Shown: piece after piece, positions 1-31,024 of the stretch | Position numbering within the stretch: position 1 is the stretch's first letter | Layout of the letters: each line of letters begins with the position of its first letter | Virus record (IMG/VR): IMGVR_UViG_3300037041_001844 | Location: 1 to 31,024 of that record | Source: a virus | DNA: 31,024 nucleotides | Strand: one strand, 5' to 3' | Notes under the pieces: generated by a model | What the model saw: the letters and a program-made list of their open reading frames with translations, nothing else | What the model was told of the DNA's origin: nothing | Database searches by the model: none | Made by a program: the position numbers and the translations under genes

Positions 1-2115
1 GCTGGCATACCGCGTGGAACAATCATAGAGCCCAGCATCACAACCACGGGCGGCACGGCAATACTGACTCATCAATATGTTACCTACCGTTATATCATCG
101 GCAAAAAAGACTTGAATGGAAACTTCCAGTACGGCGGGGCAAGCGGGCGCTATACTCTGTATAATACCGAGGCGACAACTCAAAACGGAACGGTAAAATG
201 TTGGATACCATCGGGACTATCAACAAGCCATTTTATTCAGCTTTACCGAACAAAAGGCTTTGCTTCCAATGCAACAAACGATGAACTTCAGCAATGTTAT
301 GAGTCACCCTTGACATCAACACATATTTCGGATGGTTACATCACCATAACCGACGTTGTACCTGATGATTTGTTGGGGGCAACAATTTATATTGCTCCAA
401 GCCAACAAGGTATCACCAATGACAACTCAGTGCCGCCACTTGCCAGGGATATTGCAGAGTATCAAAATACTATGTTCTTTGCCGATGTCGAGTCAGTGCA
501 TAGGCTGACTTTCAGTCTGTTTTCTGTAATTACGACAACCGGCTTTAATATCGGTGACACTATCACGCTGACAATTACTGGTAGTTCTCCCGAAGTTTAC
601 ACGGGATATGCGAGTTTTGACGCGGCAAATAAGAGATTTGTGGTTGAAACGGGGCTCGGATCAACGGCGCTTAACATTGATGCCACAGTAAAGAGTTTGA
701 TTCGGTGCATTAACCTGGGCGGTTCTTCGCTGTTTTATGCGTATTCTATGAGCACTGGAATAAATGATCTACCAGGCAAGATACTGATTGAAACCAGAGC
801 ACTTGGAACCGCTGCATTTACTGCAGTTTCAACCAAAGCGGCGGCTTTTCAGCCACAGCTGACAAGCCCCGCGAATACCAATAATACAAGTTCAAACGAC
901 AGTTTTAAAAACGGCTTGATGTATTCAAAACCGTACCAGCCTGAAGCGGTTCCAGTTAAAAACATCATTAAAGTCGGTTCTTCCGATGATAGAATTTTAA
1001 GGATTGTTCCCTTGAGAGAGGGGCTCTTTATATTCAAAGAAAACGACGGCGTTTATGTTTTGAGGGGTGAAAACGAAAGTAACTTTTCAAGGGCTCTACT
1101 CGACGGGACGGCCAAACTTGTTGCACCTAATAGCGTGGTTTCAATCAATAACCTGATTTACGGGCTTTTTACATCGGGAGCGGGTGAAGTTTCTGATACA
1201 GGGGTAAGCGTTTTTAGCCTTCCAATAAAAGATCAGATTTTACCCCTGACAGGTTCGCTACTCGCTACTGTTAAAAGTTACGCTTTTGGCATTGGTGACG
1301 ATGAAAATAGCAAATGGATTTTGAATGTTCCCATTCTTTTAGCTGATACCTTTTGCTCTCTGCAAATTGTGTTTGATACTTTTAACAGAACCTTTACCAA
1401 CTGGGATGTTTACACTACAGCGGGGGCAATACGGCCGTCGGACGGTTCTATTTTCTTCGGTATGGCAGCGGCGGCAAACGTTTATAAGCAGAAAAATGAC
1501 AACACTCACACCGATTACGCCGACTATGGAACCTCGACAACAATTGCGAGTTACGTTGATACCAGAATCAACTTTGCTCCGGGTTTTAGTGTTCAGGCGC
1601 AAATTGCTGAGGGCGACATCATTGACCAGGGCGCTTATGGTTTTGCTTATGTTGAGTCAGTTTACGACGGCTATGTGATAATTGATGAGGCACAAACTTG
1701 GGATTTGAATACAGCGGTAACAATTTACAAAGCGATTGATACCAGAATAGGTTGGAACCCCGACGTAGGGGGCAACGCTGGGGCTCTGAAGCAATACTAT
1801 GAGTGCTCACTTGTCAGTAAGCAAAACTTCCAGAAAGAGGCGCAAATCTTTTTTTCAAGCGATACTAACCCAAGTGAAACACCTGTAACCATTTTCAGCG
1901 AATCCGGCAACGGTGCTTTTGGGCAGTTTATATTTGGTGACGGCGTATTCGGCGGCGATCAAAGTTCGGGGCCAAAGCGCCTTGGAGTGCCGCGCTCATA
2001 TGCGCGTTGTTCTGCTTTATCTGTGAGGTTTGAGAATAAAATAGCGTTTTCAGACTTTCAAATTGAAGGCATAGCGCTATCGTTTAACTTAAATTCAACC
2101 AGGACGTCAAAATAA
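1..2115 (+). CDS. Podovirus tail nozzle (tail tubular protein B-like), 5' truncated
   Basis: The reading frame is open from base 1, so the true start lies upstream; about 704 residues are visible, and the TTG at 112 is only an internal codon. Likely role: structural protein of the short tail tube, at the distal end of the portal-tail channel. Family-type features are the segment PPLARDIAEYQNTMFFADV, then a beta-rich insertion around GDTITLTITG, then a propeller-like part with DDRILRIVPLREGLFIF, DGVYVLRG and APNSVVSINNLIYGL. It ends in a run of beta-rich sequence without a recognisable enzyme motif. It is followed within 40 bases by a small gene and then the ejection proteins, the usual podovirus order. 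The family call rests on remembered sequence patterns, not a search. A different tail beta-propeller protein is the main alternative. Confidence 0.72.
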   Translation, partial: AGIPRGTIIEPSITTTGGTAILTHQYVTYRYIIGKKDLNGNFQYGGASGRYTLYNTEATTQNGTVKCWIPSGLSTSHFIQLYRTKGFASNATNDELQQCYESPLTSTHISDGYITITDVVPDDLLGATIYIAPSQQGITNDNSVPPLARDIAEYQNTMFFADVESVHRLTFSLFSVITTTGFNIGDTITLTITGSSPEVYTGYASFDAANKRFVVETGLGSTALNIDATVKSLIRCINLGGSSLFYAYSMSTGINDLPGKILIETRALGTAAFTAVSTKAAAFQPQLTSPANTNNTSSNDSFKNGLMYSKPYQPEAVPVKNIIKVGSSDDRILRIVPLREGLFIFKENDGVYVLRGENESNFSRALLDGTAKLVAPNSVVSINNLIYGLFTSGAGEVSDTGVSVFSLPIKDQILPLTGSLLATVKSYAFGIGDDENSKWILNVPILLADTFCSLQIVFDTFNRTFTNWDVYTTAGAIRPSDGSIFFGMAAAANVYKQKNDNTHTDYADYGTSTTIASYVDTRINFAPGFSVQAQIAEGDIIDQGAYGFAYVESVYDGYVIIDEAQTWDLNTAVTIYKAIDTRIGWNPDVGGNAGALKQYYECSLVSKQNFQKEAQIFFSSDTNPSETPVTIFSESGNGAFGQFIFGDGVFGGDQSSGPKRLGVPRSYARCSALSVRFENKIAFSDFQIEGIALSFNLNSTRTSK

Positions 2116-2151
2116 GCTGTTTAAAAATGCATTATTCGATAGAGGATATTT

Positions 2152-2550
2152 ATGAAAATAAGCAGCTTTAAAAAGATTGTACCAGAGGATTTTTCGAGTG
2201 AGTCGCGGGAACTTGTAAGAAAACTTGCGTCACTTTTGAACCCATATCTTGATGATCTTTACAAAACGACTGCCAATAACTTGACAATTGGGGAAAACCT
2301 CAAATCAAAAATAGTGAAAGTTTCGCTTGCTGTAGCTGAATCAACTGGGATTTTTTCATGGACTTTGAACGAAAAGCCAACAAGCTGCTTAATTGGGCAA
2401 ATTACGACTGAAAATGCACTTATTTCACAAGATTACTCATTTACTTGGATTCTGACTTACACAGCTGAAAAGGGTTACCAGGTAAGCTGGAAACTGTTCG
2501 GGCTTGATGCGGCAAAAAAACATGAGATAACAATAATCGCACTTGTTTAA
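2152..2550 (+). CDS. Small virion-associated protein of unknown function
   Basis: 132 residues. The ATG is preceded by GAGG at 2142-2145 with good spacing. The N-terminal half is helical and contains LLNPYLDDLY followed by NNLTIGENLKSK. This LNP-x-L ... LT-x-x-EN pattern recurs in small proteins between tail and ejection genes of podoviruses. The C-terminal half is predicted beta-rich (FTWILTYTAEKGYQVSWKL). No signal peptide or membrane segment. It lies 36 bases after the nozzle gene and 11 bases before the first ejection protein, so it is almost certainly co-transcribed with virion genes. A minor tail or adaptor role is inference from position only. Confidence 0.6.
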   Translation: MKISSFKKIVPEDFSSESRELVRKLASLLNPYLDDLYKTTANNLTIGENLKSKIVKVSLAVAESTGIFSWTLNEKPTSCLIGQITTENALISQDYSFTWILTYTAEKGYQVSWKLFGLDAAKKHEITIIALV

Positions 2551-2561
2551 AGGGAAAAAAC

Positions 2562-3767
2562 ATGATTTTTGATGATGAGGCAGAAAAGCGCAGGCGGCAA
2601 GAACAACTCACGGGCGGCAATACCGGCCTTAATACAAGCGGGATTGTAGGTGGATCCACTAGCAACCAAATAGCACAGCCAACGGCCCAAGCCCCAGCTG
2701 GCAGCGGCTTTGCAAACTTGGATAGGTATCTTTCCCTCAATCAAGGGGTAGGTGCTGGGCTTGCAAGCGCAACCAACAAGGGCCTTGAAAGTGATGTCGA
2801 TAAATACAAAACCGACATAGGTAGCACGGTTACAGACTTGCAAGGTAAGATCGCCAAATCAACCACCGATGCAACAAACACGGCGACAGGGATCAAGAAC
2901 TCTCTTTCACAAGATGCATCGGCAAACCTTAAACCTGCGCAGGATTTTCTTGCTTCGGGATATAAAGGCCCTGCAGTTACCGACACTCTCACGGGATTGA
3001 ATGTTGGTAAAACCGGCCTTAATGATCGGCTTGGCAAGGTGGACGACGCTGGTCAAATCAAGTCAAATTTGACTGACACTTATAAGTATAACGATGGTTT
3101 TGGAGCGCTTGATAGCTTCCTTATGAGGGGAGATCAATCGGGCCGCGACAAACTTGCACAAATCAAGGGCCGATCGGGTGAAGTTGATAACGCTTACACC
3201 ACTGGTAACACGGCTTTGACTGGGGCCGATACTGCAGCAAGAACCGCTTTTGGCGGGTTGCAGCAAGATATCAAAGATAGTGCCAAGGGTTTGAGGGGTA
3301 ACATCGAAACTGCAGCTGATACCCGGCTTGCCGGTTACGGTGCTGAGTCGGTTGGCAACCAAGGATATGCAGCTGCAGGGCGCGGTGATGTTTTGAGTGA
3401 GGCCGAACTTGCAGACATAGCGGCCTTGAACGAACTTGGTGGACTTGATGCAAATAACTATGCCAAAACCTACAACGCAGGGGTTAAAGCAGCTCCGGCA
3501 CCGGTAGCAGCGCCCACACCACCGGCCCCCGATGATCCAAACATTTTGCAGGCAGTAGAAAACAAATTAACTCCCACGGCTGACTCAAAAGCTGAAACTG
3601 CGCAATATATCGGCGCTGCAGGTGCTCCGTTACAAACAGAAAAGCCAGTTAGTAACCCATTGATGGATTTGCTTGCTCCAAGCATATCTACAAACTCACC
3701 GGCTAGTCTGATATCAAAATCAACAGGCGGGCTTATTCCAAAGAAACGATTGAAAATCAAATGGTAA
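2562..3767 (+). CDS. Probable internal virion (ejection) protein, Ala/Gly/Asn-rich
   Basis: 401 residues, with AAGGG ahead of the ATG. It begins with a charged stretch (MIFDDEAEKRRRQEQL), followed by a low-complexity G/A/T/N/S-rich body with many predicted short helices (for example DKYKTDIGSTVTDLQGKIAK and TAARTAFGGLQQDIKDSAKG). There is an Ala-Pro linker near residues 308-325 and a basic C-terminus ending KKRLKIKW. No enzymatic motif is visible. Composition and place, first of four consecutive large proteins after the tail nozzle, match the internal virion proteins of podoviruses (P22 gp7/gp20/gp16 or T7 gp14-16), which leave the capsid and form the trans-envelope DNA conduit. The specific counterpart cannot be assigned by eye. 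Confidence 0.55.
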   Translation: MIFDDEAEKRRRQEQLTGGNTGLNTSGIVGGSTSNQIAQPTAQAPAGSGFANLDRYLSLNQGVGAGLASATNKGLESDVDKYKTDIGSTVTDLQGKIAKSTTDATNTATGIKNSLSQDASANLKPAQDFLASGYKGPAVTDTLTGLNVGKTGLNDRLGKVDDAGQIKSNLTDTYKYNDGFGALDSFLMRGDQSGRDKLAQIKGRSGEVDNAYTTGNTALTGADTAARTAFGGLQQDIKDSAKGLRGNIETAADTRLAGYGAESVGNQGYAAAGRGDVLSEAELADIAALNELGGLDANNYAKTYNAGVKAAPAPVAAPTPPAPDDPNILQAVENKLTPTADSKAETAQYIGAAGAPLQTEKPVSNPLMDLLAPSISTNSPASLISKSTGGLIPKKRLKIKW

Positions 3768-3779
3768 AAAGGATGTAAT

Positions 3780-5057
3780 ATGGCAAGTTTAAAAATACCA
3801 AAACGTTGGAACGCAACCGCCCGGACGGCCTTTGATCCGATGGGTGTTGATCCACTTAACATCAATGACAAAATCTTTGGTGAGCAAAAGGGGCCTGACT
3901 ACAGTGCCGAGGAACAAGCGCAGGCCCAGGCTATCGCCGATATGCAGGGCGCTACTAATGAATTTATCAGCGGGGGGCCAGCACAGTATGGACGCGGTGA
4001 AACGCTAGGGGTAGATCAGCTAGGGGCCTCAAGAATGGATTCCATTTCAACGGATCCAAGGTATTCAGAGTTTGAAATGGCGGCTCTCAAGGATTTAGAA
4101 GATCAAAGCAAGAACGGCTTTACAGCTGCAGACCGCGCCGACATGGCAAGGGTTGAAAGTGATGTAAACCGACAGAACCGAGGCCGACAGGGCGCGATTA
4201 TGCAGAACATGCAAGCCAGGGGCATGGGCGGCTCTGGCATGGATCTTGTGGCCCAAATGCAGAGTGCGCAGGATGCCAATGAAATTGCGTCACTCAAAGC
4301 CCTTGAACAGGAAGGCATGATGCAAAACCGCAAGCAAGCGGCAACGGGTATGCTTGGTGATCAGGCGGGTAGATTGCAGGGGCGTGACTTCAATCAGGCC
4401 GCAATGAAAGCGCAGGCCGCTGATCAGATAGCGCGGTTTAACAGCCAAAACAGCAACCAGGCCATGCAGAACAATTGGAACCGTGGCAACCAAACTTTGG
4501 ACAACAATGCGCGGGCTCAATACGACTTCAATCGGGATCGGTTGGGAGCAAAGCAGGCCCAGTCGGGTGTCAACTATGACTTTTCGGTAGAGGGGCAAAA
4601 CAACAAAATGCTTGCCGATCAAGCTGCAGAGAAAAAACGCGCTGGGGCAATGGGCGGCCTTATGGGCGCGGTTGGCGGGATAGTTGGCGGGATATACGGC
4701 GGGCCTCAAGGGGCAGCATCGGGTGCACAAGTCGGCCAGGGGGCGGGCGGTGCCTTTGGATCGACTGCATATCGCAATAACACCTATCGCAGTGATGAGG
4801 CATGTAAAGAGAATATCCAAAGTGAACACCCGCTTGAAATTGAGGCATTTATTGAGTCGCTTGCACCAAAGTCATATGACTACAAACAAGGCGAGGGCAA
4901 TAAGCACGGCGTTGTTGCGCAGGATTTGGAAAAGACAAACATAGGCCGAAGCATGGTGAAGGTTGATGATGAGGGAATGAAAAACATATCGATACCCGAC
5001 GCGATTGGTTCTTTGTTACAAGCTGTTTCGCACCTAAACAAGAAAATGAAAGGGTGA
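3780..5057 (+). CDS. Internal virion protein with glycine zipper and peptidase S74-like C-terminal chaperone domain
   Basis: 425 residues, with AGGA seven bases ahead of the ATG. The first ~280 residues are rich in Gln, Asn, Ala and Met with long predicted helices. Residues ~286-325 form a glycine zipper (repeats such as GGLMGAVGGIVGGIYGG), a membrane-inserting pattern common in ejection proteins. From residue 338 the sequence reads SDEACKENI, then GVVAQDLE, then an Ile/Leu helix to the end. This is the layout of the intramolecular chaperone auto-processing domain (peptidase S74), in which a Ser-Lys pair five residues apart (here Ser338 and Lys343) cleaves the domain off after trimer folding. 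S74 domains are best known from tail fibres and endosialidases. The canonical second Arg of SDRR is replaced here, so cleavage activity is uncertain. Confidence 0.68.
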   Translation: MASLKIPKRWNATARTAFDPMGVDPLNINDKIFGEQKGPDYSAEEQAQAQAIADMQGATNEFISGGPAQYGRGETLGVDQLGASRMDSISTDPRYSEFEMAALKDLEDQSKNGFTAADRADMARVESDVNRQNRGRQGAIMQNMQARGMGGSGMDLVAQMQSAQDANEIASLKALEQEGMMQNRKQAATGMLGDQAGRLQGRDFNQAAMKAQAADQIARFNSQNSNQAMQNNWNRGNQTLDNNARAQYDFNRDRLGAKQAQSGVNYDFSVEGQNNKMLADQAAEKKRAGAMGGLMGAVGGIVGGIYGGPQGAASGAQVGQGAGGAFGSTAYRNNTYRSDEACKENIQSEHPLEIEAFIESLAPKSYDYKQGEGNKHGVVAQDLEKTNIGRSMVKVDDEGMKNISIPDAIGSLLQAVSHLNKKMKG

Positions 5058-5061
5058 ACAA

Positions 5062-6267
5062 ATGTTGTGGAAAAATGGTGTCAGAGATGATGAGGCCCTT
5101 AATCCTAGTGTTTTGGACACTCTCGCTAGGTCTAACCCCGCTCTCATCGAGCGATATAGACAAGCAATGGCTGACAAAAATGCAAATATCGAAGCTGCAA
5201 AGTCTCAGCAACAAGTTGGAGATTATGCTAACGTTGCGGGTGGTCTTTTAAATGACTACAACAACTCTCAAAAGCAAGATGTTGTTTTCAAGAACAAGTT
5301 CCACAACCTTGGAAACGCGCCGCGAATAAATGAGGCCGATAGGCCCGCTTATCAGGATAGAATCAGCGGAATAACAGGGCGAAACCTTGCCCAAGCTAAC
5401 GCCGATAGGGCGCAAGTTGACAACCAGTTTAAGACTGACATGGCAGTCAATGAGTACGCTGCAAATAACGCGAAGTCAGCGGCTGCAAATGATCCGATGA
5501 GTGAAGAATCGGCGCAAGCGCGTGAATACCTCAAAAGGATAGTTCCGAGCGCGGCCCAGTACCCAGGGATTGACAGGATGTCAGCGGCCCAGCTTGAAAA
5601 AGTTACCCCAGGGCTTTACAAAGCATATAACGACGCCCAGGAACTTAAAGTTAAGCAAAATATGACTGGTATCGCTGCCAAAGCCAGGCAAGATGCAATC
5701 ACAGATAAGCAAGATCAAAAGAACCAAACATTATATATCCCGGGTATCGGCCATGCTAACAACGATATGGATGCAAAAACAGTTAAAACGGCGGCTGAAT
5801 TAAAAGACAAATTTGACAGAGCGCTCAATGAGATGATTGGGCTGCGTGAAAAACATAACGGCGGCGCGATATTGGATAGAGAGGATGTTGGAAGGGGTAA
5901 GCAGCTATCAAATGAACTTTTGCTGACTTACAAGGATTTGGCTAAACTTGGTGTGCTCTCAATTTCAGATGAGAAAATTTTAAAAGCCATTATTCCCGAA
6001 GATCCACTAGCCTATAGCGGTGCTGGGCTTATGGGGCAAGATCCCATTAGGACAAATCTTGAGGGGCTTAAAAATGATGCAAATAAAGACTATGAAAAAG
6101 CCTTGAGTTTGCGGCTTAAATCCAGAGATAAACCCACGGTTCCACCCATGGACGAAAACATGGATTTGTCAGTTTTCAAAAAACAAGGCATGGACGAACT
6201 TCCTAAAAATGATCTTAAAAATGATTTGTTGATGTTTAAAAGACCAGCGGGGGGGCGTGAAAGGTGA
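5062..6267 (+). CDS. Probable internal virion (ejection) protein, helical
   Basis: 401 residues. The Shine-Dalgarno AAAGGG overlaps the end of the preceding gene, whose stop is 4 bases upstream. The protein is predicted almost wholly alpha-helical, with many Ala, Asn, Gln and Lys (for example NLAQANADRAQVDNQFKTDM and AAELKDKFDRALNEMIGLREK). No transmembrane segment, signal peptide or catalytic motif is visible. The stop overlaps the next gene's GTG start by four bases (GTGA), indicating translational coupling with the 781-residue protein. Position inside the ejection block is the main evidence; the exact role is not known. Confidence 0.55.
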   Translation: MLWKNGVRDDEALNPSVLDTLARSNPALIERYRQAMADKNANIEAAKSQQQVGDYANVAGGLLNDYNNSQKQDVVFKNKFHNLGNAPRINEADRPAYQDRISGITGRNLAQANADRAQVDNQFKTDMAVNEYAANNAKSAAANDPMSEESAQAREYLKRIVPSAAQYPGIDRMSAAQLEKVTPGLYKAYNDAQELKVKQNMTGIAAKARQDAITDKQDQKNQTLYIPGIGHANNDMDAKTVKTAAELKDKFDRALNEMIGLREKHNGGAILDREDVGRGKQLSNELLLTYKDLAKLGVLSISDEKILKAIIPEDPLAYSGAGLMGQDPIRTNLEGLKNDANKDYEKALSLRLKSRDKPTVPPMDENMDLSVFKKQGMDELPKNDLKNDLLMFKRPAGGRER

Positions 6268-8609
6268 GCATAAAAATTGTTGCAAAAGGCGTGGACGGTG
6301 AAATTTACGATCTACCGATTGACCGCGTAAATGACGCCGTTTCTCAAGGGTTTGAGATTGATAAAAGCCAGAAAATCCCGATGAAAGATCGGAAAGGTGA
6401 GGTTTACGATATCCCTTTCAGTCATTATGATACGGCAAAGCGACAAGGCTTTGAGGTTCATGACGCCAATGCTATGGGCAAAGTAGAATCTTTTGGGCGC
6501 GGTGTGCTTAAAGGTGGGACGCTTGGGTTTAATGATGAAATTACGGGGGCGGTGGAATCACTGTTCACCGACAAAACCTATGAACAGGCCCGGGATGAAT
6601 CGCGGGCAGCTGACAAAAAAGCTGCAGAGGATAACCCAAAAACATACATGGGCGGCAACATAGCGGGTGGGGTTGCGACGGCTTTTGTTCCCGGCCTTAA
6701 TGCTGCGAAAGGGGCCACGCTTGCTGCAAAGATAGGCAAGGGGGCTTTGGCTGGGGGTATCGACGCTCTGGGAGCAAGTGACGCTGAGAACTTTAGCGGC
6801 CAACAACTTAAAGACGTTGGCGTGGGTTTAAGCGTGGGGGGCGTGGCTCCATGGGCGATTGAAGGGGCCGGTAAGGTTGCTTCAAAGGTAGCAGGCGGGG
6901 CGGGCGATACGCTGAAAAAGGGGAGTAAGTGGGCCGGTCAAAAACTTGGCATTTCAAAAGCTGCGCTTGATGAGTATGGTGACAATCCCAAGCTTTACAA
7001 TGAATGGGCCGCTAAAGCTGAAAAAGAGGCCCCTAGTACCGGCAACAAGTTCAATGATGCTGTAACCGATCCAAAAACCCGCTACGTTCAAGGCAAAGTC
7101 CAAGAAAAGCTGGCCCCTCTTTATAAAGAGATTGCAGACAAGGAAGAACAGTATCTAGCCGCTAAAGAGGCCCAAGCAACGGCCAAGGGCGCTTACGGTG
7201 AAGCAAGCGATCAAGTGCGCAGAGCGAGGGGCGAGGAGCTCCAAAGGTTGCAGGGCGAACTACAATCGGCCAATGCGCGGCTACGGGATGAAATGAACGC
7301 CGCGAAAGAGCTCGATACTGGGGTTGTCGATCAAGTTGACAACTTGTTTAAAAAGGTAAAAGAGAAAAATCAGGAAGCGGCTGATATTCAAAAACAGTTT
7401 TTAAAAGATACAGACTATGTTGAGGTTTCAGCGCCGTTAACCCGTTTTGAAAACTCTATTGATGAGATGATATCAAGTAGCGATAGGGCCAAGCTAAAAG
7501 CCATATTAGAGGATATCAAAAGAAAAACCGACGGTGACTATGGCATGACTGCGCTTGATGCAAGAAAATCGCGGGCCTATGCGCAGGGCCAAATAGACTG
7601 GGACTCTGTAAAGCGTGAAGGCTATAGCGACGAAGCAACCAGGGCGCTTGAAACCCTGCAACGTGAAATGAACGACGCTATTGATAACACGATTGGCGAT
7701 GAAACTTACAAACAGTTTAGGGGCCAATATTCCCAGTTTTTGGAAACAGCAAAGCAGGCAAGGGAAGCAATAGGCCGTGACCGTTACTCTGGTATCAAAA
7801 GGGTTATGTCCGATCCCTCGAAACAAGAAAAGCTGCAGGCCCTTGAAAATGCTTTAAACCAAAAGAATGAAAACCTGAAAAAGATCGGCAAAGGTAATAA
7901 TGAGGATCCTTTCTCAGTTATTCAAGATCCCAGAGTCAGAAAATACATGCAAGCCAAGTATATGTCTGAGAGCGACAAGTTAAACCAGTTTAAGGGGCTA
8001 CCCGAACAACAGGCATTTGACGCGGCGCGAAACGTAGATATCAAGGGCCAGCTGAAAGGGCTCCCAGAGCGGCAAGCCATGCTAGATGCTGAAAAGGCCG
8101 CAATTGAGGCGAAACAAGGGTTCAAAGCTGCTAAAACCAACGTAGGCCCTATCACTGAGAAAAACGCCAACGCGATGATTGATAGGTATTCACGCCTTGG
8201 TGATACTGCCAAAAATAGCGGGGCAAAGGATGCCTTTTCGGGGCTTGGGCCTGAAATGGTCGATGATATGAATAAGTATGCTGTTAACCGCGCCTTTGAT
8301 AGTTCACGCCCAAACGGTTCCAGGTTGGTGCAGCTTGGTAGTAACATGCTACCAGGCCCACTTAAACCCCTTGGAGCGCTTGCGGGTTTCGCGGCTGACT
8401 ATTCAGGCGGTAAGATGGTCAAGGGCGCTTTGAACATTGGCGATGTTATGCAAAAGGCGGGGCCTAAATATGCTAAGGTTCTGCAAGATGCTTTTGATCG
8501 CGGCGGTGAAAAGAGTTTCATTCTAACGCATACCCTTTTGATGCAAAATTACTCGGACTATTTCGACAAGATGAGCGGGGGTAAAAATGATACCCAAGCG
8601 GTCAATTGA
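6264..8609 (+). CDS. Large internal virion (ejection) protein with N-terminal tandem repeat
   Basis: 781 residues; GTG start overlapping the upstream TGA. The N-terminus carries two copies of a short module: residues ~10-32 (DGEIYDLP ... AVSQGFEI) and ~43-65 (KGEVYDIP ... AKRQGFEV). Next comes a segment around GRGVLKGGTLGFNDEITGAV and NPKTYMGGNIAGGVATAFVP, which I recognise as recurrent in large phage internal proteins and which looks membrane-active. Residues ~230-640 are long coiled-coil-like helices rich in Glu, Lys, Gln and Ala. A second Gly/Ala region (LGSNMLPGPLKPLGALAGFA) lies near the C-terminus. No lytic transglycosylase motif is visible. As the largest of the block it would correspond in role to P22 gp16 or T7 gp16. 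Its 3' end overlaps the next gene by 23 bases. Confidence 0.62.
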   Translation: MSIKIVAKGVDGEIYDLPIDRVNDAVSQGFEIDKSQKIPMKDRKGEVYDIPFSHYDTAKRQGFEVHDANAMGKVESFGRGVLKGGTLGFNDEITGAVESLFTDKTYEQARDESRAADKKAAEDNPKTYMGGNIAGGVATAFVPGLNAAKGATLAAKIGKGALAGGIDALGASDAENFSGQQLKDVGVGLSVGGVAPWAIEGAGKVASKVAGGAGDTLKKGSKWAGQKLGISKAALDEYGDNPKLYNEWAAKAEKEAPSTGNKFNDAVTDPKTRYVQGKVQEKLAPLYKEIADKEEQYLAAKEAQATAKGAYGEASDQVRRARGEELQRLQGELQSANARLRDEMNAAKELDTGVVDQVDNLFKKVKEKNQEAADIQKQFLKDTDYVEVSAPLTRFENSIDEMISSSDRAKLKAILEDIKRKTDGDYGMTALDARKSRAYAQGQIDWDSVKREGYSDEATRALETLQREMNDAIDNTIGDETYKQFRGQYSQFLETAKQAREAIGRDRYSGIKRVMSDPSKQEKLQALENALNQKNENLKKIGKGNNEDPFSVIQDPRVRKYMQAKYMSESDKLNQFKGLPEQQAFDAARNVDIKGQLKGLPERQAMLDAEKAAIEAKQGFKAAKTNVGPITEKNANAMIDRYSRLGDTAKNSGAKDAFSGLGPEMVDDMNKYAVNRAFDSSRPNGSRLVQLGSNMLPGPLKPLGALAGFAADYSGGKMVKGALNIGDVMQKAGPKYAKVLQDAFDRGGEKSFILTHTLLMQNYSDYFDKMSGGKNDTQAVN

Positions 8610-8856
8610 CGACAAGCTTTTCATCACACTTTGTAGGCTTGGTAAAGGGCCGACGCTGCAAGATTTGATATGCGCGTTTATTGTGGTTGTTTTGGGGCGC
8701 AACAATGGGAATAGAACACACAGCGCCAAAGAACTAAAAATACCCCTTAGAACGCTTAGGCTAAAGATTAGGGTTCTTGAGAGTTTGGGGTATTATGTTC
8801 CCGAATATGAAACATCGAGTCGTATTTTCAAAAAGCGGTTTAAGTTAAATAAATAG
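8587..8856 (+). CDS. Small Fis-type helix-turn-helix DNA-binding protein
   Basis: 89 residues; ATG preceded by GCGGGGG inside the end of the ejection protein gene. Residues ~41-66 read GNRTHSAKELKIPLRTLRLK, which closely matches the Fis-family HTH found at the C-terminus of NtrC-type activators (NRT-x-AA-x-x-LGIS-x-RTLR-x-K). There is no AAA+ or receiver domain, so this is a stand-alone DNA-binding module. The basic C-terminus (RIFKKRFKLNK) could add DNA contacts. It shares a pattern with the minus-strand gene at 10030-10347 (TL-x-D-x-x-x-x-FI ... SA-K/R-EL). A phage transcription regulator or nucleoid-type protein is likely; the target is unknown. Confidence 0.65.
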   Translation: MIPKRSIDDKLFITLCRLGKGPTLQDLICAFIVVVLGRNNGNRTHSAKELKIPLRTLRLKIRVLESLGYYVPEYETSSRIFKKRFKLNK

Positions 8857-8960
8857 TCAATCCTCGTTTAATCATGTATTTTGCAAAAAATACCAATTTA
8901 CGGGGGTTCTTATTGAAATTTATATTTTACATTTACCGTTTATTTAAATGGGGGGCTACA

Positions 8961-9167
8961 GTGAATATATTCTTTAGATCGAAAGCGGTGCCGCATGTTT
9001 ACCACGCTGCAAGCCCAAAAGCCCACAATAGAGTGACTCATGTCAGTATTGTTTGGGAGCTCAAAAAGGTTGGTTCTGATGATACTATGCAAATTGTCGC
9101 GAGTGAGTTACTTGATAAATTTGAACAGTGCTCACCCTATGAGGCCCTGTCGGGCGTGAAACTGTGA
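8961..9167 (+). CDS. Small protein of unknown function
   Basis: 68 residues from a GTG start, chosen because a six-G run (8950-8955) sits five bases upstream, the same unusual ribosome binding site used by several small genes here. The frame is open further upstream to an ATG at 8874, but that ATG has no purine-rich site and the added residues look like translated AT-rich leader. The protein starts MNIFFRSKAVPHVYH and has a helical C-terminal half (DTMQIVASELLDKFEQC). Its TGA stop forms part of the following promoter. Not recognised. Confidence 0.5.
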   Translation: MNIFFRSKAVPHVYHAASPKAHNRVTHVSIVWELKKVGSDDTMQIVASELLDKFEQCSPYEALSGVKL

Positions 9168-9173
9168 TAAAAT
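9165..9173 (+). promoter_or_regulatory. Extended -10 promoter embedded in a stop codon
   Basis: TGATAAAAT: a TGn plus TAAAAT extended -10 in which TGA is the stop codon of the preceding gene. A 7-bp-phased -35 box is not evident. It precedes the gene at 9204 by about 30 bases and shares its form with the sites at 9435-9443 and 14982-14990. Confidence 0.5.
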
Positions 9174-9203
9174 AGCCATATCTATCATATGGGGGGTTTT
9201 GTC

Positions 9204-9431
9204 ATGGAGATTGATCCGGAACTAGCTAAAATCGGTGTCACCATTCTTGGTACGTTTTCAACAACAATGATCGCCGTTGGCAAGGTGTTCCATGGAAACA
9301 TATGTGACTTGACTACCAGGATAGCTAAACTATCGGAGAGCATAAACGCCCTAGACAAGAATGTTGCCGTCCAATCTGCGATACTCAAACAGCATATTGA
9401 AGCATCTAACAAATTTGCGTCACCCCCTTAA
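9204..9431 (+). CDS. Small single-span membrane protein with coiled coil (possible holin or envelope protein)
   Basis: 75 residues. The ATG at 9204 is preferred over an in-frame ATG at 9189, because the six-G ribosome binding site (9191-9196) lies between them at correct spacing for 9204. Residues ~9-30 (AKIGVTILGTFSTTMIAVGKVF) form one predicted membrane span after a short acidic N-terminus. Residues ~33-70 form an amphipathic helix (DLTTRIAKLSESINALDKNV). A short N-terminal span with a coiled-coil tail is seen in some small phage holins and other envelope proteins. The lysis amidase is 5 kb away, so the holin idea is weak. Confidence 0.55.
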   Translation: MEIDPELAKIGVTILGTFSTTMIAVGKVFHGNICDLTTRIAKLSESINALDKNVAVQSAILKQHIEASNKFASPP

Positions 9432-9443
9432 ATCTGATAAAAT
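9415..9443 (+). promoter_or_regulatory. Promoter for the gene at 9476
   Basis: TTGCGT (9415-9420), a 17-base spacer, then TGA TAAAAT (extended -10, hexamer 9438-9443). It lies 33 bases before the ATG and overlaps the end of the preceding coding region. Confidence 0.5.
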
Positions 9444-9475
9444 CCCTACATACATGAAAATCAAAAGGGGGGGTT

Positions 9476-9721
9476 ATGGGTATAGATGAAACTCGGAAAC
9501 TTATCGATGTTTTGGAAAATGGTGGATTGGCGCTATTGACGGTTGATTTTCCAAAAGTAGCTCAAGAGTGCGCGGATTTAGACTGGTCTGAAAACAAAGA
9601 GCTCGGGATTAGATTGCTTGAACTTATCATGGAAGTGATTGGTTCTTTGAACTATGCGAAAAACCCGGTTGTGTCGATGATGATTCCAATAGTTGGGAAA
9701 ATCTTGAAGGCTTTTGCCTAA
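9476..9721 (+). CDS. Small helical protein of unknown function
   Basis: 81 residues. The ATG follows a seven-G run at 9467-9473, a strong example of the poly-G ribosome binding site used in this genome. The sequence is predicted all-helical: an acidic middle (ECADLDWSENKELGIRLLEL) and a hydrophobic C-terminal helix (NPVVSMMIPIVGKILKAFA) that could associate with membranes. No cysteines, no signal peptide. It has its own promoter and ends just before a GC-rich hairpin, so it may be a single-gene transcript. Not recognised. Confidence 0.6.
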   Translation: MGIDETRKLIDVLENGGLALLTVDFPKVAQECADLDWSENKELGIRLLELIMEVIGSLNYAKNPVVSMMIPIVGKILKAFA

Positions 9722-9727
9722 ATAGGC

Positions 9728-9759
9728 GGGGCTTGTAACTCAGGAAATTACGCGGCCCC
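9728..9759 (+). terminator. GC-rich hairpin after the 9476 gene, possible terminator
   Basis: GGGGC (9728-9732) pairs with GCCCC (9755-9759), and GTAA (9735-9738) with TTAC (9748-9751), separated by a small internal loop. There is no U-tract, so termination is uncertain. Confidence 0.3.
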
Positions 9760-9791
9760 CCTCATAAAGACCAGCCCCATAGTTGAGTTCA

Positions 9792-9836
9792 TAGCACACC
9801 ACAAAGTGGATTCTCGGTTCAAGTTATGGTGTGCTA
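9792..9836. repeat. Perfect 10-bp inverted repeat between convergent genes
   Basis: TAGCACACCA (9792-9801) is the exact reverse complement of TGGTGTGCTA (9827-9836), with a 25-base spacer. A smaller hairpin, CCAC-AAA-GTGG (9799-9809), overlaps the left arm, so two mutually exclusive folds are possible. It lies between the end of the plus-strand 9476 gene and the end of the minus-strand operon. It may act as a bidirectional 3' end structure or a protein site; no T-run follows on either strand. Confidence 0.5.
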
Positions 9837-9877
9837 ATCTCTTCTCAGTGCTTTTATGCCAGCCCATGTTGCTTTAG

Positions 9878-10033
9878 TCAAGGCCGATTCTTGGTGTTGA
9901 TACTGGTGAGCGGCTTTACTTTTAACTGGTCTTTTTTCGCCTTATTTTCGCTGAAATAAATTACAACTTTACATAGCCCAATGCATATAATAAACGCTGC
10001 AGTAAATAACCAAAGCAGTTTTATCCAAATCAT
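9878..10033 (-). CDS. 51-residue single-span membrane protein
   Basis: Short minus-strand gene found by reading the complement. The protein starts MIWIKLLWLFTAAFIICIGL, continues with a charged stretch (SENKAKKDQLKVK) and ends in NRP. The ATG overlaps the stop of the preceding gene as ATGA (10033-10030), and AGAGAG provides a ribosome binding site, both typical of the coupled genes in this operon. Residues ~4-27 form one hydrophobic span, with a Lys-rich tail expected on the cytoplasmic side. It is the last gene of the replication operon. Function unknown; small early membrane proteins of this kind sometimes mediate exclusion or host inhibition, but nothing here shows it. Confidence 0.6.
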   Translation of the reverse strand: MIWIKLLWLFTAAFIICIGLCKVVIYFSENKAKKDQLKVKPLTSINTKNRP

Positions 10034-10347
10034 ACTTGCTCTCTTTCAGGTATCACTTTCCCGGGCCTACCGCGCCGTCTTTCGGGTGGAAAATCGGGCA
10101 CGAAACCAGGGCCGTGAATAAATGAAATTAGGGTTCCATAGTTGACGTCGAGCTCTCTGGCCGTCGATGTTTTCACATAGCTGTTACATTGCAATATATG
10201 CTCTATAAAAACTACTTTCATGTCATGCAGCGTCAAACCCCTTGGCATATGCTTAATGACATCCTTTGCGGTTTCGATCTTAGTTCGACGCAGTTTAAGG
10301 GCCTCTTGCCTGATTTTTTCTTCGTTTCCAACTATTGTTTTTCTCAT
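10030..10347 (-). CDS. Small DNA-binding protein: HTH-like segment plus AT-hook
   Basis: 105 residues, coupled to its upstream neighbour by an ATGA overlap, with GAGGT as ribosome binding site. Residues ~39-76 (GLTLHDMKVVFIEHILQC, then TSTARELDVNYGTLISFI) follow the same pattern as the Fis-type protein at 8587-8856 (TLQD ... FI ... SAKEL-x-I ... TL). The C-terminus contains ERRRGRPGKV (residues 89-98), an AT-hook-like RGRP core that would bind the minor groove of AT-rich DNA. The basic N-terminus (KLRRTKIETAKD) is also helical. Place in the replication operon suggests a regulator or an accessory factor at the AT-rich origin region. Homology to the 8587 gene is judged by eye. Confidence 0.55.
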   Translation of the reverse strand: MRKTIVGNEEKIRQEALKLRRTKIETAKDVIKHMPRGLTLHDMKVVFIEHILQCNSYVKTSTARELDVNYGTLISFIHGPGFVPDFPPERRRGRPGKVIPEREQV

Positions 10348-10727
10348 TTATTTACCTCTTTTTCAGTGTAAGCAACAATCCTGCTCATGAGTTTGCCGGG
10401 TTCGGTTTTCAGATAAGAGACAATGATTGTATCGATGTTGTCACCCAGCAAATCCTGATAGCTACCATCCTTCAAAGCGAAAGGCGAGTAATAGGGATAT
10501 GTCTTTTCCGTTGTCATATCTGAGAGCTCTTTAAGTTCATCGCTATCAGGTTTAAAAGGAAACATGACAAGATTGTCACGGTATTTAAACCGAACAAACT
10601 TTGCTCCCATGTGGTACATATCCATAAAAGAAAAGCACCTTTGATACCTTTCCTGGTTGCCGCAAATATGGCAAACTTCGCGGCCTCGGTAGATATCGCA
10701 TTCCTGGTTGTTGCCGTTGTAGTTCAT
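10344..10727 (-). CDS. Conserved-looking protein with a putative zinc-binding Cys cluster
   Basis: 127 residues. The start overlaps the upstream stop as TAATG, and GGTGA serves as ribosome binding site. Near the N-terminus there are Cys residues in the order C10, C19, C22, C31 (VCHICGNQERYQRC), a CxxC pair with further Cys that could hold a zinc ion. The rest is mixed alpha/beta (VRFKYRDNLVMFPFKPD; DNIDTIIVSYL). No known family recognised. It sits between the RecT-like gene and the HTH/AT-hook gene in one operon, so a DNA-metabolism link is plausible but not shown. Confidence 0.55.
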   Translation of the reverse strand: MNYNGNNQECDIYRGREVCHICGNQERYQRCFSFMDMYHMGAKFVRFKYRDNLVMFPFKPDSDELKELSDMTTEKTYPYYSPFALKDGSYQDLLGDNIDTIIVSYLKTEPGKLMSRIVAYTEKEVNK

Positions 10728-11638
10728 TATTTCACCATTTGTTTGTATTTTTCATCGAGTTTAATCAAAGCAGCTTCCATGTTCCTTAGAGCATAAATAT
10801 CGTTACACCCTTCAATGACTGTTTCGATGTTGCCTTTCAGCTTGCCAAGTTTTGTGAACCAGTCAGTGGGCCGGGTGTTCAGAAAATCTAGCAGCGAGTC
10901 ATATAGGTCTTTGTATTCGGCCTCAAAATCGGGTGCAACGGGCTCATGCAAATCTTTGGTGACTGTTACTTCAGGTGCAACGGGTTCGGGTGTTTCAACG
11001 GCTGAAAATCCTTTCGGCGGACAATCATCCAATTTAGGTTCAATACGGCTTGCAGCTGCCATATCTATCACCTCATTCATTGAAAATACCTTTGGGTTTA
11101 CATGTACTGGCGTGACGTTTTTAGCTGCAGCAACGTCCTCAAGTTCTTCCTTGGTTTGCATCCCAAACAACACTTCAGGGAAATGAGTGCGAATCAAGAA
11201 AACAGCGGCCCGGTATTTTAGCATTTGCTCGGGAATTGATTTATATATCGCGTTTTTTGTCCAGCCAGCAATGGTTGCCATTTTCAGAGTAACCGTGTTT
11301 GTCACTCTGGTATCATCGTGCAGAATAGCGACGGCAGTTACAGACAAGGTTTCATCCTCTCCCGTCGTTTCGTAGAAAAAGTTCTTCCAAACACCGGCTT
11401 TTCTTGCCAGTGAAATAGCCATGGTTGCTGCCATGCCTGGGCGTCCATGGACTACGAAAATGCTCTGCATAGCTGCAAAAGGTGCTATGTTGGCCCGGTA
11501 AGCGAACTCAAGGGCAATAAGCACGTTTGCCGGTTTACCTTGGAAGTGGGGGGGTATTAGATCGCCGGAAGCAAGGGCTTTTGCGATGTCTTTAGTTTTC
11601 TCAAAATTGTCGTAAATTGCTAGGGATTCATTAATCAT
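10727..11638 (-). CDS. RecT-like single-strand annealing protein
   Basis: 303 residues, with GGAG ahead of the ATG. The first ~165 residues carry a pattern I associate with phage RecT-type annealing proteins: LIPPHFQGKPANVLIALEFA, then MQSIFVVHGRPGMAATMAIS, then a GW/K segment (TIAGWTKNAIYKSIPEQML) and KYRAAVFLIRTHFPEVLFGM followed by T-x-EEL-x-D. These proteins pair complementary single strands in phage recombination and replication. The C-terminal ~135 residues are a variable acidic/Pro-rich linker and a helical tail. The operon partner upstream is the replication initiator, and a RuvC-like resolvase is encoded divergently. No exonuclease partner is visible in the window. The family call is from memory. 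Confidence 0.6.
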   Translation of the reverse strand: MINESLAIYDNFEKTKDIAKALASGDLIPPHFQGKPANVLIALEFAYRANIAPFAAMQSIFVVHGRPGMAATMAISLARKAGVWKNFFYETTGEDETLSVTAVAILHDDTRVTNTVTLKMATIAGWTKNAIYKSIPEQMLKYRAAVFLIRTHFPEVLFGMQTKEELEDVAAAKNVTPVHVNPKVFSMNEVIDMAAASRIEPKLDDCPPKGFSAVETPEPVAPEVTVTKDLHEPVAPDFEAEYKDLYDSLLDFLNTRPTDWFTKLGKLKGNIETVIEGCNDIYALRNMEAALIKLDEKYKQMVK

Positions 11639-11762
11639 TTGAGCTCCAAAATTTGGTTGTTAGGTTTACATGTTTTATATACAATAATGAGTATCGAAAA
11701 TCAACTATTAAAGCGCAGGGAAAACACCCATGAAAAAAGGGCGCGTGGTTATTTTTACTCAT
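11631..11762 (-). CDS. Possible 43-residue peptide between initiator and RecT-like genes
   Basis: A minus-strand frame begins 13 bases after the initiator stop, with AGGA seven bases ahead of the ATG, and ends just inside the RecT-like gene. The peptide has an HGCFPC motif near residue 11 and a hydrophobic centre. Support is the ribosome binding site and the tight fit between two genes; the AT-rich second half, which also holds TATATAA-like promoter sequence, argues against it. Not recognised. Confidence 0.33.
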   Translation of the reverse strand: MSKNNHAPFFHGCFPCALIVDFRYSLLYIKHVNLTTKFWSSND

Positions 11763-11774
11763 GGGGTATTCCTT

Positions 11775-12860
11775 TCAATTTGTTTCGTGTTCAAAAACGC
11801 GTTGCTTCGCTATTTCAATCAACTCAGGGATTGTGTTTGGATCCCAGTCAATCGCACCTAACAATTTTTCATCAGCGCAAACGGCGTAATATTTTCTAAT
11901 TTCATCAATCGAATATTTACCCCAGATATTTTGATCAAAAACGGTTTTGATTGCGTCCATGGAAACTGATGGGAACCAATTGGGCTTATCACGCGGCTGT
12001 TTGACGCGTTTATGTATTACAGCAAAGAGCCCCCAAGCTTCCTTGTAATCCTTTTTGGCTTGCTTGTCTGAGAGTCGTTTATTGCCCTTCCCAGCGACTT
12101 TTGTTGTCCGACCTATATCTGTGTCCTCTTTTGGTTCTTCATTGAGCTCTGTGGTCGTTCTTTCATTCTTGGGCGGGTTGTCTTTACCTAACTCCAATTC
12201 GGTGAAAGGGGATTGAGTTTCATCAAAGTCACCAAATGCGTCAAAAGATGATGAGGGAGAAAAATGCAATTTTTCTTCCCCAATATTTAATTCTTCTTTT
12301 GGAATATTCCTTTTGGAACTCTTAGGGGCTCTGTGAGAGCCATGAGTGGCTCTGTGAGAGCCATGGTCGGCCTCATTGACAACATCGTTATTACTCACCA
12401 CAGCTCTGTGAGAGCCATGGTCGGCCTCATTGACAACATCGTTATTACTCACCATAGCTCTGTGAGAGCCATGGTCGGTTGTTTCTGCGTTGTCAGAATG
12501 GTCCATGTCCGGTCTGTGGGACCGGTCGTCAGACTTATTGGCATTGTCATTTTCAAACTCATCAAACACCTTTGTCGTGACCGAATACATGGATGCCAGT
12601 CTATTTGACTTGCTCAACGTTCTTTTTAGATAAGCGTCATCTATGAGTCGTTTTAGCGCACGCTTAACAGTGTTGCGTGACACTGACAAATAATCACCGA
12701 AATAGTCTATAATGCTGTATCGCCATTCATGGGGGTTTTCTGTACGACAACCTTTCAAAATGGCGTCTAATATCGCCTTTTCATAAAGGTTTAATTTTTT
12801 GGAGTGCCAAACGGCTTTATAAGACTTCCTACCGGCATACTTATCAAAGGGTGTTGTCAT
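11775..12860 (-). CDS. Replication initiator-like protein (lambda O type architecture)
   Basis: 361 residues, with AAGGA six bases ahead of the ATG. Residues ~1-105 form a winged-helix domain: helices around KKLNLYEKAILDAIL, an HTH with YFGDYLSVSRNTVKRALKRL, then a wing ending in SMYSVTTKV. Residues ~120-175 contain tandem in-frame repeats of an 18-residue unit beginning DHGSHRA, encoded by the palindromic iterons listed separately. An acidic, low-complexity linker follows to ~265. The C-terminal ~90 residues (KKDYKEAWGLFAVI ... SIDEIRKYYAVC ... IPELIEIAKQ) are helical and may contact the replicative helicase or its loader. DNA-binding head, origin repeats inside the gene and a helical tail is the plan of phage lambda O. 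It is the first gene of the leftward operon. No helicase gene is seen. Confidence 0.65.
   Translation of the reverse strand: MTTPFDKYAGRKSYKAVWHSKKLNLYEKAILDAILKGCRTENPHEWRYSIIDYFGDYLSVSRNTVKRALKRLIDDAYLKRTLSKSNRLASMYSVTTKVFDEFENDNANKSDDRSHRPDMDHSDNAETTDHGSHRAMVSNNDVVNEADHGSHRAVVSNNDVVNEADHGSHRATHGSHRAPKSSKRNIPKEELNIGEEKLHFSPSSSFDAFGDFDETQSPFTELELGKDNPPKNERTTTELNEEPKEDTDIGRTTKVAGKGNKRLSDKQAKKDYKEAWGLFAVIHKRVKQPRDKPNWFPSVSMDAIKTVFDQNIWGKYSIDEIRKYYAVCADEKLLGAIDWDPNTIPELIEIAKQRVFEHETN
12261..12315. other. AT-rich stretch beside the iterons, candidate DNA unwinding element
   Basis: 41 of 55 bases are A or T (75%), directly on the initiator-coding downstream side of the iteron array. In lambda the AT-rich segment lies in the same relative place. 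It includes the palindrome GGAATATTCC at 12301-12310. Confidence 0.5.
12327..12525. repeat. Palindromic iteron array inside the initiator gene, candidate replication origin
   Basis: Four copies of the hyphenated palindrome (G/A)GCTCTGTGAGAGCC start at 12327, 12348, 12402 and 12456. A fifth, diverged copy (GGTCTGTGGGACC, inside the palindrome CCGGTC-TGTGG-GACCGG at 12509-12525) is exactly 54 bases further on. The 54-base units at 12348-12401 and 12402-12455 are nearly identical. All repeats stay in the initiator reading frame. In the diverged copy, bases at opposite arm positions change together, so dyad symmetry is kept. This is the arrangement of in-gene origin iterons; binding by the encoded protein is inference. 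Confidence 0.65.
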
Positions 12861-13171
12861 ATTTTTCCTTCAAAACCCATTGCAAAACTCGCGTATATCG
12901 CATAGCTTGAATGGGCCTCTAAAAGTTTTCGGAAAAGTCGACCAAACAATTTCCGAGCTGGTTTCGTTTCATTAGGTTTCAAAGTTTACAAAATAGCTCC
13001 TTTCTCAAGGGGCTATTTTTATATCTATAAATTTTACTTCAGTTCTTTGTTGATTCTCGAACGACAAACATGCTCAAAATCCGAAAAAAGGTCAAGCTAA
13101 ATAAAAAACGCTGTTAATTTTTAGTCACGGGGTTATTCTCTTGTAAACAGTAGTTTAGGAGAATTTAACTC
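12861..13171. promoter_or_regulatory. Divergent control region between the leftward replication operon and the rightward operon
   Basis: About 310 bases without a credible gene. It holds an inverted repeat TCGGAAA (12929-12935) / TTTCCGA (12950-12956) with 14 bases between, a possible operator, and the terminator hairpin listed separately. Promoters for both operons must lie here, but I could not pick a convincing -35/-10 pair on either strand. AGGAGA at 13158-13163 is the ribosome binding site of the rightward first gene. Confidence 0.5.
12990..13020 (+). terminator. Rho-independent terminator or attenuator in the divergent region
   Basis: AAAATAGCTCC (12990-13000) pairs with GGGGCTATTTT (13009-13019) with one G-T pair and an eight-base loop, followed by a T-run to 13020. 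It reads best on the plus strand, but four T residues also follow on the minus strand, so it may work both ways. Confidence 0.65.
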
Positions 13172-13663
13172 ATGAGGGTTTGTGGAATAGACTCGGGCGC
13201 TACGGGTTGCATAGTGGTTCTTGATAGTGAAGAATGCACGGCCAAGTATATGTTTTTGCCATATCGGAAAGATAAGATTTTGGATATTAGAAAAATCTAT
13301 CCCGTTTTTGATTTTGAGAAAATGGATAGAATACTTGTTGAAAAGGTGCATGCCAGGGGCGGGTTCCAGGCGTCAACCAACGGAGCAATGGGGCGCTACT
13401 TGGGACACGTTGAAATAATGCTATTTTTCTACCCGGTGAATTACATAGTTCCTACAATGTGGCAGAAAAACGCTCATGTTGGGGCCAGTGGAATAACTGC
13501 CAAAGAAAAATCACTCTACAATTTCGACAAACTCAATCCGAATTACGGCGGTATTAAAACAAGTCACAATGGACTTGCCGATGCTTTTTTTATTGCACGA
13601 TACGGGCTTGATTGCTTACGCTGTAGGTATCGTGATGATTGGAACTTCATAGATTTGGGGTAA
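13172..13663 (+). CDS. RuvC-like Holliday junction resolvase
   Basis: 163 residues, with AGGAGA ten bases before the ATG. RNase H-fold RuvC features in order: strand with GIDSGATGCIVVLD (Asp7), strand with RILVEKVHA (Glu57), a W-K type loop (PTMWQKNAHVG), and a C-terminal SHNGLADAFFIARYGL (Asp137). Phage members usually read DG-x-ADA at the last site; here the first Asp is Asn133, with His132 beside it, as some RuvC proteins use His at this metal site. The role is cutting branched DNA before packaging or during recombination, matching the RecT-like annealing protein encoded divergently. First gene of the rightward operon and directly adjacent to the phosphatase gene. Confidence 0.75.
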   Translation: MRVCGIDSGATGCIVVLDSEECTAKYMFLPYRKDKILDIRKIYPVFDFEKMDRILVEKVHARGGFQASTNGAMGRYLGHVEIMLFFYPVNYIVPTMWQKNAHVGASGITAKEKSLYNFDKLNPNYGGIKTSHNGLADAFFIARYGLDCLRCRYRDDWNFIDLG

Positions 13664-14113
13664 ATGATGAGTGAAAAAAAATATGTAGTATGTGACTTAG
13701 ACGGTACGCTTTGCAATCACCGGCATAGGGTACATCTAGCTTGGCTCGGCAAGTGGAACGAGTATAATGCAGCTTCGTGTTATGACGATGTAATCGAAGA
13801 AACACAAAGATTTTTGTACGAATTATCAGTTTTAAATGGAAAGGATATAATTTTTCTTACTGGTCGATCAGTAGATTTTACCACTACGACAAGGCAATGG
13901 TTGAATACAAAAGGATTTACTTCTTTTCATCTGATAATGAGACAAAATAACGATTATAGACAAGCACAAGATTTTAAAAAATATAGCTTATTAGAATGGG
14001 GTACTAAGAACGATGTTTTGATGTCTCAAATAGACTATGCAATTGACGATGATGAGAGATGTATTGCAATGTTTAAGGAATTAAACATTAAAAAAGTAAT
14101 ACACTACAAATAA
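13664..14113 (+). CDS. HAD-family phosphatase resembling the PNKP 3'-phosphatase domain
   Basis: 149 residues, starting immediately after the RuvC-like stop codon; the ATG-ATG doublet offers two starts. HAD motif I is CDLDGTL (Asp11, Asp13), motif II is FLTGRS (Thr66), motif III is Lys105 or Lys106, and motif IV is AIDDDERC (Asp128-130). The WL-x-x-x-GF and L-x-MR-x-x-x-DYR spacing is like the phosphatase half of T4 polynucleotide kinase, which removes 3'-phosphates from nucleic acid ends. There is no kinase domain. A 5'-nucleotidase-type HAD enzyme is the alternative. The gene is visibly more A/T-rich than its neighbours, suggesting recent acquisition. Confidence 0.68.
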   Translation: MMSEKKYVVCDLDGTLCNHRHRVHLAWLGKWNEYNAASCYDDVIEETQRFLYELSVLNGKDIIFLTGRSVDFTTTTRQWLNTKGFTSFHLIMRQNNDYRQAQDFKKYSLLEWGTKNDVLMSQIDYAIDDDERCIAMFKELNIKKVIHYK

Positions 14114-14120
14114 AGGGTAA

Positions 14121-14372
14121 ATGATGAACAAAAAACAGATTGAGTTTTTATCAGCTGAACTTGTGAAAATGACAAACTCTATTGAAAAGCTGATTGAGGA
14201 TAAACAGGCTTTAACCGCAGGCTACAACCGTGAGATAAAAGACGGCAAAAAGAAAGTGAAAGCGTACTGTAAAGCTATCATGACAGATGATATCAATAAA
14301 CTCACTGAGATATTTGGAGAGTTTGAACTTGCCAAGATTGAGAGGATAGGCGTCGATGAGAAAACGACTTAA
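14121..14372 (+). CDS. Small coiled-coil protein of unknown function
   Basis: 83 residues; AAAGGG before an ATG-ATG start. Predicted as two long helices: AELVKMTNSIEKLIEDKQAL, then a Lys-rich turn (KDGKKKVKAYCKAI) and a second helix. Highly charged, no signal peptide. The helical hairpin with a basic centre is reminiscent of small DNA-binding coiled-coil proteins such as GapR-like (DUF2312) proteins, but I cannot match it firmly. It overlaps the next gene by 17 bases. Confidence 0.5.
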   Translation: MMNKKQIEFLSAELVKMTNSIEKLIEDKQALTAGYNREIKDGKKKVKAYCKAIMTDDINKLTEIFGEFELAKIERIGVDEKTT

Positions 14373-14604
14373 AAAGCGGGTTCATATGGCTATTGATTGT
14401 AGCCCCTATTGCTACCAATATTTTTCATATTGCCGGGGCATGATAAGAGCCCAGTTTATGGACTTTCGCAAATTTAACGATGATGAAAAATTGGTAACCT
14501 GCAAAGCGTGTAAAAAAGACATCAAGCGGCAAAATAGGCTTATGCAGGCCGAGCGGCTAAAACTCACAACTTACGGACCATGGCAACCAGAATGCGCGTT
14601 ATAA
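14356..14604 (+). CDS. Small Cys-rich protein, possible zinc-binding
   Basis: 82 residues, with GAGAGGATAGG upstream of the ATG inside the previous gene. Cys residues cluster as C-x3-C-x6-C near the N-terminus (SPYCYQYFSYCRG) and as CKAC at ~49-52, followed by basic residues (KKDIKRQNRLMQAERLK). This could be a small zinc-finger protein binding nucleic acid. It overlaps the amidase gene start by 25 bases, so the two are probably coupled in translation. Not recognised as a named family. Confidence 0.5.
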   Translation: MRKRLKKRVHMAIDCSPYCYQYFSYCRGMIRAQFMDFRKFNDDEKLVTCKACKKDIKRQNRLMQAERLKLTTYGPWQPECAL

Positions 14605-14984
14605 CCACAATAATTTTACATTGCAGCGACTCCGATATCGAGGCCCATGACAATATCGAGACAATCACGAATTGGCACCTTTTGCGTGGGTTTTCATCAA
14701 TAGGCTATCATTATTTCATCAACAAGCAGGGCTCTATTTTCAATGGTAGGCCGGTTGAAAAGATAGGGGCCCATTGCGCTTGGCACAATATCGATAGCAT
14801 AGGGATATGCCTATCAGGTGAACAACTTTTCAACGTCGAACAGTTTTTAACAGCTAGTATCCTGATAAAAGACTTGATGCAAAAGTTTGGTATTGAGCAA
14901 AAAAACATCCTACCGCATAACTATTTCAACGCTTATAAAACATGTCCCAACTTCGACATAGATAGAATTATCTCCCTGTTGTGA
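14580..14984 (+). CDS. T7 lysozyme-type N-acetylmuramoyl-L-alanine amidase (endolysin)
   Basis: 134 residues, single amidase_2/PGRP domain, close to the ~150 of T7 lysozyme. It cleaves the bond between N-acetylmuramic acid and L-alanine in peptidoglycan. Zinc ligands are His14 (IILHCS), His113 (LPHNYF) and Cys122 (KTCPNF), with catalytic Tyr43 (GYHYF) and Lys120. The His14-Tyr43 spacing of 29 and Lys-x-Cys pair equal those of T7 lysozyme (H17, Y46, K128, C130). GRP, GAHCAWHN and SIGICLSG are family signatures. There is no signal peptide, so release by a holin is expected. An alternative ATG lies at 14592. The stop codon is part of the promoter for the following protease. Confidence 0.85.
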   Translation: MATRMRVITTIILHCSDSDIEAHDNIETITNWHLLRGFSSIGYHYFINKQGSIFNGRPVEKIGAHCAWHNIDSIGICLSGEQLFNVEQFLTASILIKDLMQKFGIEQKNILPHNYFNAYKTCPNFDIDRIISLL

Positions 14985-14990
14985 TATAAT
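14982..14990 (+). promoter_or_regulatory. Consensus extended -10 promoter for the papain-family gene
   Basis: TGATATAAT is an exact TGn-TATAAT, with TGA being the amidase stop codon. It stands 30 bases before the protease ATG. No good -35 is seen, as expected for an extended -10 promoter. Confidence 0.6.
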
Positions 14991-15019
14991 CAACTTACAC
15001 TTATATAAGGGGGGTGTTT

Positions 15020-16228
15020 ATGTTTCGATGGATTTTCTTGTTCTTGATCTTGTTCATGGGTGGATGGGGATGTTCCCATCAAAGTGAGTCAATCATCAAA
15101 CCAGACGGCAAACTTGTCGTCACTTCAGCAAGCGGGCAAAAATATTTCACTGGTTTAAAGGTTCCCGTTGGCTTTAAACCCAAGATAGTTCGTAGCGCTT
15201 TGGACGGATTGAAAGCTGACCTACCAGCTGAGTTCGATGCAAGGGTGAAAGGGTATAAGTCACCGGAATCACAGGGGAACTGCGGCAGTTGTTGGGCATT
15301 CTCCATGTCAGCTACAATCCAAGATTCTTACAAGTATCAAACTGGTAAAGACTTCGATACTTCAGAGCAACATGTTCTGTCATGCACCAAGCCGGGAGAG
15401 TATTCTTGCAACGGTGGTTTTTTCGACTACAATCGTCACATGACTCCATTCGGCGGTGTAACAGGCGCGTCGTGGCCCTATTCCGGCACTGATGAGGCAT
15501 GTAAAAGCGGGCTCAATCATCAAATCAAAATCAAACAATGGGCCTACCTACCAGGCGGTGAAAATCCTCCAATTTCAGAGATCAAAGCAGCTATATACCG
15601 CTATGGTATCGTGAGTGTAGGCGTTGCGGCAACGGATGGGATGTCTAACTATCGCGGTGGAATATGGGCGGGCGACGGCTCGACATCTCTCAATCATGCA
15701 GTCGCTTTGGTTGGCTGGTCAGATGCGGGGCAGTACTGGGTGATGAAGAATAGTTGGGGTAACTGGGGAGAGCAAGGGTACATGAGAATTAAATACGGTG
15801 CAAACGGTATTGGAACATGGGCCAATTATGTTGTTTTTGAAGATAATCCAACGCCCGATCCAAACCCAAACCCCGATCCTACTCCAAACCCAACTCCGGA
15901 TCCGGATCCTACACCGCCGCCCCCGCCCCCAGAGTGTGAGCCCAAGCCCTACGCTGATACTGGCTACGGTGACCAGATAAAAGTTAGAGTCGGGGCCACA
16001 GTAATGCTTGGCACTAAAGCGCGGCCTGGTCACTATTATTACTGGACTGCAGAGCCCGCCTTTGAAAATGGGGCAACACCCAAGGAAGCGAAAATTAAGT
16101 ATTCACCAAGAATCACCAAGCGCCTCACTGTTCACGCCGTGACGCAGTGTGGTGAAGCAATTGATTCGGTGACAGTCAACGCGATGAAAAGTTATAATCT
16201 GCAGATGGTTCCAGAAGTGCAGTATTGA
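15020..16228 (+). CDS. Exported papain-family (C1A) cysteine protease, probable lipoprotein
   Basis: 402 residues from the ATG at 15020, chosen over a GTG at 15014 because the six-G ribosome binding site (15009-15014) overlaps that GTG. The N-terminus is a signal peptide ending GGWGC; Cys18 may be lipid-modified, though the lipobox is not canonical. The papain domain spans ~65-275: oxyanion Gln85 and nucleophile Cys91 in SQGNCGSCWAFS, then SCNGG, His226 in LNHAVALVGW, and Asn244 in MKNSWGNWGEQGYMRI. The usual ~100-residue inhibitory propeptide is shortened to ~45. A Pro/Asp/Asn linker (277-304) leads to a ~95-residue beta-rich C-terminal domain with two Cys. All catalytic residues are present. 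Papain-family enzymes are rare in phages. It follows the endolysin with its own promoter and a terminator. Confidence 0.85.
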   Translation: MFRWIFLFLILFMGGWGCSHQSESIIKPDGKLVVTSASGQKYFTGLKVPVGFKPKIVRSALDGLKADLPAEFDARVKGYKSPESQGNCGSCWAFSMSATIQDSYKYQTGKDFDTSEQHVLSCTKPGEYSCNGGFFDYNRHMTPFGGVTGASWPYSGTDEACKSGLNHQIKIKQWAYLPGGENPPISEIKAAIYRYGIVSVGVAATDGMSNYRGGIWAGDGSTSLNHAVALVGWSDAGQYWVMKNSWGNWGEQGYMRIKYGANGIGTWANYVVFEDNPTPDPNPNPDPTPNPTPDPDPTPPPPPPECEPKPYADTGYGDQIKVRVGATVMLGTKARPGHYYYWTAEPAFENGATPKEAKIKYSPRITKRLTVHAVTQCGEAIDSVTVNAMKSYNLQMVPEVQY

Positions 16229-16251
16229 AAATCAGCTAAGAATACCTTAAG

Positions 16252-16282
16252 CTCCCGATAAACACTATCGGGGGCCTTTTTT
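16252..16282 (+). terminator. Rho-independent terminator whose 3' arm holds the next gene's Shine-Dalgarno
   Basis: CTCCCGATA (16252-16260) pairs with TATCGGGGG (16266-16274), loop AACAC, then CC and six T (16277-16282). The ATG of the zincin gene follows immediately, and GGGGG at 16270-16274 is its only ribosome binding site. Confidence 0.75.
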
Positions 16283-17083
16283 ATGCGTAAAATGATACTT
16301 GCAATCATTGTTCTATTCGATCCAATGCTCATTGCATCAATTCCAGAAAACCCGTGGGACAAGGCGGACGGGCCAACGTGGAACATATCTGAAGCTGAAT
16401 TTCATGAGCGCATAGATCAAGTTTATGCTGTGTATAGTCCTATTTTTAAAGAGCTCGGAGTTAACTTTTGGTTTGAGCGGCAATGGACTTCGCATGTAGT
16501 AAATTTGTACGCCGACATATGGGAAAATCAATGGAACAAAAATTGGAAGGTGATAGTTCACGGCGGTTTAGCGCGAAGGGTTCAACTCACGAAAGATGGT
16601 TTCACGCTTGCTCTCTGTCATGAGATAGGCCATTTACTCGGTGGCTATCCTATGAAAGATTACACAAAATATAGTAGCGAGGGGCAAGCTGACTATTACG
16701 CAACGCATGTTTGCGCTAAAAAAGTGTTTGGCGTTATGGCAAAAAAAGCGCCCATCATCAATACCGGAGTCAAGATACCTCTATGTGATAACTCATATGA
16801 TACCAAGCTAGATCAAGATATTTGCTATTTGACCATGTTCGCGGCTAAATCCCTTGCCGATACTTTAGCGCAAGTAACGCAAGAATACCGAACGCCTGAA
16901 ATAGACTTTAAAGACGGCTACAAAGCCCCCTACACAGTCAAACAGCATACAGCGAGTCAGTGCCGTTTGGACACCTTCATTGCGGGCCTATTGTGTCAAA
17001 AGACTTGGGATGATAAGATTATTCCAATAGATAAAAAAAATGCTTCATGTCTCAATCGCCCAGGATGTTGGTATGTCCCATAG
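16283..17083 (+). CDS. Secreted HEXXH zinc metallopeptidase-like protein, Bdellovibrionota-type
   Basis: 266 residues. The N-terminal ~20 residues form a hydrophobic export signal (MILAIIVLFDPMLIASI; an ATG at 16292 is also possible). Residues 109-121 read LALCHEIGHLLGG: HEIGH (113-117) gives two zinc His and the catalytic Glu. EGQADYYA (133-140) supplies a candidate third ligand. Conserved-looking Cys and the segments HGGLARRVQLTKDGF, HTASQCRLDTFIAGLLC and RPGCWYVP complete it. From memory this whole pattern, GGLAR ... DG-x-x-x-x-CHE-x-GH-x-GG ... EGQ-DY-AT-x-C ... QCR-DT, is typical of secreted proteins in Bdellovibrio-like predators; this is the main host clue. Its ribosome binding site lies in a terminator stem. 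Substrate unknown. Confidence 0.78.
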   Translation: MRKMILAIIVLFDPMLIASIPENPWDKADGPTWNISEAEFHERIDQVYAVYSPIFKELGVNFWFERQWTSHVVNLYADIWENQWNKNWKVIVHGGLARRVQLTKDGFTLALCHEIGHLLGGYPMKDYTKYSSEGQADYYATHVCAKKVFGVMAKKAPIINTGVKIPLCDNSYDTKLDQDICYLTMFAAKSLADTLAQVTQEYRTPEIDFKDGYKAPYTVKQHTASQCRLDTFIAGLLCQKTWDDKIIPIDKKNASCLNRPGCWYVP

Positions 17084-17396
17084 TGCTAAAGTGACAAGAG
17101 TTATCGACGGTGACACGTTTGAATGTCGCGTTGATCTTGGCTTTTGCGTTGGTATTGACGTTCATGTCCGGATTTTTGGTTGCGACGCTTGGGAAGTTCA
17201 CGGCCTGGAAAAGCTGCAGGGAATAGCCGCCAAAGATTTTGTTGCCGGTCTGATTGGTGGCGCTACGGTGGAGCTCTCACAGCATAAGCCAGACAGTTTT
17301 GGGCGCTGGTTATGCGATGTAAAATACAAAGGAAAGAACCTGGTAGACATACTTGCAGACAAGGGGTACCTGAAAAATGGCAAATCCAAAGATTGA
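17073..17396 (+). CDS. Staphylococcal nuclease-like (SNase) endonuclease
   Basis: 107 residues. The ATG at 17073 is preferred over one at 17040 because it follows AGGATGTTGG at the right distance and begins at the fold's first strand; it overlaps the zincin gene by 11 bases. The calcium and catalytic residues of micrococcal nuclease are in place: VIDGDTF (Asp12, Asp14), RIFGCDAWE (Arg33, Asp38, Glu41, same Asp-Glu spacing as D40/E43) and FGRWLCDV (Arg78). LVDILADKGYL ends the domain. No signal peptide, so it would act in the cytoplasm or after lysis. Likely roles are degradation of host or prey DNA. The last 20 bases overlap the next gene. Confidence 0.8.
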   Translation: MSHSAKVTRVIDGDTFECRVDLGFCVGIDVHVRIFGCDAWEVHGLEKLQGIAAKDFVAGLIGGATVELSQHKPDSFGRWLCDVKYKGKNLVDILADKGYLKNGKSKD

Positions 17397-18264
17397 AAAA
17401 ATCAAAGAATACTGCGCATCCCTGGAAGCATTCTTGTCAGTGGGAGTTTCCCCGCTTGGCAACCGTTTTGTAAAAATGAGAGATAGTGACGGCGATTCTT
17501 GCCTTTTCACCGGCCTCATGAGCACTATTGGCTATCCAACTGCAGTCAACTCAGTCATGGAATGCCAAGCAGACAACGGCTTATTCTACCGCTCACCTCG
17601 CAGGCGATACGCTGATGAAAAGGGTTTCAGTCGTGACATGTCCCTGGGTGTTTTATGCGCTATGATTGATCCAAGATTTGATCCCGTAATAGCGCAAAGA
17701 TGGTTAAACTATATCGATCATTCAAGGCCCTGTTTAGTTAAAAAGCCAAAGTGGGCGGGCGGCGGTTGCGCCCTGCGAAGTCCGATTTACAAGCTGTGTG
17801 TTGAGGATGATGATAGGGCCAACATCACCCCTGCTACCTGGGCAATGATGGGCCGTGTTTGGGACTACAAGGGATGGGCAAAAAACGGTGAAATGAGATC
17901 ATGGGACAAGAGCGACGGCGATCTATCAATCAAGGAAGCTGAACAATGTGATTTGGGCTATCAGCTACACCTAAAGGCCGTCCAGGCGTATATCAAATAC
18001 CTCATCGGCCAAAGCCGTGAGTACTCCATTAGAGTCGGTGAAATTTGTTGGAGTCGGCAACCTGAAAACTTGTTTTATGAGTTTTTAGCTAGGCGCTATT
18101 TCACGGTGGACATGATTGACCGTTATTTAGCCATGGCTGAAATTGTGGACGGGAGTCACTTGAGCAATGAATGGATTTGGGAAAAGTCGCAGATCAATCC
18201 TCAAGAAAGTTCCGGTTGGTGCATGATTTTTATGGGTAGGCTTATCTTAGGTCAAAATAAATAG
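17377..18264 (+). CDS. Conserved phage protein of unknown function (GFSRDMSLGVL motif)
   Basis: 295 residues. Helix-rich, with eleven or more Trp and many Cys. It contains DSDGDSCLFTGLMSTIGYP, LFYRSPRRRYADEKGFSRDM and SLGVLCAMI. I recall this GD-x-x-LF-x-GLL ... RSP ... FSRDM-x-LG arrangement in uncharacterised phage proteins of other hosts, often beside lysis or tail genes. The repeated Trp-containing helical hairpins suggest an alpha/alpha-toroid like those of glycoside hydrolases, but no catalytic residue can be named. No signal peptide. Last gene of the rightward block; a dyad follows the stop. Confidence 0.6.
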   Translation: MANPKIEKIKEYCASLEAFLSVGVSPLGNRFVKMRDSDGDSCLFTGLMSTIGYPTAVNSVMECQADNGLFYRSPRRRYADEKGFSRDMSLGVLCAMIDPRFDPVIAQRWLNYIDHSRPCLVKKPKWAGGGCALRSPIYKLCVEDDDRANITPATWAMMGRVWDYKGWAKNGEMRSWDKSDGDLSIKEAEQCDLGYQLHLKAVQAYIKYLIGQSREYSIRVGEICWSRQPENLFYEFLARRYFTVDMIDRYLAMAEIVDGSHLSNEWIWEKSQINPQESSGWCMIFMGRLILGQNK

Positions 18265-18277
18265 TGATGAACATCAC
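18264..18277. repeat. Perfect short dyad after the 17377 gene
   Basis: GTGATG-AA-CATCAC, 6-bp arms with a two-base centre, overlapping the stop codon. Too tight for a hairpin loop, so an operator-like protein site is more likely than a terminator. Nothing else stands out up to 18329. Confidence 0.35.
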
Positions 18278-18329
18278 GACAAGCCAAAAAACTATGTTCC
18301 AAAATACAATTGAAAAAAAACCGTGAACT

Positions 18330-18557
18330 TTACTCTTTGTCATTGCGCACCCACGTTGCTACAGCTGCCCGTCTAAAACTCCCACATGAACAATTGGAAC
18401 ACCCGCAAAAATGCTTTTCTAACCGCGCTTTTTGCCTATCAGATAGATAGATTTCGCTATGGCACTGTAGAAACCTCGGATCAACAAACAGTTTGATGGG
18501 GTTCACTTGATGAAACCCCCCTGACATGATGATGCGCGTCTTGTTTAAAACTGACAT
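18330..18557 (-). CDS. Small basic Cys-cluster protein
   Basis: 75 residues on the minus strand. A six-G ribosome binding site (complement of 18566-18571) stands eight bases before the ATG, and the start overlaps the upstream stop as TAATG. Residues ~50-58 read FCGCSNCSCG: four Cys in nine residues, probably binding zinc or another metal, followed by RRAAVATWVR. Last of a four-gene leftward operon. Not recognised; a small zinc-ribbon-like regulator is one possibility. Confidence 0.55.
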   Translation of the reverse strand: MSVLNKTRIIMSGGFHQVNPIKLFVDPRFLQCHSEIYLSDRQKARLEKHFCGCSNCSCGSFRRAAVATWVRNDKE

Positions 18558-18673
18558 TATTCTGGCCCCCCAAAAATTACGAATAAAAATGCTATTATTG
18601 CCATTAAAACGCTTAAAATAAGCGCGATGATATCCGGTAAGATGTCGGCTACCCTTAAATTCTTGATTCTCAT
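18557..18673 (-). CDS. 38-residue single-span membrane peptide
   Basis: Short minus-strand gene. The ATG is preceded by GAGG, which lies across the upstream stop, and its TAA overlaps the downstream ATG (TAATG). Residues 1-13 are basic then acidic (MRIKNLRVADILPD), and 15-34 form one hydrophobic span (IIALILSVLMAIIAFLFVIF). Its gene-to-gene coupling on both sides argues that it is real. Function unknown; size and shape fit a small phage membrane inhibitor or antiholin-like peptide. Confidence 0.55.
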   Translation of the reverse strand: MRIKNLRVADILPDIIALILSVLMAIIAFLFVIFGGPE

Positions 18674-18681
18674 TAAAAACC

Positions 18682-18891
18682 TCATGCGGGTAGTCTGGTT
18701 AGTTGAACATCAAACCCGAGACGTCGCAGCGCTTCCAGGTCGGATTCATTCAAGGTGGTTTTGTTTGTTAGTGCTGATATAAGTCTTGAAATGTTATCAT
18801 CTGTGACGTAGATCAAGCGCCTACCGTAAACATTGCGTTCAACGCATGGAATTACGGCTTGCTTTGGTTTCAGCGGTAAAACGTTTGTCAT
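18682..18891 (-). CDS. Small protein of unknown function
   Basis: 69 residues on the minus strand, with GAGGGGG six bases before the ATG. Contains a beta-type start (VLPLKPKQAVIPCVERNVYG) and a helical end (NESDLEALRRLGFDVQL). It starts inside the 3' end of the upstream gene (53-base overlap) and ends 8 bases before the next start, so the leftward operon is compact. Not recognised. Confidence 0.5.
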   Translation of the reverse strand: MTNVLPLKPKQAVIPCVERNVYGRRLIYVTDDNISRLISALTNKTTLNESDLEALRRLGFDVQLTRLPA

Positions 18892-19054
18892 TTAAATCCC
18901 CCTCTTTTAAAAGTTCAAAAGCTAAAATTCTGCCATGGTCATTGTGAATCACGCGCATACGTTCCGCCGCATGGAAAAAGCCGAAACCATCCACCTGGTA
19001 GCAGTGGTTCCCGGTTCCGTTTTGATCTGCGACGAAAATCTTGTAAGTGTTCAT
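18839..19054 (-). CDS. Small protein, first gene of a four-gene leftward operon
   Basis: 71 residues, with AAAGGGGG three bases before the ATG. It looks like a small alpha/beta fold: NTYKIFVADQNGTGNHCYQV, then helix HAAERMRVIHNDHG, then strand RILAFELLKEG. The strand-helix-strand pattern resembles small phage adaptor-like proteins but matches nothing I can name. The upstream region has a dyad at 19084-19106 that could bind a regulator. Confidence 0.5.
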   Translation of the reverse strand: MNTYKIFVADQNGTGNHCYQVDGFGFFHAAERMRVIHNDHGRILAFELLKEGDLNDKRFTAETKASRNSMR

Positions 19055-19083
19055 TTGCCCCCTTTCATTGGATCATTGTTCCT

Positions 19084-19106
19084 TAAGCCTGTTACTGTTA
19101 GGCTTA
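19084..19106. promoter_or_regulatory. Inverted repeat upstream of the leftward small-gene operon
   Basis: TAAGCCT (19084-19090) / AGGCTTA (19100-19106) with nine bases between. It lies 30 bases before the first ATG of the operon, where an operator or leader hairpin would act. Confidence 0.4.
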
Positions 19107-19136
19107 CAGTACTTATCGACATAGATCAACAAGAAC

Positions 19137-19174
19137 TTGAAAAAACAAAAACCCCCTGCCGAAGCAAGGGGTTA
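19137..19174 (-). terminator. Rho-independent terminator with TTCG tetraloop, minus strand
   Basis: Minus strand: AACCCCTTGC-TTCG-GCAGGGGGTT with one mismatch, followed by a T-rich tail (complement of 19137-19152). It ends the lipoprotein transcript that comes from 19865 and insulates the next leftward operon. Confidence 0.8.
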
Positions 19175-19217
19175 GAGATGTGAATAGCACTAATGGCTAT
19201 ACGGTATAGGACTTGTG

Positions 19218-19865
19218 TCATGGTACACAAGGCAACTCTGTAAGGCGGGAGTTATACGTCCCGGTTGTAGCATTCTGGTCACGCGCTGGGGTTTTCGGGA
19301 ACCACCAAAATAGGTTCAAACTTGAGTTTTGGCTATCATGGGTGATGGGCTCTATTTCAGTCATTTGCGCCTCGCAGCTGCGCTGAATCCGAACATTGCT
19401 GAAATTTGAGGTATTTTTGACGATACAATAAAAACCGTTCCTATTGTAAAATTGAAACATTACGTCGCTGCATTCTTGGTTGAGATGAACTACGTTCAGA
19501 ATCGGGATAGCTGAAGTTTGCAGGTCAGCAATTGCAATCCCGTTGGACTTCCAACTTCTGGCGTCGAGTGTCCTAGCCACGGTTGTATCAGGCAGCGTGA
19601 TACCCGCTCTGATGAACGCGTCAACACAGAGGTTAGCATCGGGAGTATCAAGCATTGTGTAGCTTGTTGGGATCGCAGCATTTGCTCCCAAACGTGGCGC
19701 GGAGTAAACCGGATCGCAGTCTTTTCCAACGCAGTTTTGCGCGGGATCTTGCTTCGCGGTGTCGGTTAACTGCGCTGCAGCGGGAACGGAGCGCTTTGCT
19801 GGGCGATCATCACCGCAACCCATAAAAATAAAACTCATCATACCTACAATAAACAAATTTTTCAT
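19218..19865 (-). CDS. Phage-encoded lipoprotein of unknown function
   Basis: 215 residues, with AAAGGA before the ATG. The N-terminus MKNLFIVGMMSFIFMGCGDD is a lipoprotein signal with Cys17 as the lipidated residue; the Asp at +3 and Gly at +2 bear on inner- or outer-membrane sorting. After a flexible stretch there is a paired CVGKDC, then a mixed-fold domain with further Cys (NLCVDAF, HLNQECSDVMF, FYCIVK, RSCEAQM, LPCVP), probably disulphide-bonded in the periplasm or on the surface. It is transcribed alone, from its own leader to a strong terminator, like a lysogenic-conversion gene. Superinfection exclusion is a common role for phage lipoproteins, but this is inference. Confidence 0.65.
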   Translation of the reverse strand: MKNLFIVGMMSFIFMGCGDDRPAKRSVPAAAQLTDTAKQDPAQNCVGKDCDPVYSAPRLGANAAIPTSYTMLDTPDANLCVDAFIRAGITLPDTTVARTLDARSWKSNGIAIADLQTSAIPILNVVHLNQECSDVMFQFYNRNGFYCIVKNTSNFSNVRIQRSCEAQMTEIEPITHDSQNSSLNLFWWFPKTPARDQNATTGTYNSRLTELPCVP

Positions 19866-19902
19866 AACTCAAGTCCTTTCAACATTTTCAATCAACATCA
19901 AC

Positions 19903-19919
19903 TGCCGAACCATTCGGCA
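19903..19919. promoter_or_regulatory. Dyad in the lipoprotein gene leader
   Basis: TGCCGAA-CCA-TTCGGCA, perfect 7-bp arms with a three-base loop, 38 bases before the lipoprotein ATG (minus strand). It suits an operator or a leader hairpin. The stretch 19866-20033 otherwise holds the two divergent promoters only. Confidence 0.5.
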
Positions 19920-19998
19920 ACCATCCTATTGCAAAAAGTGGAACACCAATAACCGGCTGATATCACATGAAACACGGTGTAAATGAACTTGAAAGGTG

Positions 19999-20004
19999 TA
20001 TAAT
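19999..20004 (+). promoter_or_regulatory. -10 box for the 20034 gene
   Basis: Exact TATAAT, preceded directly by TG, 29 bases before the ATG; no convincing -35. Ribosome binding site GAGGTG follows at 20024-20029. Confidence 0.5.
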
Positions 20005-20033
20005 ATATTTACATTAACAGCGCGAGGTGCCGC

Positions 20034-20339
20034 ATGAAAAAATGGTTATTCCTGTTTGTTATGATCCCGACAATCGCAACCGCTGAGATCCCAACTCAGC
20101 AAGTTCAGCCCGTGTTCATCACCGTCCATATTTCAGCAACCAGGGCGCTCAGAATCAATACCAACATGATTAGATATTTCGAGGCGTACTATCCCCCAGA
20201 CGATCTTTACTATGGTTCTGATATCTACATAGTCGGCGCAAGCAATTCGATAAGCGTGATAGAACAGCCCGATGAAATAGAATTGATGTTGACGCCTGGT
20301 TATGAAAAGCCAAAGCCCAAAGTTAAGGCCAGCAAGTAA
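20034..20339 (+). CDS. Small secreted protein of unknown function
   Basis: 101 residues, with GAGGTG before the ATG. A clear signal peptide (MKKWLFLFVMIPTIATA, cleavage expected after Ala17) without a lipobox Cys. The mature ~84 residues read as a small beta fold: VFITVHIS, LRINTNMIRYFEAYY, DIYIVGASNSISVIEQP, then EIELML and a Lys/Pro tail. The T-x-x-x ... R-IN-x-x-x-I-x-Y pattern is faintly like the FlbD-type fold but exported; I do not assign a family. It has its own promoter opposite the lipoprotein gene, so both divergent genes here encode exported proteins. Confidence 0.6.
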   Translation: MKKWLFLFVMIPTIATAEIPTQQVQPVFITVHISATRALRINTNMIRYFEAYYPPDDLYYGSDIYIVGASNSISVIEQPDEIELMLTPGYEKPKPKVKASK

Positions 20340-20343
20340 TCAC

Positions 20344-20398
20344 GACAACATGACACGTTGTCATTAATGTTTTAATTTCCATAGTTCTTTATTATAAT
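20344..20398 (+). promoter_or_regulatory. Operator-like dyad and promoter abutting a start codon
   Basis: GACAAC (20344-20349) / GTTGTC (20357-20362), and within it TGACA-CGT-TGTCA (20351-20363). Downstream are TTTAAT (20371-20376) and an exact TATAAT at 20393-20398, only six bases before the ATG at 20405. Confidence 0.5.
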
Positions 20399-20404
20399 CA
20401 ATAG

Positions 20405-20728
20405 ATGCTTTTACCCAAAAACTATCTAAAATATCTGATCAAATTTTATGCAAAGTGCGGCCTTGATGTGGACTACATTGACAAGCTGAACACTGAACAA
20501 CAGCAATTCCTTTGCCGGTTCATCCTGGAAAACTACGGGGGCGTATCGGACGATATTGCCGTAAAAAAAAGGGCAAATCATCACCGCTATGCTACGCGGT
20601 TTGATGCTTTGATAGTCAAGGCCGTACCATCATCAGACTGTATGCTGCATTCCCAACGCTGCAAAATCATCGATCCCGAGACTTATCTCATCACAAAAGA
20701 GTTTGCCTTGAAAAAACTCAAAAAATAA
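20405..20728 (+). CDS. Small basic protein, probably translated from a leaderless mRNA
   Basis: 107 residues, helical and basic: PKNYLKYLIKFYAKCGLDVD, NTEQQQFLCRFILENYGG, VKKRANHHRYATRFDALIVK, and a Lys-rich end (FALKKLKK). No signal peptide. TATAAT ends six bases before the ATG and no purine-rich ribosome binding site exists, so transcription would begin at or near the start codon. Not recognised; a nucleic-acid-binding protein is possible given its charge. Confidence 0.5.
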   Translation: MLLPKNYLKYLIKFYAKCGLDVDYIDKLNTEQQQFLCRFILENYGGVSDDIAVKKRANHHRYATRFDALIVKAVPSSDCMLHSQRCKIIDPETYLITKEFALKKLKK

Positions 20729-20749
20729 TTACGACAAAAAAGTGCATTA

Positions 20750-20807
20750 GGGGGTAGGGGGGTGGGTAGTCCACCCACTGGGTAGGTAGGGGGGTAGGTA
20801 GGTAGGT
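20750..20807 (+). repeat. G-tract/GGTA repeat tract with hairpin
   Basis: Five or more runs of three to six G, joined by short TA or T spacers, including GGTA repeats up to the ATG at 20808. A hairpin GTGGGT-AGTCC-ACCCAC (20762-20778) sits inside. The G-rich strand is the coding strand and could form a G-quadruplex; the last GGTAGG serves as ribosome binding site. Confidence 0.6.
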
Positions 20808-21047
20808 ATGAAAAAGAATCAACGGGAAAGAACCGTAAAATTTTTGGAAGCGCAGGCTTTCACCTTTGCAGTAATGCAATCACTTCGCGAAACGGGCGCG
20901 GTTAATAGTCGCATGGTTGAACTTGCGTCCAATGCGCATTCTATCGCTGCGCAGGCTATTGGCGATATTGTCGACAAGCATCCAAGGCTTGCGAAAACTG
21001 TCGATAAGATTTTTAAAGAGATCACGGTGACAAATGAGCAAAAATAG
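20808..21047 (+). CDS. Small helical protein of unknown function
   Basis: 79 residues, starting at the end of the G-rich tract. Predicted all-helical: RERTVKFLEAQAFTFAVMQS, NSRMVELASNAHSIAAQAIG, and DKHPRLAKTVDKIFKEI. Neutral overall with basic ends. It overlaps the next gene by 14 bases, forming a chain of small genes leading to the terminase. Not recognised. Confidence 0.5.
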   Translation: MKKNQRERTVKFLEAQAFTFAVMQSLRETGAVNSRMVELASNAHSIAAQAIGDIVDKHPRLAKTVDKIFKEITVTNEQK

Positions 21048-21300
21048 GCCCAAAGAACAAGAACCGTCGCTTGATGTAAACGGGAAGTTTTTCTCAGTGG
21101 TGAAAGTCTCGCACCTGCTTTATGTCGCCTATGAGATAGAGGTAGCTAAAGGGATTGTCGTAGGGGTTAGGTGCTTATCCCGAGCGCCTGACCAGCAACA
21201 TACTGCAGTGGGAGCGGCAACCAGTGAGATATGGCCCGCGTCACGGGATCAGACTATTGAGTCGGCTTTCCCAGGGGGAGTCGATGCAAAGATTACTTGA
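21034..21300 (+). CDS. Small protein of unknown function
   Basis: 88 residues, with GAGAT before the ATG inside the preceding gene. A short beta-rich fold is suggested (GKFFSVVKVSHLLYVAYEIE, GIVVGVRCLSR). The 3' end overlaps the membrane protein gene at 21284 by 17 bases. No signal peptide or known motif. Not recognised; position just before packaging genes is the only context. Confidence 0.45.
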   Translation: MSKNRPKEQEPSLDVNGKFFSVVKVSHLLYVAYEIEVAKGIVVGVRCLSRAPDQQHTAVGAATSEIWPASRDQTIESAFPGGVDAKIT

Positions 21301-21535
21301 CGACAAGGTGCTGTTTAGCTTGGCCGTGTGCATATCATTAATAGTTATGATCGTGTCAAAGTCAGCGCTGGGAGTTCTTGGGCTTGTTGCAATCATCGTG
21401 ATAAAGATGAGTCTTAAAGACGTACTAACGCATATAGAGGATGCCAAGGAACTATCTGAAGTTGAGCGGGTGACTTCACTTGAAAGAGAGGTTCGACAAC
21501 TTTCAAATGCATTGACGTTCAAGTCGATGAAATAG
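21284..21535 (+). CDS. Two-span membrane protein with C-terminal coiled coil, holin candidate
   Basis: 83 residues from the ATG at 21284, chosen because GGGGGAG precedes it; the frame extends upstream to 21224 without a ribosome binding site. Two adjacent hydrophobic spans (VLFSLAVCISLIVMIVS; ALGVLGLVAIIVIKM) with a short hinge, then a charged coiled-coil tail (DAKELSEVERVTSLEREVRQ). Length, two spans and a charged tail fit class II-like holins, which would let the cytoplasmic amidase reach the wall. It lies beside the terminase rather than the amidase, so the assignment is tentative. Confidence 0.55.
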   Translation: MQRLLDDKVLFSLAVCISLIVMIVSKSALGVLGLVAIIVIKMSLKDVLTHIEDAKELSEVERVTSLEREVRQLSNALTFKSMK

Positions 21536-21580
21536 GTTCCTTTAGGTTCGTTTAGGTTCAATAAACCTTAATTTAGGTTC
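21533..21580. repeat. Phased TAGGTTC repeats upstream of small terminase, candidate packaging site
   Basis: TAGGTTC begins at 21533, 21543, 21553 and 21574: spacings 10, 10 and 21 bases. An inverted, imperfect AGGTT (AAACCTTAA) occupies the gap near 21564. The repeats end 7 bases before the small terminase ATG. Tandem sites spaced by one helical turn are typical of multimeric protein binding; small terminases bind such sites close to their own gene. Confidence 0.6.
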
Positions 21581-21587
21581 AAATAGG

Positions 21588-21884
21588 ATGCCACAACACA
21601 AAGGTTGTAAAAAAGATGGGGGTAGGAAAAAGGGCTCAAAGAATAAGCGCCCCCAAATGGCCCCTCTCAGGATACAGCTTCGCGACGTAGGTTTTAACCT
21701 GGGCGTTGAAATGATTAAATTCTACGAAACTGTCAAGGATGAAAAAATTAAGTTTCAGCTGTTTGAGCTGATGTCAAAATATACCAACGTGACGCCAATA
21801 GTCGAAACTTACGTTGATCCCGGCGAAACAGAGGATGATGAAACCGAGGATGATACTGACTCTCTATTGGCAGCGGTTCAATGA
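21588..21884 (+). CDS. Small terminase subunit-like protein
   Basis: 98 residues. The basic N-terminus CKKDGGRKKGSKNK is the GRPKGSKNK-type DNA-binding start common in small terminases. The middle is helical (VGFNLGVEMIKFYETVKDEKI and FELMSKYTNV) for oligomerisation, and the C-terminus is strongly acidic (PGETEDDETEDDTDS), as in the portion that contacts the large subunit. It is shorter than the usual 140-180 residues. The stop overlaps the large subunit start as ATGA. Gene order and sequence pattern support the call; the phased repeats just upstream are its likely target. Confidence 0.72.
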   Translation: MPQHKGCKKDGGRKKGSKNKRPQMAPLRIQLRDVGFNLGVEMIKFYETVKDEKIKFQLFELMSKYTNVTPIVETYVDPGETEDDETEDDTDSLLAAVQ

Positions 21885-23212
21885 CAAAACGGGAACGGGC
21901 GATAGCAAAGCTTTATGAGCGGGGCATACTTCACTGGAAACTGAGGCCTGAACAAAAGCAGCTGCGCAACATGCTTGAAGCATCGCCGACAGACTTAGCT
22001 TGTTTCAATATTTCGCGTCGTTTTGGAAAATCCACAACATGCTCTTTATATTCAGTGGAACAAGCATACCGCAAAAAGCAAAAGATCTTGTATGCAACGG
22101 CCTTTCTGACCGATTTGGAAAACTTCATAACTCCCATTTTCGAGTGGTGTCTTAATGAGTGCCCCGATCATCTGAGGCCGATATGGAAAGCGAGTAAAAA
22201 GGAATACCACTTCAAGAACGGTTCAATCATCAAACTCATTGGGCTTGATAAAAACTCAAACAGTTTACGCGGTAACAATATCGATATTCTGATAGTTGAC
22301 GAGGCCGCTTTTGTCAAAAACCTAGCCTACCTTTACCGCTCTGTTATCATTCCGGCCACAATGAAACGCAAGTTTAAACTCATATTCCCATCGACGCCCC
22401 CGGAGTCGCCGGAACACTTTTGGAGCGCGGAGTTAATCCATAAAGCCAAAGCCAAAGGCACCTATATTGAGCTCACGATTGACGATATCAGCGATCTACC
22501 ACCGGAAGAAAAGAAACGCTTGCTTGATGAGGTAGGCGGGCCAAATTCAGTTACGGCTTTGAGGGAATTTTATTGCAAGTGCATTGCCGACGTCACCCGC
22601 ACCATTGCCGCTGAGTTCAGCCGGGCAAAGTTTGTTCGGGAGTTTGTTCCAGACCATGTGAAATGGATGATTTTCGGTGATACTGGGGGGGTTCAAGATA
22701 AGACGGTATTCCTTGAGGTAGGGTATGACCATGTTTCGGGCCTGGTAGTGTTCCGGGATGAACTTGAGTTTGAAAACTCAACTCCAAGCTCTAAAATCAT
22801 CGCCGCTTTCAAAGCTAAGTGGCCCGGTCATATGACTCTCATCATGGACGCCCCAGGGCAGTTATTAATAGATTACTCAAGTTTAGGGCTACCCGCCGCC
22901 CTACCTCAAAAGGATGATTTTGGAGCGGGCTTGTTGCTGCTTAACAACTCTTTTTACAACAACACGACAGTCATTAACCCAAATTGTGCATTACTCATAA
23001 GGACGCTGGAAGGGGGCTTGCTGAACAAGCAAAGAAGCGATTACGAACGTAGTGAAGCGCTCGGTCATTGTGACGCCGTGGCCGCTGCAATTTACGCGCT
23101 GCGTTGCGTTGATCGCTCAACAGATTTACGGCCAAAGCCGAAACGTGAACAGATATTTTTCATTGAACGGGAACCCGAACATATTCAGCAAATAAAAGGG
23201 CTATCATTTTAA
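21881..23212 (+). CDS. Large terminase subunit (packaging ATPase/nuclease)
   Basis: 443 residues, ATGA-coupled to the small subunit. ATPase domain: Walker A variant SRRFGKST (45-52), motif SNSLRGNNIDILIVDEAAF with Walker B Asp140-Glu141, then the coupling motif FPSTPPES (169-176). Nuclease domain (RNase H fold): Asp267 in MIFGDTGG, Asp323 in LIMDAPG, and Asp398 in GHCDAVAAAIYAL. It drives DNA into the prohead through the portal and cuts the concatemer. Length is normal for this group. The portal gene begins 12 bases after its stop. Confidence 0.92.
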   Translation: MTKRERAIAKLYERGILHWKLRPEQKQLRNMLEASPTDLACFNISRRFGKSTTCSLYSVEQAYRKKQKILYATAFLTDLENFITPIFEWCLNECPDHLRPIWKASKKEYHFKNGSIIKLIGLDKNSNSLRGNNIDILIVDEAAFVKNLAYLYRSVIIPATMKRKFKLIFPSTPPESPEHFWSAELIHKAKAKGTYIELTIDDISDLPPEEKKRLLDEVGGPNSVTALREFYCKCIADVTRTIAAEFSRAKFVREFVPDHVKWMIFGDTGGVQDKTVFLEVGYDHVSGLVVFRDELEFENSTPSSKIIAAFKAKWPGHMTLIMDAPGQLLIDYSSLGLPAALPQKDDFGAGLLLLNNSFYNNTTVINPNCALLIRTLEGGLLNKQRSDYERSEALGHCDAVAAAIYALRCVDRSTDLRPKPKREQIFFIEREPEHIQQIKGLSF

Positions 23213-23224
23213 AAAGGAAAGAAC

Positions 23225-25168
23225 ATGGAAACTCAGTACTGGGCAACAAAACCGATTGAAGAAATTGCAAAGCAGATCGAAGCGAAGTTTGACAACTATC
23301 GTAAATGGCTGACTGATAGCGGTTACGCCGAACGGATCAAAAGCACCTACAATATGTTCTATGGCATAAATCAAGATGGTACGCTTCATATCGAGAAAAA
23401 CGATAAGAACATATCTAAAATCAATGTAAATCACTACAAATCACTTGTTCGCCGGCTCCATATCCTGGTTACAGAAAACAAACTTGCGTTTTCAGCGCGT
23501 AGCAAAAACTCTGATACCAAATCATCAATCGAGACTGATTTAGCCCGTGGGATAGTGGAATACTACAATGATGAGAAGGGAATGAACGCAACATTAAGTG
23601 AGTCGGTTCTTGGAGCTCTTTTAATGTTTGAATACTATGTTTATTGCCCTTGGGATTATAACGAAGGATTTGAACTTAGTGTTGACGGCGGGCAAGTGGT
23701 TAAGAGCGGCGATCAAAAGTTTATCACGCGATCACCTTTCGATGTAGCGAAGAACACAGTTTCGATCGACAATCCTTGGTACATTATCAGGGAAAAGGTG
23801 AACAAGTATAACCTTGCTGCGCAATATCCTGAGTTTGCATCTGAGATTATTGCGGAAAGTATGCCAAGCGATACTGAGGGGCTTTTGGGCGATGAAAAAG
23901 ACATATTTTCGGATGATGAGGCCGATTATGTCCATAAGTTCACCCTTATTCATTCTCGCTCGACTTCGATGCCAACGGGCCGACAAACTGAAGTTTGCGC
24001 TGGGCAAGTCTTGTCTGATAGTGGGATCAAATACGACAAGGTTCCAGTGTTTCGCATAAGCGCGGGCGACATCTTACAGACAGTTTTCAAAGATTCACCC
24101 GCCGCTGAACTTGTACCGATTCAAGAGGCCCTTAACTTGCTCATGAGCGGCACGGTCACCAACAATTTGAACAACGCTACTCAGCTGATATGGTCAGCGG
24201 ATCCCAATTTGACAACCAAGAAACTATCCGACGGACAAACGCTTGTTACAAGTTCCACGCCCCCCACGGCCCTTAATTTGACTGGAAGCGCGGCTGAAAA
24301 CTTCAAGATGATTGACATGCTCAAAGCCGATGAACAGCTACTTTCAGGCGTTAACGACGTTGCGAGGGGTAACCCGTCAAGTAACCTTAAATCAGGTACA
24401 TCTTTGGCCGTGGTTCTTGCCCAAGCTATTCAGTATGTCAGCGAGCTCCAAAAGAGTTACGCCGATCTTGCAAGTGACATCTCATCTTGTTTGGTGGACA
24501 ACATCAAACTGTTTCAGACCGAGGAAATGACCGCATACATTGTTGGTTCTTCCAAAAAGAGCACTATCAAAACATTCAAGGCAGCTGATTTAATGGATGT
24601 TCAGCGCGTGACTTGTAGCCTGGGAAATCCTCTCATGCAATCACTCGCAGGCCGACAGGAAATGATGCAAAATTGGATGCAATATGGTGTGCTAAAAGAT
24701 CCCAAGCAAATCCTCTCATTTATATCGACAGGGAACCTTGATGCGCAAATTGAAAGCGACTTTAGCGACGCCCTTTTGATCGCTGATGAGAATGAGATGC
24801 TTCGCAAGGGTGAGATGCCAATTGTTCTGATAACTGATATCCATGAGGAACATATGGTTAAGCATAACAAGCTACTTTCTGACAAATCAGTAAGGGAAAA
24901 CCCGGTTCTGAGCGCAGGCGTTATGGAGCATATGCAATCGCATATCGATATCAGCCGAACCGTGCCGCCCGATCTTGCTGCAGCAATTAGGGGCCAGCCG
25001 ATCCCGCCCCCAGCACCGCCCCCGCCCCCAGGTGCCGAAGTAAACCCAACAATAGACGGTGCAAGGATGCCTGATGTACCTCAAGGAACCCCAGAGCCCA
25101 TGGCAGCTGGGTATGAGCAACAACTTGATGCGATGCCACAAGAACAAGGAACACAAGAACAATTTTAG
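23225..25168 (+). CDS. Portal protein
   Basis: 647 residues, with AAGGA before the ATG. Features of podovirus portals: start with KFDNYRKWLTDSGYAERIKS and MFYGINQDG, a wing region (KINVNHYKSLVRRLHILVTE), RSPFDVAKNTVSIDNPWYI, and the helix-rich clip/stem area (SPAAELVPIQEALNLLMSG; MLKADEQLLSGVNDVARGNP; SGTSLAVVLAQAIQYVSEL). The C-terminal ~60 residues are Pro/Gln-rich. Twelve copies would form the DNA channel that docks terminase and the tail. Order terminase-portal-(small gene)-scaffold-capsid is standard. Confidence 0.88.
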   Translation: METQYWATKPIEEIAKQIEAKFDNYRKWLTDSGYAERIKSTYNMFYGINQDGTLHIEKNDKNISKINVNHYKSLVRRLHILVTENKLAFSARSKNSDTKSSIETDLARGIVEYYNDEKGMNATLSESVLGALLMFEYYVYCPWDYNEGFELSVDGGQVVKSGDQKFITRSPFDVAKNTVSIDNPWYIIREKVNKYNLAAQYPEFASEIIAESMPSDTEGLLGDEKDIFSDDEADYVHKFTLIHSRSTSMPTGRQTEVCAGQVLSDSGIKYDKVPVFRISAGDILQTVFKDSPAAELVPIQEALNLLMSGTVTNNLNNATQLIWSADPNLTTKKLSDGQTLVTSSTPPTALNLTGSAAENFKMIDMLKADEQLLSGVNDVARGNPSSNLKSGTSLAVVLAQAIQYVSELQKSYADLASDISSCLVDNIKLFQTEEMTAYIVGSSKKSTIKTFKAADLMDVQRVTCSLGNPLMQSLAGRQEMMQNWMQYGVLKDPKQILSFISTGNLDAQIESDFSDALLIADENEMLRKGEMPIVLITDIHEEHMVKHNKLLSDKSVRENPVLSAGVMEHMQSHIDISRTVPPDLAAAIRGQPIPPPAPPPPPGAEVNPTIDGARMPDVPQGTPEPMAAGYEQQLDAMPQEQGTQEQF

Positions 25169-25179
25169 GGAGTAAAAAA

Positions 25180-25548
25180 ATGGCTTTAGAAACTTTAAAG
25201 GGTATTGAACAAATTGGCGGGTTTAAAATTGTTAGGGTTAAACCACTAGAAATGTCTTGGGATGACTTTGACAAAACAAGAGATGAATTTCCTATAAATA
25301 TTACCGAAAGAATGAATACTATTTCGTTCAAAATACAAAACGGTCCAATCAAAGAGGTAGGCGTCAATGGTTGTCAAGTTGATACCTTGATTGAAGCGGC
25401 AAAGCTTATAATTGAAGGCCTCAATAAAAAATTCCCATGCATTGAAAACGCAATGATTATTCATAGGCTTGGTGAGGCTTTGGATTGGTCTGAAGAAAGA
25501 AAGCGAAATAGAGAAAAAAGGCAAGTGGAAGGTCTGAACAAACTTTAA
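25180..25548 (+). CDS. Acb2/Tad1-like protein, predicted cyclic-nucleotide sponge
   Basis: 122 residues, with AGGGAG before the ATG. The segment TISFKIQNGPIKEVGVNGCQ (residues 48-66) leads into a helix, then FPCIENAMIIHRLGEALDWS and ERKRNREKRQVEGLNKL. This N-G-x-x-x-D ... FPC-x-EN ... LEEAL-W ... R-x-R-x-VEG order matches what I recall of the Acb2/Tad1 helical-hairpin family, phage proteins that bind cyclic oligonucleotides or gcADPR made by CBASS and Thoeris defences. The N-terminal ~45 residues are a separate short domain also seen in structural-region phage proteins of this kind. It is A/T-richer than its neighbours and sits between portal and scaffold. Family call without a search; ligand unknown. 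Confidence 0.6.
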   Translation: MALETLKGIEQIGGFKIVRVKPLEMSWDDFDKTRDEFPINITERMNTISFKIQNGPIKEVGVNGCQVDTLIEAAKLIIEGLNKKFPCIENAMIIHRLGEALDWSEERKRNREKRQVEGLNKL

Positions 25549-25569
25549 TGATTAAGTTGGGAATAAAAT

Positions 25570-26514
25570 ATGAGTGATGAAATGGTTTCAATGGATGCGG
25601 GCAGTGCGCCCGCTGAAACAAGCGAAACACAAGAAACAACCGATACTGAAGAAACGACAGAGGGCGAGGGCAAAAAGCCCAAAGCCCCAGCGGTTCCCAA
25701 GCCCAAAGCGCCCCAGGTTCGCAAGTATAAAATCGGTGAAGAAGAAGTTTCCCTGACCGATGATGATATCAAGCGCGACTATTCTAAATGGAAGGCAAGC
25801 GACAAGGCATTTCGGGAAGCTGCGCAGGCCCGAAAAGCAACCGAGGATTTTATGAAAGCGCTTCAAGAGGATCCCGAAAAGATTCTCAGTGACAAGCGCA
25901 TTCCTTTGGACAAAAGGAAACTTGCCGAAAAGTGGTTGCTCGAGTCGATTGATTCCGAGCTCAATCCAACGGATCCGAGAGATGCCAAGCTGACTGATAT
26001 TGAAAAGAAACTGAAGGAATACGAGGATAGGGACAAAAAAGCGGCTGAAGAAAAGCAAAGCCAGGAATATGAGCAGGCGAAAGAACAGCGCAAGCAGGCA
26101 ATCAGCCAAACCTTGCTCAAGGCTATGCAATCGACTCACCTTTCAGCCGATCCAGAAACGTCGGCTAGTGTGCTTAGGGAAATGGCGCTTTACATGCGGG
26201 CCTGCAAAGAGAGGGGAGAGGATGTAACCCCTGACCAGCTTGTTGAGCATATCCATAACCAGCGTTTCACCCAGTTTTATGCCTTGGCCCATCAGTTTAA
26301 TGGTGATGAGCTCATAGAGTTCCTTGGTGATGAGATTGTCAACCGGATCCGAAAGACCGATATTGAGCGTATTCGCAAAGCAAGGGGAGGTGGAGCTCCT
26401 GACAAATCTTACAGAGATGAAAACCGCGCCAACAACCAGCCCAGTCAGACACGCAAAACCATGGATCCATGGCAAGCCCGGGAACATGCCAACAAAGTGT
26501 TGTTCGGCAAATAA
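25570..26514 (+). CDS. Capsid scaffolding protein
   Basis: 314 residues. Acidic, low-complexity N-terminus (TQETTDTEETTEGEG), a Lys/Pro stretch (KKPKAPAVPKPKAP), a small beta segment (YKIGEEEVSLTDDDIKRDYS), then long charged helices (EKKLKEYEDRDKKAAEEKQS), and a basic C-terminus suited to binding capsid protein. No membrane or enzyme motif. The place between portal and major capsid protein, together with the high charge and coiled-coil content, is the usual hallmark of scaffolds, which are removed from the prohead on maturation. Confidence 0.8.
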   Translation: MSDEMVSMDAGSAPAETSETQETTDTEETTEGEGKKPKAPAVPKPKAPQVRKYKIGEEEVSLTDDDIKRDYSKWKASDKAFREAAQARKATEDFMKALQEDPEKILSDKRIPLDKRKLAEKWLLESIDSELNPTDPRDAKLTDIEKKLKEYEDRDKKAAEEKQSQEYEQAKEQRKQAISQTLLKAMQSTHLSADPETSASVLREMALYMRACKERGEDVTPDQLVEHIHNQRFTQFYALAHQFNGDELIEFLGDEIVNRIRKTDIERIRKARGGGAPDKSYRDENRANNQPSQTRKTMDPWQAREHANKVLFGK

Positions 26515-26543
26515 AAATCACCAAAAAAATGCATTACAAATAT

Positions 26544-26611
26544 GAGCGCCTACCCTTTTTAGGATGCCGCTCTCTATTTGTGACTGCCTACCCTTTTATG
26601 GATGCCAGTTA
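26544..26611 (+). promoter_or_regulatory. Tandem RNA-like hairpins with conserved core upstream of the capsid gene
   Basis: Two copies of a 19-base core (CCTACCCTTTTTAGGATGC at 26549-26567 and CCTACCCTTTTATGGATGC at 26587-26605) match at 17 of 19 positions. Each is closed by a different stem: GAGCG/CGCTC for the first, TGACTG/CAGTTA (one G-T pair) for the second. Different but complementary stems around the same core point to a structured RNA or a protein-binding hairpin pair in the leader of the major capsid gene. Confidence 0.6.
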
Positions 26612-26623
26612 ACAATCAATGTT

Positions 26624-26652
26624 TTGGTTAAAATTATTTTATCACTTTAAAT
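26624..26652 (+). promoter_or_regulatory. Possible promoter before the capsid gene
   Basis: TTGGTT, a 17-base spacer, then TTAAAT, in an AT-rich stretch. It lies after the tandem hairpins, so if it is used the hairpins would not be in that transcript; they would be in readthrough mRNA from the scaffold gene. Confidence 0.3.
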
Positions 26653-26673
26653 CATTTTATAAGGGTTTTAAAC

Positions 26674-27900
26674 ATGTCTACAAATACACCTACTACACTT
26701 GCATCCAGGCTTAAGGAAATTTATCCTGAAGGCCCCACAGTTCTTGTACCTGCAGCAAACGAACTTGTTGGCAAGCGCCTCAAGTTTAAAAAGGATTTGC
26801 AGCATGGTGAAAAAGTGCGCTTTGATGTTCAGCTTTCCGGCGAACAAGGCTTTTCTATGGGAACCGGCGAAATTACCTTGAACGGCTCGGTTGCTCAAAT
26901 CAGTGAAAAAGCTGAAGTGACCGGCTTTTCGATTGTTCTTCAGTCGAACGTATCTTACGACGCAATAAGCCGCGCTAAGACCAGCAAGCAAGCATTTGCT
27001 GCTTTCAACAACTCCAAGTTTATCCCAGCTGCAGAGAGTTTCAGAACCCGTCAAGAAATCCTTGCAATGCATGGACGCCAAGGGATCGGAACTCTGTCAG
27101 GCAACGCGTCGGGCCAAGTGCTGACAATCAGCGCAGCAACATGGTGTTCAGCTATGCTACTGACAATGAAAGGCGCTACAATCGAAGCATGGACCGCTGT
27201 AGCAGGTTCCGGCTCTCAGCATGACAGCGACTTGACCGTTGGCGCTCTTTCAATCGCAAACAGAACAATCACAGTGGTTGGAACTTGTTCGGCCCTAGTA
27301 ACAGGTGACATCCTTTTCTTGAAGCATCAAAGATCGGTTGGACCTATCGGCCTCATGGACATTGCAAAGAATGCTGGCACTCTTTACAACATCAGCGCAG
27401 TGACATATGAACTCTGGAAAGCAAATGCTTATGATGTCGGCACTTCGGCCCTGACTCTGGGCAAAATATCGCTTGCATCTGCTCTGGCAGCTGACAAGGG
27501 ATGCGCGGAAAAACTGACTTGCTTGGTGCCTAACAAGGCGTTCCAAGGAATGGTTAACGATCAAGCGGCCCTGAGAGAATACGGCGCAAACTACAATAGC
27601 GGTAAAGCTGAAAACGGCTTTGAGTCGATTGTGTTCCATGGCAGTACAGGAATCATAGAAATTGTCCCCTATATGTTTTGTAAAGAGGGTGAATTTGTAA
27701 TGTTTCCAGAGCGTTACACCTACCTGATTGGTTCGGAAGAAATGACAAACCAAATCGGCCAAAGCGGTGACATCTATTTCGATCTTGAGAGCACCTCAAG
27801 CAAGCAGCTGCGCTACTTTTCTGATTGGACCGTTTTCTGTGAGAAACCCGGTTACATTGTCTACGGAACCCGTTCCGATGGGCTGGCTTTGCATACTTAA
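26674..27900 (+). CDS. Major capsid protein, HK97-fold type
   Basis: 408 residues, with AAGGG before the ATG. Typical head-protein features: N-terminal segment with ASRLKEIYPEGPTVLVPAAN, strand pair GEKVRFDVQLSGEQGFSMGTGEI, helix region SRAKTSKQAFAAFNNSKF and MDIAKNAGTLYNISAV, and the C-terminal segment KEGEFVMFPERYTYLIGSE. There is an inserted beta domain around residues 140-215 (ASGQVLTISAATWCSAML ... GDILFLKHQ). It lies directly after the scaffold gene and has a strong terminator behind it, as expected for a highly expressed head gene. Residue-level homology to a named phage capsid was not checked. Confidence 0.82.
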   Translation: MSTNTPTTLASRLKEIYPEGPTVLVPAANELVGKRLKFKKDLQHGEKVRFDVQLSGEQGFSMGTGEITLNGSVAQISEKAEVTGFSIVLQSNVSYDAISRAKTSKQAFAAFNNSKFIPAAESFRTRQEILAMHGRQGIGTLSGNASGQVLTISAATWCSAMLLTMKGATIEAWTAVAGSGSQHDSDLTVGALSIANRTITVVGTCSALVTGDILFLKHQRSVGPIGLMDIAKNAGTLYNISAVTYELWKANAYDVGTSALTLGKISLASALAADKGCAEKLTCLVPNKAFQGMVNDQAALREYGANYNSGKAENGFESIVFHGSTGIIEIVPYMFCKEGEFVMFPERYTYLIGSEEMTNQIGQSGDIYFDLESTSSKQLRYFSDWTVFCEKPGYIVYGTRSDGLALHT

Positions 27901-27917
27901 TTCTACTCCAAAAATCT

Positions 27918-27951
27918 GGCGTGCCATTTAAATCAAATGGCATGCCTTTTT
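27918..27951 (+). terminator. Strong terminator after the major capsid gene
   Basis: GGCGTGCCATTT (27918-27929) pairs with AAATGGCATGCC (27935-27946) with one G-T pair, a five-base loop, then TTTTT. Confidence 0.88.
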
Positions 27952-27969
27952 ATTAAAAAAGGGAAAATC

Positions 27970-28497
27970 ATGCCAACTTTAAATATTCAGGTGAAAGTCA
28001 ATAAGGCCGATGCCAATGACTACACGACAACAACACGCCAAAAGTCGATGAAAAACATATCAAACCTCATGATGGGGATTGCTTCGGGGATGGTCACATC
28101 ATCGGTTGATGTTAACGTTGCTGCAGCTGATCCCGTGGCCGCAAAGGTTACGGCAACGCTGACAAGCTGCGCAACCGACACAATTACAATTCTTGGTATC
28201 ACGCTGACAGGTACCGCTACGCCAACGACTTCGCTGCACTTTGAAACGGACGGTGACGACACAGCCGACGCGGCGGCACTAGCTGCAGCTATCAACGCTC
28301 ATGCCACGCTTAAAAACTTGGTTTATGCGACTTCAGCGGCGGCGGTGGTTACAATCACTTCCCTTGTTAAAGGCGTGATAGGAAACTATCTACAAGCTGT
28401 AACTGAGACAGGTACAACCATCGTGGTTGCAAACAGTGGAGTTTGGGCAGGCGGCGCGGGCGGCGTAACGGCTACACCAACAACTTTCGCAAGCTAA
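27970..28497 (+). CDS. Beta-rich virion protein, possible head decoration
   Basis: 175 residues from the ATG at 27970, preceded by AAAAAAGGGAAA. An in-frame ATG at 27937 lies in the terminator stem and is rejected. The protein is rich in Thr, Ala and Val: DTITILGITLTGTA, then FETDGDD, then TADAAALAAAINAHATL and AVVTITSLVKGVIGNYLQAV. This strand-AAINAHA-strand pattern recurs as small beta domains in phage virion proteins. A similar style is seen in the next gene. Tail adaptor or capsid decoration cannot be told apart by eye. Confidence 0.6.
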   Translation: MPTLNIQVKVNKADANDYTTTTRQKSMKNISNLMMGIASGMVTSSVDVNVAAADPVAAKVTATLTSCATDTITILGITLTGTATPTTSLHFETDGDDTADAAALAAAINAHATLKNLVYATSAAAVVTITSLVKGVIGNYLQAVTETGTTIVVANSGVWAGGAGGVTATPTTFAS

Positions 28498-28509
28498 AAG
28501 GAAACGACT

Positions 28510-29412
28510 ATGCCTTCACATTCTACGGGTGCGCCCGCCGTGTTAAACGCGGTGATTGCTACCACCCAAAGCCATGTTTTAGATTTAAACGGAATAACAG
28601 GGGTTTCGGTTCACGTTGTGACAAGTGACGTTAACCCCGCCGCTGTAACGTTTGACTCACTAACCAAAGCATCAAAGGTGATTCAGGATATCACCTACAC
28701 CGCCAAAACGGGCGGCACGGCTGGAAACAGCATAACTGTCACTTACACAACGGGCGGCACGGCTGGCTCTGAAGTTGTAACGGTGGTTGCAAACGCTATT
28801 TCGGTACAAATCGAATCGGGTGTATCAACTGCGACTCAGGTTAACACAGCGGTTGGTTTATCAGCTCCCGCGATGCTGTTAATTGATAAAGCGGTTACCG
28901 GAACGGGTAGCACGGCCCAGGTAGCAGCTGTAGCGGCGGCACTTGCGGGCGGGCTTGCTTCCAACATTGACCTAAGCAGTGATGCCATAACGATCGCTTC
29001 CCATGGCTATATCACGGGTACAAAAGCAGCGCTTACAACGGCGGGAACTTTGCCCACTGGGGTAACAGCAACCAACTATTGGATCATCAAAATTGATGAT
29101 AACACCGTCAAACTTGCTTCAAGTTTAGCCAACGCGGTTGCCGGAACTAAGGTAAATATCACGGTTGATGGTAGCGGGACGCACACCCTTACCCCTGCAG
29201 CGGCGGGAAGTAACACTTTCAAGCTACAAAAGTCCAACGTCAATGACACGACTTCTTGGATTGACATAACCGACATGTCGGTGACCATTGCGACGTCGGC
29301 AACAAATACCATGTTTGAGGTTGCGCTGCCAAAGTATCGCTACATGAGACTGATTTACACGGCTTCGGCTGGTCAAATAAATCTCGCTACTACGCTAACA
29401 GTCACGCAGTAA
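28510..29412 (+). CDS. Beta-rich virion protein with tandem structural modules
   Basis: 300 residues, with AAGGAAA before the ATG. Thr/Ala/Val-rich throughout. A central domain reads ITYTAKTGGTAGNSITVTY, TGGTAGSEVVTVVANAIS, then VNTAVGLSAPAMLLIDKAVT and AALAGG, a module I recognise as recurrent in phage virion proteins. It is followed by DAITIASHGYITGTKAAL and TGVTATNYWIIKIDDNTVKLA, another recurrent short module in tail and fibre proteins. TGGTAG is encoded by two near-identical DNA segments about 42 bases apart. The C-terminal ~80 residues resemble a carbohydrate-binding-like beta fold (LPKYRYMRLIYTAS). No enzyme motif; role as decoration or tail component is inferred. Confidence 0.6.
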   Translation: MPSHSTGAPAVLNAVIATTQSHVLDLNGITGVSVHVVTSDVNPAAVTFDSLTKASKVIQDITYTAKTGGTAGNSITVTYTTGGTAGSEVVTVVANAISVQIESGVSTATQVNTAVGLSAPAMLLIDKAVTGTGSTAQVAAVAAALAGGLASNIDLSSDAITIASHGYITGTKAALTTAGTLPTGVTATNYWIIKIDDNTVKLASSLANAVAGTKVNITVDGSGTHTLTPAAAGSNTFKLQKSNVNDTTSWIDITDMSVTIATSATNTMFEVALPKYRYMRLIYTASAGQINLATTLTVTQ

Positions 29413-29434
29413 ATTAAACCAAGGGGGGTTATTT

Positions 29435-31024
29435 GTGAGCACTTCCAAAACTTGGGCAGGTCAAACTTTTAACCTACCCTTAAACAGAGAGCCCAAGAGT
29501 TCAAATTGGGGAACGGAAGTTTCAAACTTCCTTTTACATATCGCTGATAAAGCGCTTCCAAAAACTGGGGGCGCTCAAAGCCTTGAAGTAGAGTTGAACT
29601 TCGGTACGGTTGCAGGTATCGCTGCGCTTTCACTCAAAAGCGTCACCGGTACAATTGCAGCGTCGGGGTTCATCAGACTTTCAAACACCGAAGCTATTTC
29701 GTGGCGCAATGCGGGCAATACTGCAGACCTAGCGCTTAAAGCCAATGCATCGAATAGGCTAGAGTTTGATAGTGTTGCCGTTCCCACAATTTCATCAACC
29801 GACAGTTTCACCAACAAAACTTTAACCGATGCATCAAACCATATTTCGGCCTCTATCCTCGATAGCGGTTCGGTTCCAGATGCAAGGGTTCCAGCTTCAA
29901 ACGTCACTCAGCATAATAGCAGTTTAGTTCATCAAAGTTTAAGCGGGGCGGGAACAAACACGCACGCCAACATTGATACTCACATTACCAATCAGAATGC
30001 AATCATCACGGCGCAAAAAGAACCAACTGGCTTTGAAGATCCCGATAACGTGGCTGTGTCCTATTCTCGGACAACTAGAAAAGTAACACTGACTCACTCA
30101 AGCGGTAGCATAGTTGTCTGGCATAGGGGCGTGAAATATACGCTTGCAAGCCCCTTTGAATCGGCTACAGCGCATGATGATGTTACAGGTGGTTACTATC
30201 TAGCGCTTCCAGTGGGCGGCGTACCGATATGGTCTGGCTCACTCTGGGACTTTGAAACGCTGGCTCCCATGTGTTACGTCTATTTTAACAAGGTTTCAGG
30301 GGTAAAATTTGGCTTAAGAGAGCCCCATGGTTTGGAACCATGGCAATCGCATAAACGCGGTCATGAAGTCACCGGCACTTATGTAAGATCGGGTGGAACT
30401 TTAGACGGTGCATCTTATGCTCTCAATACTGATACGGATGTCGCTGTTTGCCCTGCAACAACTCAGGTTGTTGTCGCTGATGAGGATTTGCCAACTACAA
30501 TTGCAGCTTGGCCGGAAGGAAGTTACACACGGCTCCACATGATAAGCGGCGCTGAGGTATTCACCGAATCGAGCTCTTTTCCATTCCCGATTGCAGGTGG
30601 AAAGATTCAGTACAATCCAACGGGAACAAGTTTGGCCGACGTTTCAGCCAACAGGTATGTCAATGTTTATGCGATCTATGCACCTACAACATCCGATGCT
30701 GAGTCGCAGGCTTTTAGGGTTTTGTGGATGATCGGGCAGGGTGAATATACAACACTAGCAGCGGCCCAGGGCGAGGATTTTAGAACGCAGGTTCTGGGTA
30801 ACCTCAAAACTATTTTCCCTGAGTTTGTTCCGTATATCAGGCTATCTTACCAGTACGGCGCGGGCTTTGGTGGATCGGGGGCGGCTAAACTGCAGGGTGT
30901 GAGTTATATCAGTGGTTCGAGAAACGGATCGGTGAACATTGCAGGTTTTACCCCTACAGATCACAACTCACTGACAGGGCGCTCCGATACAGCTTCGCAC
31001 CCTGCGAGTGCGGTTATTGTTACT
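29435..31024 (+). CDS. Tail fibre/appendage protein, 3' truncated by the window
   Basis: 530 codons from a GTG start, open to the last base. A six-G ribosome binding site (29423-29428) precedes the GTG by six bases. The N-terminus WAGQTFNLPLNREPKSSNWG is of the kind that joins fibres to phage tails. NNKTLTDASNHISA-like text (FTNKTLTDASNHIS) follows near residue 127, then LVHQSLSGAGTNTHANI, a long beta-rich region with many Tyr/Trp, and near the visible end TDHNSLTGRSDTASHPASAV. The HxSL-x-G-x ... HP-x-A motif appears in fibres and appendage proteins of many phages. It probably mediates host recognition. The downstream part is not in the window. Confidence 0.75.
   Translation, partial: MSTSKTWAGQTFNLPLNREPKSSNWGTEVSNFLLHIADKALPKTGGAQSLEVELNFGTVAGIAALSLKSVTGTIAASGFIRLSNTEAISWRNAGNTADLALKANASNRLEFDSVAVPTISSTDSFTNKTLTDASNHISASILDSGSVPDARVPASNVTQHNSSLVHQSLSGAGTNTHANIDTHITNQNAIITAQKEPTGFEDPDNVAVSYSRTTRKVTLTHSSGSIVVWHRGVKYTLASPFESATAHDDVTGGYYLALPVGGVPIWSGSLWDFETLAPMCYVYFNKVSGVKFGLREPHGLEPWQSHKRGHEVTGTYVRSGGTLDGASYALNTDTDVAVCPATTQVVVADEDLPTTIAAWPEGSYTRLHMISGAEVFTESSSFPFPIAGGKIQYNPTGTSLADVSANRYVNVYAIYAPTTSDAESQAFRVLWMIGQGEYTTLAAAQGEDFRTQVLGNLKTIFPEFVPYIRLSYQYGAGFGGSGAAKLQGVSYISGSRNGSVNIAGFTPTDHNSLTGRSDTASHPASAVIVT

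Follow-up and report, generated by a model that had tools for sequence, protein, structure and literature searches.

A probable lambda-O-like replication origin inside the predicted initiator gene of an uncultivated phage

The complete virus record IMGVR_UViG_3300037041_001844 (31,024 bases; this whole stretch is the window analyzed here) carries palindromic repeats in the middle of a protein-coding gene, which raises the question of whether the same DNA serves both as coding sequence for a replication initiator and as the origin at which that protein acts. We consider it very likely that this gene, P0001, encodes the replication initiator and that its middle is the phage's own lambda-O-like origin. 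We infer binding and origin activity from features that are established directly: the dyads, their position and frame, the A+T-rich flank, the predicted winged-helix fold and the arrays in sister phages. This gives a probable origin for a lineage of uncultivated phages in which ordinary sequence searches fail to pick up the initiators. The gene and its predicted domains are as follows.

11775-12860, minus strand: predicted replication initiator gene (P0001), a 361-aa ORF with PHROG initiator, O-like and DnaD-like matches.
12531-12833, minus strand: N-terminal winged-helix DNA-binding domain, residues ~10-110 (AlphaFold2 pLDDT mostly 80-95).
12072-12527, minus strand: disordered linker, residues 112-263 (pLDDT <50), holding the presumed origin.
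11781-12068, minus strand: helical C-terminal tail, residues 265-360 (low-confidence model), presumably replisome-recruiting.

The AlphaFold2 model was built on a 4-sequence alignment and is confident solely in the winged helix. P0001 matched profiles of initiator, DnaD-like and O-like families at E-values of 8e-6 to 4e-3, the best initiator profile being phrog_428 (8e-6), while the 'O-like' phrog_678 (4.5e-4) is a model that also takes in lambda O and P22 gp18. These E-values are weak, and wHTH profiles of this kind also match generic proteins (14 of 14 control genomes were matched). Pfam and NCBIfam gave nothing above cut-off for P0001, DnaD_N and DnaB_2 domains included. At E 0.1, no match was found to the lambda O N-terminal model TIGR01610, to Pfam phage replication O or to the RepA_N domain (PF06970); lambda O itself, as a control, matched TIGR01610 at 5e-39. 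Searching solved structures with the P0001 sequence returned nothing significant, and close homologues were absent from phages, viral_contigs, plasmids and genome_contigs. With the P0001 model as query, Foldseek placed MarR-type wHTH proteins, which are generic regulators, first among solved structures with weak E-values, and the viral library gave phage replication proteins, an O protein among them, with weak scores.

The iterons fall exactly beneath codons of the modelled disordered linker. These elements and their surroundings, which have no assigned strand, are listed here.

12326-12342: iteron 1, nearest the A+T-rich stretch and 21 bp from iteron 2.
12347-12363: iteron 2, TGGCTC-TGTGA-GAGCCA, of the tandem-duplicate lineage.
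12401-12417: iteron 3, a tandem duplicate of iteron 4.
12455-12471: iteron 4, core GCTC-TGTGA-GAGC.
12509-12525: iteron 5, diverged, CCGGTC-TGTGG-GACCGG on the plus strand, with 6-bp arms.
12349-12478: tandem array with a 54-bp unit, 2.4 copies and 98% matches, by which iterons 2-4 were multiplied.
12258-12314: A+T-rich stretch on the 3' side of the iterons (gene sense), a candidate unwinding element, within the top ~1% of genome windows.

The five dyads are 15-17 bp long, share one frame and codon phase, are spaced by 21, 54, 54 and 54 bp, and sit ~330-540 nt into the gene, away from its start. Read in gene sense, the sequence is GGCTC-TCACA-GAGCC, and iteron 5 reads CCGGTC-CCACA-GACCGG. The original prediction had placed four exact copies of RGCTCTGTGAGAGCC at 12327, 12348, 12402 and 12456, and all four are present; dinucleotide shuffles gave a mean of 0.85 matches at up to 3 mismatches, with none of 100 equaling the observed count. 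A whole-genome scan with GCTCTGTGAGAGC at up to 1 mismatch found nothing beyond these four, and no other contig among the viral contigs searched has GCTCTGTGAGAGCCATG, the iteron with its 3' flank. In copies 12402 and 12456 the outermost G-C pair is gone, leaving core arms of 5 bp, and at least one of them lies within a longer 25-bp imperfect dyad, ACCATGGCTC-TCACA-GAGCtATGGT. The diverged copy predicted at 12511 is equally real and stands at an exact 54-bp offset from 12457. Changes in both arms were said to have preserved its palindrome, and compared with the other copies two arm pairs are indeed changed on both sides, with one inner pair broken. Its centre is kept and its outer arms are not, and iteron 5 may be a poor site for P0001. 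The proposed in-frame location between a DNA-binding head and a helical tail agrees with both the ORF and the model, in which the tail is of low confidence.

Independence of the five sites is a separate matter. Copies 12349, 12403 and 12457 are part of a single recent tandem duplication of 54 bp, whose units are 98-100% identical along their full length, and they therefore count once. Thus, the predicted five iterons all exist, but only three of the dyads are independent. The iteron 5 unit shares 61% identity with the array over 54 bases in exact 54-bp register, and is an older unit of that array.

The downstream flank, predicted to have 41 A or T in 55 bases, proved to be slightly richer, its best 55-mer (at 12260) reaching 42/55; 41/55 is attained by 1.3% of genome 55-mers and 42/55 by 0.7%. 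A second, equally A+T-rich 50-mer lies in the same gene near 11.9 kb, so the flank is strong, not unique. Cumulative GC skew, which had been suggested as a check on the origin, has no turning point at the iterons. An unsupervised scan of whole genomes for repeated dyads, with a null expectation of 0.07 clusters per genome, found clusters solely in the initiator gene in the record and in two of its sister phages, G003 and G007.

These kin were found through terminase and capsid, since the library searches gave no homologue of P0001. The three sisters, G001 (33.7 kb), G003 (34.3 kb) and G007 (34.6 kb), have virion genes collinear with those of the record and capsids 91%, 91% and 83% identical to its own, respectively. 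Each has one initiator-like gene that is merely 19-23% identical to P0001 (22% in G007, 19% in G003), with weak profile matches and sub-threshold DnaD_N. In two of the three, G003 and G007, a different dyad array occupies the matching place in the initiator gene. G003 has three dyads, variants of GGGGGAA-TACAG-TTCCCCC spaced by 33 and 23 bp, in which the arms are conserved and the centre is variable; the third lies in a different reading frame and encodes GGNTVPP instead of EGEYSSP. Taken alone, the codon test on exact dyads is not significant in G003 (p ~0.1), so the evidence there is repetition across different frames. G007 has four sites at 24/24/23-bp spacing, the last again in a different frame (GGGTGCA-TGCGG-TGCACCC twice, GGTGTC-TCACA-GACACC and GGGGGCA-TGGCG-TGCACCC). 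Because copies within G003 and within G007 lie in different reading frames, it is the DNA that is conserved, not the peptide. A 5-bp centre is common to the dyads of the record, G003 and G007, and their 3' flanks are A+T-rich (top 0.14% of genome windows in G003, 3% in G007, ~1% in the record). The dyad sites of G003 and G007 were sought elsewhere in their own genomes and not found.

G001 fits the self-encoded-origin pattern weakly. Its initiator gene contains only two 24-bp direct repeats, with no array in the repeated-dyad scan and no marked A+T flank, and the one dyad pair that the scan returned is unrelated and belongs to a different gene (~9.0 kb). Where the linker begins in the G001 initiator gene (L015:3618-3655), we also observed a 38-bp imperfect palindrome with 22-nt arms that are 86% complementary, which might serve as an alternative site in this sister, the one with no dyad array.

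Dyads in such a gene could instead be operators, through which P0001 or another factor regulates expression at this locus, with the true origin elsewhere. Initiators commonly autoregulate, and the best solved-structure folds for P0001 are MarR-type dimeric repressors. However, the sites lie hundreds of nucleotides inside the gene with no dyad in the intergenic region or elsewhere, the profiles matched are those of replication initiators and not repressors, and the dyads that two sisters carry at this position of the gene, beside A+T flanks, are unrelated. Together these points make an operator function unlikely.

Even less probable is a hairpin function, with the dyads folding in the initiator mRNA (or as single-strand DNA) and controlling, for example, translation or decay. 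The iteron segment does fold well as RNA (z -5.3), and iteron 5 keeps the loop CACA while two stem pairs have changed on both sides, as would be expected of a hairpin. Lambda's proven DNA-binding iterons, however, fold better still (z -8.0), and RNA folding therefore cannot tell the two apart. Furthermore, the conserved arms and variable centre in G003 are the pattern of a dimer-bound site, and the segment matched no Rfam family and has no terminator-like site.

The encoded peptide does not explain the dyads either, since synonymous-codon shuffles that kept the protein, with duplicates collapsed, reproduced such dyads in only 0-1 of 4000 cases. For arms of at least 6 and a 5-bp centre, 2 were observed against a shuffle mean of 0.048 (p 0.00025), and other settings gave 0/4000; for single copies, the peptide allows a dyad in ~0.3-4% of codon choices. 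The view that protein evolution produced the repeats as a side effect, through a tandem 18-aa disordered linker whose codons are self-complementary by chance, has in its favor a genuine 54-bp tandem array, one frame for every copy and an SHR kept in 5/5 encoded iteron peptides, but it is very improbable given these shuffles and the dyads that the sisters retain over differing frames and peptides.

A replication origin within the initiator gene is a design already known from lambda, and the iteron sequences here and in the sisters differ from lambda's. In lambda, the iterons bind O dimers and the adjoining A+T-rich region opens (PMC5043065). Two iterons together with this region are enough, and in Stx phages, which have six, binding to the distal iterons is weak (PMC7466680). 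The lambda record has four annotated iterons mid-O, spaced 20/24/23 bp and spread over all three frames; their dyad is TCCCTC-AAAAC-GAGGGA, and A+T content peaks locally just 3' of them. P22 gene 18 has a similar layout. The predicted lambda-O arrangement of wHTH domain, linker iterons, A+T-rich DNA and tail matches both records. Like lambda O and P22 gene 18, P0001 combines a wHTH initiator with 5-bp-centre dyads mid-gene in the DNA coding for the linker, an A+T-rich stretch directly 3', and nearest two iterons about two turns apart. By analogy, P0001 would work like lambda O, although it falls outside the O family at model level: unlike lambda O, it does not match the model of the O N-terminal family, and its iteron sequence differs. 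The spacing also departs from lambda's 20/24/23 bp, being 54 bp in three of four intervals and thus outside 20-24 bp, and no P-like helicase loader gene was recognised adjoining P0001, the downstream gene being RecT-like.

Under the origin reading, the N-terminal winged-helix domain would bind each palindromic iteron as a dimer, with half-sites flanking the 5-bp centre. Filling of the array, chiefly iterons 1 and 2 (21 bp or two helical turns apart and beside the A+T-rich stretch), would bend the DNA and melt 12258-12314. The helical C-terminal tail might then recruit the host replicative helicase or primase; a host enzyme is proposed because no helicase, primase or polymerase gene was recognised among the scanned ORFs of the record.

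Two other systems bear comparison. In pSK41-type RepA_N plasmids, the origin lies inside the initiator gene, in the DNA that codes for the linker, and in pPR9 the NTD and origin have been swapped naturally as a module, the NTD then being phage-like (PMC5703833). P0001 resembles the pSK41 Rep in having a wHTH domain and a linker whose DNA is the putative origin (Rep boxes in the plasmid), followed by a C-terminal domain that contacts the host in Rep and would do so here; unlike RepA_N proteins, it has no RepA_N Pfam match, and the record's iterons are G+C-rich dyads. DnaD-like phage helicase loaders and HTH_36 replication proteins are linked to P0001 and the sister initiators by weak profile matches, but these fall under curated cut-offs and no DnaB_2-type C-terminal domain was recognised in P0001.

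To us, the most interesting aspect is that sisters with nearly the same virion genes have unrelated iterons of the same half-site geometry. Initiator N-domains and their embedded iterons may turn over together while the dimer geometry (half-sites and 5-bp centre) stays fixed as far as lambda, an idea to which we give slightly less than an even chance. If true, the sister phages would form a natural series for how a winged-helix dimer picks its site. Matched initiator/iteron pairs are now available for testing DNA specificity, and the results suggest that initiator-gene origins could be found through repeated dyads under a disordered linker rather than through protein similarity.

More distant kin, G011 and G012 (terminase 47-49%), had no O-like gene at the search sensitivity used and no dyad cluster. 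G012 has a DNA-primase-like gene instead, indicating that its replication module differs (loci L040-L043). No terminase relatives were found in bacterial genomes, and hence no host or prophage was identified.

Several further features of the record were observed. Directly downstream of P0001 lies a gene for a RecT-like annealing protein (10727-11638, minus strand), shared among the sisters only by G003 (53%), so exchange of recombination genes is separate from that of initiator genes. A papain-family cysteine protease gene (Pfam 2e-41; 15014-16228, plus strand) stands beside an amidase and is conserved in both G003 and G007. Upstream of the capsid gene, two direct repeats of 26 bp lie between ORFs at 26543-26606: TGAGCGCCTACCCTTTTTAGGATGCC and, 38 bp further along, a copy at 85%. 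Additionally, an intergenic G-rich repeat at 20753-20808 consists of GGTAGGGGGGTGGGTAG twice and a GGTA run.

Follow-up and report, generated by a model that had tools for sequence, protein, structure and literature searches.

Tandem hairpins with a shared core form a putative leader RNA element of a phage major capsid protein gene

The leader of the major capsid protein (MCP) gene of an uncultivated phage carries two hairpins that share a near-identical core and are closed by unlike stems. This element is real and selected, undescribed in the libraries that we searched and narrow in its distribution, and it is probably a protein-recognised, cis-acting element in the leader of the MCP mRNA that sets the translation or stability of this message. 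We analysed it in an IMG/VR virus record of 31,024 bases, called the window here, and in related contigs.

Coordinates refer to the + strand of the window unless stated otherwise. The MCP gene (26674..27900, 408 aa) was identified by a match to phrog_14242 'major head protein' (E 2.8e-11) together with the gene order terminase, portal, scaffold-like ORF and MCP. The scaffold-like ORF (25570..26514, 314 aa), placed between portal and MCP, probably encodes a scaffolding protein; it has homologues in relatives, one of them at 30% in G006, the most distant carrier of the element, and a family search with it gave zero family matches. It is followed by a promoter-like 14-mer, the putative MCP promoter (26524..26537), directly 5' of hairpin 1 (26543..26573), then by hairpin 2 (26581..26611) and an AU-rich spacer (26612..26673) that contains a probable MCP ribosome-binding site, AAGGGT, at about 26660-26665. 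An intrinsic terminator with a 12-bp stem and a T-tract lies after the MCP gene (27918..27946). Elsewhere, the window encodes a papain-family cysteine protease (15014-16228; Peptidase_C1, E 1.9e-41) with homologues in G003 and G005, a RecT-like recombinase (10727-11638, - strand) and a Holliday junction resolvase (13172-13663, + strand).

The two hairpins are located 60-130 nt 5' of the MCP start. In hairpin 1, arms GAGCG/CGCTC form 5 pairs around the core CCUACCC-UUUUUA-GGAUGC (CCTACCCTTTTTAGGATGC, 26549-26567), and in hairpin 2, arms TGACTG/CAGTTA form 6 pairs, one of them G.U, around CCUACCC-UUUUAU-GGAUGC (CCTACCCTTTTATGGATGC, 26587-26605). The sequence of the window thus bears out what a preliminary description had reported, namely a 19-base core repeated with its starts 38 nt apart at 17/19 identity, and flanking stems that differ from one another yet are each self-complementary. 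When the trimmed leader was folded, the central stem pairs of both hairpins had probabilities of about 0.98, the core pairs being less certain than the stem pairs in the energy model, and a wider stretch of 96 nt folded with z = -2.5 relative to shuffles. A count of 17/19 direct repeats separated by 25-79 nt, in which each copy is closed by at least 5 pairs, gave two in the window and none in 5 mononucleotide shuffles; both window counts are expected to be this one repeat at neighbouring offsets.

Relatives carry the same arrangement. An MCP protein search of IMG/VR gave five further contigs with 83-91% MCP identity, L004 and L006 among them having an identical leader, and the pair was present upstream of MCP in 5/5 of the first-found relatives, with a core spacing of 37-38 nt in intergenic DNA that has otherwise diverged. 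A search with a tandem-core pattern added L013/L024, where MCP is 51% identical and the pair, with both cores perfect, has a spacing of 41 nt. The MCP identities of the relatives were 91, 91, 83, 91 and 51%, with 74% in L123, a contig found by a terminase search. As L123 was absent from model building, it is an out-of-sample case: the prebuilt model finds one hairpin there, upstream of MCP (5728-5760, E 2e-4), with the core CCCACCC-GCAA-GGACGC and a 5-bp compensating stem, while the upstream (first) hairpin seems degenerate. Across the window and six relatives, the strong copies that the model detects number just two per contig and lie at MCP. A third, weak match in G006 (14.3 bits), which seems to lie inside coding DNA, was judged to be due to chance.

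In the intergenic alignment, the two cores hold nearly all invariant columns, with the shared form CCUACCC-N6-GGAUGC. To score covariation, we used a structure with an 8-bp stem, one C-G and then two C-G pairs in twelve hairpins from 6 genomes, a set in which the pair-bearing genomes are few and the two copies per genome may lack independence. Paired cells made up 83%, compared with 64% after column shuffling, which leaves relatedness in place as a factor, and with 26-53% in controls slid out of the true register, which keep relatedness. Double-change cells numbered 33, against 14.8 in shuffles, and the covariation score was 0.583 against 0.228, a value reached by 0/500 shuffles. With L024 left out and L123 added, 86.8% of cells were paired, with 31 double changes versus 12.8 and a score of 0.658 versus 0.231. 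The arms are also specific to their own hairpin: 69/84 arm positions were paired across the 12 hairpins of the 6 genomes, whereas arms exchanged between hairpins gave a mean of 43.8 pairs and at most 61 in 20,000 permutations. L024 is a poor fit to the two-hairpin model, its arms giving 3/7 pairs in each hairpin.

From the closing stem inwards, the core reads C.C, C-G, Y.Y, A.R, C-G, C-G, so that near-invariant C-G pairs flank the C.C, Y.Y and A.R mismatches, and it is capped by a variable loop made up of C and 4-7 further nt. Over eleven rows, the Y.Y position is U.U in 8, U.C in 2 and C.C in 1, the A.R position is A.A in 10 and A.G in 1, and the first C-G after A.R is replaced by U-G once; the closing pair that adjoins the core is G-C or A-U in 11/11. 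The inner six stem pairs include 6 G.U and 0 A.C which, small as these numbers are, points to the + strand acting as RNA. Stem changes that compensate across relatives and a constant position upstream of one gene, MCP, in every carrier are features expected of a structured cis-acting leader RNA. The cores are near-identical within and between genomes while the stems differ but compensate, and we therefore reject simple tandem duplication, as the preliminary description had done in arguing for a selected structure; the refutation test that it set, a search for further copies with compensating stem changes, left its reading standing, as the relatives carry such copies, one of which, in L123, was found by the prebuilt covariance model.

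Predicted folding does not favour two separate hairpins in every genome. Stems of the two-hairpin form reach central probabilities of about 0.9 or more in the window, L003, L004 and L007. For L005 and L024 (2/6 genomes), by contrast, folding in silico prefers to pair the 3' half of hairpin 1 with the 5' half of hairpin 2, yielding a rod in which, in L024, the same CCUACC and GGAUGC strands meet again, now from different hairpins. The form that covaries is the two-hairpin form. The predicted rod may be a second state or a product of the folding program; if the former, cross-hairpin re-pairing in some relatives could make the element a two-state switch.

Turning to the transcript, the window sequence at 26524..26537 differs from AAAATCTGCATTAC at 2 positions. 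The exact 14-mer occupies the same place in L117 (=L004) and L119 (=L007), with a similar one in L003, and AAAAnnTGCATTAC directly 5' of hairpin 1 is common to the window, L003, L004 and L007. At the same place L005 has a sigma-70-like site, GTGACA-18-CATAAT (10/12), while no promoter-like motif was recognised in L024. Terminators that differ in sequence follow MCP in 7/7 genomes (the window and six relatives). Taken together, the promoter-like motif 5' of hairpin 1 and the terminator after MCP suggest a putative monocistronic MCP mRNA that starts shortly before hairpin 1. This makes it less likely that the hairpins are a site at which scaffold and capsid messages are separated by processing, as the preliminary description had proposed: MCP is seemingly its own transcription unit, with a promoter-like motif immediately upstream of hairpin 1.

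The window, L117 and L119 have a slightly changed copy of the promoter-like motif in the intergenic region that precedes their packaging operon. In the window (20737-20807), this second 14-mer copy is followed by a G-rich leader, GGGGGTAG..., with a hairpin GTGGGT/ACCCAC and then GTAG repeats. This leader lies ahead of a small conserved gene with which the packaging region begins, and it includes GGGUAGG, to which the CCUACCC core is complementary. L117 and L119 have similar packaging leaders with different hairpins. In G006 (L024/L031), the terminase large subunit is about 25% identical to that of the window (21881-23212), as compared with 51% for MCP, which suggests that the packaging module may have been exchanged in G006 while the MCP leader stayed with MCP.

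How might such an element act? In the reading that we favour, the hairpin pair would be an RNA element that acts in cis from the 5' leader of the MCP mRNA. A protein would bind both cores, probably as a dimer or cooperatively because the spacing is near-constant (37-41 nt). The bound protein would then set the translation or lifetime of the MCP message, most likely so that capsid protein is made in step with head assembly. Candidates for the binder are MCP, the scaffold, another virion protein or a host RNA-binding protein. The proteins common to G006 and the window are structural or packaging proteins, barring one uncertain match of a small ORF (21034-21300; 37% over 43 aa), and no dedicated regulatory gene was found that G006 has in common with it. 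A phage-coded binder, if there is one, would therefore likely be a virion or assembly protein; otherwise the binder would be a host protein.

The suggestion in the preliminary description of a translational operator for capsid protein is plausible. However, about 60 nt separate the end of hairpin 2 from the MCP start codon, the spacer being of similar length in relatives, so that simple ribosome occlusion is not obvious, and this gap of about 60 nt sets the pair apart from autogenous operators, in which the site overlaps or adjoins the ribosome-binding site. Autogenous control by an assembly protein takes about a third of our confidence in a protein-recognised element. More specifically, we consider it possible, if rather unlikely, that the capsid or scaffolding protein binds the tandem operator and represses or stabilises the message according to the state of assembly. 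If true, this would be RNA-level feedback on tailed-phage head assembly.

A protein that recognises the cores is not the only way to account for such a leader. Hairpins at the extreme 5' end might shield the MCP mRNA from 5'-end-dependent decay, or be a target for a double-strand RNase, with no dedicated binder. The placement of the hairpins just after the putative promoter, the AU-rich spacer leading to the ribosome site and the 3' terminator all fit this idea, but neither plain stabilisers nor RNase III sites call for a fixed core of 13 nt, and here the core is near-invariant while the stems drift; we hold it to be a tentative alternative of low probability. It is less likely still that the element works as single-stranded DNA or a cruciform in the initiation of replication or packaging and is near MCP by chance. 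Packaging genes are near, and a stem that is self-complementary around an asymmetric core might also act as ssDNA. Yet the inner stem has G.U but no A.C mismatches, the pattern of a single transcribed strand (small numbers), and the element stays with MCP in G006 despite a terminase of such low identity.

The two remaining alternatives are very improbable. One of these, a tandem ligand-binding, riboswitch-like RNA, was raised in the preliminary description and is left without support: two small conserved cores with variable closing stems do resemble tandem small-ligand hairpins, but there are zero Rfam matches, no metabolic gene context and no visible expression platform, and the element is confined to one phage clade. 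The other, to which we likewise give very little credence, is that GGGUAGG in the packaging-operon leader base-pairs with the CCUACCC cores, and that this pairing coordinates the two late transcripts. Perfect complements do occur in the window (20752, 20780 and 20792) and in L119, and both leaders have the same promoter-like 14-mer. However, L117 has only GGGUAG and L125 only GGUAG, GGGUAGG is absent from the packaging leader of G003 and G006, and the conservation of GGAUGC is left unexplained.

In line with the preliminary description, which could match the motif to no named RNA, Rfam 15 at the gathering threshold gave zero matches in the window, L003, L005, L007, L024 and L123, and a permissive Rfam search gave only chance-level matches. 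An intrinsic terminator was rejected, as neither hairpin was called as one and the terminator sits after MCP. So was a CsrA/RsmA site: such sites are hairpins that carry GGA in their apical loop, whereas here GG pairs with CC in every modelled copy, CCUACCC is conserved too and the apical loop is variable.

Searches of wider collections point to a narrow distribution. Exact core and strict tandem patterns had zero matches in viral_contigs, and a degenerate tandem pattern returned 91 stretches, with closing stems on both copies only in the known clade. In the genome collection, 3 matches to the tandem pattern were judged to be chance, being without stems or capsid context, and an MCP search of genome_contigs found zero relatives, so that no prophage or host was identified. 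Mimicry of a host RNA gained no support from a model search of 398 Pseudomonadota genomes, a shallow one with only 17 candidates scored per genome: it gave 13 isolated weak matches (22-26 bits), judged to be chance, ten of which were inspected and had zero tandem partners. The model had zero matches upstream of MCP in distant phages with MCP identities of 22-30% (CP017838, L126 and L127), and a portal-based scan gave zero further relatives. In L126, the intergenic region before the 30%-identity MCP (about 13,460-13,628) holds GGCGC-N5-GCTACC in tandem as well as a long hairpin, ACCGTATTAAAG.../...CTTTAATACGGT. These may belong to a different element of analogous kind; the GGCGC/CUACC repeats could not be linked to the one described here. 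A literature search, with most subscription journals outside its coverage, found zero descriptions of the element.

Tailed phages need their head proteins to be made in suitable ratios, and to our knowledge few RNA targets have been defined for the control of these ratios. A leader RNA fixed to MCP, with a sharp core and free stems, is a small, testable target for a regulator search, and the element would also be useful as an annotation landmark for this uncultivated phage clade.

Several known systems offer points of comparison. The guanidine-II (mini-ykkC) riboswitch likewise has two small tandem hairpins with conserved unpaired nucleotides and variable stems, but its conserved nucleotides are in the apical loop and it is associated with bacterial transporter genes, whereas the element described here is without an Rfam match. 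In P22, autoregulation of the scaffolding protein provides post-transcriptional control of head-protein output in a dsDNA phage; that case concerns the scaffold, while the element here adjoins MCP, and we know of no RNA element of the tandem-hairpin kind in P22 autoregulation. In the ssRNA phages MS2 and PP7, the capsid protein recognises a short irregular stem-loop and thereby controls translation. The hairpins here are also short irregular stem-loops, for which capsid-protein binding is only a candidate; the MS2/PP7 operators are single hairpins at the replicase start of RNA phages, in contrast to the capsid gene's own leader in a tailed phage. The MS2 operator is a subject of PMC4751978. 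In T4/RB69, the gene 43 operator is a leader hairpin about 40 nt before the start codon, with a conserved top and a varying remainder, and is bound by a protein that sets gene 43 expression (PMC3014915). The likeness to the MCP leader lies in a hairpin before a phage gene that combines a conserved part with a varying remainder. The gene 43 operator, however, is one hairpin with a conserved apical loop, its bound sequence overlaps the ribosome site and it belongs to a DNA polymerase gene (PMC3014915), whereas the MCP leader has two hairpins in which the internal-loop core is conserved and the apical loop varies, precedes a capsid gene and has a binder that is only putative.
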